From: Thermofilum sp. NZ13 | GTDB taxonomy: Archaea; Thermoproteota; Thermoprotei; Thermofilales; Thermofilaceae | NCBI GenBank assembly: GCA_002855745.1 | Contig: NDWX01000001.1 | Coordinates: forward strand, 62,001-126,000 | DNA: 64,000 nucleotides | Direction of reading: 5' to 3' | In this document: positions 1 to 64,000 of the stretch, piece by piece | Position numbering within the stretch: position 1 is the stretch's first letter | Layout of the letters: every line of letters starts with the position of its first letter | The notes under the pieces: model-generated | What the model was told of the DNA's origin: nothing | Seen by the model: the letters and a program-made list of their open reading frames with translations, nothing else | The model's database searches: none | Translations under genes and position numbers: made by a program

Positions 1-299
1 GGGGGCATGTCGGTTATGTCTATGAGGACCTGCTTGCCCTTCTCGACGCTGAGTATGGCGTAGAAGACGCTGGCGACGCTCGAGTAGCTGAGCGGGTTCA
101 CCTTCACGGTCACGGGCTTGAAGAATGAGAGCGCCTCTTGGAGGCGCTTGAGGTTGTAGCGGGAGACGGCGCCGTAGCGGTCGGGCTTCGCGTCGTAGAC
201 TAGGTAGACCTTCTCGATGGGGTAGCGTAGCCTGATCTGCTCGAACCCCTGGAACACGAGGTTCGGGTGGAAGCCGACGTAGTGCACTGTAACGACCAT
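1..299 (-). CDS. CARF-like regulator, N-terminal part (cut by window edge)
   Basis: An open frame runs leftward from the ATG at 299 to the window edge (99 codons). It begins MVVTVHYVGFHPN and reaches VLIDITDMPP just before the edge. An opening strand, a glycine-containing turn and a hydrophobic strand ending in Asp-Ile-Thr resemble the N-terminal Rossmann-like half of CARF-type sensors (Csa3 and the DUF6293/HFX_2341 group), which usually carry a winged helix behind. The C-terminal half is outside the window, so DNA binding is not shown. A TATA-like box at 350-359 lies about 55 bases upstream. The gene is divergent from nurA across a region rich in GTAAC/GTTAC motifs. No cas gene or CRISPR repeat is in the window, so a CRISPR role is only one option. 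Confidence 0.55.
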   Translation of the reverse strand, partial: MVVTVHYVGFHPNLVFQGFEQIRLRYPIEKVYLVYDAKPDRYGAVSRYNLKRLQEALSFFKPVTVKVNPLSYSSVASVFYAILSVEKGKQVLIDITDMP

Positions 300-349
300 T
301 ACGCTCACTGTAACTGCTCTCTGCTACGGTAACACTAGCGCGCTACCAG

Positions 350-359
350 TATATATACC
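350..359 (-). promoter_or_regulatory. TATA box of the leftward CARF-like gene
   Basis: The stretch TATATATACC, read on the minus strand as GGTATATATA, would place transcription start near 328, on a GGTAAC motif (328-333), leaving a leader of about 29 bases to the ATG at 299. This is inferred from spacing alone. Confidence 0.5.
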
Positions 360-433
360 TGTTGCAACTGTTGCAGAGAAGATTAACAGTAACATTTTCA
401 TGCAACCATCCTCCCTAATGCAAGCCGGGTCAA

Positions 434-453
434 GGTAACAGAAAATAGTTACC
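434..453. promoter_or_regulatory. Inverted repeat GGTAAC-N8-GTTACC, candidate operator
   Basis: GGTAAC (434-439) and GTTACC (448-453) form a perfect 6-base inverted repeat with an 8-base AT-rich spacer between the divergent CARF-like gene and nurA. Further half-sites are GGTAAC at 328-333, GTTACC at 505-510 and a GTAAC at 389-393. A GTTGCA direct repeat lies at 361-375. The clustering suggests a regulator binding several sites, perhaps the CARF-like protein itself; that link is inference. Confidence 0.45.
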
Positions 454-520
454 GTTGTACAGTTTAAATACCGTTGCCATCCACGTTTTTTGTAGTATAA
501 CGGGGTTACCTTCGAAACTT

Positions 521-530
521 ATTATAAAAA
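521..530 (+). promoter_or_regulatory. TATA box of nurA-herA
   Basis: ATTATAAAAA is centred about 32 bases before the nurA ATG at 558. This is the spacing of an archaeal leaderless promoter and supports that start over upstream ones. Confidence 0.6.
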
Positions 531-557
531 GTAAAAAGCTAGTACGTTTGAGGCAGT

Positions 558-1559
558 ATGGCGCTGCTGCAAAGGTCAGGCTACCTGGATCCCGACGTGA
601 AGATCCTCGTGGAGAAGCTCTCCGAAATGTACAGGCGCGGGGCAGGGGGCGTGCAGCTAACCCTCGAGGGCACGCCGGCCAAGCCCTACCCCGTCGCGAA
701 GATCCACGGTGCTAGGATCAGGGGCCCGCCGATCTCCGAGAGCCGGTTTAGAGTAGTAGACGAGCTGCCCCACGACTTCCACGTGGTCTCGGTCGACGCA
801 GCGGCGAGAATACTGTTCGACGCTGGCTCATACAAGATCCTCTCCGCGAAGGTCGTCGCCGGCGTATGGAGGGGGGTTGAGAGGGTGAAGCTGGTGGGGC
901 CCTACAAGAGGATACAGCTCTTCGAGAGCCTCGAGGAGGCCGGTAGCTGGCTGGCGGAGGTGGAGCTCGAGGCCGCGCTCAGGCTCGTCCGCGAGTACCC
1001 CTCTGCCTTCATCCTTTTCGACAGGCCCCTCGTCTTCACCCCCGAGTCGAGGTCCTCTAGGGCCTACTCGATGCTCCTCAAGCGCACCTGGAGGGTGATC
1101 GGGGTCCCGAAGTCCACGTCGCTCCGCGTGTCAACGGGGGAGAGCCTCCTCGGCTACCTGTTCCGCCTGGCTGAGAAGTACTTCAAGGGCCTCCCCTGGG
1201 TCTACTTCCCCGTCCTCGAGAACCCGCGCGTCCAGCCCGGGGGGCTGGCTGTGTCGGTTGCGAGACTCTCGCCGGGCGCGCCGCCGTTCAGGGTCGACGC
1301 GCCGTACGCTCTGGCCGAGAGGCTGGACGCCGAGGAAGTGGCGGGCATGCTGGCGTACCTGCAGGACTTCTCCTCGCCTGGCTACCCACTGCCCCTGAAG
1401 ATAGTGCACGAGCTGTCGCGCATATCGCAGGACGAGCTCGACCTGGACAGGTCCCTGCTCCTCGAGGACCTCTCGCTGAGCGGCGTCTCGACGCGCATGC
1501 TCGAGGACGCGGCTGGCTCCGAGTTCAAGAGCCGCTTCATATGGGGTGTGGGAGACTAG
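558..1559 (+). CDS. nurA: NurA 5'-3' nuclease
   Basis: A 333-residue protein that I recognise as NurA, the single- and double-strand DNA nuclease that resects DNA ends together with the HerA pump. The NurA nuclease core is RNase H-like; an acidic residue sits early in it here, near residue 80 in HVVSVDAAARIL, and a second hydrophobic-Asp motif lies near residue 155 (FILFDRP). The stop codon overlaps the start region of herA, so the two are translated from one message. Mre11 and Rad50, usual neighbours in archaea, are not next to the pair. The start at 558 is fixed by the TATA box at 521-530. The identification rests on these motifs and on the adjoining herA gene. Confidence 0.85.
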   Translation: MALLQRSGYLDPDVKILVEKLSEMYRRGAGGVQLTLEGTPAKPYPVAKIHGARIRGPPISESRFRVVDELPHDFHVVSVDAAARILFDAGSYKILSAKVVAGVWRGVERVKLVGPYKRIQLFESLEEAGSWLAEVELEAALRLVREYPSAFILFDRPLVFTPESRSSRAYSMLLKRTWRVIGVPKSTSLRVSTGESLLGYLFRLAEKYFKGLPWVYFPVLENPRVQPGGLAVSVARLSPGAPPFRVDAPYALAERLDAEEVAGMLAYLQDFSSPGYPLPLKIVHELSRISQDELDLDRSLLLEDLSLSGVSTRMLEDAAGSEFKSRFIWGVGD

Positions 1560-3180
1560 GGTGGTTGAGTTGAAGCTGGGTGTTGTCACGTGGGTAGAGG
1601 GCACGACTGTTAGGTTCAGGATCGCCGAGGGAGCGAGGGCCGAGAGGGGGATGCTGGTCAAGATCGAGGACGCCGGCAGGACGTTCATCGTGAAGGTGGT
1701 TGACTTCAAGCCTGAGAGCCTGCTGAGCGCCGCCGAGGTGGCTGTGATCACGAGCAAGGCCGACAAGGGGGAGCGCGTCCAGCTGAGGGACAGGGACCTC
1801 AGGCTCTACGACACCGCTATAGGCACTATAGTGGCCCAGATCGACCCGGACGGGGAGGCTCACGGCCCCACGAGCGTGCCCGCGATCTTCTCAACCGTCG
1901 AGTCGCTTGACAGAGGCGTCCTCGAGAAGCTGGGCCTCCACACTGGGGACCTCCCGATAGGCTACGTGAGGTTCGGGCACGAGCCCGTGGACGTCGTCGT
2001 GGCGCTCAGCGGAGCCAAGGTGATCCCGCACCACGTCCTCGTGGTTGGAGGGACCGGCGCCGGGAAGAGCAACTTCGGCAGGGTGCTGGCCGCCTCGGTG
2101 CTGCACAACAAGGGGAAGTACAGCCTCGTGGTATTCGACTGCGAGAGCGAGTACCTGCTGGGCTCGAAGCCGGGGGAGATGGGGCTCACGCACCTCCCCT
2201 TCTCGGAGGAGTACCTTTTCCTCGTCACCGGGAGGGTGAGTAGGCCGGGGAGGCTGAGGCTCGAGCTGCCCGAGCTCGGGGAGGAGAGGAGTATTCCAGC
2301 GTACCCCCTGAAGATGGACATCAGCAGGCTGAAGCCCCACGACTTCACGCTCACCGGGGAGTTCTCGGGTCCCCAGGAGGAGCTCCTCTGGCTTGCGTAC
2401 AAGCAGTTCGGTGAGGACTGGGTGTACTCGCTCCTCACCGCGGACAGCAGGAGCATCTACGCGAGGCTCGGCAGGCTGGCCGGCGTCAACACGATCAACG
2501 TGACGAAGAGGAAGATGAAGTACCTCGTCGGCGACGGCGACATATTCTGCCGCGAGTGCGACTACGATCTGGCCTCAGCCGTGCTCTCCATGGTGGCTAA
2601 GGGGAGGGTTGTCCTCGTGGAGACGCCGTTCGCGACGGAGGGCGAGGAGAAGCTCCTCGCGACGATCATCGCCGAGAGGATCTTCAGGAGCTACGAGGAG
2701 ATGAGGAAGAAGGTCCCGGATAGGTGGAGCCAGCTCCCCCCGGTCCTCATCATGGTCGAGGAGGCTCACAGGTACCTGTCAGCCCAAGCCCTCGGCGGGA
2801 GGGGGGAGGTGCGGGAGAACATCTTCTCCGTTATCGCGAAGCGCGGCAGGAAGTACAAGGTCGGGGGGCTCTACATAACCCAGATGCCCAGCGAGCTCAT
2901 AGAAGCTGTCGTCCGGCAGGCGCTCACCAAGGTGATACTATCCCTCCCGACCAGGCCCGACTACCTCATGGTCATAAACCACAGCCCCTACCTCGACGAG
3001 GCGGAGAGCGAGATCAAGACGCTCGACAGGGGGGAGGCCGTCGTCGTGAGCCAGCCTAGCGGCTTCCGCTTCGCGGTCTCGGTCAAAATCTTCAGCTACG
3101 AGGAGTACTGCACGAGGCTAATAGAGGAGGAGAAAGCGGAGCGGGTACTACAGGAGTCTGTCCCGGCTAAGCAGCAGTAA
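1546..3180 (+). CDS. herA: HerA bipolar DNA helicase/translocase
   Basis: This 544-residue hexameric FtsK/HerA-type ATPase drives DNA into NurA during end resection. It has an N-terminal HAS-like beta-barrel (about residues 5-75), a Walker A motif GGTGAGKS at 168-175, and a Walker B VLIMVEEAH with the catalytic Glu pair near residue 400. An arginine-rich segment IAKRGRKYKVGG follows, and the C-terminus is typical of HerA. The open frame starts at a GTG at 1546, inside the end of nurA. A second GTG at 1561, one base after the nurA stop codon, would give MVELKLGVV and is equally plausible. Coupled translation with nurA is likely. Confidence 0.92.
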   Translation: MWETRVVELKLGVVTWVEGTTVRFRIAEGARAERGMLVKIEDAGRTFIVKVVDFKPESLLSAAEVAVITSKADKGERVQLRDRDLRLYDTAIGTIVAQIDPDGEAHGPTSVPAIFSTVESLDRGVLEKLGLHTGDLPIGYVRFGHEPVDVVVALSGAKVIPHHVLVVGGTGAGKSNFGRVLAASVLHNKGKYSLVVFDCESEYLLGSKPGEMGLTHLPFSEEYLFLVTGRVSRPGRLRLELPELGEERSIPAYPLKMDISRLKPHDFTLTGEFSGPQEELLWLAYKQFGEDWVYSLLTADSRSIYARLGRLAGVNTINVTKRKMKYLVGDGDIFCRECDYDLASAVLSMVAKGRVVLVETPFATEGEEKLLATIIAERIFRSYEEMRKKVPDRWSQLPPVLIMVEEAHRYLSAQALGGRGEVRENIFSVIAKRGRKYKVGGLYITQMPSELIEAVVRQALTKVILSLPTRPDYLMVINHSPYLDEAESEIKTLDRGEAVVVSQPSGFRFAVSVKIFSYEEYCTRLIEEEKAERVLQESVPAKQQ

Positions 3181-3298
3181 AACCCAAGTGGTAGATCAAC
3201 AAATTACCTTCCGTGGCTTTACCCGAAGACAGCAGGACGCGTAGGAAATCCCCCTCTAGGCTCTTCTGATGGGCGTCCGGCGCGAAAAAACCGGGAGC

Positions 3299-3712
3299 TT
3301 ATACGAGCTTCTCCTCTATCTTGAACACTGAGATCATTTCCGCGGCGATGTAGAAGAGCAGGCCGGCGACGATGAAGAGGATGCCTGCTGGCGGCGCGCT
3401 GATAAGCGTGAATGCCCCAGCTAGGAGGTCGAGCAGCCCGAGCGGCTTGAACTTGGAGGCGGGGTACCACTTGTCCATGGCGATCGACGTCAACCCGGCC
3501 CACAGGAGGTTGAGGGAGATGAAGAGCAGGTTCTCGAGTACCTCGCGGAACGTCAAGGCCCCCCTGAGCGCGATGGGTGCTAGGTGCACTGCAAGGAAGA
3601 TCGCGACAACTATGGAAACGAGGACGGCTATCCGCGTGACAACTTCCCCGGCCTTCAGGAAGTAGCGGGCTGTCTGGACGACCGAGGGAGGTATCCTCTG
3701 CGAGGACTCCAT
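3299..3712 (-). CDS. Small conserved membrane protein
   Basis: A protein of about 137 residues with four predicted membrane helices (near IAVLVSIVVAIFLAVHLA, the LENLLFISLNLLWAG region, LGLLDLLAGAFTLI, and AGILFIVAGLLFYIAAE). I do not recognise the family. The frame is open to an ATG at 3742, but the ATG at 3712 fits better because the TATA box at 3751-3760 would start transcription near 3728. It is divergent from the permease at 3783 and apparently shares its TATA element. No function is proposed. Confidence 0.6.
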   Translation of the reverse strand: MESSQRIPPSVVQTARYFLKAGEVVTRIAVLVSIVVAIFLAVHLAPIALRGALTFREVLENLLFISLNLLWAGLTSIAMDKWYPASKFKPLGLLDLLAGAFTLISAPPAGILFIVAGLLFYIAAEMISVFKIEEKLV

Positions 3713-3750
3713 GCGAACCACCGGTGCTAACTCAAATAACATAGGAAGGC

Positions 3751-3760
3751 TTATATTTTT
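3751..3760. promoter_or_regulatory. One TATA element serving two divergent genes
   Basis: TTATATTTTT lies 41-50 bases before the leftward ATG (3712) and about 27 bases before the rightward start (3783/3786). Read on either strand it is TATA-like. The two genes are less than 75 bases apart, leaving no room for two well-separated promoters. Confidence 0.5.
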
Positions 3761-3782
3761 TACTTTGTTTAACTAACTGAAT

Positions 3783-5180
3783 GTGATGTCTGCCAGGGGC
3801 GGGTACTTTTCGAGCTTCGCCGCCATCCTAGTGGTAGCGCTGGTCGCAGGCCTCCTATCCTACCTAGCAGGCTTCCCAGAAACGGCCGTGCTGGCGATCA
3901 GCGTGTTCTTCGCCGAGATCGCAGCGACCCTGCTTCTCTGGGACAGGAGAGTGCCCGTGGCTTTCCTCGGAGTGGCCCTCCTCCTAGCTCTCGGAGCCCT
4001 GAACATCGAATCGTTCCTGAGGTTCGCGAACCTGGACGTGATATTCTTTCTAATCGGCATGATGGCCTTCGTGGGGACGCTAGAAGAGAGGCATTTCTTC
4101 GACCGCTTGGTGTCTATAACGCTGAACGCCTCGAAGGGCAACGGTGTCGTCCTTATTTTAGCGGTTCTCGTGCTTTCGGCGCTCCTGGCCGCCCTTGTCG
4201 ACGAGGTTACTTCTATAGTGGTGATGACTTCCTTCATACTCCCGCTATCAAGGTTCGCCGGTGTGAGCCCTGTCCCGTTGCTCCTTCTAAGCATCTTCGC
4301 GACAAACATTGGGAGCAGTGCGACTGTTATCGGCAACCCCGTTGGAGTGCTGGTCGCTTTCCGAGGGGGACTGACTTTCGGCGACTTCCTGCGCTGGGCC
4401 ACGCCCATCTCCGTTCTCGCGCTGGCGGTGCTCACTGTCCTGGCGTTCCGCTTCCAGAGGAGCTACATCGTCAGCTTCACCATGGGCATAGCGTCTCAGC
4501 GACGGGTTGTTCCACAAGATGAGTCTACGGGCTCGAAGAGCTTCAGGCGGGACGCGATCCTGTTCCTGTCGACTATAACGAGTTTAGCGCTGCATCACCA
4601 GCTCGAGGAGCTCCTGCACCTCGAGAAAAACACGCTTCTGCTAGGCATCCCGCTCATGGCTGCAGCTGTGAGCATCATGATCGACCTCGACAGGGGTATG
4701 AAGGCCTTCCGTGAGAGAGTAGACTGGCCGACACTCATCTTTTTCGCTATGCTTTTCGCCTCTGTGGGAGCACTAGAGTCGTCCGGCTTCATCGAGTACT
4801 TCAGCCAAGGATTCTCATCAGTGACTGGAGGCACATTCGAGCTCACGCTCCTCCTGTACTCCACAACGGCTACTCTAATGTCGGCTTTCATGGATAACGT
4901 CCTCGCCGTAGCGGTGCTCCTTCCCGTGGTGGAGGCGCTGGCGGTTGCCGGCATCAGCTCTTTCCCGCTGTACTGGGTCAGCCTCTTCTGCGGAACCATC
5001 GGCGGGAACCTAACCCCCATTGGGAGCACGGCCAACATTGTGGCCCTAGGCCTGCTCGAGAAGGCGGGCTACCAGAGGCCTAGTCTTAGGGAGTGGCTCA
5101 GACACGGGTGGTGGGCAGCAGTTGTGCCGCTAGCCCTAGCGATAAGCCTCATCTACGTTCAGATCCCGCTAATGCCGTAG
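3783..5180 (+). CDS. ArsB/NhaD-type ion transporter permease
   Basis: A 465-residue polytopic membrane protein of the ion transporter superfamily that includes ArsB, NhaD and CitM. About 11-12 hydrophobic segments are visible. Two family-type re-entrant motifs can be seen, one in each half: TNIGSSATVIGNPVGVLVA and GGNLTPIGSTANIVALG. These resemble the substrate-binding Asn/Thr/Gly loops of this fold. Substrate could be arsenite, sodium/proton or an organic anion; the sequence does not decide, and no ars genes are nearby. The start is GTG 3783 or the adjacent ATG 3786, both compatible with a leaderless message from the TATA box at 3751-3760. Confidence 0.8.
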   Translation: MMSARGGYFSSFAAILVVALVAGLLSYLAGFPETAVLAISVFFAEIAATLLLWDRRVPVAFLGVALLLALGALNIESFLRFANLDVIFFLIGMMAFVGTLEERHFFDRLVSITLNASKGNGVVLILAVLVLSALLAALVDEVTSIVVMTSFILPLSRFAGVSPVPLLLLSIFATNIGSSATVIGNPVGVLVAFRGGLTFGDFLRWATPISVLALAVLTVLAFRFQRSYIVSFTMGIASQRRVVPQDESTGSKSFRRDAILFLSTITSLALHHQLEELLHLEKNTLLLGIPLMAAAVSIMIDLDRGMKAFRERVDWPTLIFFAMLFASVGALESSGFIEYFSQGFSSVTGGTFELTLLLYSTTATLMSAFMDNVLAVAVLLPVVEALAVAGISSFPLYWVSLFCGTIGGNLTPIGSTANIVALGLLEKAGYQRPSLREWLRHGWWAAVVPLALAISLIYVQIPLMP

Positions 5181-5222
5181 CTGCTACGTTACGCTTAAAT
5201 TCTCCCGGGGGCTCTCCTCCCT

Positions 5223-5750
5223 GTGCTCGTCGCTGTTGGCTCGCTGAACCCCTCGAAGCTTGAAGGAGTGAGAAGGGCGTTCCGTGATGTTTTCGGGCAG
5301 GCGGAGGTAGTGGGGGTCAATGTCGAGGGCCTCAAGCCACAGCCGATCGGGCTCAGCGAAATCCTGGACGGCGCTAGGAAGAGGGCCATGGCCGCGCTCG
5401 AGCAGGTGCAGGGGAGCAGCTTCGGTGTCGGGATCGAGGCCGGCATCTTAACTCTCCCCGGAGTTGCGGTGGACCTGCAGGCTGCCTTCGTGGCGTCGAG
5501 GGACGGGAGAGAGTCTGTCGGGCTGAGCCCCGCTTTCCCGCTGCCCAGGAGGTTCGTGGAGCCTCTTCTCGCCGGCGCATATGGGGAGCTCGAGGAAGTC
5601 GCGGACAGGCACTTCGGCACCAAGGGGGTGGGCGAGAGGGGCGGAGTCGTCAAGCTCCTCACCAGGGGTAGGGTGACGCGGGAGGATCTGACGTACCTGG
5701 CGACGCTGATGGCGCTCGTCGCCTTCGAGAACAGCGACCTCTACTTCTAG
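5223..5750 (+). CDS. Inosine/xanthosine triphosphatase (YjjX family)
   Basis: A 175-residue protein matching the DUF84/YjjX family, which hydrolyses non-canonical purine triphosphates (ITP, XTP) and cleans the nucleotide pool. The N-terminal strand-loop VAVGSLNPSKLEGVRRAF is the characteristic phosphate-binding start. The GVGIEAGI segment near residue 75 and the C-terminal HFGTKGVGERGGVVKLLTRG are also typical. It starts at GTG 5223. A TATA-like GCTTAAATTC at about 5192-5201 is 22-31 bases upstream, so the message is probably leaderless. Confidence 0.85.
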   Translation: MLVAVGSLNPSKLEGVRRAFRDVFGQAEVVGVNVEGLKPQPIGLSEILDGARKRAMAALEQVQGSSFGVGIEAGILTLPGVAVDLQAAFVASRDGRESVGLSPAFPLPRRFVEPLLAGAYGELEEVADRHFGTKGVGERGGVVKLLTRGRVTREDLTYLATLMALVAFENSDLYF

Positions 5751-5924
5751 CCGCTGTTTTGTCGCTGCAAAACTGCGAGGCTAGGTTTTCGAGGCTCGCG
5801 GCTATGCTAGCCCACGAGAAGGTTTTGCTCGCATAGACCTTATCATGGCGGAGCTCGACGCCATCCTGCGGTGTACGCAACCCCTCTAACCTCAATCCCG
5901 GGCGTAGGAAGCAGGAAGGAAGTG

Positions 5925-6185
5925 TCAAGGGGAATTTTCACACTTTTTCTGCCACTCCAAGCTTATCCTCTCAACATCCTCAGGTGTTATGCTGGCGAAC
6001 TTCTCTCCTTGCACCGCGAGTTCTATGGGATCTTTCACGACCCTAACTACGATACTATTCCCTTCAACGGCTATCAACACCTTATTCCCCTCCTTTATTC
6101 CGAGCGCCTTTACCACGCTTTTAGGCAGGTAAAGGGCAAACTTTCTCCCTACCTTGCCCACAGCAGTCGGGCTTACCACCATCAA
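5925..6185 (-). CDS. AbrB/SpoVT-type antitoxin, no partner seen
   Basis: This 86-residue protein has an N-terminal swapped-hairpin AbrB/MazE DNA-binding domain: VGKVGRKFALYLPKSVVKALGIKEGNKVLIAVEGNSI contains the typical Leu-Pro-Lys and the KEGNKV turn. A helical tail (about residues 55-86) follows and would bind a toxin. No PIN or MazF toxin follows in the 175 bases before the end of the YjjX gene on the other strand, so it is an orphan antitoxin or a free regulator. Confidence 0.75.
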   Translation of the reverse strand: MMVVSPTAVGKVGRKFALYLPKSVVKALGIKEGNKVLIAVEGNSIVVRVVKDPIELAVQGEKFASITPEDVERISLEWQKKCENSP

Positions 6186-6272
6186 CCGTGCGATTTTTTA
6201 ATAACCTGCGGTATTAATTTATTGCCTGGTTTACTCGTTGAAAATGTTGAAAATCAGAGATATTCAACGTAG

Positions 6273-6572
6273 CCGGGGTTACCGCAATACCTCCTGGGCA
6301 CGAGAAAAGTTTTCGCGCGGTCGAGGTTTGAGCTCTCCCTTTGGCTCGCGACGGTCCAAGACACCGCGGTTACACAACCTACACTACCCAGCCAGCCTGC
6401 ACTGCCCAGCCAGCCGCAGCAACAGGGCTATCTCGTTGTAGTGGAGACGGACAAAAACCTCTACTCCGTCGGCGAGACCCTGACGATTAACGTCTACGTA
6501 GCGTCCTGGGTGGAGGACCTCTCCCTTGAGAGCAGGTGGAGGGTTGGCATATCAGCGGGGACGGGCAACTAG
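6273..6572 (+). pseudogene. Remnant of a secreted Pro/Gln-linker Ig-like protein
   Basis: In the 500-base stretch 6186-6684 the only sign of coding is this open frame without a start codon. It carries a low-complexity linker (QPTLPSQPALPSQPQQQ) followed by a beta-rich segment GYLVVVETDKNLYSVGETLTI, then ends at a TAG at 6570-6572. The pattern is that of an extracytoplasmic domain with a Pro/Gln-rich spacer, as in surface proteins of hyperthermophiles. The 5' end has no signal peptide and the 3' end is truncated. I read it as a gene fragment. Confidence 0.5.
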
Positions 6573-6684
6573 TTTGGAGCAGGAGGTGATCCGCTCAGAG
6601 GAATCAGCCGGCTTCCGGGATAAGTTGCAAGAGCGATTTTGAACTCTTTCACTTCATCGAAAGTGCTCCGCGCGAAAACCTTTA

Positions 6685-6951
6685 TTGGTGGACACTGAAT
6701 TCCTACAAGTAGGGTCCACCTTGGGTAGATATGTTACCGTATCCACTAAGGTCAGGCGGGAGCTTCTAGAGGAGGCCAGGCAGCTGGGCATCAACATCTC
6801 CGAGCTCCTGAGGAGGGCCCTAGAGGAAGAGGTGCGCAGGCGCAGGCTGATGAGCCTAGAGAAGAGCCTGAAAGAGATGCATAGCGTGCTAGACAAGATA
6901 GATGTGGGTGAAATCGTGGATCTGATTCGCGAGGACAGGGAGACTAGGTGA
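6685..6951 (+). CDS. vapB: VapB-type antitoxin
   Basis: A small ribbon-helix-helix protein (up to 88 residues). The core GRYVTVSTKVRRELLEEARQ followed by GINISELLRRALEEE is the classical strand-helix-helix. A charged C-terminal helix should wrap the toxin. Its stop TGA overlaps the GTG start of the PIN toxin by four bases. The listed TTG 6685 start is uncertain: GTG 6688 or TTG 6721 (immediately before GRYVTVS) would also work. It likely represses its own promoter, as VapB proteins do. Confidence 0.8.
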   Translation: MVDTEFLQVGSTLGRYVTVSTKVRRELLEEARQLGINISELLRRALEEEVRRRRLMSLEKSLKEMHSVLDKIDVGEIVDLIREDRETR

Positions 6952-7352
6952 GGAAGTCCATCTACTTGTTCGACGCATCGAGCATCGTTAGAGCTCTTAA
7001 GGAAGCTAAGCTCGTCCCTCTGGGCGGTCAGGCGCTGCAGTGGCTCACGGTGTACGAGGTAATCAACGTCCTCTGGAAGGAGTCGCACCTGCTGCGGAGG
7101 CTCGAAGCCTCAGAGGCTGATTTCCTCCTCCATATTTTCACGAGGCTAGTCAAGGAGATGGTAGTGCTCGAACCCACAGGCCTCGAGCAAGACATACTCC
7201 GAATGGCGTTTTCCAAGGGGATAACGGCTTACGACGCCTCCTACGTAGCTTTGGCCGCTAGGTACGGTCTGACGCTCGTGACCGAAGACCGAAAGCTATC
7301 CCGCGCGGCTAGTGGCGTGGTTAGCGTAGCGAGCCTGGACAACCTCGCTTAA
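6948..7352 (+). CDS. vapC: VapC-type PIN-domain ribonuclease toxin
   Basis: A 134-residue PIN domain, the usual VapC length. The acidic metal-binding residues appear to be in place: Asp9 (LFDASS), Glu37 (VYEVIN), Asp96 (TAYDASYV) and Asp114 (VTEDRKL). It should cut RNA and be held inactive by the VapB encoded four bases upstream. It starts at GTG 6948 inside the vapB stop. Nothing in the sequence suggests damage, so this is the one intact vapBC operon in the window. Confidence 0.88.
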   Translation: MRKSIYLFDASSIVRALKEAKLVPLGGQALQWLTVYEVINVLWKESHLLRRLEASEADFLLHIFTRLVKEMVVLEPTGLEQDILRMAFSKGITAYDASYVALAARYGLTLVTEDRKLSRAASGVVSVASLDNLA

Positions 7353-7784
7353 CGCCCTCGCCAATTCCCCTACATTCTCTCAGCATCACTGGCCGCAATT
7401 CCTACCAGCAACCCTACGGGGGATTGGAGGTCTCTCCTCGAGGGGAATACCCTCTCAGGGGCAAGAGCTCTGTGCTCCTCTTGGAAGTGAACTTGTGGAA
7501 GTTCCGCGGTGTGATGGGTGGCCGTTGAGGCAACTAACCTGGCCTACGAAGTGAGGGAAAGGGCTGGGCGCGCTGCACACTTGGTTGCAGGAGCTGAGAG
7601 GAGATAAAAGGATGACATGTTTAGGGTTGATCCGCAAGCACAGGTTTTTTGGCAAAAATGCGCAACTAGATCTCCGAAATTCGCGACTATGCTGCATCGG
7701 GGCTTTGCGTTTAGGCTTCGTCGCCTTTGAATGGGTGGAAGGGTGTTCACAGCTACGGGGAAGCCTTAAGGGCAGCTAGCCTTC
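7353..7784. other. 432-base gap without a convincing gene
   Basis: Between vapC and the next leftward gene all frames are interrupted. A short rightward frame near 7522-7608 (MAVEATNLAYEVRERAGR...) is protein-like but lacks a recognisable domain. The gap looks like decayed sequence. Confidence 0.4.
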
Positions 7785-8081
7785 TCAGGCGTCCAGGTAT
7801 ATCCTCGCCCTGTAGACACCGTCCGTCACCGTAACGTGCCTTTTACCCCTGTAGACCCTCAGCCCCCTCTTCACGGCCTCTTCGACAACCCTGTCCACGT
7901 CCCTGCACGCGAGCTGCAGGTAAGGTGGGTGGAAGTCTATCTTCAGGAGGTGCCCGGCTTCAACAGCCTTTCTTGTGTGCCTGATGGGCTCGCACATCTC
8001 CAGGAGGAAACCCATGTACTCGGGCACGCTTATGCCCGGGACAAGGCGAGCCATCTTTTCCGTTCTCGTGCCCCGCCTCAT
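7785..8081 (-). CDS. Hypothetical protein, 98 residues
   Basis: A compact basic alpha/beta protein. The N-terminal half is helical (RHTRKAVEAGHLLKIDFHPP) and the C-terminal half alternates helix and strand (DVDRVVEEAVKRGLRVYRGK then HVTVTDGVYRARIYLD). Codon use resembles its neighbours. I do not recognise the family. The last strands could be a nucleic-acid-binding or protein-contact sheet, but this is a guess. No promoter box is clear upstream. Confidence 0.5.
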   Translation of the reverse strand: MRRGTRTEKMARLVPGISVPEYMGFLLEMCEPIRHTRKAVEAGHLLKIDFHPPYLQLACRDVDRVVEEAVKRGLRVYRGKRHVTVTDGVYRARIYLDA

Positions 8082-8136
8082 ACCAGCCCGTGCCTTCTCA
8101 AAATCTTCTCGAACTGTCTTTAGAGAACTGCCCCAT

Positions 8137-10191
8137 CTAGCAGAGCCTGCGACCCACCTCTAAACCCTTCACCTTTGTTCCAGGCTTTTGCCACGCCCTC
8201 AGCCTACTTAGTGTAATGAGGAGTACCAGCGCGGCTAGAAGCATAGCGGTTAGGAGCGGCAGGTTCGCCTCCACCCTGTATGCCGACGTAGCGGAGATAG
8301 GCCCGTTTACGGTGAAGCTCCGGCCGAGGCTTTTGCCGTTAGCATCGATGTAGCCCTCAAACATCCTAACGAAGAGGCCTCCCAGCTCGGGCACGTCCTG
8401 CCCAGGTGGGATCGTGTAGCCTTCCCTGTAGTAGCTGCAGGCGCTGTCTATGCAGACAAGGTACTCTGGGGGCCCGAACCTCGCCTCAACAACCACAGGC
8501 CCAGAGACGCTGAACGAGAAGCTCGGAGCCTCAGGCGCGCTCACATCTCCCCTCCTAACCCCCCACCCCTCAAACCTGTACCTAACCTTCTCATCCGAGG
8601 CGTAGTAGTAGCCCTCCCTCAGCCCCTCCAAACCTACTCTTACCGTATCGCCTTTACGGTACCAGCCCGAGCCGAACGCCGGGGTCAGGCTGCTTACAAC
8701 CTGTACTTCATACTCGGTGTCCCAATAAGCCACCAAGTGAATCCCCTCAGTGGCCGTGAATGAGACGATGGGTTGCCTGCTGAACAAGGAGTTGTTCAAG
8801 AGCCACCCTGAAAACACACGTCGAGTCCCGTTACCATGATCAACTACAGTAGCATTCACACCAACAGTGACGAGCTCACCCTTAGTAACCCACCCGCCAC
8901 CTTTAACTGAGGAGTAGTTGCTGTCGACCCTAACTAAAACCTGGACAACATACAGTGCCGTAAGGTTCAAGTCTCCCGTCAAGACCAGCGATCTTGGATT
9001 CTCTGTTGAGCCGTCACTCCAGCGATTGAAGATGTATAGCACTCCGCCGTCGTAAAACTGGGCTGGTACTTGAACACTGTGATTCCCCCCTAGTAGCCTG
9101 AATGTAGCCGAGGAAACAGATCTGTTATCGGAATCGACCTTTACCCACAAAGCTGGGCTAGGCGTAGGCAGGTTGACCCTCAGGGTGAATCCGACTTTCA
9201 CTGGAGCCGGGTTCACGAGCTGATTAACCTCGCTCCATATAGCTACGTAGAATTCGTCGTCCACCGGGAAACCCCACTGCTTAAATTCCCGTCTTAAATC
9301 GGCTCCGGTAGCAGCGCTCATCGCTGCGACGAATAAGGTTGCCTGCTTTGCGTCAGAATCAAGCGTGAATGTAAAGGGAGCGTCTCTTGGAAGCAGGAGA
9401 GAAAAGAACCTGCGCAGGCTGTCATAGCCGTACCGTGTGCAGATAATGTCTATGATCTCATCTAGGATATCTGGGGTTATATCATCGTATCGCGCACCCC
9501 TTCTTAAATACTCGTTAAGGCTCGGCGTCTGGCCAAAATGCCACACCGAGTTTTTAATGTTTTCTAAGATGTCATCAGGGATGTTAAAGAGGGATTGCTT
9601 TGCCTCTAGCGTTTTCGCTACGTACATGCCTAGAGCTGTCGCCAAAGCCTCAGAGTAGACCCATCCTTTACTCCCCGAGAAGAACTGCGCAACCTTGCTT
9701 CCTCCTCCCAGCAAGAAATCATGTCCCATTTCATGGAAGTAAACACCCCACTGCGGAGACCCAGAGCCGAACGCCACGATCATGCAACTATTGTGAATTG
9801 GCTTGTCAACATCTGTCCCTAACCTGATAGGATTCCCTGAGAGACCGCACGGCACGGTGCCATCAGCACCATGCCCTGGGTCGTTAACTAGAAACAATCT
9901 GCCACCCCCATACGGTACCGTACCTGTTGCCTCGCGTTCAAGCTCATAAGCTATATCCGTTATACGAACGACCTCGTAGCGCTTGAATATCAATCCATAG
10001 TCAAATCCCTGAACGGGCTCTCGCGGTATGTAGAACGTTACGTGTTTCCCGTCAAGACGCTCTAGAGTCAGCCCTAGACTTTTGTCTGTGACACGCACTA
10101 TCGCGCTATTGGCAGCTTCAAAACCGTCTACCTTCACCGTGATGTAGGGTGTTTCCCAGAAGTTGCGTGGTGGTCTGAGTGCTGTCACCAA
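8137..10191 (-). CDS. Secreted zinc metalloprotease, C-terminal part of a frameshifted gene
   Basis: This frame holds the catalytic and distal parts of a large surface protease. A bacterial-Ig-like segment continues from the upstream frame (VATVSSSGLVTALRP, then YITVKVDGFEAANSAIVRV). The zinc motif HEMGH lies about 151 codons in, and a helix with SEALATALGMYV could supply further ligands. Several beta-sandwich repeats with the pattern F-x-R-W-S-D-G / F-x-G-W follow, and a C-terminal membrane anchor (LLTAMLLAALVLLITLSRLRAW) precedes a basic tail. Read alone it has no signal peptide. Joining it with 10118-11515 after correcting one base near 10214-10222 gives a complete secreted, membrane-anchored protein. 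Confidence 0.7.
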   Translation of the reverse strand: MVTALRPPRNFWETPYITVKVDGFEAANSAIVRVTDKSLGLTLERLDGKHVTFYIPREPVQGFDYGLIFKRYEVVRITDIAYELEREATGTVPYGGGRLFLVNDPGHGADGTVPCGLSGNPIRLGTDVDKPIHNSCMIVAFGSGSPQWGVYFHEMGHDFLLGGGSKVAQFFSGSKGWVYSEALATALGMYVAKTLEAKQSLFNIPDDILENIKNSVWHFGQTPSLNEYLRRGARYDDITPDILDEIIDIICTRYGYDSLRRFFSLLLPRDAPFTFTLDSDAKQATLFVAAMSAATGADLRREFKQWGFPVDDEFYVAIWSEVNQLVNPAPVKVGFTLRVNLPTPSPALWVKVDSDNRSVSSATFRLLGGNHSVQVPAQFYDGGVLYIFNRWSDGSTENPRSLVLTGDLNLTALYVVQVLVRVDSNYSSVKGGGWVTKGELVTVGVNATVVDHGNGTRRVFSGWLLNNSLFSRQPIVSFTATEGIHLVAYWDTEYEVQVVSSLTPAFGSGWYRKGDTVRVGLEGLREGYYYASDEKVRYRFEGWGVRRGDVSAPEAPSFSFSVSGPVVVEARFGPPEYLVCIDSACSYYREGYTIPPGQDVPELGGLFVRMFEGYIDANGKSLGRSFTVNGPISATSAYRVEANLPLLTAMLLAALVLLITLSRLRAWQKPGTKVKGLEVGRRLC

Positions 10192-11515
10192 TCCACTGCT
10201 GGAGACCGTGGCGACTTCTTAGGTTGCTACTGAAGAACTCGATTTTGCTTGGAGAAACAGCGTTTCCGTAAGCATCGTGGACTTCCACAGTAAGCAATCC
10301 TGTTGGGTTGTCCCGAACCGAGAGTAGCAGTATTGGAGGTAACAGTGTAACACTGCCAACGTTAACCTCAACACGGTTGCTACTGAGAACCTCATCAACC
10401 CTAGCAGTTATCCAACAGGCGCCGAACTTGCCGGGTAACGCTTCGACTAAACCGGATTCTGCCACAGATACCACAGAGGGGCAGTCAGCAAAGAACTCCG
10501 CTGTCGATAAGGCAAGCCTTCTCCCAGCCATGTCCTTGACAATGACGGATAACTTCCCGCTTGTAACCCCATCTGCAAGGTTCAGGTAGTACGGGGTGAG
10601 CAAAACCTCTGAAACCATGCTGGAGTTCGGGAGCTCGGACAAAATTCGAACAGAAGCATAGGAGTCTGCTCCGTCATTCGCGTGTTTGTCAAAGGCACTG
10701 ATCTCCCAGTTAAAGCGAGTAGCGCCCCCGATCTGACTTATGTCTACGATTATTGAAATAGTGTTGTTTTTAATAAAGACCGGGCAGGAGCCACCTCCAG
10801 TACGTTGGCCTATGGGATCAACCCAGCCCTGCCAATGCGAGTCGTAGAAGGCCACTCTCACATTGTACTCGCTTCCCACGAAGACGTGTTTCTGCCCGGT
10901 ATCTGGATTTAAGTCAGTGTCGATCATCCATAGATACACTATAGTGTTGTTCCCGGGGTTTAAAGGGACGGCAGACCTTACCGTCATCTCGAACTGTAGC
11001 TTGGTTAGGCTAGTCTGGCGCACTTCAGCATGAACCACGTCGATGTAGCCATAGGAGCTTTTCACATCGCCTATGCGGTCTGATAGCGAAGATATTACGG
11101 GGTTGAATGGTGATTGGGCTGGATAGCTATTTACATTCGGAGGAAAAATTCCAAGCAGTGCAATGACCAGCAGAGTAGCTAATATACACATTTGAAACGC
11201 TGAGAAAGCTGACTTCGAGGTGGCACTTCGAGAAGTGTGCCTCTTAGGACAAGAGTAATCTTTGTGATAGGAATTTTGCGACGCGGAAGATATGGTACAA
11301 GCGTAGGCTGAGGTGGCAACTTTTCCTACGCTAGACTTACTTCTCTTCCCATGCAACCTTCTGAGGTGTTCCAGCACAGTTGACACAAGCGTTGAAGTTA
11401 TAGCAAGGATTAGCAGAGAGATTTGGGAAATTACATTTCTTCCCATAAACATTAAACTGCTCACCAATAAAATATATTTTTTATTAAAAAACTTTGGATA
11501 CTGTTGTTCGCACAT
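10118..11515 (-). CDS. Same metalloprotease, N-terminal part
   Basis: This frame carries the secretion signal and proregion-like domains. FNPVISSLSDRIGDV opens a domain with a Ca-binding-looking DTDLNPDTGQ motif, followed by two Ig-like segments; the second breaks off at KIEFFSSNLR where the frame shifts. The frame is open to ATG 11515. That leader is AT-rich and Ser-rich and looks non-coding in part. ATG 11191 (MCILATLLVIALLGIFPP, a good signal peptide) is my preferred start. ATG 11452 would fit a TATA-like run near 11465-11490. One extra A in AAGAAG near 10216 explains the break. Base composition here is more AT-rich than in the flanks, which may mean transfer. Confidence 0.6.
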   Translation of the reverse strand: MCEQQYPKFFNKKYILLVSSLMFMGRNVISQISLLILAITSTLVSTVLEHLRRLHGKRSKSSVGKVATSAYACTISSASQNSYHKDYSCPKRHTSRSATSKSAFSAFQMCILATLLVIALLGIFPPNVNSYPAQSPFNPVISSLSDRIGDVKSSYGYIDVVHAEVRQTSLTKLQFEMTVRSAVPLNPGNNTIVYLWMIDTDLNPDTGQKHVFVGSEYNVRVAFYDSHWQGWVDPIGQRTGGGSCPVFIKNNTISIIVDISQIGGATRFNWEISAFDKHANDGADSYASVRILSELPNSSMVSEVLLTPYYLNLADGVTSGKLSVIVKDMAGRRLALSTAEFFADCPSVVSVAESGLVEALPGKFGACWITARVDEVLSSNRVEVNVGSVTLLPPILLLSVRDNPTGLLTVEVHDAYGNAVSPSKIEFFSSNLRSRHGLQQWIGDSTQTTTQLLGNTLHHGEGRRF

Positions 11516-11573
11516 GCTCTGAGAAGCCTAATCGACACATGCAAAAGCAGTCACATCCTTGTATAGCGCCAAG

Positions 11574-11590
11574 AAAAAAAGACTTTTTTA
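11574..11590 (-). terminator. T-rich terminator of the PRC-barrel gene
   Basis: On the minus strand a T7 run (11574-11580) lies 28 bases past the stop at 11608, preceded by an A-rich run, giving a short A/T hairpin possibility. Oligo-T runs act as archaeal termination signals. Confidence 0.45.
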
Positions 11591-11607
11591 CTAAGCGAGT
11601 TTGCCTG

Positions 11608-12018
11608 CTAGTCGATGTAGCGCTGGCAGTTGTAGCAGTACCACCGCTTGTACTGCTCAATCCAGGTGGCGGGCTTCCCGCAGTAGGGGCAGATCTTCCG
11701 CTCCTTCGGGCCGCCGAAAATGGAGGTGACCTTTGAGGTCAATCCGCCGCCTGCGGGTTGCTGGGCGGGCGGCGCTGCCGTGAGCGCCGGTGTAACGGGG
11801 ACCTCTGGGAGTTCTACGGGCTCCTTGACGAGGACTATGTCTCGGATCGCGCTTATCTTGTCCCAGGGGACCTCTAGCGTGGCCCCTCCGGGGGTTCTGA
11901 CGAAGACGGTGATGGACGTTTCTCCGAGCTTGAATCCGATGTCGTATACGTCCCCGAGGTACTTCGCCTCGATGTCGTAGACCTTCTTGCCTATTACCTC
12001 GGACCTTGCTACGCTCAA
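11608..12018 (-). CDS. PRC-barrel protein with C-terminal zinc ribbon
   Basis: This 136-residue protein has a PRC-barrel domain at residues 1-65 (SEVIGKKVYDIEAKYLGDVYDI is the usual opening), a Pro/Ala-rich linker at 68-95, and a zinc ribbon CPYCGKPATWIEQYKRWYC ending in CYNC. PRC barrels act in RNA processing and membrane or cell-division contacts (CdpB in archaea). The role here is not defined. The start is TTG 12018, preceded by a good Shine-Dalgarno GAGGAGG, with a TATA-like GCATATAAG at about 12056-12064. This is one of the few genes here with a clear leader. Confidence 0.78.
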   Translation of the reverse strand: MSVARSEVIGKKVYDIEAKYLGDVYDIGFKLGETSITVFVRTPGGATLEVPWDKISAIRDIVLVKEPVELPEVPVTPALTAAPPAQQPAGGGLTSKVTSIFGGPKERKICPYCGKPATWIEQYKRWYCYNCQRYID

Positions 12019-12151
12019 AGCTTTCCTCCTCTTACACTACTCTTGCCAGGCAATGTCTTATATGCTTAGCGGTACATAAAGAACCCTACACCCATTTTCC
12101 GGGGAACCTCTAAAAGATATGAATAAAGGGCCTGGGCCCTTGTAAGAGTGA

Positions 12152-13348
12152 ATGCCTCAACCCCTCTTAGCCCAGCACTACGGCAACGCGCAGGTCGTCC
12201 GGGAGATCGTGGAGTTCCTCAGGGGGAGGTGGGTTGCGGTTCACTGCGAGAGGAGGATGCGCGACGGCCGGCCGCTCCTCGTGAGGTACCTGGCTGAAAA
12301 ACCCCTAGCCGTGAACTCCGAGGCGGGCTTCGCGTCGCTATTGAAGAGGCTGAGGCACCTGGGGCCGAGGGCGTTCTACGGTACCGCCAGCCTGTACAAG
12401 AGGCTTGAAACGCGGGAGGACGCGTTGAACTACTCGGGGAACGTGGTCCTGAGGACGCTGACCTGGGACATCGACTCCACTCCCGAGCACTGGCGCGCCA
12501 CGCTGGAGGTGGCGAGGCTCATAGTGGGCGAGCTCGAGCGGGAGGGCGTTTCGAGGAGCGTTTGGCTGAAGTGGAGCGGGCGGGGGATGCACGTGCACGT
12601 GCACGAGAAAGCCCTGCCTGAAGACCTCCTGGCGAAGAGGGGTGCGCTGGACGTGACATGGTCCGCTGTGCAGATGATAGTAGAGAGGGTTAAGGGCAGG
12701 GTGCAGGAGGTAAACCTCGAGTACGGATCGAGGATAAAAGTCGAGAACCTGATGGACCCCCAGAGGGTATTCACCGCGCCCCTGAGCCTGCACAGGGAGC
12801 TCGACGCGGTGTGCGTCGCGCTCAAGCCCGACGATCTCGACGAGTTCGACCCCTCGTGGGCGAAACTAGGCAGCTTCAGGCACAACCCGGACTGGAGGGT
12901 CTACGAGGAGGGCGAGGCTATAGAGCTTGCGGAGAAAGCCCTGCGGGAGATCGGTGGCTACCTCAGAAAAGGCGAGGCCAGCAGGGTGAGCGTCGCCCCC
13001 GCCCCCCGCGCTGCGGCCCCGGTTGCGCGACTTGAGGGGGAAGTCAGCCTGAGCAGCCTGAGGATCAGGGAGAACCCCGGGCCGCTTTACAGGCGGAAGC
13101 TCCTCTACGACCCTAGGCGAGCGGTGGAGTACCTGGAGGACATCCTCAGCCACTACATCCTAGGCAACATAGAAAAGAGAGAGGCTGAGTCCCTCATCAG
13201 CAGCACAATGAACGTTACTCTCTTGACGCAGGGCTACACGGCCGAGGACACGGAGAGGCTAAGGAGGCTTTACGCGGCGGCATTGGAAGCTCTAAGGTCG
13301 GCGAGCGAGCCTGATGACTTGAGAAGACTCCTCGAGCGTCTAAAATAG
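12152..13348 (+). CDS. Archaeo-eukaryotic primase (PriS-like) protein
   Basis: A 398-residue homologue of the catalytic primase subunit. The AEP motifs appear intact: DxD in LTWDIDST (about residues 109-114), the SGRGMHVHVH motif matching the S-x-H nucleotide-binding loop, and the third motif region in RVFTAPLSLHRELDAVCVALKP. The Cys zinc knob seen in many archaeal PriS proteins is absent. A C-terminal helical region of about 120 residues is extra. No PriL gene is adjacent. It may be the genuine primase or a PriS paralogue used in repair or translesion priming. The start follows a TATA-like GATATGAATAAAG near 12113-12128, so the message is probably leaderless. Confidence 0.7.
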   Translation: MPQPLLAQHYGNAQVVREIVEFLRGRWVAVHCERRMRDGRPLLVRYLAEKPLAVNSEAGFASLLKRLRHLGPRAFYGTASLYKRLETREDALNYSGNVVLRTLTWDIDSTPEHWRATLEVARLIVGELEREGVSRSVWLKWSGRGMHVHVHEKALPEDLLAKRGALDVTWSAVQMIVERVKGRVQEVNLEYGSRIKVENLMDPQRVFTAPLSLHRELDAVCVALKPDDLDEFDPSWAKLGSFRHNPDWRVYEEGEAIELAEKALREIGGYLRKGEASRVSVAPAPRAAAPVARLEGEVSLSSLRIRENPGPLYRRKLLYDPRRAVEYLEDILSHYILGNIEKREAESLISSTMNVTLLTQGYTAEDTERLRRLYAAALEALRSASEPDDLRRLLERLK

Positions 13349-13484
13349 CTTTAAAAAGTTAAGACCCGGCACTCTACGAGCAAGTGTGGGCGAGGGCATA
13401 GGTAACTTTCACAGCATCTATTTTGAGACAACAGGAATCCGCTAAAGATTTCACACAGGAGTAGGATTAACCATTTTGCTTATA

Positions 13485-13856
13485 CTAGTGTTCGTGCTCC
13501 TCGACAGGAGCTTGAAGCTCTTCCAGCTCGTTTCTCACCAGCTTGAGAACGGCCTCGTCGGCGAGCCTGTCGGTCGACCTGTAAATCCTTGCACCAAGAG
13601 ACTTAAGCCTGTAGAACGCCCCCTCTCCGATAGATCTCACGATGACAGCTTCAGGCTTAAAGCTAGAGACAAGGTTTAGGATCATGCGACCGTGTCCAGA
13701 GTGCTCCTCTGGGTTCCTGTAGGGGTTGTCTACGTATTGCACATTGGCTATCTCACTGCCCTGAACCTCGTAAACCGCGAAGCCGGGGGCTCTGCCGAAG
13801 TGCGGTGAGAGGAACAGCTTGCCGTTCACCTTCACAACGGGTACTAGCACTCGCAC
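13485..13856 (-). CDS. NifX/NifB-type Fe-Mo cofactor-binding domain protein
   Basis: A 123-residue stand-alone domain of the dinitrogenase iron-molybdenum cofactor family: the N-terminal strand MRVLVPVV, the SPHFGRAPGFAVYEV loop, a His-rich NPEEHSGHG loop, and a GEGAFYRLKSLGARIYR segment. In non-fixing archaea such proteins are thought to bind metal clusters. The tail VEEHEH could bind metal too. No nif gene is near. A TATA-like GCTTTTAAGC at about 13874-13884 makes the start at 13856 leaderless. Confidence 0.8.
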   Translation of the reverse strand: MRVLVPVVKVNGKLFLSPHFGRAPGFAVYEVQGSEIANVQYVDNPYRNPEEHSGHGRMILNLVSSFKPEAVIVRSIGEGAFYRLKSLGARIYRSTDRLADEAVLKLVRNELEELQAPVEEHEH

Positions 13857-14060
13857 ACCGCTAATCTCCGGGAGTTGCTTAAAAGCATTGCGTGACGCAA
13901 CCGAAGTTACAACCGCGGCTTGCGGCTTCAGGTAGAATTAGAACACGGAGCTATTAAATTAGAGAGAACATCCCAAAGGAGCCTCTGGATCTTGAAGGGA
14001 GAGGATTGAACTAAAGCGTTTTTATAGGTCTAGTGAAGGCTTAAACGTGGGTGGCTGATT

Positions 14061-14423
14061 TTGATTCAACAATCGATGACGGGGGCTCTAATCGTTTTGA
14101 CCGTTCTCACGCTCAGGCTCTACCGTGGCAGGCCGTCGACTACCGAGGAGTGGGTCGAGATACTGTACCTCGCCCTCGTGGGCTTCATAGACGGTTTTAT
14201 GGTCGCCCAGCTTGCGCCCTTCTTCACCACCTTCGCCACGAAGCTGACGTTCCACCTCTTCTTCTACCTGCTCCTGGCCTCCATAACGACAGTCCTCTAC
14301 CTCGCCTACAAGGGGCTATACGACTTCAAAATATTCGCGATGGCGCTTGCTCCTTGGTACCTGGCGCTTGTTCTCGTCCTGTACTCGCGGATCGTGGGCG
14401 TGGGGACGATTTTCGTGTTCTAG
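14061..14423 (+). CDS. Small four-helix membrane protein
   Basis: A protein of up to 120 residues with about four membrane helices (MTGALIVLTVLTLRL, EILYLALVGFIDGFMVAQ, the FHLFFYLLLASITTVLYL segment, and APWYLALVLVLYS). The frame opens at TTG 14061, but ATG 14076 is better placed after the TATA-like GTTTTTATAGG at 14019-14028. Its end overlaps the end of the oppF gene on the other strand by four bases. Family not recognised. Confidence 0.6.
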   Translation: MIQQSMTGALIVLTVLTLRLYRGRPSTTEEWVEILYLALVGFIDGFMVAQLAPFFTTFATKLTFHLFFYLLLASITTVLYLAYKGLYDFKIFAMALAPWYLALVLVLYSRIVGVGTIFVF

Positions 14424-15430
14424 CCGTAAAGGTGGCAGGCGACCAGGTGCCCTCCGCCGGCGTCGGTGAGCGGGGGCTCCTCTACCCTGCACCTCTGCGT
14501 CGCGAAGGGGCAGCGCGGGTGTAGTCTGCAGCCGCTGGGTATGTTGACGGCATTAGGAACCTCCCCCCTCAGCGTCACCTTTTCCCGGAGCCTGTGCTCA
14601 GGGAGTAGCTGCGGGACAGCGCTCAGAAGGGCCCTCGTGTAGGGGTGCAAGGGCCTCCCGAAGACCTCTTCGACGCCCCCGTACTCCACGATCTTACCTA
14701 GGTACATGACCGCAACTTTGTCTGCGATGGCCCACGCGGAAGAGAGGTCGTGCGTGATGTAGATGAGCGAGAGCCCTAGCTCTCCGCGGAGCTCCCTCAG
14801 CAGGGAGAGGATCTGGGCCCTAGCGGAGACGTCGATGTTGGATATAGGCTCGTCGGCGATGAGGAGCTTCGGCCTCAGCACTAGGGCCCTCGCGATGGCA
14901 ACTCTCTGCCTCTGGCCTCCGCTAAGCTGGTGGGGGTACCTGTCGTAGAAGTCCTCGGGGGGCACGAGGCCCACCCGCCTCAGGGCCTCCAGAGCCAGAT
15001 TCCTCCGCTCCTCCCTGCTTCCGATCCTGTTCACGTCCAGAGGGAACTTCACCTGATCTCCCACCTTCATCCTGGGGTTGAGGCTGACGCTCGGATCCTG
15101 GAAGACCATCTGAACGTTGCGCCTGAAGTGTGAGAGCTCTTTGCCCCTAAGCGTGGTCACGTCATAGCCGTTGTAGACGACCCTCCCGGCCGTGGGCTCG
15201 ACGAGCCCCACTATGGCTCTTGCCACCGTCGTCTTGCCTGAGCCGCTCTCGCCAACGAGAGCCAGAGCCTCGCCGTCCATCACCGAGAAGCTAACGCCGT
15301 CGACTGCTCTCAGGTACTTCCTCTTGCCCGAGAGCATCTCGCCGAGCGTCCTTCTCAGGGGGTAGTAGACCTTCAGGTCCTCAACCCTCAGTAGCTCCTT
15401 ACCAGAGGTGGCACGCAACATACCTATCAC
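14420..15430 (-). CDS. oppF: Oligopeptide ABC importer ATPase, OppF type
   Basis: A 336-residue ATPase of a peptide/nickel-type importer. It shows Walker A GESGSGKTT, signature LSGGQRQRVAIA, Walker B LLIADEPISNID, and the OppDF-type C-terminal region ending in GCRLHPRCPFATQRC, which in this family can hold an Fe-S cluster. It is the last gene of the leftward operon (binding protein, two permeases, OppD, OppF). Its 5' end overlaps oppD by 32 bases. An internal ATG at 15421 is a possible later start. With OppD it forms the ATPase pair that energises peptide uptake. Confidence 0.9.
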   Translation of the reverse strand: MIGMLRATSGKELLRVEDLKVYYPLRRTLGEMLSGKRKYLRAVDGVSFSVMDGEALALVGESGSGKTTVARAIVGLVEPTAGRVVYNGYDVTTLRGKELSHFRRNVQMVFQDPSVSLNPRMKVGDQVKFPLDVNRIGSREERRNLALEALRRVGLVPPEDFYDRYPHQLSGGQRQRVAIARALVLRPKLLIADEPISNIDVSARAQILSLLRELRGELGLSLIYITHDLSSAWAIADKVAVMYLGKIVEYGGVEEVFGRPLHPYTRALLSAVPQLLPEHRLREKVTLRGEVPNAVNIPSGCRLHPRCPFATQRCRVEEPPLTDAGGGHLVACHLYG

Positions 15431-16346
15431 CCAAGCTCTTCACAGCCGGCTCCTCCCTCCGGCACCTCTCAGAGGCAAAGGGACACCTCGGGTGAAAGCG
15501 GCAACCTGGCGGAGGGCAGTGCATGTCCGGCGGCTCACCGGGTATGGGCTTGATGTCCTTTGAGCCGCCCACCCGCGGCACAGAGCTGAGGAGGGCCCTC
15601 GTGTAGGGGTGTAGCGGCTCCCTCACCACCTCATCGACCCTGCCCGACTCAACGACCTTGCCGGCGTACATCACCGCGACGCGGTCAGCCAGCTCGGCGA
15701 CGAGTCCCATGTTGTGCGTTATGAAGAGCATTGAGGTCTTGAAGGAGGATTTAACCTCCTTCAGAAGCTCCACGATCTGCGCCTCCACGAGGGCGTCTAA
15801 CGCGGTTGTAATCTCGTCGGCTATGACCAGCCGGGGCTTCAGGGCTAGAGCAAGGCCGATGGCAACTCTCTGCCTCTGCCCGCCGCTCAGCTGGTGGGGG
15901 TAGTCGCTCAGCCTCTCCCTAGGGACGCCCATCCTCTCGAGTATCTCGCCCGCCTCGCGCAGAGCCTCCTCCTCGCTACCCGCGGCCCCGTGCTCCGTGA
16001 ATAGCTCCACGAAGTGCTCACCGATCCTCATCACCGGGTTCAGGCTGGCGTAGGGGTCCTGGAAAACCATGCTTATCACTCGCCCGCGTATCCTCCTCAG
16101 CTCCTCCTCCCTCATCTTCAGGAGGTCCATCCCGTTGAAGTGCACGGAGCCGCCCTCCACCACAGCGTTCCCCGGTAGCAGGCGTATCACCGTGAGCCCC
16201 AGCGTGCTCTTGCCCGAGCCGCTCTCCCCGACGATCCCCATAACCTCCCCCTCTTCGACGCTCAGCGACACGCCTCCCAGGGCCTCCAGCCTCCCCCTGC
16301 GGGTCCTGTAGGAGACCTTTAGGTCTTTAACCTCCAGCAGGCTCAT
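15399..16346 (-). CDS. oppD: Oligopeptide ABC importer ATPase, OppD type
   Basis: A 315-residue partner of OppF, with Walker A GESGSGKST, signature LSGGQRQRVAIG, Walker B LVIADEITTALD and switch His in FITHNMG. The C-terminal region PPGCRFHPRCPFASERC has the same cysteine pattern as OppF. It starts four bases inside the oppC end. A specific peptide substrate cannot be deduced; members also import nickel or sugars. Confidence 0.9.
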   Translation of the reverse strand: MSLLEVKDLKVSYRTRRGRLEALGGVSLSVEEGEVMGIVGESGSGKSTLGLTVIRLLPGNAVVEGGSVHFNGMDLLKMREEELRRIRGRVISMVFQDPYASLNPVMRIGEHFVELFTEHGAAGSEEEALREAGEILERMGVPRERLSDYPHQLSGGQRQRVAIGLALALKPRLVIADEITTALDALVEAQIVELLKEVKSSFKTSMLFITHNMGLVAELADRVAVMYAGKVVESGRVDEVVREPLHPYTRALLSSVPRVGGSKDIKPIPGEPPDMHCPPPGCRFHPRCPFASERCRREEPAVKSLGDRYVACHLW

Positions 16347-17224
16347 GCTTCCACCCTCCTGGGGTTCAGGATCTCGTTAAGGCCCTCGCCCAGCATCAGG
16401 AAGCCTAGGACGCTTAGGATGATCATGAGGCCTGGGAACAAGCCGATCCACCAGTAGCCTGCCAGGAAGAACTGCCTCCCCTTGTTGAGGTCGAAGCCCC
16501 AGTCGGGGGTGGGCGGCTCCACGCCTAATCCGAGGAACGTCAAGCCGGCCTCCGTTATGATCGCGTCCGCGAAGCTTATCGGCAGGAGGGAGACTATGGC
16601 GGGCAGAGTGTTTGGGAGTATGTGCTTAGTGACGATGGCGAGGGGGCCCGCGCCGGCAACCCTGGCCGCTTCGACGAATGGCGAGGACTTGAGCGAGAGG
16701 ACGACGCCCCTGACCATCCGATAATAGCTCGGAATGTACACGACGGCTATGGCGACGGAAATGTTCAGCACGCCAACGCCGAGCAGAGCCGCTATGGCGA
16801 TTGCCAGGATCAGGCCCGGGAGAGCGTACATGCTATCCATGACGAGGCTGACAGCGCGGTCGAAGAGCCCGCCTACGTAGCCGGCGAGCAAGCCGAGCAA
16901 CACACCGATCGCGGCGGAGATTGCCGTGGACAGGAAGGCTATCGTTAAAACGAACCTCACGCCGCCGACAACCCGCGCGAAGACGTCCCTGCCCAGCTGG
17001 TCCGTCCCCATCGGGAACACGATCCTCCTCCCCTCAACCTCGAGCACAAAGCCGGGGGGCATTAGCGGCGGTACTTCCACTCTCTTCCCGTCCACGACCA
17101 CGAAGCTTTCGGTCGCGTTGCCGAAGGACATGATCGACCCCGCTACAGCAAGGAAGGCGAACAGTAGCGTCAGCAGGCCACCGACGAGCAAGCTCCACTC
17201 CCCGAAGCTCCTGGGCCACCTCAC
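16343..17224 (-). CDS. oppC: Oligopeptide ABC importer permease, OppC type
   Basis: A 293-residue inner-membrane permease. An N-terminal helix (LLVGGLLTLLFAFLAVAGSI) is followed by an external loop with GTDQLGRDVFARV, the OppC hallmark. Five further helices follow, with an EAA-type cytoplasmic loop (VEAARVAGAGPLAIVTKHIL) that docks on the ATPases. It overlaps oppB by one base and oppD by four, so translation is coupled. Confidence 0.9.
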   Translation of the reverse strand: MRWPRSFGEWSLLVGGLLTLLFAFLAVAGSIMSFGNATESFVVVDGKRVEVPPLMPPGFVLEVEGRRIVFPMGTDQLGRDVFARVVGGVRFVLTIAFLSTAISAAIGVLLGLLAGYVGGLFDRAVSLVMDSMYALPGLILAIAIAALLGVGVLNISVAIAVVYIPSYYRMVRGVVLSLKSSPFVEAARVAGAGPLAIVTKHILPNTLPAIVSLLPISFADAIITEAGLTFLGLGVEPPTPDWGFDLNKGRQFFLAGYWWIGLFPGLMIILSVLGFLMLGEGLNEILNPRRVEA

Positions 17225-18246
17225 TAGTACCTCACCCTTGGGTCAACGTAGGCGTAGGCTATGTCAACGAGCAGGCTCACTAGGGCCACTATCACGGCGT
17301 ATATCGTGACCGTGCCCTGCACGATCGCGTAGTCTCTCTTCAGGATGCCCTCGTAGACGAGGAGGCCGAGACCGTCCCAGTTGAACGTGGTCTCGGTGAG
17401 CACCGCGCCACCGAGCAACGCGGCAACCTGCAGGCCCCCCATGGTGAGGAGGGGTATCATCGCGTTCCTCAACCCGTACCTCAGCACGACACCCCACTCC
17501 CTTATCCCGCGGGACCTGGCCGCCCGCACGTACTCCTGGGACATCGACTCCTCGACGGCCAGGTAGGTTACTCGCGTGAAGACGCCGGAGAGGTACAGCC
17601 CGAGAGCCACGGCGGGGAGCGTCAAGTGAGCCAGGAAGTCAAGCATTATGTCGGGTCGACCAGCGAGAATCGAGTCCACGATGACGAAACCGGTTCTGTA
17701 GGGCAGGGAGTCGAGGGCTAAAAGATTTATGGGTGAGAGCCTCCCAGTGGTCGGTAGCCCCAAGCCCTTAGAGGCTGTGAGCTGGAGCAGCATGCCGATG
17801 TAGAAGACCGGTATCGAGTACACGACCGACGAGTAGACCCTCACGAGGGTCTTCACGGACGCCGAGGAGTACCTTGCCGTGAGCACACCCAGCGTAACGC
17901 CGATCGCCACGGCGACAACCGTGGAGGCGACTGCGAGCTCCAAGGTCGCCGGGAAACGGGTCGCGATCAGGTACGAGACGGGTATCCGCTCGAGCGCCGT
18001 GTAGCCCAGGTCGAACCGGACGAAGACCGAGTAGATGTAGTCGATGTACTGCTGGTAGAGGGGTTTGTTCAAGCCCAGCTCCGCCCTACGCCTCGCTAGC
18101 ACATCCTCAGGTATGTTCTTGCCCTCCAGTATCGTGACCGGGTCTCCTGGGAGGACGCGCATCAGCACGAAAACTATGGAGAGGAGGATGAGAACCATAA
18201 CAGGCGTGAGTAGCAGGCGGGAAAAAACGTACTCTTTTAGGCCCAT
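17224..18246 (-). CDS. oppB: Oligopeptide ABC importer permease, OppB type
   Basis: A 340-residue permease with six predicted helices: an N-terminal helix, the LPGDP motif typical of OppB (VLPGDPVTILEG), a large first external loop, and the EAA loop YVRAARSRGIREWGVVLRYG. It lies 17 bases after the binding-protein gene and forms the translocation channel with OppC. Confidence 0.9.
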   Translation of the reverse strand: MGLKEYVFSRLLLTPVMVLILLSIVFVLMRVLPGDPVTILEGKNIPEDVLARRRAELGLNKPLYQQYIDYIYSVFVRFDLGYTALERIPVSYLIATRFPATLELAVASTVVAVAIGVTLGVLTARYSSASVKTLVRVYSSVVYSIPVFYIGMLLQLTASKGLGLPTTGRLSPINLLALDSLPYRTGFVIVDSILAGRPDIMLDFLAHLTLPAVALGLYLSGVFTRVTYLAVEESMSQEYVRAARSRGIREWGVVLRYGLRNAMIPLLTMGGLQVAALLGGAVLTETTFNWDGLGLLVYEGILKRDYAIVQGTVTIYAVIVALVSLLVDIAYAYVDPRVRY

Positions 18247-18263
18247 TTAACTGCACCGAAGCT

Positions 18264-19853
18264 CTAGCCCTGCGCCTCGGCGTAGATAAGCCAGTAGCGG
18301 AATATCTGCGAGTAGTCGAGCACGATCCCCTTGACGTTCTTCTGCGCGACCGCGAACTGCCCCTCCTGCCACAGCGGTATTATCGGGGCGTCCTCGGCGG
18401 CTATGTCCTGAATATGGGCGAGCATCTTTATGCGCTCCTCTGTCGGCTGGAGGACCTGCTGGTCGATGAGCTGGTCGATCACCGGGTTCTTGTAGTTGAC
18501 GTGGAGCCAGCCGTTAGCGCCGGAGTGGTAGAAGGGCCGGACGTAGTTGTCGGAGTCGAGGAAGTCTGGGAACCAGCCCAGGAGCCAGCACGCGATTTTC
18601 TCCTCCTTGAAGAGGCTCCTGTACGTAGCCCAGTCAGCGCTCTTGAGGTCGACTTTAATCAACCCGCTGGCCTCGAGGTTCTGCTTGATGATGGCGGCGA
18701 TGTCCGGCTCGGCGGGGGTGTACCTGACTGGGGTGTACCAGAGCTCAATCCGAAGCGGGTTGGCTTCGCTGTACCCCGCCTGCGACAGAAGGCTTCGAGC
18801 GGCCTCGATGTTGGGTTTGTCACCGTACCTCTCTTTGAACGAGTCTTTGTGGCCGAGGAAGCCTATTGGGACCATGCTGTAGAGCGGCTGCGCGAACTGC
18901 CCCATGAACACGGTGTTGACTATCTGGTTCCTGTCGATGAGGTATGCTATGGCCTGCCTTACCCTCTTGTCGTTGAAGGGTTCTTTGGCGGTGTTGAACA
19001 CGAGGTACCTTATCGGCGCGATGCCTGGGCCGCTGACCACCTGGAGCTGGCCCTTAGCCATTATGTCCTTCACGTCTGCGGGGGAGAGAGTCCTGAAGGC
19101 AACGTCGACTTCGCCGTTCTCCACGGCGAGTCTCAGGCTCTGCGCGTCCTTGTAGAACTTGATGATGATCCTTGGGGTCTTAGGCGGGTCCCCGTAGTAG
19201 TTCGGGTTAGCTACGAGCTCGATGTACTCGCCGGGCTTCCAGGCCCCGAGCTTGTAGGGGCCGATCATGTCGAGGGTGTTGGGCGGCTTCACCACCTCCA
19301 TGGGCGAGGTCTTGGGGTTAACGGGGAACGCGACCCAAGTCGCGAGGAGCGACTTCACGTACGTCTCCTCGAAGGGCTGCTTGAGGTAGACCCTGATCGT
19401 GTCGTCGGAGACCGCTTCGGCCTTCTCGATCAGGTCGGCGATGAGGAAGGCGGGGTCCTGGTTCAGGGTGATCGTCCTGTTCCAGGACCAGACGACGGCC
19501 TGGGCGGTCAGCGGGGTCCCGTCCTGGAACTTCGCGTCCCGCCTGATCTTTATCTCCCACACTCTGCGGTCGGCGCTAACGGTGTAGCTCACCGCGAGCT
19601 TGTTGACCAGCCTGGCTGTGCCGGGCTCGTAGGCGAACAACCCCTCGCCCATGTTCTGGATTATGTTGACGCCGAGGTAGTCGTACGCCTCGGCTGGGTC
19701 GATGGTGGTTTGTATCGAGTCCGTGGTGCCGATGACCAGGACGTCCTTGGCCTTGATGGTTGGAGCCTTCGGCATGAGCAGGTACGCGACAGCGCCGGCT
19801 ATGATCACCGCTAACACCGCTAATGCTATTATGTGCGGCGTTTTTAGCTTCAT
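18264..19853 (-). CDS. Extracellular solute-binding protein, family 5
   Basis: The substrate-capturing lipoprotein- or anchor-type component (about 529 residues) of the peptide importer, first gene of the operon. It begins MKLKTPHIIALAVLAVIIAG, a basic start plus one hydrophobic anchor, and then has the SBP_bac_5 fold: TDSIQTTIDPAEAYDYLG near the start, RRDAKFQDGTPLTAQAVVWSW, and later KRVRQAIAYLIDRN. An alternative GTG at 19877 adds eight residues. ATG 19853 fits the TATA-like run at about 19895-19904 better. The anchor lacks a lipobox Cys, so it probably stays membrane-tethered by its N-terminal helix. Confidence 0.9.
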   Translation of the reverse strand: MKLKTPHIIALAVLAVIIAGAVAYLLMPKAPTIKAKDVLVIGTTDSIQTTIDPAEAYDYLGVNIIQNMGEGLFAYEPGTARLVNKLAVSYTVSADRRVWEIKIRRDAKFQDGTPLTAQAVVWSWNRTITLNQDPAFLIADLIEKAEAVSDDTIRVYLKQPFEETYVKSLLATWVAFPVNPKTSPMEVVKPPNTLDMIGPYKLGAWKPGEYIELVANPNYYGDPPKTPRIIIKFYKDAQSLRLAVENGEVDVAFRTLSPADVKDIMAKGQLQVVSGPGIAPIRYLVFNTAKEPFNDKRVRQAIAYLIDRNQIVNTVFMGQFAQPLYSMVPIGFLGHKDSFKERYGDKPNIEAARSLLSQAGYSEANPLRIELWYTPVRYTPAEPDIAAIIKQNLEASGLIKVDLKSADWATYRSLFKEEKIACWLLGWFPDFLDSDNYVRPFYHSGANGWLHVNYKNPVIDQLIDQQVLQPTEERIKMLAHIQDIAAEDAPIIPLWQEGQFAVAQKNVKGIVLDYSQIFRYWLIYAEAQG

Positions 19854-20059
19854 AACGTTGAGGGCTGTGGAATCCACCCTTTTTAAGGCTTTACTATTAA
19901 AAAGTGAAAAACATTCAGCGGCTTGAGCTTAGAAGAAGATTGACGGGAAGCACCGGGGCGGATCACTATAACCGGAAAAATTTGCAGGCGATGGAAGAAC
20001 ACCTTTTTATACCACTCACCGCGAAACGCCTAAATCGCCTACCCCCAGCTCCACTCTGT

Positions 20060-20677
20060 ATGAAAGTCCTCGTTACCGGCTTCGAGCCGTTTGGAGGAGA
20101 CAAGGTCAACTCCTCCTGGGAGGCCGTGAAGCTCCTCCCGGACGAGATAGGCGGAGCACCCGTGGTGAAGCAGCAACTCCCCGTCAGCTTCAGGCGCGTC
20201 AGGGAGCTGGTCCCGAACCTGATAGAGGAGCACAGCCCATCGCTCCTGCTCCTCACAGGGCAGGCTACGGGCATCAGCTCCTTGCACGTCGAGCGAGTTG
20301 CGATAAACGTCATGGACGCTAGGATCGAGGACAACGACGGCTACAAGCCTGAGGACGAGCCAGTCGTGGAAGGAGCCCCCGCCGCCTACTTCGCCACAGT
20401 GCCCGTTAAGAGGGCCGTTGAAGCCATAAGGAGCGCCTCCGTCCCGGCCGCGGTCTCGAACAGCGCGGGCACGTTCGTCTGCAACGCCGCCATGTTCACA
20501 GCGCTACACCACGTAGCAACGAAAGGTCTGAAAGTCATGGTTGGCTTCGTGCACGTCCCGAGCCTGCCCGAGCAGGCCTTAACCGGCAACGTGCCTTCAA
20601 TGCCGCCAGCTCTGGCCGCGAGGGGGCTCGAGGCCTGCATAAGGCGGCTCATCGCCGACTTGAGGGACGAGAAGTAG
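20060..20677 (+). CDS. pcp: Pyrrolidone-carboxylate peptidase
   Basis: A 205-residue C15 cysteine peptidase that removes N-terminal pyroglutamate from peptides. The family start VLVTGFEPFGGDKVNSSWEA is present. The catalytic Cys sits in AGTFVCNAAMF and the His in VGFVHVPSLPEQ. The usual glutamate region reads LLTGQATG instead of a G-x-A-G-type sequence, so the catalytic Glu needs checking. The frame extends upstream to 19904 without support. ATG 20060 follows a TATA box (CTTTTTATACC near 20003-20013). It lies beside the peptide importer and may process imported peptides. Confidence 0.85.
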   Translation: MKVLVTGFEPFGGDKVNSSWEAVKLLPDEIGGAPVVKQQLPVSFRRVRELVPNLIEEHSPSLLLLTGQATGISSLHVERVAINVMDARIEDNDGYKPEDEPVVEGAPAAYFATVPVKRAVEAIRSASVPAAVSNSAGTFVCNAAMFTALHHVATKGLKVMVGFVHVPSLPEQALTGNVPSMPPALAARGLEACIRRLIADLRDEK

Positions 20678-20693
20678 AGGTGCGGTGCAGGGG

Positions 20694-21560
20694 TTAGTCG
20701 CCGGAGGGCTCCACGTGGATGATTAAGTCTACGTTGCCTCCGAGCCTCTTGCTGATGTCTCTCTCAACCTGGTCGCACAGCGAGTGGGCTTCGTCGACGG
20801 AGAGCTGAGGACTCACCTCCAGGTCCAGGTCAGCGTATACTTTGCCGCCGACTGTGCGAGCCCTGAGCGAGTGAACCCCCTTCACGCCTCTAACCCTGAG
20901 GGCCTCCTCCTCGATGGCCTTGAGGACCTCCAGGGGAGGGCTGGTATCGACAACCTGTCCTTGCAGCTCCCTTAGCGTCTCGTAGATGAAGTACGCGACT
21001 ATGCCCAGGATGACGAAGGTGGCGGCTAAGTCGTAGTATGCCGAGAGCGTCGAGCCGAGAGTCACGCCGGTGAGCGTGGTAACACCCTCGATCACGTCGA
21101 GGCTCGTGTGCCTCGACTCGGTCACCGCTATCTGGCTTCCCTTACCGTAGGCCCTCAGGAGGCTTGAGACCGCGAGGTTCAGCGCAAGCGAGACAAGAGC
21201 GAAGGCTATGCCGACGGGGTCTACTCGCTCAGGCTCACCGTGGCTGAAGCGGTCCACCGCCATGAAGCCGACAAAGCTGAAGGTCACCGCCATGAGGATG
21301 AGCACGAGTATCGAGCCGTAAGCCTCGAAGCGCGTGTGGCCGTAGGGGTGCTTCTCGTCGGGGGGCTTCATGCCCTTGGTGTAGTAGCGGTAGGCGATGG
21401 TGGCGCTAGCGACGTTGAGCACGGAGTCGCTCCCGTCGGCCAGGAGAGCGGTGCTGCCTGAGACAAGGCCCCCGAGGATCTTCAGCAGACTGATCGCCGC
21501 GTTTCCGATTGAAGAGAAAATCAGTACACGCTTGACACGCTCAGCCTCCAACGTAGACAC
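20694..21560 (-). CDS. Cation diffusion facilitator metal transporter
   Basis: A 288-residue CDF protein exporting zinc, manganese, iron or similar ions. The N-terminal six-helix region has the metal-site motif ALLADGSDSVLNV and a second site in ESRHTSLDVIEG. The C-terminal ferredoxin-like domain (EVLKAIEEEALRVRGVKGVH onward) is complete. The first-site pattern D-x3-D/H-x3-D selects the metal; DGSDS and HTSLD here do not fix which one. It stands alone, convergent with pcp. Confidence 0.85.
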   Translation of the reverse strand: MSTLEAERVKRVLIFSSIGNAAISLLKILGGLVSGSTALLADGSDSVLNVASATIAYRYYTKGMKPPDEKHPYGHTRFEAYGSILVLILMAVTFSFVGFMAVDRFSHGEPERVDPVGIAFALVSLALNLAVSSLLRAYGKGSQIAVTESRHTSLDVIEGVTTLTGVTLGSTLSAYYDLAATFVILGIVAYFIYETLRELQGQVVDTSPPLEVLKAIEEEALRVRGVKGVHSLRARTVGGKVYADLDLEVSPQLSVDEAHSLCDQVERDISKRLGGNVDLIIHVEPSGD

Positions 21561-21756
21561 CTGCGAGATTCTGCTTAGAGAAAATAGCGGTTAAAACTTT
21601 ACGCCTTAAAGACAGATATTTTCTCATGAGTAATCCGTTGTAGCTTTGTAAGCTTGGGGACTTGCGTCTTCCCATGGCTAAAATTACGAAATTCCCTAAG
21701 ACCGAGGTGGGTGGATTTATGGTCCAGGATTAGTGAGCCCGCTGTATTCTGGCGTT

Positions 21757-23220
21757 TTAAACTTTAACAGTCCTTTTGCCCCCAACCCTGCTAACTGAGA
21801 AAACCGCTGCGCAGAGGTTCACAAGGGCTAGGACTCTGAAAACCTCGCCTAAAGCCAGCGCGAGCGAGCTTCTACCTGCGGCTAGCTGCGCCTCGTCGAG
21901 CTCCGCGCTGAGCAGTAGCTTCGTTATGAGGTCGTAGGATAGCCTGCTGGAGAGGAGGAGCACGGAGATGTTGAGGCTGAGCGTCATGCCCAGGTTGAAG
22001 AGGACATTTCTGAGGGCGGAGGCTACGCCCCTCCTCACCTCCGGGACCGACGACATGATCGCGCTGGTGTTCGGCGACATGAAGAGCCCGTTGCCCACTC
22101 CCAGCAGGACGGAGCCAAGCGCCACCTGCCAGTAGGGGGTGGAAAGGCTTATTCCTGAAAGCACGAGAAGCGCGAGGCTTCCCACAAAGAGGCCCAGTAT
22201 CGCGAAGCCCACGTAGCCGTACTTGTCCGAGAGCCCGCCGCTGATGAGGCTGAAGGCTAGGAATGAGAGCTCGAATGGCATCAGGAAGAGGCCCGTTTCT
22301 AATGGAGACATGCTCTTAGCGACCTCGAAGTATAGGGTCAGGAGAAGCATCACTGAGCCGAAGGCCACCGCGTTCAGGAACTGCGCGACTACGCCGCCCG
22401 TAAAGCTCCAGACCTTGAAGAGCCTAAGGTCCAGTAGCGGGTGGCTTTGCCTCAGCTCCCACAGCGTGAAGCCCGCTAGAGACGCCATGGACAGCGCGTA
22501 CAGGGCGTTGGCGATCTTCCTGTAGGATAGCCCGTAGCCCTCGAAGGTCAGCGCCAGCAGGATTGAGAGCGTGAAGACGGTGAACAGCGCGAAGCCGAGC
22601 CAGTCCACGCTCTTCTGCTCCCGGGGCTTGTAGATTTCCCTGAGCGTTCTCCTCCCCCAGATGACGGCTGCGACCCCTACGGGAACGTTGATCCAGAATA
22701 TGAGGCGCCAGTCGAAGAGCCCTATTATCAGCCCTCCAAGCGTCAACCCGAGTATCGAGCCAAGCCTGAAGGCGAGGGAGTTCACACTCAAGGCGAACGC
22801 TAGAGGGCCGTAAGCGGCCGCGTCGGTGACGATAGCCGCGCTGACCGTGTTGAGGATGCCGCCTCCAAGCCCCTGCACGAAGCGTGAAGCGATAAGGAAT
22901 AAGGGGTTCGGGGAGAGGCCTGACAGGAGCGACCCGAGGGTGAAAACGGCGAAGCCGGCGAGGTACAGCCTTACCCGCCCGTACAGGTCCGCTAGCCTCC
23001 CGACTAGGAGCAACATGAGCGTGCTGCCGAGCATGTAGGCCTGTGTGAACCAGAGGGCTTGCTCTATGTCAGCGTGCAGCGCGCCGGCAACCGCGTCGAG
23101 GCCGACTACGACTATGCGGGTATCGAGGCCGGCCATGAATGCTCCTAGGGTTGTGACCGACAGGACGGTCCAGAGGTACTTAGACGGGTCTGTGGGACGG
23201 TCCGCTGGTCTCTGAGCCAT
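21757..23220 (-). CDS. MFS multidrug exporter, DHA2 (14-helix) type
   Basis: A 487-residue permease with about 14 hydrophobic segments. Motif A is present as LVGRLADLYGRVRLYLAG and the motif C-like GGGILNTVSAAIV follows. The opening WTVLSVTTLGAFMAGLDTRIV, with an acidic residue in helix 1, is typical of DHA2 drug:H+ antiporters. The substrate is unknown and there is no regulator beside it. The gene is monocistronic, divergent from marC. Confidence 0.85.
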   Translation of the reverse strand: MAQRPADRPTDPSKYLWTVLSVTTLGAFMAGLDTRIVVVGLDAVAGALHADIEQALWFTQAYMLGSTLMLLLVGRLADLYGRVRLYLAGFAVFTLGSLLSGLSPNPLFLIASRFVQGLGGGILNTVSAAIVTDAAAYGPLAFALSVNSLAFRLGSILGLTLGGLIIGLFDWRLIFWINVPVGVAAVIWGRRTLREIYKPREQKSVDWLGFALFTVFTLSILLALTFEGYGLSYRKIANALYALSMASLAGFTLWELRQSHPLLDLRLFKVWSFTGGVVAQFLNAVAFGSVMLLLTLYFEVAKSMSPLETGLFLMPFELSFLAFSLISGGLSDKYGYVGFAILGLFVGSLALLVLSGISLSTPYWQVALGSVLLGVGNGLFMSPNTSAIMSSVPEVRRGVASALRNVLFNLGMTLSLNISVLLLSSRLSYDLITKLLLSAELDEAQLAAGRSSLALALGEVFRVLALVNLCAAVFSVSRVGGKRTVKV

Positions 23221-23292
23221 GCTGGTCTACGCCAAAGCCTTGGGAACCCATGCGTGGATAAAAATTTATTCAATGAACCTTAGGGGAGAGGC

Positions 23293-23901
23293 GTGGCAGA
23301 CTTAGCGCAGGTGATTGTAAACGTCGCTTTACTGGGGTTCCAGCTCTACGCAGTGCTAAACCCGATCAGCGTGATACCGACTTTTATGAGTTTGATGGGT
23401 GATAGAGGGAAGGATGAGAAGGCTGTCGCCGTGCGGAGGGCAAGCCTTTACGCCGCCGCTCTCATGGCGGTCTTCGCCGTCTTGGGGGCAGTAATTCTCG
23501 GCTTCTTCAACGTCAGTATAGCGTCTCTACGCTTCGGTGGAGGGATACTGCTCATGGTTATAGCCATTGATATGCTCTCGGGGCTGAGCCGCACAAAAAT
23601 GCTTGAAAGCACAGAGGAAGCCCTGATCGTGCCAATCGCTACTCCACTGCTCGTGGGCCCCGGGACGATAACCACCCTTATTGTGATGGCGGCTACGCAT
23701 GGGGTTGTCATGACGCTGGCGGCTTCCGGTATTGCGTCGCTTTTAGTCTACTTAACCCTGAGGTCCGGGGAGCTACTGCTTGAGGTCGCTGGCAAGAACG
23801 TGGTTCGCGGCGTCGGCAGGTTCATGTCCGTCATCATAGCTTCCATCAGTGCTGAGATGATCCATTCAGCCCTTCTAGAGTGGGGGCTTTTCGCAAGGTA
23901 A
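23293..23901 (+). CDS. MarC-family membrane protein
   Basis: A 202-residue protein of the MarC/UPF0056 family with six helices. The signature LNPISVIPTFMSLM lies near residue 20 and GPGTITTLIVM in the second half. Function of the family is unsettled; some members were linked to drug resistance but this was withdrawn. It starts at GTG 23293. Confidence 0.85.
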   Translation: MADLAQVIVNVALLGFQLYAVLNPISVIPTFMSLMGDRGKDEKAVAVRRASLYAAALMAVFAVLGAVILGFFNVSIASLRFGGGILLMVIAIDMLSGLSRTKMLESTEEALIVPIATPLLVGPGTITTLIVMAATHGVVMTLAASGIASLLVYLTLRSGELLLEVAGKNVVRGVGRFMSVIIASISAEMIHSALLEWGLFAR

Positions 23902-23933
23902 AGAATATTTCTCAGTTTTACGCTGTTAGCGCG

Positions 23934-24758
23934 ATGGCGGACGAAAAGCCTGTCCGCTTGAGCAGCGGGCTAGAAACGGTCGTTCGGGCTTGGCGGCCAC
24001 GAGAGACGCCGAAGGCTGTTGTCGTTGGGGTTCACGGGTTCGCGGAGCACAGCGGGAGGTACGAGCACTTCGGCGCTTACCTCGCCGAAAAGGGGTTCTC
24101 GCTCTACATGTACGATCTCCGCGGCCACGGCCTGTCGAAGAGCGAGAGAGGGTACGTAGAATCCTTCAACGACTTCGTACGCGACACGATCTCCTTCATC
24201 AGCTACGTGAAGGAGGAAGCTAGGATCCCCCGAGTGTTCCTCTTCGGGCACAGCATGGGCGGGCTCATAGCAGTCCACGTCGCCGGGTCCCTTGGTGAGG
24301 AGCTAAGGGGGCTCGTTACGAGCGGAGCCGCCCTAGAGGTCAGGACGACTTTCACCCAAAGGATGCTGCTCAGCGTTCTAGGCACGTTTTCGCCCAGGAA
24401 GAGGCTCCCGCTTCCCGTGAGCACCGAGTGCCTCACCCACGACGAGGAGGTTGCCAAGCGCTACCTCAGCGATCCCCTGGTTTTTAAGGACCCCACTGTG
24501 AGGTTACTGGTGGAGTTCGGGAGAGGGGTGTCCCAGGCCTGGAGGAGCGTGGAATCCATCAAATGCCCTGCCCTCGTGCTCCACGGAAAGGAGGACTGCC
24601 TTGTCCCTCCAAGCGCGTCTCAAAGGCTCTACGAGAAGCTTCGGGTCGCCGACAAAACCCTCAGGTTGTACGAGGGCCTAAAGCACGAGATACTTAACGA
24701 GCCCCAATGGCGTATGGTGGCGGACGACATAGCCAGGTGGCTCGAAGAGCACCTCTAA
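23934..24758 (+). CDS. Alpha/beta hydrolase, monoacylglycerol lipase-like
   Basis: A 274-residue serine hydrolase with the full triad: nucleophile in FLFGHSMGGLIAVH, Asp in LHGKEDCLVPP and His in GLKHEILNEP. VHGFAEHSGRY and the oxyanion region YDLRGHGLSKSERG are those of lysophospholipases/monoglyceride lipases. The frame is open to 23880, inside marC. ATG 23934 is 27 bases past the TATA-like GAATATTTC at 23903-23911, so I take that start. It may act on lipid or carboxyl esters; the natural substrate is unknown. Confidence 0.85.
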   Translation: MADEKPVRLSSGLETVVRAWRPRETPKAVVVGVHGFAEHSGRYEHFGAYLAEKGFSLYMYDLRGHGLSKSERGYVESFNDFVRDTISFISYVKEEARIPRVFLFGHSMGGLIAVHVAGSLGEELRGLVTSGAALEVRTTFTQRMLLSVLGTFSPRKRLPLPVSTECLTHDEEVAKRYLSDPLVFKDPTVRLLVEFGRGVSQAWRSVESIKCPALVLHGKEDCLVPPSASQRLYEKLRVADKTLRLYEGLKHEILNEPQWRMVADDIARWLEEHL

Positions 24759-24796
24759 AAACAACGCTTTTTAGCCAGGTTACTGAACTGTGGATT

Positions 24797-25033
24797 ATGG
24801 GAGCCAACTTCGGAGAGGACGCAGAAAGAGTACTTGGAGCGATGCACGAGCACGGCACCCTGGATGCTAATACGCTGAGCGAAAAGACGGGGCTGCCCCG
24901 CGAAAAGGTCGAGCTCCTCATCATAATACTCCGCGACCTGAAGAAGGTAAGGTACGCTTCTGTCCCTGTTGCCTGCACCCTCGCATGCGAGAAGTGTCCT
25001 CTCGCACGCTCGTGCAAGTTTAGGAAGAGTTAG
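24797..25033 (+). CDS. FeoC-like winged helix protein with Cys cluster
   Basis: A 78-residue protein: a winged helix-turn-helix at about residues 5-60 (VLGAMHEHGTLDANTLSEKT then REKVELLIIILRDLKK), followed by CTLACEKCPLARSCKF. The spacing C-x3-C-x2-C-x5-C suits an Fe-S cluster or Zn, as in FeoC-like and other Fe-S winged helix sensors. No feoAB is adjacent, so it may be a stand-alone redox or iron sensor. The frame is open to 24707, but ATG 24797 follows a T-rich box near 24763-24770. Confidence 0.7.
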   Translation: MGANFGEDAERVLGAMHEHGTLDANTLSEKTGLPREKVELLIIILRDLKKVRYASVPVACTLACEKCPLARSCKFRKS

Positions 25034-25116
25034 GCGCGCTTACCTTGAGCCCTACCGTTTGCTGAAATTCTGCCTCGCGTCAACACCGTTATATTAAGGT
25101 TCTTGGAACAGGACAC

Positions 25117-25521
25117 GTGGTGGAGCTAGCCGAGCTTAAGGAGAGGCTCAAGGGGGTTTTGCTCAGAGAGGGTAACGTGATCTACGCCGTATTGTTCGGG
25201 TCGGCGGCGAGGGGGGAGATGCGGGGAGACAGCGACGTCGACCTCGCCGTGAAGTTTCGAATAAAGCCGGATCTGATAGAGCTGGGGAGGCTCTCCGCAG
25301 AGCTAGAGTCCGAGGTCGGGTTTCCCGTCCACATAGTCGACCTTGACGATGCCCCTCCACCGCTTCGCTACGAGATCTTCAAGGAGGGGGTGGTTGTGAT
25401 GGTGAGAGATGAGACACTACTGGCGGAGGATAAGGCTAGGGCGATCATGGAGTTCCTGGACTTTAAGTACCACTACGATGCCATGGCTAAGGGGATGTTG
25501 GAGGCGATCAAACGTGCCTAG
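25117..25521 (+). CDS. MNT-type nucleotidyltransferase antitoxin, pair 1
   Basis: A 134-residue minimal nucleotidyltransferase. The active-site motif LFGSAARGEMRGDSDVDLAV (GSx10DxD) is intact, with a third acidic residue probably in VHIVDLDD. In HepT/MntA modules this enzyme adenylylates the HEPN toxin on a tyrosine. It starts GTG 25117, 20-29 bases after the TATA-like GTTATATTAAGG. It overlaps the start of the following HEPN gene by eight bases. It is the first gene of a run of four such pairs. Confidence 0.85.
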   Translation: MVELAELKERLKGVLLREGNVIYAVLFGSAARGEMRGDSDVDLAVKFRIKPDLIELGRLSAELESEVGFPVHIVDLDDAPPPLRYEIFKEGVVVMVRDETLLAEDKARAIMEFLDFKYHYDAMAKGMLEAIKRA

Positions 25522-25941
25522 CCCCGGGCTGGTAGGCAGGGTGGAGAGGTTTAAGAGGGCTGTGCTGCGTTTGATTAAGGTAAGGGAGATGAGCAAGGAG
25601 GAGTTTCTCAGCAACCCCCTGGTTATCGACGCCACCGAAAGGAACTTTCAAGTGGCTATAGAGGCCCTGCTGGATGTGGGAAGCTTCATAATATCTAAGA
25701 AGGGGTGGCCGCGCCGTCGAGGTACCAGGAGATCGGTAGGGAGCTGGCTGACCAGGGGGTCCTCACACTCGACGAGGGCAAAAAGCTTTGCTCGATGGCG
25801 GGTCTGCGAAACATACTTGTCCGCGTCTACGCGCAGGTGGATCACGAGAGGCTCTACTCGCTGCTGTGGCAGGTGGAGGAGCTGGAGGAGATCATGAGAA
25901 AACTCCTGAACTACATAGAACGGGAGGGCTTAGACCCCTGA
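25514..25941 (+). pseudogene. HEPN (HepT/DUF86) toxin, frameshifted and with altered active site
   Basis: From GTG 25514, overlapping the MNT stop, the frame gives a DUF86 N-terminus (RVERFKRAVLRLIKVREM, then ATERNFQVAIEALLDVGSF). Near 25705-25715 the family similarity jumps to another frame (SRYQEIGRELADQGVLTLDE) and ends at 25941. The RNase motif, normally R-N-x-L-V-H-x-Y, reads RNILVRVY, so the catalytic His is Arg. One base change would restore a full-length protein of about 142 residues, but the His loss would still leave it inactive as an RNase. The Tyr that MNT modifies is kept. Confidence 0.75.
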
Positions 25942-26066
25942 GCCTCCTTGGCGCGTTTCCAATACTGGGGGAAGCAAAAGTGTCAGGTGACGCCCAGAGG
26001 CTAACCGATTTTTCACAATGTTTTTGAGGCACTTTTCGAACCTTAGAAGCTGGGAAGCGTTACTGG

Positions 26067-26561
26067 GTGTGTCGCGTGCAGCAACCCTACGCGAAGGTCT
26101 TCAACGTGCTCCTTGAGAGCCTGAGGAAGCGCTTCGACTTGGTGAGCGTCGTTGTCTACGGCTCCGTTGCGAGAGGGGAAGCGAGGAAAGACAGCGACAT
26201 CGACGTACTCATCGTGGCCGACAACCTTCCTGAGGACAGGTGCTTGAGGTACAGGATGTTCGAGGAGGCCGAAAAGGAGGTAGAGGGGCTCCTGAGTGAG
26301 CTCAGGAAGGAAGGATACAGCGCCTTCATAAGCCCGATAATTAAGTCACGGGAGGAGGCATCGAAGGTGACCCCACTCTACCTGGACATGGTTGAGGACG
26401 CAGTCATCCTCTACGACAGGGACGGCTTTTTCGCTGGCATCCTGAAGCGCCTGAGGAGAAGGCTTAAGGAGCTGAAAGCTAAGAGGGTGAGAGTCGGGAA
26501 AATGTGGTACTGGGTGCTCAAGGAGGAGTACCGATTCGGCGAGGTATTAGAGATTGAATAA
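26067..26561 (+). CDS. MNT-type nucleotidyltransferase, pair 2
   Basis: A 164-residue nucleotidyltransferase with VYGSVARGEARKDSDIDVLI (intact GSx10DxD). It is longer than the minimal enzyme, with a C-terminal helix extension (GILKRLRRRLKELKAKRVR). Starts at GTG 26067 or 26076. It ends with an eight-base overlap with the next HEPN gene. It should be the antitoxin/modifier of that partner. Confidence 0.85.
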   Translation: MCRVQQPYAKVFNVLLESLRKRFDLVSVVVYGSVARGEARKDSDIDVLIVADNLPEDRCLRYRMFEEAEKEVEGLLSELRKEGYSAFISPIIKSREEASKVTPLYLDMVEDAVILYDRDGFFAGILKRLRRRLKELKAKRVRVGKMWYWVLKEEYRFGEVLEIE

Positions 26562-26973
26562 CGTTGAGATGGCCAGAGCTTACCTGGAGGAAGCTCTCAG
26601 GAGGATCAAGACCGCAGAGAGGACCTTCGAGGAGGGAGGCTACGCTTACTGCATAAGGCAGTGCCAAGAGGCCGTCGAGCTGTCCTTGAAGGCGGCCCTA
26701 AGGTATGTTGGGGAAGAGCCACCAAAGTGGCGCGATGTGGGCCCGATCCTCATCGAGAACAGAGACCGCTTCCCCGACTGGTTCCAGGCAGAGATAGAGG
26801 AAATGGCCTCCACCTCGAGATGACTCAGGAGGGAGAGGGAGCCAAGCATGTACGGAGACGAGGAGACGGGCCTACCGCCTCAGAGGATTTACACGCGAAG
26901 CTACACGCAGAGGGCGCTCTTGGAATCCAGAAAAGTCGTAGACATAGTCTTGAAGCTCGTTTCACCCCTTTAG
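26554..26973 (+). pseudogene. HEPN protein of pair 2, interrupted by an in-frame TGA
   Basis: The frame starts at TTG 26554 (or ATG 26569, MARAYLEEALRRIKTAERTF) and is a PF05168-type HEPN domain (YCIRQCQEAVELSLKAALR). A TGA at 26821-26823 stops it at residue 89. The same frame continues with LRREREPSMYGDEETGLPPQ, the conserved C-terminal end of this family, up to TAG at 26971-26973. A single-base change at the TGA (for example to TGG or CGA) would restore a normal 139-residue HEPN protein. Confidence 0.75.
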
Positions 26974-27096
26974 CAGTCCCCTTCCACTTGGAGCATCCTT
27001 GTAATCCTCAGCGTGCCGTGGCAGTCTTTAAGCGAGATCGAGGATCCGCGTGAGGAGCACAACATGAAGCTGATAGTTGGAGGGGGCGATAGAGGA

Positions 27097-27438
27097 TCAA
27101 ATCAGTAGTTCTACGACTTTTCCCCTTCTTAAAAACGGCTCGGCCTCGTCTGGGGTCACTAAGTGTATTTCGAAGGGGTGGTAGTGCGGCAACCCGCATC
27201 TCTCCTCTACTAGAGCCTTTATCCTTGCCCTTTCGAGGTGCAATCTTGGGAGCTCTCGGGTTACCACGAGTATGTCCACGTCGCTGGATCCGACGGCTTT
27301 TCCTGTGACAACGCTACCGAACACGTATATTCTCGCCTCAGGCAAAAGCTCTCTAACAGCCCTCGCGATGGCCTCCGCGTACTTTGTCCAGTCCCTTAGC
27401 ATCCTAGCCCTCTCAACCATAACCTCTGAGACGCTCAT
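27097..27438 (-). CDS. MNT-type nucleotidyltransferase, pair 3
   Basis: A 113-residue minimal nucleotidyltransferase with VFGSVVTGKAVGSSDVDILV (GSx10DxD) and a third acidic position in FEIHLVTPDEAEPF. It is co-transcribed after its HEPN partner, overlapping it by four bases; the order HEPN then MNT is the reverse of pairs 1 and 2. No damage is seen. Confidence 0.85.
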   Translation of the reverse strand: MSVSEVMVERARMLRDWTKYAEAIARAVRELLPEARIYVFGSVVTGKAVGSSDVDILVVTRELPRLHLERARIKALVEERCGLPHYHPFEIHLVTPDEAEPFLRRGKVVELLI

Positions 27439-27827
27439 TTCCTCACCAGCCCCAAGACCTCTTTAACCAGCTTTACCGCATCCTCAGCGTCCTCCTGGGC
27501 GAATTGGATGGTTGAGTACCTGGCGGTGAAGTACGCGTCCTCTAAAGCTATCAGCCTGGCCCTGTTAGCCCTCACGAAGTCCTCTATATCTTTCCTCCCG
27601 AGGTGCTTAGATATCTCCGAGAGCAGCGCCCTGATGCTATGGGTCCTAGGGTAGTCTCCAACGGCCTCGAGAAGGACGCTCTTCAAGTAAAGCTGCAGGG
27701 AGATTTCGGCCAGGAACGCCGCGGCATCGTATGCACCGCTGCGCAGAGAAGCCTCAGCTTGCCGTAAAAATTCCTCAGACCTCCTCCTGAGGGTGCTAAC
27801 CTCATCGAACCTCATGCTAGGATACAT
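27435..27827 (-). CDS. HEPN-domain protein, pair 3
   Basis: A 130-residue HEPN domain of the PF05168 type: STLRRRSEEFLRQAEASLRS, then GAYDAAAFLAEISLQLYLKS, and the long C-terminal helices ending in DAVKLVKEVLGLV. It is intact. Start ATG 27827 or ATG 27815 (MRFDEV). It forms an operon with the nucleotidyltransferase and is divergent from pair 4. Some HEPN proteins are RNases; an R-x4-6-H motif is not obvious here, so it may serve as a binding partner only. Confidence 0.8.
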   Translation of the reverse strand: MYPSMRFDEVSTLRRRSEEFLRQAEASLRSGAYDAAAFLAEISLQLYLKSVLLEAVGDYPRTHSIRALLSEISKHLGRKDIEDFVRANRARLIALEDAYFTARYSTIQFAQEDAEDAVKLVKEVLGLVRK

Positions 27828-27947
27828 ACACAGCGCTCTACTATAACTTTTAGGTTTTTACCAGTAGGGTTAGGAGTAGAGACGGGGCTCAAAGACAGAA
27901 AGCCTTTATGCCGGACAAATCAAAAAGCAAAGTAATTAAGGCTCCAA

Positions 27948-28355
27948 GTGAGCCGGGTCATTGTGGAAGAGTTAGAGGAGTTATCCGAACATTGGAGGGA
28001 AATGGCGAAAAGGGTCTTAGCGGATGCGAAAAGATCTCTGAGCAACGGAGTCTATGATGCCGCTGCAGTTTCTTCCTGGATAGCAGCTAATCTCGCCCTT
28101 AGCGCCTTATTCATAAAGAAGACGGGGCTCGAGCCCAACGTAAACGCAATACCCGAGCTACTCAAAGCGATTTCCAAGGTGGTAGATGTGCCAGATCAGG
28201 TGAAGGCTTGTAAGGACATGGAGAAGCACTGCGACAAGGCTAACTCTCTCGATTTTGTGCCTCTCGGTGAGAGGAGAGAGGCGGCTGAGAAAGCGGTTAC
28301 CTGTGCAGAGGTGATACTCTCGTATGTTGAGGGGGTTCTTGAGGAGGGTGATTGA
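27948..28355 (+). CDS. HEPN-domain protein, pair 4
   Basis: A 135-residue helical protein starting at GTG 27948. SEHWREMAKRVLADAKRSLS, then GVYDAAAVSSWIAANLALSA, gives the HEPN core. The C-terminal half has several cysteines (KACKDMEKHCDKANS), unusual for the family and possibly structural. It overlaps the downstream nucleotidyltransferase by 32 bases. A TATA-like TTTATG lies about 40 bases upstream. Confidence 0.75.
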   Translation: MSRVIVEELEELSEHWREMAKRVLADAKRSLSNGVYDAAAVSSWIAANLALSALFIKKTGLEPNVNAIPELLKAISKVVDVPDQVKACKDMEKHCDKANSLDFVPLGERREAAEKAVTCAEVILSYVEGVLEEGD

Positions 28356-28791
28356 GAGGGAGAAGCTCAGAGAAGAGAGGCTCAGAGAGATTGCTAGCAG
28401 GTTTAACATGACTATTGTCCTCTTTGGGTCTAGAGCTAGAGGGAAGTCGACCCCCGCGAGCGACTACGACTTACTTGTGATCTACGACGACCCGGCTGAG
28501 CTTGAAGAGCTGCTGAGAGAGCTCAGGAGTGCCAGGATTCCTGCAGATGTTCATGCCTTCAACCTAGCAGAAGCCTTAAACACTATGCCGACCTCGACAA
28601 TCATCCTAGATGCCCTGGAGGAGGGCGTCGTGCTCAGGGAGGGCATCTCCCTGAAGCCCCTCAGGGAGAGGCTTGTGGCGCTGAAGAGTGCGGGTTACAG
28701 GAAGGAAGCTGAGGGATGGGTCATGAGAATCGGTGAGCGATGCTCAGGCGGGCTCCGTAGCTGCCAGGTGATTTCGCCTGGAGCCGATTAG
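28324..28791 (+). CDS. MNT-type nucleotidyltransferase, pair 4
   Basis: A 155-residue nucleotidyltransferase with VLFGSRARGKSTPASDYDLL (motif intact). A charged N-terminal helix (REKLREERLREIASRF) precedes the catalytic core. ATG 28324 and GTG 28348 are both possible starts inside the HEPN end. Its 3' end overlaps the amino acid permease gene on the opposite strand by 48 bases, so the last 16 or so codons may be under double constraint. Confidence 0.82.
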   Translation: MLRGFLRRVIEREKLREERLREIASRFNMTIVLFGSRARGKSTPASDYDLLVIYDDPAELEELLRELRSARIPADVHAFNLAEALNTMPTSTIILDALEEGVVLREGISLKPLRERLVALKSAGYRKEAEGWVMRIGERCSGGLRSCQVISPGAD

Positions 28792-30051
28792 GAGCTTGTA
28801 CGAGTAGTACCAGGCTACGGCTAAGGCCATGTTCAGGAGCCCTGCAATAACGGTGGCGAGGCCCAGGCTCAGGGAGAGCACCAGGCTCAGGAATGCCCCC
28901 AGGTAGGCGTGCACCGGGACCCCCCTCAGGGAGTAGCTTTTCCTCGGCCTGCCGGCCGCGCGGAGCTCGATAGCGGCGATGTTGGTTAACACGTGGGTGA
29001 AGAGGACGCTGAAGCTCGTGAGCGAGGCCAGCCCGGATATGTCCATGCTGAGGGCCAGAGCCAGCATCAGGGCTCCCGAGAGGAGGATCGAGTATTCTGG
29101 GGTGCCGAAGCGCTCGGGGACGCTCGCCAGCCTGTAGGGAACCTCCCTGTTTCGAGCCATCGCGAAGAAAACCCTCGACTGCCCCATCACGGAGGTGAGG
29201 GCCACGCTGAAGGTGGCTAGAAGCGCTCCAGCCTCGACAACCGGCTTGACTCTGAGGCGCTCCGCGGCGGTGGCTATCGGTGCCGTCGAGCTCGCAAGGG
29301 ACTCGTAGCCCACCAGCCCCACCGCCACCACGGCGGTAGCGACGTAGAGTGCCATCGAGATGTATAGGGCTAGGAGGATCGCCTTAGGGATGTTCTCCTC
29401 CTGGTTCACGATTTCCTCAGCCATCGTGCTTATGCGGGGAAAGCCGATGTAGGCGAAGTAGAACAGCCCGGCCGCCGTTAAAACCGGCAAGAAGCCTCTG
29501 GGCATAAAGTTCTGGAAGTGGCTGGGGTTGATTCCGAAGACCCCGACTAGAACGAAGACCGTTAAGGCGAGGACTTTCCCAGCCACTATCACGTTGTTGA
29601 CCCCAGCGGAGAGCTTCGCGCCCAGGACGTTGACCAGGGTAACCGATAGTATTAGGAGCACTGCCCCGAGCTTGGGGTCCACCCACGGGAAGGCGCTCGC
29701 AAGGTAGAAGCCGAAACTGAGGCTCGCGGTGGCGCCCAGGATGATGTTCCCGCTCACCCACATCCATCCCATCACGAAGCCCACGAGCGGGTGGATTAAG
29801 GTGTGACCGTACTCGTAGACCCCGCCGGCTCTCGGTATGGACGCTCCGAGCTCGCAGAAGCTCAGCGCGGTGAACGTGGCGCTCACCCCTGAGATGATGA
29901 CTGAGAGAACGACCGCAGGACCAGCGAGCCCGGCGGCGAGCCCTATGACGACGAATATTCCCGCGCCGATTATCGCGCCGAGCCCTACCGACACAGCGTC
30001 CAGGAGGCTGAGCTGCCTCCTAAGCCTGGGTTCGCTTCCGTGCGACGACAC
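28744..30051 (-). CDS. APC-family amino acid permease
   Basis: A 435-residue amino acid/polyamine antiporter-type permease with 12 predicted helices. It opens SLLDAVSVGLGAIIGAGIFV, with the unwound GAIIGAGIF substrate site of helix 1, and has SFCELGASIPRAGGVYEYG, a signature of amino acid permeases. The FYFAYIGFPRISTMAEEIVN segment in helix 6 is also typical. The substrate is not deducible. It starts at 30051. No operon partner. Confidence 0.85.
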   Translation of the reverse strand: MSSHGSEPRLRRQLSLLDAVSVGLGAIIGAGIFVVIGLAAGLAGPAVVLSVIISGVSATFTALSFCELGASIPRAGGVYEYGHTLIHPLVGFVMGWMWVSGNIILGATASLSFGFYLASAFPWVDPKLGAVLLILSVTLVNVLGAKLSAGVNNVIVAGKVLALTVFVLVGVFGINPSHFQNFMPRGFLPVLTAAGLFYFAYIGFPRISTMAEEIVNQEENIPKAILLALYISMALYVATAVVAVGLVGYESLASSTAPIATAAERLRVKPVVEAGALLATFSVALTSVMGQSRVFFAMARNREVPYRLASVPERFGTPEYSILLSGALMLALALSMDISGLASLTSFSVLFTHVLTNIAAIELRAAGRPRKSYSLRGVPVHAYLGAFLSLVLSLSLGLATVIAGLLNMALAVAWYYSYKLLIGSRRNHLAATEPA

Positions 30052-30100
30052 ACTGACCTCACGGGTGCTAGGTAAATAAGCTTTTGGAGAGTAAGCCGAG

Positions 30101-30505
30101 TTAAACCTGGGACGCTAGCCTGAGCATCTCGTCGATCTTAACAACGTCTCGAATGGAGATCACGCCCACGAGCTTGCCCTCCGCGTCTACCACGACGAGG
30201 TGCCTGATCCTCCTATCGAGCATCAGGCGCGCGGCCTCACCGACGCTCGCATCCTCCCTGATCGCAACGACATCACCCATGGTGCCAACGTCCTCGACGT
30301 TCAAGTCGTCGAGCCCGCGCTGAGTGGCGAAAGCCTTCACGAAATCCCTCTCGGAGATAACCCCCAGCACCCTCCTCCTGTCCCCCGGTGAAACGATAGG
30401 TAGCAGCCCAACCCCCTCGCGAATCATAATCTGCGCGGCCTGCCTGAGAGAGGTGCCGAGCTCCACCACGATGGGTTCCCTTCTGAGAAGCTTCTTCACC
30501 TCCAT
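30101..30505 (-). CDS. Tandem CBS-domain protein
   Basis: A 134-residue protein made of two CBS domains forming a Bateman module: EVKKLLRREPIVVELGTSLR to about residue 65, and EDVGTMGDVVAIREDASVGE to the end, with the usual VVVDAEGKLVGVISIRDV. Such modules bind adenosyl ligands and sense energy state. No catalytic domain is fused. The frame runs back into the tRNA gene; ATG 30505, about 35 bases after the TATA-like GCTTATATGC, is the real start. Confidence 0.85.
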   Translation of the reverse strand: MEVKKLLRREPIVVELGTSLRQAAQIMIREGVGLLPIVSPGDRRRVLGVISERDFVKAFATQRGLDDLNVEDVGTMGDVVAIREDASVGEAARLMLDRRIRHLVVVDAEGKLVGVISIRDVVKIDEMLRLASQV

Positions 30506-30564
30506 TCCTCTCGAGGATAAGCTCCACGGGGGCGCATATAAGCTTTGCCATTTAAGGATAAAAG

Positions 30565-30638
30565 TAGCCCGGCGGGGATTCGAACCCCGGATCTGCGGGT
30601 CCAAAGCCCGCCATGCTTGACCGCTACACCACCGGGCT
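30565..30638 (-). tRNA. tRNA-Gln (anticodon TTG)
   Basis: A cloverleaf can be folded by eye on the minus strand. The acceptor stem AGCCCGG pairs with CCGGGCT, discriminator A. The anticodon stem GCGGG/CCCGC encloses CTTTGGA with anticodon TTG. The T arm is CGGGGTTCGAATCCCCG. It is 74 bases with no intron. The terminal CCA is not encoded. A short T-run follows (minus strand, 30559-30563). Confidence 0.92.
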
Positions 30639-30686
30639 CCTACACACAATCAAGCGTCCCGGGATTTAAACCTAGCTCTAAACTCC

Positions 30687-32249
30687 CTATGAGACGTCCG
30701 AGACCCACATCCTCCTGTACAGGGTGTCCTCACCGACCTTAAACAGCAGCAACGCCACTGCTGTGGAAACGGCGGCGAGGTAGAGGGGCCACGCGGGGGT
30801 GCCGGCGTACTCGAGCATCAGCTGGAAGAGCGTCAGCGCCACGACGGCGAGCACTGTTGAGAAGCCCATGAGAGCGGTTGCGACCAGGTCTTCGACCATG
30901 TAGAACCCCCTCGAGGAGTAGCGTACAAGCCTCCGCCTCGCAGACACAGCGACCATGAAGCCCAGCATCAGAATTGCGGTGAAGCACAGGAAAGGCAGGG
31001 ACGCGATCGGCAGTAGTAGCCAGGCCGCGTTCCAGCTGTACACGGCCCTGAAGAGCCCAACCAACGTGAACCCCTCCAGGCTGTAAAGCAGGGTTTTGGC
31101 GAGCAGAGCGCTGGAGAGCGGCTTCAGGCTCCACGGCGCGGTCCTGTAAAGCCAGAGGCTCGATAGGTCTCTCTGCGCAGTGAAAGCGGAGGTTATGGTG
31201 GTTTCGCTGGCTACGAATACGACGGCGAAAGCGGACAATGTCAACGGGTCCACCTCCGTACCTAGCTTCTTTAGCGCGAGGGCCGAGAGCACCGCCAAGG
31301 ACAAGCCAACAGTGACGAAGATAGCGTGGCGCTTGGTGAGGAAGGTGAGCCTCAGCGTCACCCTGTAGACTGCCTCCCGAGGTGAGAGCCCAGCAAGAGA
31401 GACAGGTTTCCTCCTCGCCAGCCCGATCTCCCTCAGAATCTCAGCGAGCGGGCGCACGTTCTCTGGGTGCACGCGCTCCGAGAGAAGGTACAGCACGGTC
31501 AGGAGAGAGGCTAACACGAGTGCAAGTATAGCGAACTCCTCGAGGAGCTGGGAGACCGCAACTCTTCTCGAGAAAACGTCGACGAGGGGCCTCACAGCTG
31601 GGAGACTCGGCGCGACCAGGAGCGGGGACGCGTCTCGGATGAGGAGCGAGTGGACCAGCGACACGGCGAGGTACGCGTACCCTATTGCATCGGCAATAGG
31701 CCTCTCACCGCTGAGGACATTGACGATCGTAGCCAGCATTACGAGCGTTTCAGCGTACACGGACACCGCGACCACGGCCAGGACGAGAAGGACCGCCCGA
31801 GCGGAGCTGAAGCCCACAAGGCTATACACGAGAGGTATGCCGATGTAGAGCACTGGTGCCGAGTAGAAGAGCGTCTGGATGGCGAAGTAAACGGTCTTCC
31901 CGATAACGTACTCCCCCATCCTCAGAGGAAGCGCGAGCAGGAGCTCATGCTCAGCCTCCTCGGACGCGGCGACCTCCCTCCTACCTCTGATGAGCGTGAG
32001 GAAAAAGGCAACGGTTAGCAGAGCGCTGGTGCTCTTAACCAGCCCCTCCCGGCTCAAACCGAGCCCGTAAACCCAGCTGGGCGGTTGGGTGGCGGCGGCT
32101 TTGACTGCTAAGGGTAGCAGGATCATTGCTAGGAGAGTGAGAGCCAGCAGGTACAGCGCAGCCCGGCCCGGCCTCCTCCTGAGGAGTGGGTTGAGGTTGT
32201 TCTTAGCTAGGTAGAAGGCTACGACGAGCGGCTTGGGCAGGCTACTCAC
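30687..32249 (-). CDS. ABC exporter membrane protein, 520 residues
   Basis: A permease with about 12 hydrophobic segments, paired with the ATPase 32242-32979 that it overlaps by eight bases. The layout (long N-terminal helices, a cytoplasmic stretch EILREIGLARRKPVSLAGLS, then a second set of helices) resembles two-lobed ABC-2 type exporters. The N-terminal region is basic. The cargo is unknown; such pairs export drugs, lipids or signal molecules. Stop at 30687, start 32249. Confidence 0.75.
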   Translation of the reverse strand: MSSLPKPLVVAFYLAKNNLNPLLRRRPGRAALYLLALTLLAMILLPLAVKAAATQPPSWVYGLGLSREGLVKSTSALLTVAFFLTLIRGRREVAASEEAEHELLLALPLRMGEYVIGKTVYFAIQTLFYSAPVLYIGIPLVYSLVGFSSARAVLLVLAVVAVSVYAETLVMLATIVNVLSGERPIADAIGYAYLAVSLVHSLLIRDASPLLVAPSLPAVRPLVDVFSRRVAVSQLLEEFAILALVLASLLTVLYLLSERVHPENVRPLAEILREIGLARRKPVSLAGLSPREAVYRVTLRLTFLTKRHAIFVTVGLSLAVLSALALKKLGTEVDPLTLSAFAVVFVASETTITSAFTAQRDLSSLWLYRTAPWSLKPLSSALLAKTLLYSLEGFTLVGLFRAVYSWNAAWLLLPIASLPFLCFTAILMLGFMVAVSARRRLVRYSSRGFYMVEDLVATALMGFSTVLAVVALTLFQLMLEYAGTPAWPLYLAAVSTAVALLLFKVGEDTLYRRMWVSDVS

Positions 32250-32979
32250 CCCGTGTGAGGGTTAGGAAGACCTCCTCTAGGGTTGCGTTTCCGCCACCGC
32301 TGGCTGTTCTCTTAACCTCCTCAAGGGTGCCCTCCGCGATTATCGAGCCTTTGTGGAGGATTCCGACGCGGCTGCAGAGCTTCTCCACCGTGTCGAGCAG
32401 GTGGCTAGAAATCAGCACAGCTGCGCCGCTTGAGGCAAGCGAGGCCACTTCCTCTCTGTACACCCGCTGGCTCTCCGGGCTCATTCCCGACGTAGGCTCG
32501 TCGAGAACAAGCACGCGAGGCTTGAACATGAGCGCGCTGACGACCAGAACCTTCTGGACTGTGCCCCTTGAAAGCCTCCCCATAAACGCGTCCATGTGCT
32601 CCTCGAGCCTGAACCTCTCCGACAGGCGGTGAACGTTGCCCTCGACCGACTCCCAGGGAACACCCCTCAGCGAGGCGACGAACTCAAGGAACTCCTTAAC
32701 GGTCAGGTAGTCGAAGCCCACAGCGAGCTCGGGGACATAGCCCACGCACGACAAGGCCTGCAACCTCTGGCTTCTCACATCGTACCCGCACACCTCGATC
32801 CTCCCGCTATCGGGCTGGACAAGACCCACTATTGACTTGAGGGTTGTAGTCTTGCCGGCCCCATTCGGGCCCAGTAGCCCGTATATTTCCCCGTACCTGA
32901 CCCTAAGGGACACGCCCCTCAGCACAAATCTCCTGTTGTAGCTCTTGTAGAGGTTTTCGACAAGAATGCCCTCGGACAC
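32242..32979 (-). CDS. ABC exporter ATPase
   Basis: A 245-residue ATPase with Walker A LLGPNGAGKTTTLK, Q-loop region GYVPELAVGF, a weaker signature LSRGTVQKVLV in place of LSGGQ, Walker B VLVLDEPTSGM and switch His LISSHLLD. The LSRG variant is common in ABC-2 exporter ATPases. First gene of the operon with the downstream permease. A TATA-like AAAATTAAAAAC at about 32997-33008 sits between it and the divergent secreted protein. Confidence 0.9.
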   Translation of the reverse strand: MSEGILVENLYKSYNRRFVLRGVSLRVRYGEIYGLLGPNGAGKTTTLKSIVGLVQPDSGRIEVCGYDVRSQRLQALSCVGYVPELAVGFDYLTVKEFLEFVASLRGVPWESVEGNVHRLSERFRLEEHMDAFMGRLSRGTVQKVLVVSALMFKPRVLVLDEPTSGMSPESQRVYREEVASLASSGAAVLISSHLLDTVEKLCSRVGILHKGSIIAEGTLEEVKRTASGGGNATLEEVFLTLTRGE

Positions 32980-33031
32980 AAGCTGGGAAAGCGCGTAAAA
33001 TTAAAAACGTTGCCGGGTTTTGAGCCTTCGC

Positions 33032-33841
33032 ATGGACAGGCTCGCGGCTTCGAAAGCCATGGTGATGCTGACGCTAGCCTTCTCGGTGTTGCTCGCCGAG
33101 CCTCTCGAGGCGATCCCCCGAAGCCACCGATGCTACACTCAAGCAGGCTTCGATAGGTGGATCCTCGTGCCGGCTTACTTCTACAGCGAGGAGCTCTGGT
33201 CTAGGCTGGCCTCTCTGTCCGCCCGCTGGAGTACCATGATCATCGCAAACCCGAGCAACGGTCCGGGGGCGGAGGTGGACCCGAACTACTCGAGGTGGAT
33301 CGGGAGGGTATCGTCTGGAGGCGGGCTTGTCTTGGGCTACGTTCACACTGGCTGGGGTTCGCGACCGCTCATCGAGGTGGAGGGAGACGTGGACACATGG
33401 CTTGAGCTTTACCCGGAAGTGAGGGGTTTCTTCGTGGACGAGGTTTCAGACCGCGCGGAGGACGTGAGCTACTACGAGTCGCTTGCGCAGTACATTAGGC
33501 AGAAAGGTGGCTTCATTATCGTACTCAATCCGGGTACCTCTGTCCCACCCGGGTACCTCGGCATTGCCGACGCCGCCGTCGTCTTCGAGGACTCAGCTTC
33601 ATCCCTGCGCTACCTTCGTGGCTCAGCATCCCCTGCCCTACAGGCCGCAATAGTTTCCGAGGTGCCCGTGAGCAGGGTCTCGCAGGTCCTCCTGTACCTC
33701 CTCCACAAGGATATCAGGGTCATATATTTGACGGATGAGCCGAGCCCGCCCACTTACGCTAGAGTACCCTCGTACTTCGAGCTGCTAGCTGAGGCTTGGG
33801 CAAGCATCGATGCAGACAGAGGGTGCGTGAGGCCAATCTAG
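33032..33841 (+). CDS. Secreted spherulin-4-like (GH135-type) protein
   Basis: A protein of about 269 residues with an N-terminal signal peptide (MVMLTLAFSVLLAEPLEA) and a TIM-barrel-like domain matching the spherulation-specific family 4. The family landmarks are WILVPAYFY, TMIIANPSNGPG (the signature), LGYVHTGWGSR and FFVDEVSD. In fungi, Sph3/Ega3 members of this family cut galactosaminogalactan, with acidic residues at those loops. An extracellular glycosidase or adhesin role is inferred. ATG 33032 is preferred over TTG 33020 because of the AT box about 27-35 bases upstream. It overlaps fdhD by four bases on the other strand. Confidence 0.75.
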   Translation: MDRLAASKAMVMLTLAFSVLLAEPLEAIPRSHRCYTQAGFDRWILVPAYFYSEELWSRLASLSARWSTMIIANPSNGPGAEVDPNYSRWIGRVSSGGGLVLGYVHTGWGSRPLIEVEGDVDTWLELYPEVRGFFVDEVSDRAEDVSYYESLAQYIRQKGGFIIVLNPGTSVPPGYLGIADAAVVFEDSASSLRYLRGSASPALQAAIVSEVPVSRVSQVLLYLLHKDIRVIYLTDEPSPPTYARVPSYFELLAEAWASIDADRGCVRPI

Positions 33842-34578
33842 CTCGTAATCCTCCAGCTGTGCGTGACCGCCTTGAACTCCTTGCCGCCTCCTTGCCTCCT
33901 GAGGCTCAGGATAAGAGTGACGCCGAGCATCTCCGACGCTCTGAGCCCGCTCATCAGGGGCCCCTTAAGCGATACTAGAACAGGGACCTGGAACCTCGCC
34001 GCCCTAACGACCACGTCGCTGGAAGCCCTCCCCGTGGTGACCATGACGGATTTCCCCAGCTCGAAGCCCCTGGAGACGGCGAGCCCTAGGGCCTTGAGTG
34101 CTGAGGTGTGCCTGCTCGGGTCGTGGGCCAGCACGCCGACCCCGCGGTCAGGCTGGACGACCGCTGTGGAGTGAACGGCCAGCAGCCTAGCCACTCGGAG
34201 CGAAGCCCGGTCGAACTCACCTACCAGCCCAACAACCTGGCCTAGGCTGAACGTCGCGCTTGAGCGAACGTAGACTCCCTGAGCCGCCGCGGAGCCGCAG
34301 TCCTCGACGCGGTAAGGCTCGAAGCCCACTTCGCGAGCGAGAGTGACGTCGATCCTCCTAGACTCCACATCCATCTGGATGCTCACGATTTCTCGGGGCG
34401 CGGTGGCTAGGCCGTCCCCAATGAGCAGGCCGAGCACAAGTTCCCTGAGCCCCGCAGGGTTCGCGGAGATGCTGGTGTACAGCCGACCGTTCACGTAAAG
34501 CCTGTAGTGCTCGTCGACAGCCACAGCATACTCATCCAGCGTAACGTACTCGGGCTGAAGCTCCTCGAACACGATCAT
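33838..34578 (-). CDS. fdhD: FdhD sulfurtransferase
   Basis: A protein of about 246 residues required to sulfurate the molybdenum cofactor of formate dehydrogenase. The family body is recognisable: YVNGRLYTSISANP, LLIGDGLATA, a Cys in VEDCGSAAAQ, the VHSTAVVQPD region and the nucleotide-binding-type VTTGRASSDVV. E. coli FdhD carries a CxxC; only the first Cys is obvious here, as in many archaeal members. It is in the same strand and island as the dehydrogenase, separated from it by a small DNA-binding gene. ATG 34578 is preferred over TTG 34590. Confidence 0.85.
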   Translation of the reverse strand: MIVFEELQPEYVTLDEYAVAVDEHYRLYVNGRLYTSISANPAGLRELVLGLLIGDGLATAPREIVSIQMDVESRRIDVTLAREVGFEPYRVEDCGSAAAQGVYVRSSATFSLGQVVGLVGEFDRASLRVARLLAVHSTAVVQPDRGVGVLAHDPSRHTSALKALGLAVSRGFELGKSVMVTTGRASSDVVVRAARFQVPVLVSLKGPLMSGLRASEMLGVTLILSLRRQGGGKEFKAVTHSWRITS

Positions 34579-34629
34579 TTGCAGTATCAAGTGGGGAAAG
34601 CTATCGAGGGAAAAAATGCTTTTCCTTTT

Positions 34630-34812
34630 TTACTCCCCGTAGTCCGAGTAGGGGAAGTCCACTAGGCTTGTCTGGGGCGTGTATGTCTTTACGAAGCGGC
34701 CGATAAGGTCTACCACCAACTCGCTTGGCTGACGGCCCATGCGCTCAGCGACGCGTACGAGCTCGCGGTATAGCTCCTCGGGTATTCTTACCGCTTGTCC
34801 TTTGTCGCTCAT
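34630..34812 (-). CDS. Small ribbon-helix-helix regulator
   Basis: A protein of about 60 residues with strand QAVRIPEELYRELVRVAERM and helix SELVVDLIGRFV, a CopG/MetJ-type ribbon-helix-helix, plus a short acidic tail. It sits between fdhD and the fdh subunits and may be the local repressor. The palindrome at 40358-40376 is a candidate target but this is inference. A TATA-like CTTAAATAG at about 34838-34850 supports ATG 34812 rather than 34830. Confidence 0.65.
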   Translation of the reverse strand: MSDKGQAVRIPEELYRELVRVAERMGRQPSELVVDLIGRFVKTYTPQTSLVDFPYSDYGE

Positions 34813-34992
34813 CAGTTTGACGTAGTTCAAGAAATCTATTTAAGTTTATCTCAGTAAACGGTGAAACTTTTTCAAAGATGTATTAAGATCTTAGGCATTA
34901 CATAGCCAGTTTTCCCTGCAGTAATAACGGAGACATAGGGTAGGACGTTAGTATTCTGTGCGCGGCGCGCAGAAGTAGAAGAGAGTTAAGGT

Positions 34993-34998
34993 AAAAAA
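34993..34998 (-). terminator. Oligo-T terminator of the fdh operon
   Basis: On the minus strand a T6 run begins 24 bases past the cytochrome b stop at 35022, followed by AT-rich sequence. Confidence 0.45.
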
Positions 34999-35021
34999 GA
35001 CGACAAATTTTAGCGGAGTAC

Positions 35022-35744
35022 TTAAAGCCCCTTGCGCTGAAGCCACTTCGGCATGTGCTTCTTAGCTTCCTCCAGCGAGAGCATGCCGTCCCTGAACATC
35101 GCCCTGAGTATCGGCGCATTCGCCGGGTGTAGCGCTGCGAAGAGGTGAAGGTAGACGAAAATCAGGGATAGATAGAAGCCCAGGTCGTGCCATAGAAGCA
35201 TCTGCCTGTACTGCTCCAAGCTTAACGGGAGGAAGATCATGGCCGCACCGCTGATCGCCGACATGGCTATCCCGATAATCAGTATAAGGACGGTGTAGGC
35301 TACGAACACGTTGTGCCTGTCGAGCTTTTCCTCAACCTCCTTGGGTATAGGCTTCCCAAACAGGTACCTCCCGGTAAGCGCCTTAGCCTCGGCTATCTGC
35401 TCCCTGAGGGGCTTGGTCAGCGGCCTCAGGACTTCAAGCTTCCTGAACGCGACGAGGTAGACCCCGTAGGTGATGATGAGGGCACCCCAGAGTATGCCGA
35501 AGATGCGGTGAAGCACCCTGAGGATCTGAACGCCGACTGTTATCGCGTCAACCGTGGGGTCTAGCCTGAGTAGAACCGCAGCGGGGTATCCCACGGCGTA
35601 GGCGATCCACCCGAAGTACTGTATCGCTAGCATCACGGCCCCCGTGATGGCGAGGAAGCTCCAGAAGTGTAGGTTGTGGGCGTGCGCGATCCTGTAGCTC
35701 AGGCTTATTATCTCAACAAGCCTCTTCTCCGCCATTCCGCTCAC
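35022..35744 (-). CDS. Formate dehydrogenase cytochrome b subunit
   Basis: A 240-residue membrane subunit of the FdnI type with about five hydrophobic segments. Haem-ligand-type histidines are visible: YRIAHAHNLHFWSF near the start, LHRIFGILWG, and LLWHDLGFYLSLIFVYLHLF near the end. It would pass electrons from the Fe-S subunit to membrane quinone. Last gene of the operon, overlapping the Fe-S subunit gene by four bases. Confidence 0.88.
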   Translation of the reverse strand: MSGMAEKRLVEIISLSYRIAHAHNLHFWSFLAITGAVMLAIQYFGWIAYAVGYPAAVLLRLDPTVDAITVGVQILRVLHRIFGILWGALIITYGVYLVAFRKLEVLRPLTKPLREQIAEAKALTGRYLFGKPIPKEVEEKLDRHNVFVAYTVLILIIGIAMSAISGAAMIFLPLSLEQYRQMLLWHDLGFYLSLIFVYLHLFAALHPANAPILRAMFRDGMLSLEEAKKHMPKWLQRKGL

Positions 35745-36616
35745 CTCTTCTCACCACCCTCATTAGCGACCTGCTGTTCGAAGCGCTTCGCGCGCCAATA
35801 TGCGAAGCCGCCGATGATGGCTAGCGCCACCGCGCCGGCTGAGAATCCCGGAATGGCTATATCCTTTAAGACCTCCTGGGCTTGGCGGGTCGCAACGACG
35901 GGGTTGTCCGGTAGCTTCTCCTTGAGAGCGGAGGCCTTCTCCTTGGAGGCGACGTAGATCCACCTGGTTCCACCGCCTATGTAGTTGTCGAGGTCCAGGC
36001 CGTAGACCGCCTTCCCCTGAGACTTAGCCTCGCGGGCTATCCTGACCGCTTCCTTGATGCTCGTGAAGGTGAACACGCCGGTGGGGCACGCCTCGACGCA
36101 CGCTGGCTTCAGGCCGTTCTGGATCCTGTCGACGCAGAAGGTGCACTTGTAGAACTTGCCGTCCGAGCCCCTTCTCGGGACGTTGTACGGGCAGGCGGTC
36201 TGGCAGTAGCCACATCCAATGCACTCCTCGGCGCGTATAACGACGGCGTCTTCAGGCGTGACCTTAATGGCCCCCACGGGGCACGCACGGGCGCACGGCG
36301 GGTCGTAACAGTGCATGCACTGGAAGGGTAGCGGGGTCCACGTGACCTGCTGGAACGTGAACGAGCCCTCCGGGATGTTGAGCGTCTTCTGCGACTCGGA
36401 CTCGTAGTAGAAGACGACCTTCCACGCGTCGGCGGTCAGGTCGGGCGGGTTCGCGAATACTGTGCTGAAGGTCGTCTCGACGGCTTTCCTCCCGTTCCAC
36501 GCCTGGCACGCGATCTCGCAGGCCCTGCAGCCGATGCACTTGTCGAGGTTCACTACAACCCCGTAGCCCTCCTCCTTAGAGGGTAAAACCAGCTTCACCA
36601 TCCTCCACCACCTCAA
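35741..36616 (-). CDS. Formate dehydrogenase iron-sulfur subunit
   Basis: A 291-residue ferredoxin-type subunit with four 4Fe-4S sites: CIGCRACEIACQAW, CMHCYDPPCARACPVGA, CIGCGYCQTACPYN and CTFCVDRIQ with a distal CVEACPTGV. A C-terminal helix (IAIPGFSAGAVALAIIGG) anchors it in the membrane, as in FdnH. It is translationally coupled to both neighbours by four-base overlaps. Confidence 0.92.
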   Translation of the reverse strand: MRWWRMVKLVLPSKEEGYGVVVNLDKCIGCRACEIACQAWNGRKAVETTFSTVFANPPDLTADAWKVVFYYESESQKTLNIPEGSFTFQQVTWTPLPFQCMHCYDPPCARACPVGAIKVTPEDAVVIRAEECIGCGYCQTACPYNVPRRGSDGKFYKCTFCVDRIQNGLKPACVEACPTGVFTFTSIKEAVRIAREAKSQGKAVYGLDLDNYIGGGTRWIYVASKEKASALKEKLPDNPVVATRQAQEVLKDIAIPGFSAGAVALAIIGGFAYWRAKRFEQQVANEGGEKR

Positions 36617-39600
36617 CCTTGAGCCTTCCTAACAACACCTATCCAAGCCTTAGACTCCTGAATCGTCGTCACCACGTCCAAGGCGTCGGGCGTGATGAAG
36701 TTTCCCTGAGGCCCTGTGGCCTGTCCGAGGAAGCTGAAGTGCCAAACGACGTTCACCACCGGTAGCTCTTTGCCTCCCATGTTGAGGTACGCCTCGCCCT
36801 TAGTGACGAAGGCTTTCATCCTGATCGAACCCCTGGCGGTGACGATCTCCACGAGGTCCCCTGGCTTGATGCCCAGCTTCTCGGCGAGCTTCTCGTTAAT
36901 GTACACGAACGGCTCTGGCACGAGCTGAACGAGGTACGGCGTGTTGCGGGTCATGCTACCGCTGTGCCACATCTCGACTAGCCTGTTCGAGGTGAGCGCT
37001 ACGAGGACGCCCTGCTCGCCGGAGAGATCCTTGGGCTCGAGGGCCAGGCCGACGGGCTTGCCCTTTACTACGTCCGGCTGCTCGTTGAGCACCTGGAGGT
37101 TGAACGCGTTGAGGAAAGCGATCGTGGGGTACTTGAGGGCCAGCTCCACGTCTGGTGACTCGGCGGGCTCGGTGTGTATCGGGTACGAGAAGTTGTAGCC
37201 CTTGTACCAGCCGCCCATCTCTTTTATCACGCCGAGCACAGCCTGCTTGAGGCTACCGGTCTGGTCGTAGTACGCTTTGAGCTTCTGCCTGAACATCGCG
37301 TAAGCGTCCTTGTACTTGCTCCAACTATCGCCGGAGAAGAAGGAGTACTTGACCGCCGCTTTAGCCTTCAGCGTCGTCTCCTCGTCCCAGTACAGGCCGT
37401 CGTTCGCCCAGACGAACCTCATCCCCGTTAAGCTTGCGAACTCCTCGAACGAGACGGGAGTCGGCGCTCCATCCTTATCGACGAGGAGGCTCTTCGCCGG
37501 GAACGCGAGCTCCCCGGTCCTGATAAACTTCAGCATGTCGAGGCCAGCCCAGAGGTCGGAGATGCCGCTCAGCTTCCTCTTAAAGTACTTCGGGAGCCCC
37601 CAGTTGTGCCCAGGTATGTAGGCTGGCCTGTAGCCGCCTGTGTACTCGTCGATCACCTCGCCGGTCTCGCCCGTGACGGTGTACTCCTTGCCCCCGACGA
37701 CTATCTTGACGGGCTGACCCTCCGCGACGTCCAGCGCGTCGAGTGTGTACATGAAGCGCACGTTCTGCGGCCAGCTCCAGCCCCAGTCCTTGTAGATGGT
37801 GAACTTCTGGGCGAAGTACCCGTCGATCTCCTGCGGGCTTCTGATCCTCCTGTCCCTCCTCATCGACGTGAACTCGTCGGTTACTGGGTTGTACATGCCG
37901 TCGTAGATGAGCGTCGCGAAGTTCACCTCCTTGTTGATTATCCTCGGGTTCACCTCCGCCTCGATCGGGCCGACGGGGGTCGCCGCTCCAGTGCCCCCGC
38001 TGTAGTCCCAGGACTTCTCAGGGGCCACCTCGCGATAGTAGAGCTCGAACACTCGCACTCCTCTCCTTATAGCTATCTTCTCCTTCCTTTTCCCTACGAG
38101 CTGGCTCGGAAGCGGGACGGCTCCAGCCCTCCAGAGGTAGTTGAAGAGGTTCACGATTATCCAGTAGTCCGGCCTGGAGTTGCCCCGCGGCTCGAGAGCC
38201 TTGTACGTCCACTGTATCACCCTGTTGCCGTTAGTTCTCGTGCCCTCCTTCTCTGCGAAGCTCGCGGAAGGCAAGAGCACGTCTGCGAACCATGCGGTCT
38301 CGGTCTCGAACATGTCTGCCACCACGAGGAGCTGCAGGGAGGCTAGCGCGGCCCAGATGATCTTGGCGTTGGGGTTCGTCACGGCCGGGTTCTCGCCGAA
38401 TATGAGGGCGGCTTTGATCTCGCCGTTCAGGGCCCTCCGCGTGAAAGTAGTCTCGGTCGAGCCAGAGCCGATGGCAATGTCGCTGATCACCTTACCGTTC
38501 TGCGGGTCGGTCTCAGGGTCTGTCCCGATGAATATGCCCCAGAGGAGCTCGTGCCTCCTCCAGCCGTAGAACTTGAAGACCTGGAGCATCTTCGCCGGAC
38601 TAGCTTGTCCCCGCTTGGCGGCGTCCTTCAGTGTCGGGAAGGCTCCCAGGGCCCAGTCGGGTACCTCCCAGTTCCAGGCATCCGGCATGCCTTGGAGCTT
38701 CCAGTCCTGGTAGAGCCTGATCTCCATGGCGTTCGCCGGGTGGGCGTGGTAGCCGCTGAGGGAGGCGTTGCCGGCACCCTGGACGTCCGTGGCTCCCTGC
38801 ACGTTGCTGTGCCCCCTGAACGGGTGCGTCCCACCGCCGGGGTACCCGACGTTTCCGAGGAGGAGCTGGACGATGGCCGCGGCTCTGATGATGTTCACCG
38901 TCGCGTTCGTGTGCTGGGTCATGCCCATAGCCCACTGGATGATGCCGTGCTTCTTGTGCCCCGTCACGACGCCACTTCTCTCGACGTAGATCTTCGCCAC
39001 GTTCCTCAGCGTCTCGACCGGGACGCCGGAGATCCTCGAGACCTCCTCCGCGGTGTAGCTGGAGACGAGGTCCTTCAGCTCGTCAAGATCCGCCTGGGTT
39101 ATGTTCCACCTTCCCATAAGCCTCTTGAACTCGTCGAGCTGGTCTATCGGCGGGTTCCTCTCGAAGAAGGCGTAGTGCAGGATGTAGAGGAATATCGCTG
39201 TGTCGCTGCCCGGCCTGAAGGGAACCCATATGTCGGAGACCATCGCGGTTCTTGAGAGGCGCGGGTCGAAGGTTATGAGAATGGTCCCCCTCTCCTGCTT
39301 CGCCTTGAGGAAGTGCTGGAACGAGAGCGGGTGGGCTTCAGCAGGGTTCGAGAAGAAGAGCACCACATCGCTGCTGTAGACGTCCTCTATGCTGGCCGTC
39401 TCAGCACCCCAGCCGTAGGTGGCCGCGAGCGCCGAGACCGTTGAGGAGTGGCACTTGCGGTACTGGGAGTCCATGTTGTGAGTACCCAGGAAGACTGCGA
39501 GCTTCTTGGTGAGGAAAGCCTCCTCGTTCACGAGGATCGACGAGCCTATGATCTGCACAGGCGTCTTGGAGCCAACGTGGTACACGCCGTCGCTCTGGAA

Positions 39601-40152
39601 CGGCGCACCCGTCTTCGAGAGGTACTCGTCCATTATAGCCTTCATCTTGCTCGCTATGTACCTGAACGCCTCGTCCCACGACACAACCCTCCACTGCGGC
39701 GGGTACTTCTTGACCAGCGCTACGAGGTCGTCCCATGACTTAGCGCTCAGAATCTCCTCAACGGGCGGCTTGGGCCCCGTCCTTATCATCGGGTACAGGA
39801 CACGCCTCTGGTTCTCGACGATCTGGAACACCGAAAAGCCCTTAGGGCAGAGCGCGCCCCTGTTAATGTAGGAGTCGGGCGAGCCGGTCGTCCAGACGAT
39901 CCTGTCCCCCACAGTGTAGAAGTCGATGCTGCAGCCCATCGAGCAGTAGGGGCATATCACGGAGGTTACCTTGGCTTTAACGATGTCCGTCTTACCGCCT
40001 ACCTCGCCGAGGCCCCACTTAGTCCTCCACTCCTTGAAGGGGACCGGCGACTCCGCGAGGACAGGCACGGAGGACAGGGACATAGCCGCGGAGGCTATGG
40101 CGGCTAGCTTAAGGAACACTCTCCTGTTAACCAGGTTCTGCTCCAGGCTCAT
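36613..40152 (-). CDS. fdhA: Formate dehydrogenase molybdopterin subunit (Tat-exported)
   Basis: A 1179-residue member of the DMSO reductase superfamily. A Tat signal is at residues 9-32 (NRRVFLKLAA then a hydrophobic stretch), so the enzyme is folded inside and faces outward. The Fe-S site is CPYCSMGC (Cys67, 70, 74) plus Cys102. The metal-ligand position is RKCHSS with Cys234, the cysteine equivalent of Sec in FdnG; it is encoded by TGC. It is longer than FdnG (about 1015 residues), with an insertion after residue 500. Other family members (tetrathionate or polysulfide reductases) are possible. However, fdhD, fdhE and FdnHI-like partners make formate dehydrogenase the best call. Confidence 0.88.
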   Translation of the reverse strand: MSLEQNLVNRRVFLKLAAIASAAMSLSSVPVLAESPVPFKEWRTKWGLGEVGGKTDIVKAKVTSVICPYCSMGCSIDFYTVGDRIVWTTGSPDSYINRGALCPKGFSVFQIVENQRRVLYPMIRTGPKPPVEEILSAKSWDDLVALVKKYPPQWRVVSWDEAFRYIASKMKAIMDEYLSKTGAPFQSDGVYHVGSKTPVQIIGSSILVNEEAFLTKKLAVFLGTHNMDSQYRKCHSSTVSALAATYGWGAETASIEDVYSSDVVLFFSNPAEAHPLSFQHFLKAKQERGTILITFDPRLSRTAMVSDIWVPFRPGSDTAIFLYILHYAFFERNPPIDQLDEFKRLMGRWNITQADLDELKDLVSSYTAEEVSRISGVPVETLRNVAKIYVERSGVVTGHKKHGIIQWAMGMTQHTNATVNIIRAAAIVQLLLGNVGYPGGGTHPFRGHSNVQGATDVQGAGNASLSGYHAHPANAMEIRLYQDWKLQGMPDAWNWEVPDWALGAFPTLKDAAKRGQASPAKMLQVFKFYGWRRHELLWGIFIGTDPETDPQNGKVISDIAIGSGSTETTFTRRALNGEIKAALIFGENPAVTNPNAKIIWAALASLQLLVVADMFETETAWFADVLLPSASFAEKEGTRTNGNRVIQWTYKALEPRGNSRPDYWIIVNLFNYLWRAGAVPLPSQLVGKRKEKIAIRRGVRVFELYYREVAPEKSWDYSGGTGAATPVGPIEAEVNPRIINKEVNFATLIYDGMYNPVTDEFTSMRRDRRIRSPQEIDGYFAQKFTIYKDWGWSWPQNVRFMYTLDALDVAEGQPVKIVVGGKEYTVTGETGEVIDEYTGGYRPAYIPGHNWGLPKYFKRKLSGISDLWAGLDMLKFIRTGELAFPAKSLLVDKDGAPTPVSFEEFASLTGMRFVWANDGLYWDEETTLKAKAAVKYSFFSGDSWSKYKDAYAMFRQKLKAYYDQTGSLKQAVLGVIKEMGGWYKGYNFSYPIHTEPAESPDVELALKYPTIAFLNAFNLQVLNEQPDVVKGKPVGLALEPKDLSGEQGVLVALTSNRLVEMWHSGSMTRNTPYLVQLVPEPFVYINEKLAEKLGIKPGDLVEIVTARGSIRMKAFVTKGEAYLNMGGKELPVVNVVWHFSFLGQATGPQGNFITPDALDVVTTIQESKAWIGVVRKAQG

Positions 40153-40153
40153 C

Positions 40154-40330
40154 TCAGAACACCCTCTCGGCCTTACCCTTCTCGCGCTTACCCAGGATGG
40201 ACTTCAGGGTCAGGCAGGTGTAGTCCTCGGTCTCCTCGTAGAGAGCCATCAGCCCGTGGGCGACGTCGGGCTCTGTCGCCAGCAGCTCCTGGATGCGCTG
40301 TTTTAATTCAACAGACTGTTCGTGGCTCAT
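40154..40330 (-). CDS. 58-residue ORF leading the fdh operon
   Basis: An open frame from ATG 40330 to TGA 40154, one base before the fdhA ATG. The product is MSHEQSVELKQRIQELLATE followed by PDVAHGLMALYEETEDYTCL and TLKSILGKREKGKAERVF. It is a small helical protein with a single Cys and a basic tail. Position and tight spacing show it is the first gene of the operon. A TATA-like stretch lies in the palindrome upstream. It might be a chaperone or Fe-S/redox adaptor of FdhA. I do not recognise a family. Confidence 0.7.
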   Translation of the reverse strand: MSHEQSVELKQRIQELLATEPDVAHGLMALYEETEDYTCLTLKSILGKREKGKAERVF

Positions 40331-40357
40331 GTTTGGCGTTTAAATTATTAGCAAAAA

Positions 40358-40376
40358 GCTTAATAAACTATTAAGC
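40358..40376. promoter_or_regulatory. Perfect 8-base inverted repeat in the fdh promoter
   Basis: GCTTAATA-AAC-TATTAAGC lies 28-46 bases before the operon's first ATG, where its TATA box should be. Symmetric operator over the TATA box would give repression. fdhE transcription starts to the right. Its TATA-like box is GTTTTAATAGG at about 40428-40438, leaderless at ATG 40458. Confidence 0.6.
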
Positions 40377-40457
40377 AAATAGCCGAATATATAACGTTGT
40401 CAATATGTAGATACTCCTACCTGTCACGTTTTAATAGGCCTTTTCGCTTGCGTCCGC

Positions 40458-41144
40458 ATGGACGAAAAGCTGATCCGCGCAGTTTGCCCCGAGGAGGATT
40501 GCGCCAAAGAGCTTGCCGAAATACTGAAGGCTTACAGCGAGATCGAGAGCAACATCGCGGGCGTCAAGTTCAGTCCCAGGCTCGCTAGGGACGAGCCGGT
40601 TTTCCTCGAGAACCTCGAGAACATGGACGAGCTCATCGCGCTGTCGCTCGAAGTCCTCAAGAGAAGCAGCGTCGAGGTGGACAGCTCCATAGCCACCCCT
40701 GAGGCCCTCAAGGAGGCGTTCCCCAGCGACCCGGAGCTCGCCCTCCTGTCCTACGTCTCGCGCAGGATACTCCACGAGTCCCTCAAGGGCAGGGTGGAGG
40801 ACCTCCGGTGGGACAGGGGGCGGTGCCCGGTCTGCGGCCTAACACCTTCGGCAGCGGTGTACGTCGAAAGGGAGGGGTGGGTGTACTCGCAGACAGCGCT
40901 CCGCCTCGCCTGCCTCTGCGGGTACTCCTGGGACTACGAGGCCTTCAAGTGCCCGGCCTGCGGCGCGAGGGGCAGGGACAGCTTCGACGTGTACATGCAG
41001 GGGCAGGTGGTGTACTACAAGTGCAAGAAGTGCGGCCACATACTCGGGACCCTGCGGGCCAGCGGGGAGAGCTTGAGCAGAGAGCTACCAGTGGCCCTCA
41101 ACTACGGGGTGGTGAGGCTGATCCTCTCGGAGCGCGACCGCTAG
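40458..41144 (+). CDS. fdhE: FdhE, formate dehydrogenase accessory protein
   Basis: A 228-residue protein with the FdhE zinc-finger layout: CPVCGLTPSAAVYV, LRLACLCGYSW, FKCPACGARG and YKCKKCGHILGT, four CxxC-type pairs expected to bind metal. FdhE binds formate dehydrogenase and helps its assembly or maturation. The N-terminal half (residues 1-110) is helical and less conserved. It is divergent from fdhA and shares the control region with the palindrome. Confidence 0.85.
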   Translation: MDEKLIRAVCPEEDCAKELAEILKAYSEIESNIAGVKFSPRLARDEPVFLENLENMDELIALSLEVLKRSSVEVDSSIATPEALKEAFPSDPELALLSYVSRRILHESLKGRVEDLRWDRGRCPVCGLTPSAAVYVEREGWVYSQTALRLACLCGYSWDYEAFKCPACGARGRDSFDVYMQGQVVYYKCKKCGHILGTLRASGESLSRELPVALNYGVVRLILSERDR

Positions 41145-41227
41145 GGCCGGTAACGGCGCCAGCCGCTTAGAACGAAAACTATATATTTTCGTCTGCAACA
41201 CCCCCCAGAGCACAGCCGCTAACGCTT

Positions 41228-41914
41228 ATGACTCCTTGGGGCGCCTCAACGCACGTGAGAGCCTTCATTAGAGCATCGGAGCTCGCCGCCGAGGGCACGG
41301 AGTTCCTAGTCGACGAGGTGCGCCCGGGAGCCTCGCTCCTCGTCTACGGGCAGCCCAGCCTGCTGGAGGCTGCGCTGTACAGGCTCACGGCTCGCTGGGC
41401 CTCCATGGGCGACAGGACGCTCGCCGTGACCTTCGTGGACTACCACGAGGCCCGGCTGATAGACACCTACGCGCTTGCGGAGTACATGCTCGCCGAGGGG
41501 CTTGACCCCGCTGCCGGGCTGAAGATGGTTTACCTCGCCACGGTGTACAACAGGAGGCAGGCCGTGGAGCTGGACTACGAGCGACTGCTGCAGCGGACCG
41601 GGGCTGGCCTAGTCGTGCTCTACAGGCTTTCAAGGCTCTTCAGGCAGGCCGCGCACCCTCTCCTGCTGAAAGCCCTCTCGAGGGCCAAGGCCGTGATGGC
41701 CAGGGGCGTGCCCCTGGTGCTGATGGTCGACGAGTCGGCTCGCAGGGGCTGGCCCGACGCCCCAGCCTACGTCCTGCACTTCTCGTCGAGCGTGGTTTGG
41801 CTCAGGGGTAGGCGCGGACCCTACGTGGAGGCCAGGCTGGTCAAGAGCGCAGCGCGCCCCGAGGCGGCGAAGACCTTCACGGGCAGGCTGAGCAACGTAG
41901 AGGGGTGGTTCTAG
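41228..41914 (+). CDS. RecA-fold protein without a P-loop
   Basis: This 228-residue protein resembles archaeal RadA/RadB-like RecA paralogues in order of strands and helices. The position of Walker A reads VYGQPSLLEAALYRL, with no GK[ST], so ATP binding in the usual way is unlikely. The Walker B-like strand AGLVVLYRLSRLF also lacks an acidic residue. A later strand LVLMVDES may take its place. Such degenerate paralogues often act as recombinase partners. TATA-like ACTATATATTTT at 41179-41190 gives a start close to ATG 41228. It is coupled to the next gene (TAGTG). Confidence 0.6.
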   Translation: MTPWGASTHVRAFIRASELAAEGTEFLVDEVRPGASLLVYGQPSLLEAALYRLTARWASMGDRTLAVTFVDYHEARLIDTYALAEYMLAEGLDPAAGLKMVYLATVYNRRQAVELDYERLLQRTGAGLVVLYRLSRLFRQAAHPLLLKALSRAKAVMARGVPLVLMVDESARRGWPDAPAYVLHFSSSVVWLRGRRGPYVEARLVKSAARPEAAKTFTGRLSNVEGWF

Positions 41915-42174
41915 TGGGCAGGGTTAACTACAGCTTTACCTCCAGGCTCAGGGAGGAGGTCTCAAGGATCAGGCGTGAGCTCTGGGAGCTCTTGGGCGAG
42001 GATGAGCGGGAGGCGCTCGAGAGGCTTGAGTCCATGTGGATCAGCAGGTCGCACGTCGCCGAGTCGCTGTCGAACCCCTACCTCCTGGGCTCTCTGCTGC
42101 TGCTCGCGGTCCTCGACATCGAGGCGAGGCTCAGGAGGGTTGAGGAGGAGCTGGCCAAGCTGGAGCTCGAGTAA
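41914..42174 (+). CDS. Small coiled-coil partner protein
   Basis: An 86-residue protein starting at GTG 41914, sharing a base with the previous stop. N-terminal SFTSRLREEVSRIRRELWEL, a middle SRSHVAESLSNPYLLGSL, and a C-terminal heptad-like DIEARLRRVEEELAKLE suggest two coiled coils around a hydrophobic segment. The tight coupling to the RecA-fold protein suggests a physical partner. No family is recognised. Confidence 0.6.
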   Translation: MGRVNYSFTSRLREEVSRIRRELWELLGEDEREALERLESMWISRSHVAESLSNPYLLGSLLLLAVLDIEARLRRVEEELAKLELE

Positions 42175-42205
42175 AAAATATTTTTTGACAAGCGGTTACC
42201 GCGTT

Positions 42206-42808
42206 GTGGGGAAGCTCACCCGGCTTGACGCGCTCCTCTTGGCTCTGCCCTGGCTGCTCTTCGCCGTCCCTTTCCAGCTCATGCGCGGCCGAATGGTGGA
42301 AGCCATGTCCGTCGTCGCGGCTCTGCTGGCGGCGTGCGTCCTCGCTACCGGGAGAGTGAGGGTCGACCTCAAGGGTAGCCTGTGGCCCGCCTACACGCTC
42401 GGGGGAGCCGCGGCGCTGTACGCTTCGTTCCTGGCTGGGGGGCTGTTCGCCAAAGCGACAGGCATGTGGTGGCAGGTAGAAGCCGTGTACAGCTCGGTGA
42501 AGCCCGGCCTACTCCAGTTGCTCGGGCTGCTCGTGCTGGGCGTGGCGGAGGAGGTCTACTGGAGAGGCTACGTCCAAGGCTACGTTGTAGTGAGGGTGCT
42601 GGGGAAGAGGTGGTGGCTGTCCGTGGTGCCCTACTCCCTGGTTCACCTCGTCTCGGGGATGTCCCTGCTAGTCCTCGCAGCCGTACCCGTGGGGCTTGTG
42701 CTGGGCTTTGTCGCTGAGAAGGCCGGTGTCGCCGCCTCGGGGCTGGGGCACGCGCTGTGGCTTTACGCGGTTCTCTACGCGCTCCCCGTGCCAGCGGTGA
42801 TCGGCTAG
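42206..42808 (+). CDS. CPBP-family intramembrane metalloprotease
   Basis: A protein of about 200 residues and seven hydrophobic segments. The CAAX/CPBP motifs are present: GVAEEVYWRGYVQGY (EExxxR), PYSLVHLVSG with the second-motif His, and GLGHALWLYAV. Members cleave prenylated or membrane proteins. The frame extends to 41975, but GTG 42206 is about 26 bases past the AT box 42173-42186 and is the likely leaderless start. Confidence 0.75.
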   Translation: MGKLTRLDALLLALPWLLFAVPFQLMRGRMVEAMSVVAALLAACVLATGRVRVDLKGSLWPAYTLGGAAALYASFLAGGLFAKATGMWWQVEAVYSSVKPGLLQLLGLLVLGVAEEVYWRGYVQGYVVVRVLGKRWWLSVVPYSLVHLVSGMSLLVLAAVPVGLVLGFVAEKAGVAASGLGHALWLYAVLYALPVPAVIG

Positions 42809-43317
42809 AGCTTCGGCTTCCTTCCGAGGGTCTCTACGAGCTCCTTCACTACGTCCTGCTTACTCTTAGCTCTGAGAGCCTCATCGAGCTGCGGCCAGGG
42901 AACTCGTCTCTTCACCGGCTTGGGCTCGAGCTCGACCAGAGTCTCGGCGCTCCCAAGGCCGAAGGTGGACTCCGCCTTCACGACGATGAGCCCCGCTCCG
43001 CTCCTCCTGAGCTCCTCGGGCCTCCCCAGCGCCACGTAAGCCTCGAAGGGGACCGCTAGCCAGTGGATGTTAGCCACCCCCTCCTGAACAGCTCGGGTCA
43101 GCCTCTCCAGCGCCTGCCTTGCCTCGCTGTAAGTGGCACCGACGAACACCGCGTGCACGGCCAGGGCTGGGGAGATCGAGACGGCAACCAGGTCGACCTC
43201 AACCCCTCCCGGCGTCCTGAGGCTTTCGAGGGCAATGTACCTTGCCCCGAAGACCCCGGCCCCGCACATGGCGAGGTGCTTCGCTAGAACAGGCCGAGTC
43301 ACCTTGTCGGGAGGCAT
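42805..43317 (-). CDS. Conserved hypothetical protein, 170 residues
   Basis: An alpha/beta protein with a helix-strand-strand core: LAMCGAGVFGARYIALESLR, GGVEVDLVAVSISPALAVH, then AVFVGATYSEARQALERL and GLIVVKAES. The D-V-A...V-x-V layout loosely recalls PD-(D/E)XK nucleases or Holliday junction resolvase-like folds, but the catalytic motif is not clear. It is convergent with the CPBP protease. A function is not proposed. Confidence 0.5.
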   Translation of the reverse strand: MPPDKVTRPVLAKHLAMCGAGVFGARYIALESLRTPGGVEVDLVAVSISPALAVHAVFVGATYSEARQALERLTRAVQEGVANIHWLAVPFEAYVALGRPEELRRSGAGLIVVKAESTFGLGSAETLVELEPKPVKRRVPWPQLDEALRAKSKQDVVKELVETLGRKPKL

Positions 43318-43417
43318 GAAGCTTGCCTAATCATCTGGCGCGGCTCAGGTAATTATGCTTATCCACCTTATAGCGGGCAGTAAAGGCTTTTAACCGGGGC
43401 AACTAGGGGCACTTTTG

Positions 43418-43747
43418 ATGATAGTAACCACAACTCCCAGTATCCCGGGCTACAGGATCAAGCGGGTGTTGGGGGTCGTGACTGGCATGAGCGTTAGAAC
43501 GAGGGGCTTTCTGGGCAGGATGGCGGCGGGGATAGAGGCGATTGTCGGGGGAGCCTCGAGTGCTTACGTGACCGAGCTGAAGAAGGCGAGAGACGAGGCG
43601 CTCAACGACCTCATCAACTCCGCCAGGCAGATGGGGGCGAACGCCGTCGTGGGCCTAGACTTTGAGACCTCCGAGGTCCTTGAGGGCTTCATCGTCGTGA
43701 CGGCTACGGGCACAGCCGTGGAGGTGGAGCCCGAGCAGACGGGCTAG
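43418..43747 (+). CDS. YbjQ-family (UPF0145) protein
   Basis: A 109-residue homopentameric-type protein: TPSIPGYRIKRVLGVVTGMS, the characteristic ARDEALNDLINSARQMGANA helix, and VVGLDFET. The role of the family is unknown; a heavy-metal link has been suggested from distant homologues. The ATG follows a TATA-like GGCTTTTAACC about 25 bases upstream. It overlaps the end of the methyltransferase gene by four bases. Confidence 0.85.
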   Translation: MIVTTTPSIPGYRIKRVLGVVTGMSVRTRGFLGRMAAGIEAIVGGASSAYVTELKKARDEALNDLINSARQMGANAVVGLDFETSEVLEGFIVVTATGTAVEVEPEQTG

Positions 43748-45114
43748 AGGCCCAGACCGAGCTCTGTCAGCTCCGCCCTAACAGAGCGGACCACCTCGAC
43801 CCACTCTGCGCTAGGCTCGCCTAAGGCGGGGTCATAGACCTCCCAGAAGGGCTTACCGTAGGAGGGGCTCCGCAGCTTCTCACCGTACCTCTTGTAGAGC
43901 TCCAGCACAATGGCGCAGGTATCGCTCAGGCCAATACCTTGGGACGCCACCGCGGCGCCGAGCTCCGCCATGAGCTGCGCCTCCAGCCCCCCGCCGTTGG
44001 GCGCTGTTCCGTTCGCGGGAACCGGGCCCAGTAGGTGGAGGCCCGCCGCGGCTGCGGCCACGGTGTTGGCGGCCACCTCGTAGAGGTACTCCCTCGTGCC
44101 CAGCCCGAAAGCCGGCCACACGTCAGCCACTAGTGGTAGCCTCATGTGCTCGTTCGCCAAGCCGACCGCAACCTGCACCCAGATGCACTCCGCCGACGAG
44201 GTGGCCTTCTTGACGATGTGCGTGGGGTGGATCAGCACGTAGCCAGCCCTGTAGGCCGCGAGCGCCAGGATCGTCTCAGCCACGGAGACTACCGCGGAAC
44301 CCGCGGGGCCCCTTGCGAATCCACCCACAATCGGGTCGACGAGCGCCGCGCCGATCACCCCCTTCTCGAGGCCGACCTGCGCCTTGGTCAGCTGGGAGTA
44401 GTCCGTCTTCAGCTCGTTCAGCACGGGCAGGAGCTGCGCGTCCCCCTCGAGCAGGAGGCCCGCGGACATCGCCGCGAGGCTGGCGACGGACGAGACGCTG
44501 CTCTCCCCGGCGAGGAGGTGCATCCCGGGCCTCCCGGAGTCCCTGAGCGCGCGGCGCAGGTACAGCAGCTCTCTGACACCCGCCACGGCCTCGCTCGGCG
44601 CGCCGGCCTTGACCCTGACCCCCGACACCTCCTGTATGCTCCCGTGGTCCAGAGCGTCCACGAGCGGCTGCCTCGCGTAGGAGAGTGCCGTGGCGTAGAA
44701 GTACTCCTCGGGCACCGGCGTCCCAGCTAGGCCGCCGAACACGAAGGGCCTCCTCCTGTCGCCCGGGAGCCTCGCCCACAGAAGCCTAGCGTCCAGCCCC
44801 CTGCCCAGCACCAGCTCGCGGCGCGCGCTGGCTAGGGCCTCCCGCAGCTCCTCCTCGGCGAACCTCGCGACCCTGCTCTCCTCCACCACGTAGAGCCCAA
44901 CCTCAAGGGCGAGCTCGAAACCAGCCTCGAACACCGACCTCCCGAGGCCCCCGTCGACTGACACGGGGCAGGAGGGGTCGTAGGCTACTCCGTGCTCCCT
45001 CTCCAGCTCGGCGACCCTCCTGGAGACCAGCTCGAGGTCGAACTTCTTCTGCTCGACGTACTCGCCGAGCTTCGCCCTCCCCTCGACCTGCAGGGGGGTC
45101 AGCATGCGGCACAC
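43744..45114 (-). CDS. MtmB-like methylamine methyltransferase lacking pyrrolysine
   Basis: A 456-residue protein that aligns over its length with monomethylamine:corrinoid methyltransferase MtmB (458 residues). It shows FEAGFELALEVGLYV, RPFVFGGLAGTPVPEEYF, GRPGM at 194-198, LNELKTDYS, and a C-terminus close to EVYDPALGEPSAEWVEV. In MtmB, pyrrolysine is the third residue after GRPGM and is encoded by TAG. Here GRPGM is followed by HLLAGESS, so Leu201 (codon CTC) replaces it. The substrate therefore differs or the mechanism does not need Pyl. Alternative ATG 45105 fits the upstream GAGG better. It is the second gene of an operon with the corrinoid protein. Confidence 0.8.
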   Translation of the reverse strand: MCRMLTPLQVEGRAKLGEYVEQKKFDLELVSRRVAELEREHGVAYDPSCPVSVDGGLGRSVFEAGFELALEVGLYVVEESRVARFAEEELREALASARRELVLGRGLDARLLWARLPGDRRRPFVFGGLAGTPVPEEYFYATALSYARQPLVDALDHGSIQEVSGVRVKAGAPSEAVAGVRELLYLRRALRDSGRPGMHLLAGESSVSSVASLAAMSAGLLLEGDAQLLPVLNELKTDYSQLTKAQVGLEKGVIGAALVDPIVGGFARGPAGSAVVSVAETILALAAYRAGYVLIHPTHIVKKATSSAECIWVQVAVGLANEHMRLPLVADVWPAFGLGTREYLYEVAANTVAAAAAGLHLLGPVPANGTAPNGGGLEAQLMAELGAAVASQGIGLSDTCAIVLELYKRYGEKLRSPSYGKPFWEVYDPALGEPSAEWVEVVRSVRAELTELGLGL

Positions 45115-45121
45115 CCCTCGC

Positions 45122-45775
45122 TCAATCCTTGCCCAGCAGCTTCTTGCACTTCTCTACCGCCTCGACCGCGTCCCTGGCGTAGGCGTCGGCCCCGATCTCC
45201 CTGGCGAACTCCTCTGTCACCGGGGCGCCGCCGGCGATGACCTTCACTTTGTCCCTCAAGCCCGCCGCCTTCAGCGCGTCGATGACGTTCCTCATCTCCA
45301 GCATAGTCGTCGTGAGCAGCGCGCTCATCCCCAGGATGTCTGGCTTGTAGGCCCTCACGGCCTCGACGAACTTCTCAGGCGGGACGTCGACCCCCAGGTC
45401 CACCACCTCGAACCCGCTCACCCTCAGCATCACCGCCACCAGGTTCTTCCCGATGTCGTGTTTGTCCCCGCGGACCGTGCCTATCACGACCCTCCCCCTG
45501 CCGGAGGACTGCCTCGAGGCCTCGAGAAGCGGCAGCAGCAGGTCCCCCATCACGCCGTTGAAGATGTCCGCGGCTACTATGAGCTCGGGCAGAAAGTACT
45601 CGCCCCGCTCGAACCTCTCCCCAACCTCCCACATGCCGGGCCTCAAGCCCTCCTCGACCACTGCAAGCGGGCTACAGCCTGCTCTCAGAGCCTCCTCTAC
45701 GAGCCTACGCGTCAGCTCACCGTCCAGCTCCGCGACGGCCCTACGAACCCTGTTTAACAGATCCTTGCAGTCCAC
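45122..45775 (-). CDS. Corrinoid protein of a methyltransferase system
   Basis: A 217-residue protein with an N-terminal helical cap (about 1-90) and a B12-binding Rossmann domain. The base-off motif GDKHDIGKNL (His106) binds cobalt, and GMSALLTTTM and VIAGGAPVTEEFA are the later loops of MtmC/MttC-like proteins. It ends seven bases before the MtmB-like start. The GTG 45775 start is about 27 bases after TATA-like GCTTAAAGTC (45797-45806), so it leads a leaderless operon. Confidence 0.9.
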   Translation of the reverse strand: MDCKDLLNRVRRAVAELDGELTRRLVEEALRAGCSPLAVVEEGLRPGMWEVGERFERGEYFLPELIVAADIFNGVMGDLLLPLLEASRQSSGRGRVVIGTVRGDKHDIGKNLVAVMLRVSGFEVVDLGVDVPPEKFVEAVRAYKPDILGMSALLTTTMLEMRNVIDALKAAGLRDKVKVIAGGAPVTEEFAREIGADAYARDAVEAVEKCKKLLGKD

Positions 45776-45838
45776 AATCCGGTAACCTACGCGAAGACTT
45801 TAAGCATTGTTATCTCATCCTTGAAAAATGAAAACACC

Positions 45839-45922
45839 TCAAGGAGGCCCACCGCCCCCTGAAGAAAAGAACAGAGCGCAAGCCGCTGGGCAGTAGCGGA
45901 GCACGCTCGCATCAACGCACAT
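45839..45922 (-). pseudogene. VapC (PIN) N-terminal remnant
   Basis: From ATG 45922, overlapping the antitoxin stop, the frame reads MCVDASVLRYC and ends 27 residues in at TGA 45839. MxVDASVL is the exact opening of PIN toxins, with the first metal Asp; the rest of the domain is absent. The placement, an ATG inside the end of vapB, is that of a vapBC operon, so this is a 3'-truncated toxin. Confidence 0.65.
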
Positions 45923-46151
45923 CTTCTCGGAGCACTCTCTCCGTCTCACGAACCGCCGCTCCATCTATCTGCTCAGCGGTGTCGTACGCGGCTGGCTTAG
46001 CGGCCCCGTAGTGTTCTCCAACTTTTATGGGCACGAGCACGATCCGCTCACCCTCAACCCTGACTATGAAGCGCTTGAAGGGTACCGCGCGGCGCACGCT
46101 GACTGGAAGGTAGACCCGACCCTTACTGTTGACTTCAACTACTATTGCCAC
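45912..46151 (-). CDS. AbrB-type VapB antitoxin, toxin lost
   Basis: A 79-residue antitoxin. AbrB hairpin VEVNSKGRVYLPVSVRRAVP, then IVRVEGERIVLVPI, and an acidic-helical tail. Its partner gene is reduced to the 27-residue fragment at 45839-45922, so the antitoxin is now solitary. It may still act as a regulator. Confidence 0.8.
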   Translation of the reverse strand: MAIVVEVNSKGRVYLPVSVRRAVPFKRFIVRVEGERIVLVPIKVGEHYGAAKPAAYDTAEQIDGAAVRETERVLREDVR

Positions 46152-46230
46152 ACTTATGATGCGCTTTTAGCAGACCATTAAGCTTTATGGAGCATCAGAC
46201 GCTACAGCACTCCTAGAAAACTTAGTCGGC

Positions 46231-46548
46231 TTACTCAAGTATCAGGACGACCCGCTCTGGGGCGAAGCGCCACTCCTCGCCCTCGCGCAGCAGCCTGTAC
46301 TCGACCACTGCGCCGTCCTCCAGCTCCTCCACCGAGACGATGCCGGCCCTGAAGCCCCTCCCGGCCAGCAGGTAGGCGAAGTCCTCGAAGTAGTCGTAGA
46401 AGCCGCACGTCACGCAGAAGCTCCCCCTAAACTCGACCGCGAACCTATCCCCCTCCACCCAGAGAACCCTTGCCCTGCCCTCAGCCCCGTGATACCTGTT
46501 GAACTCCTCCACAGCCTCCCTCAAAGGCTCCTCCAAGCTCACGACCAC
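46231..46548 (-). CDS. Hypothetical protein with CxxC
   Basis: A 105-residue alpha/beta protein. N-terminal helix EEPLREAVEEFNRYHGAEGR, strands around VLWVEGDRFAVEFRGSF, then CVTCGFYDYFEDFAYLL carrying one CxxC, and a C-terminal strand RFAPERVVLI. Ferredoxin-like folding is plausible; no family is recognised. It is next to the pilin genes. Confidence 0.5.
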   Translation of the reverse strand: MVVSLEEPLREAVEEFNRYHGAEGRARVLWVEGDRFAVEFRGSFCVTCGFYDYFEDFAYLLAGRGFRAGIVSVEELEDGAVVEYRLLREGEEWRFAPERVVLILE

Positions 46549-46587
46549 GTGAATAGACCCTACGAATATAAGGTTGACGCTCGAGGG

Positions 46588-47663
46588 CTACCCGTAGGTG
46601 TAGACGTCTCCGCCGACGATGTCTGCTGGCCCTAGGGTGGCTACGGTGTTGCCGCTGGGGTCGAGGACTTCGAGGGTTGCGTTCCTGGCTATGAAGGCGT
46701 AGTCCTTCGAGGGGACCGCTGAGAGCCACAGCGGTATCGAAGCCACGCCGCCCGCCGCGGCGGCGCTCGAGACCACGGTGGAGCCCACCCTCACCCTCGC
46801 CCTCCAGCCGTCCGGTAGGCCCGTCACGTTCACGAGCCAGGGCCTAGCGTCCACCGAGACGACGAGGTTGTCGAACTTGACGGTGAGCGTCCCCTTGTCC
46901 CTGTAGACCCCTAGAGCCACCTCCGCTGGGGCTACGGAGGTGTCTGCCGCGGACAGCTGCAGCGCCCCAGAGGCCCAGAGCCCTAAGCCGCTCTGCGCCG
47001 AGTAGGACACCGCCAGGTCGTACCACGTGCCTTCGCTAACTGTGCCCCCAACTGATGTTTGACCCAGCTCGGTGAAGCGCCCGCTGCTGTCTGACGTGTA
47101 GCTCAGGACTGCCGCGACGTACACGACCCCCTGGACGGAGACGCCGTTCACTTTGATGATGCACTCTCCGCCGTAGCTGCTGGGGTTGCTGCTCGCGGTG
47201 ACGTAGACGAGCTTGCCTGTGCTGTCGTACTGCCAGCTACAGGAGAGGGGTGTGAGATTTGAGTTGAGGGGGATGGCGTCGAAGGTGTCGTAGTACACCA
47301 CCCCGCTGGCCCCGGCGACCGTTACGGTGTACCTCTCGCCGGGCTTGAGGCTTGCCAAATCTAGTCGCACGAGCACGAGTTGCCCGGGCTGCGCGGTGAG
47401 GTTGAGGCCGCCTGCGTGCCAGACGAGCCTGCCCGAGCTGTCGTAGACGTAGACCGCGTCCAAAACCTCCCTCACATCGCCGATGTTCCTGACGTAGAGC
47501 ACCAGCCCGCCCTCGTAACTGACGCCCTCTACCTTGAGGAGGGGGCGCGCACCACTAACGGAGGGTCTGAAGCCCGATACGAACAGGTAGACTAGGATCC
47601 CCGCCGCCACCGCGACCAGCACGAGGAGCAATGACGCTAGGACCGGCGATACCCCCTCTCCAT
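46588..47663 (-). pseudogene. Type IV pilin-like protein 1 with one-base lesion in its signal
   Basis: The body (VSYEGGLVLYVRNIGDVREV and DAVYVYDSSGRLV) belongs to archaeal pilin/archaellin-like proteins and has a lectin-like region of about 200 residues behind. The hydrophobic stem with its class III cleavage site reads GVSPVLASLLLVLVAVAAG, but has no start codon in that frame. The ATG at 47663, 25-30 bases after a TATA-like CTAAATC, reads MERG... only if the G5 tract at 47652-47656 has one more G. With six G the start would be MERGVSPVLASLLL. Either a real frameshift in a homopolymer or a sequence error. Confidence 0.65.
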
Positions 47664-47709
47664 ACCCACAAGTATAGGAGAAAAAAGATTTAGGTTAATT
47701 TTAGACGGT

Positions 47710-48131
47710 TTAGGTCCTGTACGTCCAGGTGTACGTTGCCTCGGTGCCCTTAGCAGTCACAACCTTCACAACGTAGGTATTTCCTGCCGTCAGCGTAACG
47801 CCACTAACCTGAATGGTACCCATCTGACCAGGAGTTAAGGTAGCACCTAGCGAAGACACGTAATTGTTAACAGAACCGTCCGGGTTGATCACATAGACCG
47901 CATCAATAGTGACCTGAATGTCACCGATGTTTCTGATATACACGTCTAGATTAGTTCCTGAGTAACCGACAGCCTCGATCTTTATTCTCTCTTGGAGCTG
48001 CTGGGCGCTGGCTTGCTGGGTGAGTGTGCCCTGGTAGCCGATGATCCAGATGTATGCTAGCACGGCGGCCGCGACGGCTTGACGATGAGCAGGAGTGTCG
48101 CTATAACCGGTGATACTGCTTGCTGCTTTAT
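47710..48131 (-). pseudogene. Type IV pilin-like protein 2, lesions near the start
   Basis: The body (RIKIEAVGYSGTNLDVYIRN and DAVYVINPDGSVNNYVSSLG) is paralogous to pilin 1. The signal in another frame is KQQAVSPVIATLLLIV, a class III pilin signal, then the frame jumps near 48079-48084 to AVAAAVLAYIWIIGYQG. One base more would join them. The only plausible start for the signal is ATA 48131, about 26 bases after the TATA-like TTTTTTAAACC; ATG is missing. Repair of two positions would give a normal pilin of about 140 residues. Confidence 0.6.
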
Positions 48132-48177
48132 CGGTATTATAATTGTATGCCGGTTTAAAAAAACTAACGTTAAAAAA

Positions 48178-49005
48178 CTAGAGGTAGTAGTCCCTCTTCG
48201 TCAGGCTGAGGAAGAGCTCGCGGAGCTCCTCGACCTCCCTTCTCACCTGGGGGTCCTGGAGCTCGCGTAGCCTCTGCTCGTTGGACTCCAAGACGAACTC
48301 CAGGAGTTTGGACGGGCTGGCCTCGTTGAGGATGTGGGTGTTGGGTATGAGGCAGTGGCCCCCGATGTAGTCGGGGTAGTAGACCGGCCTGTCGTGCAAC
48401 ACGCTGTGGACCTCAGCGACGAACTCCGCTATCGTCCTCAGGCCCACGCCGTGGCGCCTGGCTATGCGGTCGACCTCCTGCCAAGCGGCGATCATCACCG
48501 CCCTGTAGACCGTCTCCCAGAGCTTTGCTAGCTCGAGGGCCTCGGGCTCCTCCTCGGAGACCCTGACCTTGAGGCCCGTCTCCTCCAGGTGCCTCCTCGC
48601 TTCCTCCGCAGACTCCTTGGGAAGCGCTGAGACCCACTTGGGCCAGAAGTAGAGGTGCTCCTTGATCTTCGGGTGCTTCCCCCTCACCGGTGAGAACGCC
48701 ACTGGGAGGCCAAGATGGCCGTGCAGCCTCCTCGTGGTGCCTGGGGCGACCGTGGAGTGCACGATGACGAGCCTCGGCCTGAACTCCCGCGCGTACCGGC
48801 TGACGTGGTCCACGAAGCTGGCGCTGTAGGGTATCGCCACGTGCAGCGCGTCCACGGGCCTCGGGACCTCCTCGAGCCTGTGAACGGTTTTCGCCGGGTC
48901 TGCGTCGTAGCCGTAAACCTCGAAGCGGCCGGAGTCTCGGGCCACCTCGAAGATAGCCCCTCCAACCTCGCCGAGCCCCACGACTAGTATCCTCGTCCTC
49001 GACAC
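48178..49005 (-). CDS. UDP-glucose/GDP-mannose dehydrogenase-like protein
   Basis: A 275-residue Rossmann-fold dehydrogenase, shorter than the usual 430. VVGLGEVGGAIFEV is the NAD site. A middle helical region (ELAKLWETVYRAVMIAAWQE) resembles the dimerisation helix, and GGHCLIPN contains the catalytic-type Cys. The C-terminal UDP-binding domain is missing or reduced, so the substrate is uncertain. It follows three small membrane genes on the same strand, with 33 bases of gap. Confidence 0.7.
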   Translation of the reverse strand: MSRTRILVVGLGEVGGAIFEVARDSGRFEVYGYDADPAKTVHRLEEVPRPVDALHVAIPYSASFVDHVSRYAREFRPRLVIVHSTVAPGTTRRLHGHLGLPVAFSPVRGKHPKIKEHLYFWPKWVSALPKESAEEARRHLEETGLKVRVSEEEPEALELAKLWETVYRAVMIAAWQEVDRIARRHGVGLRTIAEFVAEVHSVLHDRPVYYPDYIGGHCLIPNTHILNEASPSKLLEFVLESNEQRLRELQDPQVRREVEELRELFLSLTKRDYYL

Positions 49006-49038
49006 CGGTGCTGAGAGAGCCTTGAGGGTAATAAATGT

Positions 49039-49467
49039 TTAGGCTGACCTTGAAACCCAGTCGTAGGCGTCCGACAGCGATAGGATGAGCGCGCCAACCA
49101 GGACGATGAAGGCCAGCGGGCTCAGGTCCAGCTCCACCCTAAGCCCCTGTGCAACCGCAAGAGAAGCGGTCGTCCCGCCCAGCCCTATCAGGAAAGCGTA
49201 AGCCTGGACAAGCCTCGAGACGAGGGAGAGAGGCAGGCTAACCGGGGAGCGCTCGAGAAGCACCCGCGTAAACGAGAGAGCAGAAGCCGTGGAGACCACC
49301 AGGAGGGCGAGTGGGGCCTGGAGACCGTAGGCCATCCCAAGAGACGATGCGAGGAGCCTCCCAGCCAGGAGGAGAAGCAGGGCGGTGGCGGCGGTGATGA
49401 AGGCTGAGGCAAGGGCCCTCGCGAGCGTCCACCCCCAGCCTCGCCTCCCCTCAGCCTCGAATGCCAC
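49039..49467 (-). CDS. Small four-helix membrane protein
   Basis: A 142-residue protein with four hydrophobic segments (LASAFITAATALLLLLAGRL and others, last LAFIVLVGALILSLSDAYDW). It overlaps the previous gene by 17 bases. Third gene of a leftward set of three small membrane genes. The family is not recognised. Confidence 0.6.
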   Translation of the reverse strand: MAFEAEGRRGWGWTLARALASAFITAATALLLLLAGRLLASSLGMAYGLQAPLALLVVSTASALSFTRVLLERSPVSLPLSLVSRLVQAYAFLIGLGGTTASLAVAQGLRVELDLSPLAFIVLVGALILSLSDAYDWVSRSA

Positions 49468-49870
49468 CTAAGCTCACCTCCTGCACTGCACGGAACCTGT
49501 ACACCCCGCCAAGGAGGCCCTCGGCCTCGAGCTCTAGTGTGTCAGCCGTCAAGGGCACCCTTATCTCCAGCGTAGCGGAAGCCCCACGCACAAGCATGGT
49601 GGGTGTGCTTGACGCCTCCGCGCAGACGGTGTTCCCGCAGAGCGCCCTAGCCCTCAGGGTGAAGCCGGTAACAGGCGTGTTGCCCTTGTAGGTTAGGGTC
49701 AGCTTTAAGCTGGCGTGGCCCCCCTGTTCCACGGTGAAAGCGGGCTCCAAGCTGAAGAGCCCTGAGCCGAGGCTCGCGGCGTCTCCGGCGAAGCTTAGGA
49801 GCGGTGCTAAGCAGGCCAGCAGGAGGAAAGTCGACGCCATGTACGCCGCTAGCTTAAGGGGGAGACTCAA
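49451..49870 (-). CDS. Secreted/anchored beta-rich protein
   Basis: A 139-residue protein with an N-terminal signal or anchor (LAAYMASTFLLLACLAPLLS) and a beta-sandwich-like ectodomain that has two cysteines in ARALCGNTVCAEASS, likely a disulfide. Overlaps both neighbours, so it is in a translational operon. It resembles the minor subunits seen near archaeal pili, but this is an inference from place and fold. Confidence 0.55.
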   Translation of the reverse strand: MSLPLKLAAYMASTFLLLACLAPLLSFAGDAASLGSGLFSLEPAFTVEQGGHASLKLTLTYKGNTPVTGFTLRARALCGNTVCAEASSTPTMLVRGASATLEIRVPLTADTLELEAEGLLGGVYRFRAVQEVSLGGIRG

Positions 49871-50148
49871 GCTTCCCGCTCACCCTCCCGGCTTCCTCTC
49901 GCTAGACCGTACTTCAGTAGTTGCGCCGCGGCGAGCAGGGCTACGCCGAGGAAGGCCACCTTCCCGAGGAGGTATACGGCCTCGGACGCCAGCCCTATTA
50001 TCGAGGACTGGAGGTCCGCTCCCAGCTGGGGCCTCTGGTAGGAGTAGAAGAACTGCAGCGCGACCGCGAACACTAGGATTACCAGGAATATCCCGAGAAC
50101 GGTGCTCAGCGTCCTTAAACCTTCCCTACCCGGTGAAAAGTACGACAT
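49867..50148 (-). CDS. Small two-helix membrane protein
   Basis: A 93-residue protein with two membrane helices (LSTVLGIFLVILVFAVALQF and VYLLGKVAFLGVALLAAAQL) and an acidic/basic tail. First gene of the three-gene set. A TATA-like ATTTATAAG at about 50172-50182 lies about 25 bases before the ATG, so the operon is leaderless. Confidence 0.6.
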   Translation of the reverse strand: MSYFSPGREGLRTLSTVLGIFLVILVFAVALQFFYSYQRPQLGADLQSSIIGLASEAVYLLGKVAFLGVALLAAAQLLKYGLARGSREGEREA

Positions 50149-50289
50149 AGCATTCTAGAGAACTCTACTCTACTTATAAATCTTTCTTGACCAGGCTTTA
50201 AAGATTTTTAACGAGGTGCTTGTTGCCCTTGGTAGCCCTAGATGCAAGCGGGGTTTACTCAGCATTCTCTTCCGCGAGCGAAGCATACG

Positions 50290-50526
50290 CTAAACAACTA
50301 CCGGTATTTTGGCCTGGGTTCTCAGCTGGTTGAACTCGTCTATGGAGAGCCCGGCTATCTTGGCGGCTAGGCGCATGTCCCCTAGCTCCACGAAGCACTT
50401 CAGCTCCGAGCATATGGGCTCAGGCTGGGACTCGATGAAAGCCCAGTCGGCGAACCTCTTCCTGATTTCTCTGGCCTCTGTGTCCTCCGCTTCTCACTTC
50501 TCGAGCAACCTCTGCAACCTCTCCAC
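50290..50526 (-). pseudogene. UPF0175-like antitoxin with in-frame TGA
   Basis: From GTG 50526, 25-30 bases after a TATA-like AAGATATTTT, the frame reads VERLQRLLEK, then TGA at 50494-50496, then continues EAEDTEAREIRKRFADWAFI to LAAKIAGLSIDEFNQLR and ends at TAG 50290. The tail resembles UPF0175/VapB-type antitoxins. A one-base change of the stop would restore a 78-residue protein. No toxin gene is adjacent. Confidence 0.55.
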
Positions 50527-50603
50527 GGCCAGTGTTTCGCTTTGGGAGGTAAAATATCTTGACCATGCGAAAACTTATTTGATGTCGGGTCGGTGAACAG
50601 CGC

Positions 50604-51170
50604 GTGAGGCTGAAGTTAGCTGCTATATCCGCCTTTCTGTTCCTCGTGGGGCTCCTTGCAGGCTACACGCTGCCGTCGCTCTCGCCCGGGACAGCTAGGA
50701 TGGTGTACGACCTGTTACGGGAGGCTGTACTGGGGAGGGTTGGGGGTAGCCTCAGGCCCGGGCTGGGCTTGTCGATGCTGATCTTCACGAACAACATCCG
50801 GGTCGCCATGATGACACTCCTCCTCGGCTTCACTGTGGCGATGCCCGTCCTGGTGGCGTTGGGGAACGGGGCGCTCCTTGGCCTGGTGTGCGCCATGGAG
50901 GTCTCGATGGGGAGGCCCCCGCTCCTGATCCTCGCCTCGGTGCTCCCCCACGGTGTCGTCGAGGTCGCGGCGCTCGTCTACACGGTGAGCGTTTCCCTGG
51001 AGCTCGGCTTAGCCCTGTGGCTCAGGATCCTGAGAGGCTCGCGGGAGCTAAGCGCCGTGCTGCGAAGGCTTCCGAGGGACCTGGTTGTCATCGTCGCCCT
51101 GTTCCTCGTAGCCGCGCTTATCGAGGGCGTTGTCACACCGGCCGTGGTGGCGGCGGTGCAAAGCTTATAA
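50604..51170 (+). CDS. SpoIIM/DUF95-family membrane protein
   Basis: A 188-residue protein with five predicted helices and the family motif IFTNNIRVAMMTLLLGFTV, then LPHGVVEVAALVYTVSV. Archaeal SpoIIM homologues are widespread without sporulation and often lie beside MoxR-like ATPases; their role is unknown. The GTG start is 27 bases past an AT-box (AAAACTTATTT, 50571-50581). The AAA+ ATPase gene follows after 39 bases. Confidence 0.8.
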   Translation: MRLKLAAISAFLFLVGLLAGYTLPSLSPGTARMVYDLLREAVLGRVGGSLRPGLGLSMLIFTNNIRVAMMTLLLGFTVAMPVLVALGNGALLGLVCAMEVSMGRPPLLILASVLPHGVVEVAALVYTVSVSLELGLALWLRILRGSRELSAVLRRLPRDLVVIVALFLVAALIEGVVTPAVVAAVQSL

Positions 51171-51209
51171 CTTCCAGCGGCGCTCCTCCTACTTTGGATT
51201 GATGTCGGG

Positions 51210-52940
51210 GTGGCGTACGACAAGACCACTGAGCGCGTGATACTGCTCAAGCGCTTTCTACCACAGCTTGAGCAGCCGTCAGGCTGGGAGCTGAGAGCTA
51301 AGGTCTACGGCGAGGTACTCGGGCTCAGGCAGGGCTGGCCTAGGAGCCTGGAGGAGCTCGCCGGGATTATCAGCGACTCCCAGCTGGTCGAGGTCTTCAG
51401 GCTATCCCCTTACAGGGAGTACTACTCCTTCCGCGGCCGCTACTACACCGTCAGAGGCGGCGAGCTCATCCTCGAGGGCTCATGGGGGCAGGTGAGGGAG
51501 GCCGTCTGGGAGGCCTTCAGGCTCAACGGCATCAAGACCTACGCGGTGCTGAAGGCCCTGCTCGAGCTCGGGGAGGCGCCCTACGCGTCCGTAGAGGCGA
51601 GGGCCAGCGAGATACTTGGGTTGAGGATCAACGCCGCGCGCCTCCTGGCCCAGCTGAGGGACAGGTGGGAGCTGGTGTGGGAGTCGGGGTCGGGCCGCGA
51701 GAAGGGCTGGACGATCCCTGAGGAGATAAGGCCCGTGGTGGAGGAGTTCGTGAAGGCTGTGGAGTCGAAGCCCATACCCAGGCTGAGCACCAGGCAGGCT
51801 GAGGACGAGTTCGTCCAAGTGCTGGAGATGGAGGCCGCGTACAACTCCTACCTCGAGGGGCTCGTCGGGGAGAGGCTGGACGAGGCGCTGAGCTTCGGCA
51901 GGAGCTTCACGGTTGCGAAGCTGGTGGGGTACCTCGTGGACCTGTTCGGGAGCGTGATCTTCTTCGACGAGCTACTCACCCTGGCGCAGCAGTACTCGAT
52001 AGCCGACACGCCGGTCGTCACAGAGTCCGGCCACAAAGCCATGTCCACGGGCTTCAACCTAGCGCTCTTCGGGGAGCCGGGGACTGGTAAGACCTTCGCC
52101 ACGAAGGACTTCATCTTGGGCAACGAGTCGCTGGGCGTGCCGCCGCACGGCCTGCCAGGGCTGAACAGGTACTGCGGCGGGATGACGCCCGCGATGTTCA
52201 TAGCGATCGGCGAGGCCTACGCGGGGAGGAGGTTCAACTTCATCGTGACGGAGTTCAACGACTGGTTCAAGCATAGGGGGATGGTGGAGCCCCTCAAGCT
52301 CGCGCTGGAGGGCGGGGTCATAGCCTACGAGACGAAGACCTACAGGGTCGGCCCCTACAGGTTCTCCTCGTTCTTCAGCGTGAACTACAACACGCGGGTG
52401 CTCGAGAGGGGCTACGAGGTGACGGTCAGCGACCCCAACTTCAACGCGATCGAGGACAGGATGCTGTGCAGGCTGCACAGGCTGACGAAGGAGAAGTACC
52501 GCGAGCTAGCAGAGAGCCAGAGGAGGCTGATGCTCGGCATCACGACCGAGAAGATGGCGAAGATGGCGCCGAGGATCCGGGATCACCTCACGCTCGTCCA
52601 CGCAGTGCAGACGGGGCACCCCCTGGTGAGGGACTTCGCCCCTAAGAGAGTGGTCCTCACGGAGCGGGACCTCGAGGCGGTTACGATGGCGAGGGATGCA
52701 ATCCTCGAGGCAATGGGCGAGGTCAAAGCCCTCCCCTTCTCCATGAGGCTGGAGCGGAGGGCGGTCCAGCTCGCCTCAGCCCTGAGCCTCGCCTCGTACT
52801 TCAACAGGGATGAGCCTGAGCTCGGAATAGACCCCGAAGCCCTCAGGCTCGCAGTCAGGTTCTACGTGGAGGAGGCCTGGATACGCGCCAGGGAGAGCTT
52901 CGACGTGGGCGAGGTTCTCAGGAGGCTCAACCTGGGCTGA
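51210..52940 (+). CDS. AAA+ ATPase of MCM/MoxR type with N-terminal helix-turn-helix region
   Basis: A 576-residue protein. Residues about 1-200 are helical with winged-helix-like segments (AVLKALLELGEAPYASVEAR). The AAA core follows: Walker A GEPGTGKT at 288-295, Walker B-like RFNFIVTEFND, sensor-1 Asn in FFSVNYNTRV, and an arginine-finger-like EDRMLCRLHRL. The glutamate after the hydrophobic strand is preceded by Thr in place of the usual Asp. It lies 39 bases downstream of the SpoIIM-like gene. It could remodel membrane or DNA complexes. It is not the replicative MCM, having no zinc domain. Confidence 0.65.
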   Translation: MAYDKTTERVILLKRFLPQLEQPSGWELRAKVYGEVLGLRQGWPRSLEELAGIISDSQLVEVFRLSPYREYYSFRGRYYTVRGGELILEGSWGQVREAVWEAFRLNGIKTYAVLKALLELGEAPYASVEARASEILGLRINAARLLAQLRDRWELVWESGSGREKGWTIPEEIRPVVEEFVKAVESKPIPRLSTRQAEDEFVQVLEMEAAYNSYLEGLVGERLDEALSFGRSFTVAKLVGYLVDLFGSVIFFDELLTLAQQYSIADTPVVTESGHKAMSTGFNLALFGEPGTGKTFATKDFILGNESLGVPPHGLPGLNRYCGGMTPAMFIAIGEAYAGRRFNFIVTEFNDWFKHRGMVEPLKLALEGGVIAYETKTYRVGPYRFSSFFSVNYNTRVLERGYEVTVSDPNFNAIEDRMLCRLHRLTKEKYRELAESQRRLMLGITTEKMAKMAPRIRDHLTLVHAVQTGHPLVRDFAPKRVVLTERDLEAVTMARDAILEAMGEVKALPFSMRLERRAVQLASALSLASYFNRDEPELGIDPEALRLAVRFYVEEAWIRARESFDVGEVLRRLNLG

Positions 52941-54249
52941 GCGACGACGCGAGCCTGCTGACCTCCGCCAGGACGCGGTCCATGTTCCAATAGTGCCAGG
53001 AGCCCCACCTCCCGACGCTGACGACACCGAGCTCTTCCAGGTAGCTTAGGACCTTGCCCCTGGCCTCGGCGTGCCCGTGCGTGTAGACGGGGTAGCCGTG
53101 CTCGTGGACCCAGGCCCTTGTGAAGAGAACCTCCTCCTCCGACTCGCTGACCACGCCCAGCTGCTTTAGCCCGTCCATCGTCTCCTCGACGACCTCCTCT
53201 ACCCGCAGGCTCCTCCAGGGCTCCACAGTCACCTCCGCGATCAGCGAGGAGCAACCCCTGGGTGCGTTAAGGGGGCTGTAGTTCGAGACCCAGGCGTAGC
53301 GGTGGAAAACGTAGTCCCTCTGCGGCACGTACACCCAGTGCTCGCGCGGGGCTTCCTTCCTCAACGCAACGCCGACCACAACCACCCTGTTGTACTGGAG
53401 GCTGGAGGCCGCGCGCTCAACGTCGCCGGGGAGCTCCAGGATCCCGGGGAGGGAGCTCAAAGGCAGCGTTGAGAGCACCCTCTTCGCCTCGATCTCCCCG
53501 TTTATGAGCCACCTATCCCTCTTTTCCAGCCTCTCGACTCTGAAGCCTCGAATCACTCGCGCTCCGAACCTCTCGGCCGCCGCAGCTGCACTATCGAACA
53601 GCCTCTGGATGCCCCCGGAGAGAGGGTAGTAGAACCTGGCCTGCTCGCGGTAACCTGTCGTGGGAACTCCTGCACCGCTCCTGACCACGTCCCTCCAGTC
53701 AGGCCAGGGAAGCCGCCCGGGGGTGTACAGCCAGTCCGCCGCTATCTGCTCTGCGCCTCGCTTCCATATCTTCTCGTTATAGGGTATGAGGTACTCACCA
53801 GCTATCCCGGGGCCGAAGAACCACTCGGCCCACTCCTTGAGGCTTCTGGGCTTCCTCTCGGACTTCGCGTTCTCGAGCAGGGCCTCGACGAAACCCACGA
53901 GTAGCTCAGCCCTCCTCTCGGGCGGGAGGGCGTAGATGCCGTTCTCGAAGGGGTACGGGACCCTGTAGCCGTCGTAGAGGATGAAGCTCAGCCTCTCGTG
54001 GGGGACGACCTCGCCCGCGAAGCCAAGCATTTCCCTGAGGAGGCCCTCGTCCCGAGAGAAGATTATGTGGCTCCCCCCTACGTCGAATGTGAAGCCCTCG
54101 ACGACCTCGGTCCTCAGGAGGCCGCCGGGACTGCTTGAGGCTTCAAGGCAGATGAGGCTCGCCGACGGAAACCTCTCCTTGAGCTTGAGCGAGAGAAGCA
54201 CACCGGCCCAGCCGCAACCCAGCACCGCGAAGTCGACTGCAGTGGCCAC
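52927..54249 (-). CDS. FAD-dependent oxidoreductase (amine oxidase/UGM-like)
   Basis: A 440-residue flavoprotein. The dinucleotide fold VDFAVLGCGWAGVLLSLKL, SSSPGGLLRTEVVEGF and the DVGGSHIIFS loop are those of the protoporphyrinogen oxidase/UDP-galactopyranose mutase superfamily. EYLIPYNEKIWKRGAEQIAA is a typical motif of the mutase-like glycan-pathway group. It is not a classic UGM, so its substrate is unknown. Its 3' end overlaps the ATPase gene by 14 bases. TATA-like CTTTAATTCAAG about 26 bases upstream makes it leaderless. Confidence 0.75.
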   Translation of the reverse strand: MATAVDFAVLGCGWAGVLLSLKLKERFPSASLICLEASSSPGGLLRTEVVEGFTFDVGGSHIIFSRDEGLLREMLGFAGEVVPHERLSFILYDGYRVPYPFENGIYALPPERRAELLVGFVEALLENAKSERKPRSLKEWAEWFFGPGIAGEYLIPYNEKIWKRGAEQIAADWLYTPGRLPWPDWRDVVRSGAGVPTTGYREQARFYYPLSGGIQRLFDSAAAAAERFGARVIRGFRVERLEKRDRWLINGEIEAKRVLSTLPLSSLPGILELPGDVERAASSLQYNRVVVVGVALRKEAPREHWVYVPQRDYVFHRYAWVSNYSPLNAPRGCSSLIAEVTVEPWRSLRVEEVVEETMDGLKQLGVVSESEEEVLFTRAWVHEHGYPVYTHGHAEARGKVLSYLEELGVVSVGRWGSWHYWNMDRVLAEVSRLASSLSPG

Positions 54250-54310
54250 GTGGCTGTTACTGTGAGGCTTGAATTAAAGGTTGCTTCGGCGCCTGTAGGC
54301 GTCTCCACGG

Positions 54311-55096
54311 CTACTTCCTCGTGAGGTTCCACAGGTAGATCGAGGCGGCGGCGAGGAGCATAGCCCCGGTCCACAGGGAGAGTAGCCAGACCCTCTGTGC
54401 GACGTCCACGGCGGTGTTGTACCTGAAGGCCCACCTGTAGATGTCCGCGGCCAGCGAGACCGGCGTGTAGCCCACGGCTTCGGCGACTGGTTTGGGGAAC
54501 CTCATCTCCAGGATCTGCTTGGGGTAGAAGACGTTGGAGAAGAAGAAGAAAACGTAGTACGTGAGAGCCCTGAACGTCGCCTGGAGGTTGAAGTCCTTCG
54601 TCGAGGAGGAGATCGCTATCGCCAGCCCCGACATCGAGGCGGAGAGGGCCAGAGAGGTGAACAAGACGAGGAGCCAGCCGTTGGGGCTAGGCATATCCAC
54701 CAGCAGCGCGGCGAGGATGATGAAGCTCGACTGGTACACGACGCCGCGAAGCATCCCGCCCAGGATGCGGCCCGCGACGAGGCTGGTTCGGGAGAAGGGG
54801 AGGCCTAGGAGGTAGTGCGTGTACTCCCTTCTGATCTCGATGCCGACCTCCCGCCCGATGGAGAACGCGGACGCGAAGGCCGCTATCGCTATCACCCCTG
54901 TCGTGAAGAACTTGAAGTAGTCGGGTATGAGCTGGGTGTTCACCATGTTGTTGAACACGAGCGCGTAGATCAGTATGTCAGCCAGGTTCATCCCGATCTG
55001 CCCCGCGAGCCAGAACCTGTACTTCCAGAACCTCGAGAGGTCCCGGTATACGATCAGCGCTACGCTTCGTAGCTCGCCGTAGACACTCACTTCCAC
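54311..55096 (-). CDS. ABC-2 exporter permease A
   Basis: A 261-residue permease with six helices and the ABC-2 type layout; the N-terminal cytoplasmic region VALIVYRDLSRFWKYRFWLA contacts the ATPase. Third gene of an operon with the ATPase (55903-56844) and the paralogous permease it overlaps by 10 bases. The two form a heterodimeric channel. Cargo unknown. Confidence 0.8.
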   Translation of the reverse strand: MEVSVYGELRSVALIVYRDLSRFWKYRFWLAGQIGMNLADILIYALVFNNMVNTQLIPDYFKFFTTGVIAIAAFASAFSIGREVGIEIRREYTHYLLGLPFSRTSLVAGRILGGMLRGVVYQSSFIILAALLVDMPSPNGWLLVLFTSLALSASMSGLAIAISSSTKDFNLQATFRALTYYVFFFFSNVFYPKQILEMRFPKPVAEAVGYTPVSLAADIYRWAFRYNTAVDVAQRVWLLSLWTGAMLLAAASIYLWNLTRK

Positions 55097-55896
55097 CCAC
55101 CCCCCTCCACTGCCTTCTCAACGACCAGGATGGCCAGCGTTGACAGCCCGACCGCGAACCCCAGGATGTACGAAGCCATTAGGTCTGGGCTGGCGACTGC
55201 GATGGCCTTGAACTCCTCGAAGAAGAAAACCGTCCTCAGGAAGTCGGCGAAGTGGGATATGGGGTTCACCAGGGCCGAGTAGTAGTAAGGCGCGATCTTG
55301 CTCAGCACGACCGCGGGGTAGAACACCGTGCTCAGCCGTATGAGCACCGCGTCCAGCAGCCCGAACACTATGTCCGTCGTGTCGCTAGACTTGAGGCTGA
55401 GGACGACCGAGAGGACGAAGCCGACCACGCCGACGGAGAAGGCCAGGGCCGCCGCCAGAGACGTTGCGATGGCCGCGGGGTCGTAGTCGCCGAGCAGGTA
55501 GATTATGAAGGCGTACATCGGCAGCGTGAACAGGAAAGCCGCGAGACCCCCGCCCAGCGCCCTCCCGAGGGCCAGCGCGCGCCTCGTTATAGGGAGGGAG
55601 AGGAGGTACTCTATCGTCCCCTCCTCGAACTCCTCCGCGATGTCATAAGCCCGCGAGACGCTTATCGAGAAGAGCATCGAGGTGTACACGCCGAAAAGGT
55701 AGAAGTGGTAGTAGTCTAGGTTCACCCCGGCCACAGCCCTGAACCTGACCATCGCCGAGAGGGCTAGGCCGAATATAGAGACCTGGATGGCAAACCACGT
55801 TACACGCATCACCACGAACAGCGTTCTGCGCTGCATCCTGTTGAGGTCCCAGAGGACGAGGAGCCAGAGCCCCCTCAAGTCCTCGCGGAGAGACAT
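55087..55896 (-). CDS. ABC-2 exporter permease B
   Basis: A 269-residue six-helix permease related to its neighbour, with an amphipathic N-terminal helix RGLWLLVLWDLNRMQRRTLF and the EFEEGTIEYLLSLPITRRA motif typical of this class. It is six bases downstream of the ATPase. Confidence 0.82.
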   Translation of the reverse strand: MSLREDLRGLWLLVLWDLNRMQRRTLFVVMRVTWFAIQVSIFGLALSAMVRFRAVAGVNLDYYHFYLFGVYTSMLFSISVSRAYDIAEEFEEGTIEYLLSLPITRRALALGRALGGGLAAFLFTLPMYAFIIYLLGDYDPAAIATSLAAALAFSVGVVGFVLSVVLSLKSSDTTDIVFGLLDAVLIRLSTVFYPAVVLSKIAPYYYSALVNPISHFADFLRTVFFFEEFKAIAVASPDLMASYILGFAVGLSTLAILVVEKAVEGGGWK

Positions 55897-55902
55897 GGAG
55901 GG

Positions 55903-56844
55903 TCACTCCCTCAGGGCGGCGCCCGTGAAGTAGAAGAAGACATCGTCCAGCGTGGGCTCCTGTATCATTATCCGCTTCACCTTGAGGTTGGACATCGTGA
56001 AGGCGCTGATGATCTCCGCGGCCCTCTCCTCCCCCTTGTTGAGGTAGATGCGGACCCTGTGGTCGCTGATCTGGTACTTGCCCACGTCCGCGAGGGACTC
56101 GACGATCCTCTTGACGGCGGCCTCGTCGCCCTCGTAGTGGATCTCGACCACGTCTCCCCCGGGTATCTGGTCTTTCAGCTCGTCCACGCGGCCGAGCGCC
56201 CGGAGCTTCCCCTTGTATATGATGCCTATCCTCTCGCATATTCTCTCGGCCTCGAACATGTCGTTCGTGGCAACTATTATCGTCGACCCCTCGTCCCGGA
56301 GCTCCTTTATGATATCCCACAGTGCGTGCTTCGTGATCACGTCGACCTGGGCTGTGGGCTCGTCGAATATCGCGATCCTGGGGCGCTGGATGAGGACCTT
56401 GGCTATCTCCAGCTTCTTCCTGGTCCCGCCGCTCAGCTGGTAGAACTGCTTCTTCCTGTGCTCCCACAGGTTGAGCCTCTCCATGACGTCTCTAACGACC
56501 TCCTTGGCCTCGCCCGAGGAGTAGCCCATGACCCTCGCGTGCCATAGCAGGAGCTCGTATGGGGTGTCTATCCACAGAGCCTTCGGCTCTTGGAAGGCTA
56601 TCCCGACGTACTTCCTGACGACGTCGCCCTCCCTCGAGACAGAGTGCCCGAACACGTAAATGTCCCCGCTAGTCGGCTTGTACACCGTGGCTAGCGTAAG
56701 CAGCGTGGTGGACTTGCCTGAGCCGTTAGGGCCCAGGAGCCCGAAGATCTCGCCCTCGTAGATGTCGAGGTTCAAGCCGTCGACCGCGACGGTCGCGCCG
56801 AACCGCTTGGTGAAGCCCCGTATCTCCACCGCTTTACCCGCCAT
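55903..56844 (-). CDS. ABC exporter ATPase with C-terminal domain
   Basis: A 313-residue DrrA-type ATPase: Walker A LLGPNGSGKSTTLLT, Q-loop VGIAFQEPKAL, signature LSGGTRKKLEIA, Walker B RIAIFDEPTAQVD and a DrrA-like C-terminal accessory region after residue 225. First gene of the operon. A TATA-like GTTATATTTCC at 56876-56886 lies about 35 bases before the start. Confidence 0.9.
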   Translation of the reverse strand: MAGKAVEIRGFTKRFGATVAVDGLNLDIYEGEIFGLLGPNGSGKSTTLLTLATVYKPTSGDIYVFGHSVSREGDVVRKYVGIAFQEPKALWIDTPYELLLWHARVMGYSSGEAKEVVRDVMERLNLWEHRKKQFYQLSGGTRKKLEIAKVLIQRPRIAIFDEPTAQVDVITKHALWDIIKELRDEGSTIIVATNDMFEAERICERIGIIYKGKLRALGRVDELKDQIPGGDVVEIHYEGDEAAVKRIVESLADVGKYQISDHRVRIYLNKGEERAAEIISAFTMSNLKVKRIMIQEPTLDDVFFYFTGAALRE

Positions 56845-56959
56845 GCGACTGACCGCAGTACAAACCCCCCTTGCGGAAATATAACTTTTTTATTAAAAGG
56901 AGTAAGCGACAACAAGGCACTAAACCTTAAAATACCGCGCACCGTTCTCTACCGCTGGG

Positions 56960-57472
56960 GTGCTCATGGCGGGCGAAAAAAGGTCACCTGTCTACGAGGA
57001 GGCCCTCATGCAGGAGCTAGCCTACGCCATAGCCCACATCGCGCACGCCGAGCAACACCTGCTCGAGATAGACTCCCAGCTCAGCGAGCCCAAGCTCGCC
57101 CAACGCATAGACAAGCTGAGGATGAGCAGGAAGGCGCTGGGCGAGGTTCTGCTCGAGGTAGCGGGCCTAAGGGGCCACGGGGGTGGGGGAGAGGAGAGGA
57201 GCGCAGCCGAGAGCCTCTGGTGCACGCTGAAGCATCTGTCTATGGCTATCGTCCACTGCGACGAGTGCGCTGAGAAGGTTACGCGCAGGCTGGTTGAGAA
57301 GGCCAGCGCCGGGGACGTGTCGGGGGCCAGGGAGCTCCTCGCCCAGCTGTCAAAGATCTACGCTACGCGACGCGAGGCGCTCGGCATTCTTATGGAGCTT
57401 CTCAGGGGGGAGGAGCTGAGGGGTGAGAGCGTCGAGGCTGTGAGGTGCCGCGAAGACCTCTGCGTCGAGTAG
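56960..57472 (+). CDS. Helical hypothetical protein with H/E and Cys motifs
   Basis: A 170-residue all-helical protein. QELAYAIAHIAHAEQHLLEID has alternating His and Glu, and KHLSMAIVHCDECAEKVTRR plus the C-terminal CREDLC add cysteines. Together these could bind metal as in four-helix-bundle proteins, but no family is recognised. GTG 56960 or ATG 56966. A TATA-like CCTTAAAATACC at about 56926-56937 supports a leaderless start. Confidence 0.5.
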   Translation: MLMAGEKRSPVYEEALMQELAYAIAHIAHAEQHLLEIDSQLSEPKLAQRIDKLRMSRKALGEVLLEVAGLRGHGGGGEERSAAESLWCTLKHLSMAIVHCDECAEKVTRRLVEKASAGDVSGARELLAQLSKIYATRREALGILMELLRGEELRGESVEAVRCREDLCVE

Positions 57473-57592
57473 GCCGCGCCTGGCTCATTCACCCCTTCAC
57501 TTGTCCGGGCCCCCTCTTCGGGGTACTCATGGTCTTCGCGACTTCGGCTGTGCGCCGGTGAGGTTTAAGTACCAGTTTCACGTGACCTCCTC

Positions 57593-57724
57593 GTGCCTGG
57601 CCGCGCTTTCCTGTACGAGGGCGACGTGTTCAGGCCCCTCCAGCTGAGCCTAGGAGCTAGCCGTTAAGGAGGCTAAACTCCTGAGGCTGATTAGGCGACA
57701 GAGAAAACTCCTAGAGTACCCCTA
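57593..57724 (+). pseudogene. DUF104 (UPF0165) antitoxin fragment
   Basis: A leaderless-type GTG at 57593 (TATA-like GGTTTAAGTA at 57561-57570) opens a frame PGRAFLYEGDVFRPLQLSL and stops at 57667. LYEGDVFRPL is the AF2212/DUF104 signature. A second frame (ELAVKEAKLLRLIRRQRK) continues to a stop at 57724 and looks like the C-terminal helix. The gene is broken and shortened; no toxin is next to it. Confidence 0.5.
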
Positions 57725-58528
57725 AACTCTATCCCCGGTATTAGCGTGCTCCACCTTCCTCGTGGAAAGGTACAGCGCGTAGGCGCTGGTAGCGACTAGC
57801 GGTAAGTGTAGGAAAGCGTTCCAGTTGAACCCCCTGAATAGCAGTATGTTCGTGCCGAACACTAAGCCTGGGAAGGCCGTGAACCTCATGACCGCCTTGT
57901 TCACCCTCGGGTAGTAGAGTATCAGAATCGAGAGTATAACGGGCGTCACTAGGCAGTAGCCAACCGGGTAGTAGCCGGCTACGAGCCACTTCAGCAACAG
58001 GTATGGGTCTAGGACCGGCTCAGCCGGGTACCAGAAGGCTAGGGCGGCTAGAGGCACCACCCATAGCCTCCGCCTATCCGGGATCGGCCCGCCAACCCTA
58101 TTGCGCCTAACCACGCACTCCCAGGCCCACAGCGCCGCTACTAGGGACGTTAGGAGGACGTTGCCCGTTAGCACGACGAATCCGTATTCCTCGGTGTAGG
58201 CGAAGTTCTCCCCCACGAGTAGTGCATACTGGGCTAGGGCATACAGGTCGAAGAGCAAGGAGCCTCTCTCGCCCCACCTAGCCAGCGCGGCCAGCACTAG
58301 GAGAAGGGCTACGTGTAGTAGGAGGGAGGGCCACACGAGGTCTACTAGACTGAAAATTAATGGGCGGCGTAGCGCGATCCATACCACGCTACTTGCCTCC
58401 TCGAGCGAGTAGCCCTTAGACGCGTATGGCCATAACACCCAGAAGCATAGAACGTACATTGCTATGTAGAACCACCACTTACCCGTGAGGTAGTCGATGG
58501 CCCCGCTAACCCTCTCCAACAGCCCCAT
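57722..58528 (-). CDS. Seven-helix membrane protein
   Basis: A protein of about 268 residues with seven or so hydrophobic segments and a loop SKGYSLEEASSVVWIALRRP. The frame is open far upstream, but ATG 58528 lies 26 bases downstream of the expected start point of the TATA box AATTTATAGAG (58577-58586). The product has aromatic-rich helices; the family is not recognised. Transport or membrane-enzyme activity are both possible. Confidence 0.6.
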   Translation of the reverse strand: MGLLERVSGAIDYLTGKWWFYIAMYVLCFWVLWPYASKGYSLEEASSVVWIALRRPLIFSLVDLVWPSLLLHVALLLVLAALARWGERGSLLFDLYALAQYALLVGENFAYTEEYGFVVLTGNVLLTSLVAALWAWECVVRRNRVGGPIPDRRRLWVVPLAALAFWYPAEPVLDPYLLLKWLVAGYYPVGYCLVTPVILSILILYYPRVNKAVMRFTAFPGLVFGTNILLFRGFNWNAFLHLPLVATSAYALYLSTRKVEHANTGDRV

Positions 58529-58889
58529 TCCGCCACCCAGCGAGGCCGCGTAGCGTGGAGCGAAATGAACTAGCTCTATAAATTTTTTTGTACCACTTCC
58601 CCTGCTCCCTCCGGCTGTTCTAGTGCGCGGAGCTTGGAGGGCTTTTGAAGATCTCGCTAAACCCTGACCCTCGGCATGAGCGTTAGGGAGCTGGAGCCTA
58701 GGCCCCCTAATCGTCACTATCCTGTAGTATCCCGGCTCGGGCAGGTACCGTTTGATGTGGTAGTAGAGTCGCGGAGGCTTCCGGAGAACAGACATTTTGA
58801 CTGCCTGGAGCAGCGGGTCTCTCCGCCTCCACCCTGGGTCATGCACCAAGGGTTGAAGGGGGCTAGAAGGCGCCTAGCCTCCCTCGCGT
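58529..58889. other. 361-base gap with promoter and a protein-like minus frame
   Basis: Besides the TATA box at 58577-58586, a minus-strand frame running from 58849 contains MSVLRKPPRLYYHIKRYLPE, which is protein-like. It continues into the membrane gene and has no recognised homologue. I see no other structure. Confidence 0.35.
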
Positions 58890-59163
58890 TCAACCGGAAC
58901 CCCTCCTGGCCCCGACTGTTCTCATGACGTAGGCGAGGTCTTTCTCGATCCTTCTCAGCTTCCTGGCTATCCTCTCGTACTTCTCGTCGAGTTCACGAAC
59001 CTTCTGCGGGGCTCACGGTCTTGTCGAGCCCCAAGTACCCGAGCACGATCTTCTTAGCCAGCGCTGCTGGGGTCATCCCCAGCTCCCTGGCCAGGCTCTC
59101 AAGCTTAGCGTACTCCCCCACCTTCAGGTTGAACTTGACCTGCCTATACTTGTAGCCTCCACG
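58890..59163 (-). pseudogene. Ribbon-helix-helix plus coiled-coil protein, frameshifted
   Basis: One minus frame gives YKYRQVKFNLKVGEYAKLES and RELGMTPAALAKKIVLGYLG, a ribbon-helix-helix domain, and stops at 58993. In the shifted frame the sequence goes on as QKVRELDEKYERIARKLRRI and ends at 58890, a coiled coil of the same protein. The change of frame is near 59005. No start codon precedes the first strand, so the 5' end is also lost. Confidence 0.55.
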
Positions 59164-59167
59164 CCGC

Positions 59168-59329
59168 TCAGCTCGGCGTCGACGCCGAGCACATTGAGCC
59201 CCCTCTGGGGCCGAGGAGGCTGGGCTGTGTGGGGCGGAGCATGAGAAGCGCCAAGGCGGCGAGGAGTAGCGCTAGGGCGGGTATGAGGGCTGCGCGACGC
59301 AACCAGGAAACCGCTTTAGTCAGCGGCAA
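59168..59329 (-). CDS. Possible 53-residue membrane-anchored ORF
   Basis: A frame from TTG 59329 has one membrane helix (AALIPALALLLAALALLMLR) followed by a Pro/Gly-rich stretch. A second frame downstream (GLNVLGVDAELSGVEA) suggests it too may be frameshifted and once longer. Weakly supported. Confidence 0.3.
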   Translation of the reverse strand: MPLTKAVSWLRRAALIPALALLLAALALLMLRPTQPSLLGPRGGSMCSASTPS

Positions 59330-59358
59330 GAAGTGCTTTAAGCCTTACGCCACCCAGC

Positions 59359-59730
59359 TCAGCCTCTCAGGAGCCTCAAGGCTGACTCGCCGCAGGCCCT
59401 CTCGGTGAGGTAGACGTACCTCACGTCGCCAATGACGGCCTCCCTGACGAGGCCCGCCGAGCGGAGCCTCTCCGAGGCCGAGGCAGTGCGCCTCGTGTTG
59501 CGGGTGCCGAACGCCCCACTGAGAGGCTTCGGCTCTCGTAGGCGCCACAGCGTTTTAGTGAGGCCGGTCAGCTCGAGCCGCCTGGCGACGCTCTCCCACA
59601 CCTCCCCGCTAACTTCGACCGCCAAGGCTAAGTGTAGGATGGGGTTATATATCTTCACACAGGATGTGCTCACAGTCCTCCTAAGCGAAGGCTTGGCGTG
59701 AAACGCATGGTAAAATGCGGTGAGAGACAT
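59359..59730 (-). CDS. Small winged helix protein
   Basis: A protein of up to 123 residues, probably about 80-99 (GTG 59658 or GTG 59601). The C-terminal part reads ERLRSAGLVREAVIGDVRYV, then YLTERACGESALRLL, which is a helix, wing and final helix of a winged helix-turn-helix. The listed ATG may be too far upstream because a TATA-like GATATATAAC lies inside (about 59645-59655). Confidence 0.5.
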   Translation of the reverse strand: MSLTAFYHAFHAKPSLRRTVSTSCVKIYNPILHLALAVEVSGEVWESVARRLELTGLTKTLWRLREPKPLSGAFGTRNTRRTASASERLRSAGLVREAVIGDVRYVYLTERACGESALRLLRG

Positions 59731-60328
59731 GACGGGGGACTTAGCGCGGACCTGCCTAGTGAACGTGGACGACAGGGGTCGGTTGATGCTGGAGCGGCTG
59801 GCGGTCGAGGGCAGAATAGCGAGGTACTGACAGGTAGAGGGCTCGCCGGTGCTGTGCTTCGAGTTCGCCGGCGAGCTGAGCGTCGGGTGCGAGGACTACA
59901 TCGACGGCGTGCCGGAAAGCATGCTGTCCAAGAAGGCGGTGATGGACGCGCTGAGGGATGAGTTCAGGAGGCACGTGGTAATCAAGATCCTGAGGGCGCT
60001 GAGCGGCGCCAGGGTGGTGGACGTGACGGAATACCACATTGTGCTGGAGCAGACGGAGCGCACGGAGATCGTCTGCGTCACACTGGCCGAGAAGGAGAGG
60101 CTTAGAAAGGGGGCGGGGGGAGAGGGGCCTGAGCCTTCCGGACCGCGTGCGGCTCAAGCCCCTAGGCAGAAAAGAGCAAACCTCTTTTTCTCTCCCCCTC
60201 TTTTGTGCCTCACCCCTCGGGCGCCTAGCTCCGCAGCGAGGCCCTTGGAGCCCTTCACAGCCACCGTGACTACATGGCCCCCTGCTTATGCTCGAACACA
60301 CTCCCACAACACCTCGCAAGCCCGCTGA
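59729..60328 (+). pseudogene. Small unknown gene with in-frame TGA
   Basis: From ATG 59729 the frame reads MTGDLARTCLVNVDDRGRLM to ARY, then TGA at 59828-59830, then continues QVEGSPVLCFEFAGELSVGC to TEYHIVLEQTERTEIVCVTL. The last part before the stop at 60328 is Pro/Ala-rich and looks like frame noise after about 60110. The stop in an otherwise coding frame marks a broken gene. I do not recognise the protein. Confidence 0.45.
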
Positions 60329-60404
60329 GAGCGAAGGAAGAAGCGAGTCGAACACGGGGAGAAAAAGGGAAAAACAAAAAAGTACCATTACTGTGTCGAG
60401 TAGG

Positions 60405-61237
60405 GTGGTTTTACGGGAGACGAGGAGCAGCTACCCGAGAAGCCTCTCCTAGAGCACGTCTACGAGCTACTCGAGACGCTGAGGAAGATACTCGTGCTGC
60501 ACGTAGCCTTCATCCTAGCGCTTCTCATTGCGCCGGCGCCCAACGAGCTCCCGCGGAGCTACGACCCCATCCTCTTCTACGCGATGAACCTGACGAAGGG
60601 CTACATGCTCGACTTCGAGCACAACATCTTCGCGTACCCGTTCGCCAAGCTTTTCGGTGTAAGCGGCGCGAAAGTCACCCTCATAGCCCACGGATGGTTC
60701 GACAGCCTCACCGCAGCCATCTACCTCGCCGCGCTCATCACCATCGCTGTGCTCAGCCCCGTCACGACCGTGCTTATATACCGGTACGTCGAGCCGGGCC
60801 TCTACTCACACGAGAAGAGGATCGTGAAGAAGTACATGTACATGGCCCTAGGCCTCTTCCTCTCAGGGGTGGTCTACGGATACTTCGTCGTCATGCCCAT
60901 CATCTTCGCCACGGCGGTCTGGCTCTCCACGCTCGGCGGGGCGAGCCTCCTCTTCTCCATCGAGGAGTTCTACAACGACATATTCATCGGGAGCATCGCC
61001 ACAGGAGTCTTCTTCATGTTCCCGCTGGCGATACTGACCCTCCACAAGATCGGCGTGGTGAACTACGAGACTCTGAACAAGAACTGGAGGTACATCGTGT
61101 TCGCCGGCTACGCCATACTCGCCCTCATAACACCGGACCCGACCCCCTTCAGCGACCTCGCAATGGGCATACCCTTCGTGGCGCTCTACTTCCTCTCGAT
61201 GTGGCTCGTCAAGAGGTCTGAGCAAAGGAAGTCTTGA
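60405..61237 (+). CDS. tatC: Sec-independent translocase TatC, disturbed start
   Basis: The multi-spanning TatC protein, receptor for twin-arginine signals such as that of FdhA. The frame LLEHVYELLETLRKILVLHV gives the N-terminal helix and first membrane span, followed by five more spans and the ALITPDPTPFSDLAMGIPF segment, which is the TatC end motif. No ATG, GTG or TTG opens this frame after a TAG at 60401-60403. GTG 60405 would read MVLRE and join with one extra base near 60417, giving VLREDEEQLPEKPLLEH. TatA is not in the window. Length after repair is about 277 residues. Confidence 0.75.
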
Positions 61238-61283
61238 GACGCCAAGAAATATATTCTGCCTCCAGTGAAATAGCCGACCAAGA

Positions 61284-63767
61284 ATGTCGTACTTCAAGCA
61301 GGGTCGGGGCTTCGCCTACCCCGACTACGAGCCGCAGTGGCCCCCAGAGCCGCCTTTCGAGCTCCTAAGCGTCAGAGCGAGAGTGAAGGTGGACCTCGAG
61401 AACAGGTCCATCGAGGGGTCTGCTGTGAACGTTTTCCGGGCGCTTGACGGCATCGACGTCCTACAGCTGCACGCGCGGGACATGGACATCAGGGGCGTGA
61501 GGGTGGACGGCGCGGTCGCGAAGTACTTCTACGACGGGGACGTGCTAGAGGTGCACCTCCCTAGATCGTACCAGAGGGGTGAGGCCTTCGAGGTCCAGGT
61601 CGACTACAGGGCTGTGAGGCCAAAGGCGGGTGTCTGGTTCGTGCCGACTGACGTTGAGGGCCCGGCGAGGCTCGCCTACACCCAGGGGCAGCCTGAGGAC
61701 ACGAGGTTCTGGCTCCCGACCTACGACTACCCGAACAGGAAGACCACCGTCGAGCTAACCGTCATCGCACCCAGCGGCCTCCAGGTTGTCGCAAACGGAA
61801 CGCTAACCTCTAAGCGTGTCGAAGGCGGGCTGTCGGAGTGGGTGTTCAGGCTAGACTCCCGGATACCGACGTACCTTATAGCGTTCGCTGTGGGGGACTT
61901 CACAGTCGTGGAGGAGAGCTTCGACGGAGTTCTCCTACAATACGTCGTCCCGAGGGGGAGGGAAGCCGACATCGAGAGGAGCTTCAGGTACACCAAGGAG
62001 ATGATCAGGTTCTTCGAGGACTTCACCGGCGTGAAGTACCCCTACCCGAAGTACGCGCAGGTCTGCGTCGACGAGTTCGTGGCAGGGGGTATGGAGAACG
62101 CCTCCGTCACCATACTAACCAGCGCAACCCTGCACGACGAGAAGGCGCACGTGGACTACAGGAGCGAACCCCTCGTGAGCCACGAGCTGGCCCACCAGTG
62201 GTTCGGGGACCTGGTCACCTGCAGGGACTGGTCGCACCTCTGGCTGAACGAGAGCTTCGCCACCCTGATGGAGGCGCTGTGGAGGAGAAGGGAGCTCGGG
62301 GAAGACGAGTTCGTCTACGACCTCATCGGGATGCTCGACTCGTACTTAGGCGAGTACGAGAGGTACTCCCGACCCATCGTCACCCGCACCTACAGGTACG
62401 CGGAGGAGCTCTTCGACGCCCACAGCTACCCGAAGGGGGCGCTCATCCTCTGGACCCTCATGAACCTCGTGGGGGAGGAGGCCTTCCGCAGAGGGGTGAA
62501 CCTGTACCCCACGAGGCGCAGGGAGGATAACGCGGACACAGACGACCTCCGCAAGGCCATGGAGGAGGCTTCGGGGAGGAGGCTCGACTGGTTCTTCGAG
62601 CAGTTCGTCCAGAACTCGGGCCACCCGTCTCTGACCGTCTCCTGGAAGTGGAGCGAAAAGGAGGGGCTCCTCGAGCTCCGCGTCTCGCAGAGCCAGGGAG
62701 AGGACTCGCTACCAAGGTACAGGCTGACGCTTGAGGTCGAGTTCGTCGGGGACGGGTGGAAGATCCGTAGGGCCTTCGAGATCTCGGAGAAGAGCCACTA
62801 CTTCCCGGTGAAGCTCCCCTCGCAGCCCAAGGCGGTCTGCGTCGACCCTGACTTCAAGCTCTTCAAAGCCCTTAGCCTAGACGTCGGCCCGGAGGAGCTC
62901 GTCAATATAATCAGGAACTGCGGAAAGCTCTACCCGCGCGTCGTCGCCGTCCGCGAGCTCGGGAAGAAGGGCGGGGCAAGGCACGTCGACGAGCTTGGCA
63001 AGGTGCTCCTCGATGAGAACGAGTTCTGGGGCCTGAGGGCCGAGGTCGCGGATGCGCTCAGGCGGATAGGCGGGGACAGCGCTGCGAAGCTCCTCCTGGA
63101 CTCCCTCGCTACAGTCAAGCACCCTCGCGTTCGGAGAGCCATCGTGAGAGCTCTATCGAGCTTCAGGGGGGACCGCTTCGGGAAAGCCCTAGCCGAGGTG
63201 CTCAGGAACCCCGAAGAAAGCTACTACGTGCGCGCGGAAGCCGCGATCGCGGTCGCGAAATCCCGCTACTCCCAGGCGTTCGAGGAGCTCAAAAAGGCCT
63301 TAGAGTACCCTTCCCACAACCACGTTATAGCAGCGAGCGCCCTCGAGGGCTTAGGGCTACTCGGCACCGAGGAGGCGCTCGAGGTAATCCTCCCCTACAC
63401 CGAGCCTGGGAAACCACTGCAGCTGCGCACAGCGGCTCTGAGGGCGCTTGGCTACTTCGCTCCCAGCCCCCGCGTGCTCGATGTCCTCGAGCAGGCCTCC
63501 AGGAGCCAGCACCCCCACATCAGAACAGCAGTGGTGGTTGCTGCTACGCGGTCGCCCAGCCCGAGGTATCTGGGTATACTCGAGGTGCTGAGAGGGGATG
63601 TCTCGGGTTCTGTCGCGAGGCGCGCTAGGGACGCGATCGAGCAGATCAAGAAGAGTATGGAGAGAGGAGAGGAGTACAGGAAGCTGCGAGAGGAGCTCGA
63701 CAAGCTAGCGGAGGAGGAGCGCAGGCTCGCGGAGAGGGTTGAGAAACTAGAGAAGCGGGGGGCCTAA
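61284..63767 (+). CDS. M1-family zinc aminopeptidase with HEAT-like tail
   Basis: An 827-residue aminopeptidase of the tricorn-interacting-factor/ERAP family, trimming peptides from their N-terminus. It begins with a beta domain, then GGMENASV (about residue 268), the exopeptidase motif, and HELAHQWFGD with the downstream NESFA Glu (about residues 297-325) as zinc ligands. A Tyr for transition-state binding lies in RSYPKG or nearby. Residues about 540-800 are alpha-repeat (HEAT/ARM-like; RAIVRALSSFRG, RTAALRALGYFAP), longer than the usual C-terminal domain, ending in a coiled coil. It starts 46 bases after tatC. With Opp and pcp it points to peptide use. Confidence 0.9.
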   Translation: MSYFKQGRGFAYPDYEPQWPPEPPFELLSVRARVKVDLENRSIEGSAVNVFRALDGIDVLQLHARDMDIRGVRVDGAVAKYFYDGDVLEVHLPRSYQRGEAFEVQVDYRAVRPKAGVWFVPTDVEGPARLAYTQGQPEDTRFWLPTYDYPNRKTTVELTVIAPSGLQVVANGTLTSKRVEGGLSEWVFRLDSRIPTYLIAFAVGDFTVVEESFDGVLLQYVVPRGREADIERSFRYTKEMIRFFEDFTGVKYPYPKYAQVCVDEFVAGGMENASVTILTSATLHDEKAHVDYRSEPLVSHELAHQWFGDLVTCRDWSHLWLNESFATLMEALWRRRELGEDEFVYDLIGMLDSYLGEYERYSRPIVTRTYRYAEELFDAHSYPKGALILWTLMNLVGEEAFRRGVNLYPTRRREDNADTDDLRKAMEEASGRRLDWFFEQFVQNSGHPSLTVSWKWSEKEGLLELRVSQSQGEDSLPRYRLTLEVEFVGDGWKIRRAFEISEKSHYFPVKLPSQPKAVCVDPDFKLFKALSLDVGPEELVNIIRNCGKLYPRVVAVRELGKKGGARHVDELGKVLLDENEFWGLRAEVADALRRIGGDSAAKLLLDSLATVKHPRVRRAIVRALSSFRGDRFGKALAEVLRNPEESYYVRAEAAIAVAKSRYSQAFEELKKALEYPSHNHVIAASALEGLGLLGTEEALEVILPYTEPGKPLQLRTAALRALGYFAPSPRVLDVLEQASRSQHPHIRTAVVVAATRSPSPRYLGILEVLRGDVSGSVARRARDAIEQIKKSMERGEEYRKLREELDKLAEEERRLAERVEKLEKRGA

Positions 63768-63792
63768 GAATTTCTATTTCAGCCTTTTAGAC

Positions 63793-63798
63793 TTTTTT
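63793..63798 (+). terminator. Oligo-T terminator of the aminopeptidase gene
   Basis: T6 lies about 26 bases after the TAA at 63767, with TTTT at 63784 just before it. Confidence 0.4.
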
Positions 63799-63847
63799 CC
63801 ACGTTCCTTGGACGAAAGCATCTTTCTACTCACGTGAGCGCTGAAAG

Positions 63848-64000
63848 CTACTCCGCCAAGAAGTACCCGAGGAAAACTGTGACCGCTGCAGTCCAACCGA
63901 AGTTGAAGCGGTTCGTGATGCCAGGTTTACCGTCTGCGTAGTAGTATTCAGCGAAGTTAAGCGAGCTCGCCATAAGGTCGAGCCACTTTCGCGCAACACT
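63848..64000 (-). CDS. Glycosidase-like protein, C-terminal end (cut by window edge)
   Basis: A minus-strand frame enters at 64000 and ends at TAG 63848. It includes KWLDLMASSLNFAEYYYADG and NRFNFGWTAAVTVFLGYFLA. The FGWT motif before a terminal hydrophobic helix resembles the C-terminus of (alpha/alpha)6 glycosidases such as GH63/trehalase-like enzymes. Only 50 residues are visible, so the family is tentative. The stop is 50 bases after the terminator of the aminopeptidase gene. Confidence 0.5.
   Translation of the reverse strand, partial: SVARKWLDLMASSLNFAEYYYADGKPGITNRFNFGWTAAVTVFLGYFLAE

Follow-up and report, generated by a model that had tools for sequence, protein, structure and literature searches.

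Homologues of the methyltransferase MtmB that lack pyrrolysine (Pyl) were already noted in 2010 (PMC2933860), and a first function was reported in 2026 for one of them, MtqB, which demethylates tetramethylammonium and choline and retains a low activity on monomethylamine in vitro (PMC13044021). MtqB of Methanococcoides methylutens Q3c lies beside its own corrinoid protein (MtqC), works with MtbA, a URO-D protein, and coenzyme M in a methanogen, and has a conserved Met-Cys signature, given as logo positions; the function of the remaining non-Pyl MtmBs is left as unknown in that paper (PMC13044021). The original prediction, that a UAG-coded pyrrolysine defines the MtmB family, does not hold in the light of these two papers. 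The non-Pyl MttB superfamily (MtgB, MtyB and others, with MtgC-type corrinoid proteins) also consists of Pyl-free relatives of the methylamine methyltransferases that have corrinoid partners. On the side of the methyl acceptor, methyl-corrinoid proteins are believed to be the in vivo methyl donors of core methionine synthases (PMC7857596), and Ruegeria has a cobalamin-dependent demethylation of glycine betaine that is linked to its methionine synthesis (PMC12478193).

The window (the whole stretch of 64,000 nucleotides that was analysed) comes from a Thermofilum genome (1.88 Mb, 33 contigs, 99% complete) and contains a non-Pyl mtmB-like gene next to a gene for a corrinoid protein (Table 1). 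Thermofilum is not known to be methanogenic. Compared with Pyl-containing MtmB of M. barkeri, the protein retains the fold, GRPGM, Glu205, Asn234-Glu235-Lys237, the GG motif and the corrinoid partner, but has Leu at Pyl202, replacements of E229, E259, Q333 and Y335, and an identity of 30%, and PylS was not found in its genome. Like MtqB (compared here by description), it is an MtmB homologue without Pyl that is encoded beside a corrinoid protein of its own, but in the Thermofilum genome URO-D is missing. From the non-Pyl MttB superfamily it differs by sequence family (TM ~0.55 to MtgB); the same genome additionally encodes a Pyl-free MttB homologue, accompanied by a separate corrinoid gene. 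No description of this MtmB branch, of its host or of its likely methyl acceptor was found in the literature examined; the kind of enzyme itself is known, and what is likely to be new is that a distinct MtmB branch occurs in a host that is not a methanogen and probably has an anabolic acceptor.

Our preferred reading, to which we give a probability of roughly 0.45, is a route in which a methyl group passes from a methylated donor via the MtmB-like protein and the corrinoid protein to homocysteine, the last step being carried out by a core methionine synthase. Taken by itself, the first step, in which a methyl group from a compound other than monomethylamine is transferred in a corrinoid-dependent manner, is highly probable.

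Table 1. Features of the corrinoid/mtmB-like locus (positions in the window).
Feature	Position	Strand	Basis
Non-Pyl MtmB-family (PF05369) methyltransferase	43744..45114	(-)	Pfam, PDB 1l2q, AF2 model
Leu201 codon CTC at the UAG/Pyl202 site	44512..44514	(-)	sequence and alignments
Corrinoid (B12-binding) protein, MtmC/MtbC/MtgC type, start GTG 45775	45122..45775	(-)	PF02607 and PF02310
DxHxxG cobalt-ligand motif of the corrinoid protein, GDKHDIGKN	45449..45466	(-)	sequence, alignment
TATA-like GCTTAAAG, ~25 bases upstream of the corrinoid start	45798..45805	(-)	by eye
Small conserved protein, 105 aa, CVTC motif	46231..46548	(-)	neighbourhoods, alignment

The results given below on fold and substituted site, as well as on operon, gene content and co-occurrence, were obtained by computation. 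The mtmB-like frame (456 aa as listed) reads GGG AGG CCC GGG ATG CAC CTC CTC GCC GGG GAG, that is GRPGMHLLAGE, as had been predicted, and Pyl202 of 1l2q was aligned with Leu201 in both the pairwise and the multiple alignment; the sole in-frame TAG is the terminator of the gene. Comparison with known families gave: Pfam MtmB (PF05369; cut-off 25 bits), 244.8 bits, E 2e-72, profile positions 9-450 of 450; PDB sequence search, 1l2q, E 2e-52, nearly whole length; AlphaFold (AF2) model, pLDDT 93.5, TM 0.95 and 1.8 Å to M. barkeri MtmB (1l2q/1nth/1tv2), the next-ranked fold matches being MttB and MtgB (TM ~0.55). Length and flanking motifs of MtmB are thus kept, as the original prediction had it, and the structural model and active-site alignment that it had proposed place Leu201 at the Pyl site within an MtmB fold. 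A missed UAG or a wrong frame was ruled out, the frame being free of internal stops and the fold continuous; homology to another fold only was ruled out by the TM of 0.95 to MtmB. The true start is probably ATG 45105 (453 aa), since an SD-like GAGGGGTG stands just upstream and the N-termini of the relatives fall there.

In the alignment, the residue at the Pyl202 position is Leu or Ile in 21 of 21 clade members (13 of the 13 Thermofilaceae sequences covering the site and eight relatives from outside this family); because the same form recurs in all of these, the Leu at this position is not due to chance. Residues E229, E259, Q333 and Y335 of M. barkeri MtmB, which we take to line the Pyl site, correspond in the alignment to Leu, Leu, Asp and Trp throughout the Leu/Ile clade. 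Asp331, Trp333 and the neighbouring Asp260 are invariant in the clade, and Glu205, Asn234, Glu235 and Lys237 of MtmB are retained; about 70 invariant columns were counted in the 19-sequence alignment, with identities down to 39%. Methylamine chemistry appears unlikely for this clade, since E259 is replaced by Leu, Q333 by Asp and Y335 by Trp besides the change at the Pyl site. In view of the clade-wide substitutions around the Pyl site, the invariant residues and the retained ones, the clade members look like enzymes that have been maintained while their donor site was rebuilt.

The original prediction that a DxHxxG corrinoid protein precedes the mtmB-like gene was confirmed (GDKHDIGKNL); 7 bases lie between the end of the corrinoid gene and the mtmB-like frame as listed. 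The protein is composed of a B12-binding_2 (helical) and a B12-binding (Rossmann) domain according to Pfam, scores 211.7 bits against NCBIfam TIGR02370 (below the cut-off of 215.3), is also matched by the MtgC and MtbC models, and is the conserved partner in relatives of the MtmB-like protein. The TATA-like element, recognised by eye, suggests that the two genes are expressed as a leaderless two-gene transcript. The CVTC protein had no Pfam match; its gene immediately precedes the corrinoid gene in two further Thermofilum genomes and is at best a possible accessory gene. Between it and the corrinoid gene, an AbrB-like antitoxin-type frame (45912-46151(-)) is followed by what appears to be a truncated PIN-domain start (VDASVLRYC...), both recognised by eye; this AbrB-like/PIN remnant is missing there in some relatives. 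On the other side of the operon, a formate dehydrogenase-like molybdopterin enzyme (1179 aa) is encoded at 36613-41144, adjoined by a divergent zinc-ribbon gene, FdhE-like by eye. The flanks of the mtmB-like locus vary by species in Thermofilum (YbjQ, CPBP protease-like and sugar dehydrogenase-like genes), and in sister genera the gene is flanked by an ABC-type transporter and an altronate dehydratase-like gene; among these neighbours, in Thermofilum and in the sister genera, none clearly indicates a methyl donor.

Matches to PF05369 were found in 47 of 398 genomes of the phylum, and a TAG occurs within the match in only two of them, both of one family (f18). One copy of the mtmB-like gene is present in each of 14 out of 17 Thermofilaceae genomes. 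In the tree, the Thermofilaceae sequences form one clade with one Desulfurococcaceae and seven Methanomethyliaceae sequences (100/100); the sister group of this clade carries Asn at the Pyl site (91/86), and M. barkeri MtmB and the UAG-containing sequences stand apart from the Leu/Ile clade. Outside Thermofilaceae the unit consists of a corrinoid protein, MtmB(Leu/Ile) and MtmB(Asn), mostly in direct tandem and sometimes beside a reductive activase; Thermofilaceae retain the Leu copy only, without MtmB(Asn). The corrinoid gene adjoins the mtmB-like gene in Thermofilum; in sister genera it is found elsewhere, beside the activase, and this activase-side protein is the sole PF02607 corrinoid protein found there.

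The search of the genome for pylS, RamA and methyl acceptors that had been proposed with the original prediction gave no PylS match, one activase and a MetE C-domain-like protein as the only candidate acceptor. With the TIGR02367 profile, no PylS match above cut-off was obtained (positive control: G211, 253 bits), and a Pyl system was ruled out as to PylS. Of the prediction of an undescribed methyl-transfer system, transfer from another substrate is a sensible reading, because a non-Pyl MtmB with a substituted site and a cognate-type corrinoid protein is encoded in a genome with no PylS match; the suggestion that the kind could be undescribed was overtaken by MtqB (PMC13044021). The activase is AcsV-like (PF14574, 607-aa frame). 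Its gene overlaps an amidohydrolase-like gene (391 aa; L196:8356-11345), and the corrinoid/URO-D/activase locus of another genome of the same genus (G004) includes an amidohydrolase of similar size, which suggests a link. The non-Pyl MttB homologue of the genome is preceded by the second corrinoid gene, which is split in two frames (108 and 104 aa; L138:10306-10981, contig C30) and is intact (217 aa) in a genome of the same species (G192); the split is either an assembly error or a sign of a decaying gene.

No match to URO-D (PF01208) was found in the Thermofilum genome under study (G000), nor in G192, G003 and G005, and the Pterin_bind and MtrH profiles had no match in G000; all three profiles do match in control or relative genomes. 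Since these acceptors were not found, the candidate acceptor is the MetE C-domain-like protein (322 aa), which is, for the profiles searched, the only recognised methyl-corrinoid acceptor left in this genome. It has a single domain (one match to PF01717 in the C-domain search) with invariant zinc residues (H201, C203, E226, C289); MetE proteins were its top fold matches, a PDB sequence search with it gave no match, and the best NCBIfam match was PRK00957 methionine synthase (E 3e-18, below cut-off). It is thus like the core synthases MesA-MesC (PMC7857596) in its single MetE-C-like domain and HxC...E...C zinc residues, but distant from the named families, and its expected partner would be an MtmC-type corrinoid protein, as against MtrA or CoFeSP for the named core synthases.

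Among Thermofilaceae, which as genomes of one family are not independent by descent, a strong match to the synthase family was found in 13 of the 14 mtmB-positive genomes and in none of the three mtmB-negative ones (Fisher p 0.006); for genomes at least 90% complete, with a single negative genome, p was 0.08. In three of the genomes (G004, G011, G008) the synthase was missed by PF01717 and found with the family alignment (A2); the exception, G006 (79% complete), has MtmB and no synthase match. Outside Thermofilaceae, the Desulfurococcaceae genome with a member of this MtmB clade has the synthase family too. The occurrence of the non-Pyl MttB is not coupled to that of the synthase: G004 has MtmB and synthase without MttB. 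A synthase gene adjoining the operon was not found in any Thermofilum examined. Overlapping genes for a corrinoid protein and a core methionine synthase, with mtrH adjoining, occur in Methanosuratincola (G064, L152). In a genome of another family, a related synthase, a class III aminotransferase, an aldehyde dehydrogenase, MttB, an MtmB with Met at the Pyl site and a corrinoid gene are encoded within 13 kb (L069:1-12965), a gene set suggesting that an N-methylated amino compound is demethylated and degraded.

From these data we infer as follows which reaction takes place, which way the methyl group moves and that the methionine synthase is the partner. The MtmB-like TIM barrel would take a methyl group, without pyrrolysine, from a methylated donor, probably not monomethylamine, and transfer it to Co(I) of the adjacent corrinoid protein; the methyl group would then not be passed to coenzyme M, folate or H4MPT, and the core (MetE C-domain-like) methionine synthase encoded elsewhere would transfer it from the methyl-corrinoid to homocysteine. 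The AcsV/RamA-like activase would re-reduce Co(II) to Co(I), and the outcome would be the scavenging of methyl groups into methionine and SAM. Against the route speak the non-adjacent synthase gene, the dependence of the co-occurrence on kinship, and the biology of the host: Thermofilum is reportedly an organotroph that obtains most of its amino acids from the environment and relies on other organisms for purines and cofactors as well (PMC5823990). URO-D enzymes, encoded in many of the sister genomes, could be alternative acceptors; the core-synthase reading was obtained by a C-domain search, and a split folate-type MetE is possible.

The strongest competing explanation, which we hold to be unlikely, is an MtqB-like methyltransferase for a quaternary amine (choline, tetramethylammonium or similar) that would serve an unrecognised acceptor and be catabolic rather than methionine-forming. 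Among the non-Pyl MtmBs only MtqB has been characterised (PMC13044021), and the invariant Asp331 and Trp333, in place of MtmB Gln333 and Tyr335, could bind a cationic amine; however, MtbA/URO-D, MtrH and a pterin acceptor were not found in the genome by profile searches, and the clade and the Pyl MtmBs are not neighbours in the tree, whereas MtqB, placed by description, reportedly lies near the latter. Next in order, and likewise improbable, the acceptor would be a different, unrecognised thiol or cofactor methyltransferase, and the synthase would co-occur by descent only. Joint inheritance can explain co-occurrence within one family, and URO-D methyltransferase-like genes are numerous in the sister genera and stand beside corrinoid genes in G004 and G002; MtmB and the corrinoid protein are kept, however, in the Thermofilum genome studied here and in G003, both without URO-D. 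A true monomethylamine methyltransferase working without pyrrolysine would agree with the fold and length of MtmB and with the residual activity of MtqB, but is very improbable, as Pyl202, E229, E259, Q333 and Y335 are all replaced clade-wide and PylS was not found. A decaying or non-catalytic relic, conceivable for a single-copy gene in a genus of reduced genomes with a split second corrinoid gene in this one, is hardly credible given a gene that is intact and conserved in six Thermofilum relatives, complete genomes among them, with its invariant columns and its corrinoid partner preserved.

If the methionine route is correct, a protein family known from methane formation also supplies methionine in archaea that seemingly lack the usual methyl acceptors. 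More tentatively than for the locus itself, the reading may be extended: non-Pyl MtmBs of hyperthermophiles outside the methanogens would be the donor-side enzymes of an anabolic route from a methylated compound via an MtmC-type corrinoid protein to a core methionine synthase, without folate, H4MPT or CoM, and the Leu/Asn pairs of Methanomethyliaceae would not be methylamine enzymes. The mtmB genes of Methanomethylicia have been listed as monomethylamine methyltransferases (PMC10033731); since nearly all MtmB matches in Methanomethylicia are without in-frame UAG, "mtmB" in these genomes should be taken with caution as evidence for methylamine use. The two conserved paralogues (Leu/Ile and Asn) with one corrinoid protein offer a compact test of MtmB without pyrrolysine.

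Tandem Leu/Ile and Asn paralogues with one common corrinoid gene were observed in several Methanomethyliaceae loci (L054, L066, L084, L088 and others); mtmB annotations from this class have been taken to imply that methylamines are used. In a further family (f23; L059, L060, L065, L076), MtmB homologues carry His in place of Pyl and differ at most active-site residues; they form a separate long-branch clade, and their loci contain a corrinoid gene and an activase gene.
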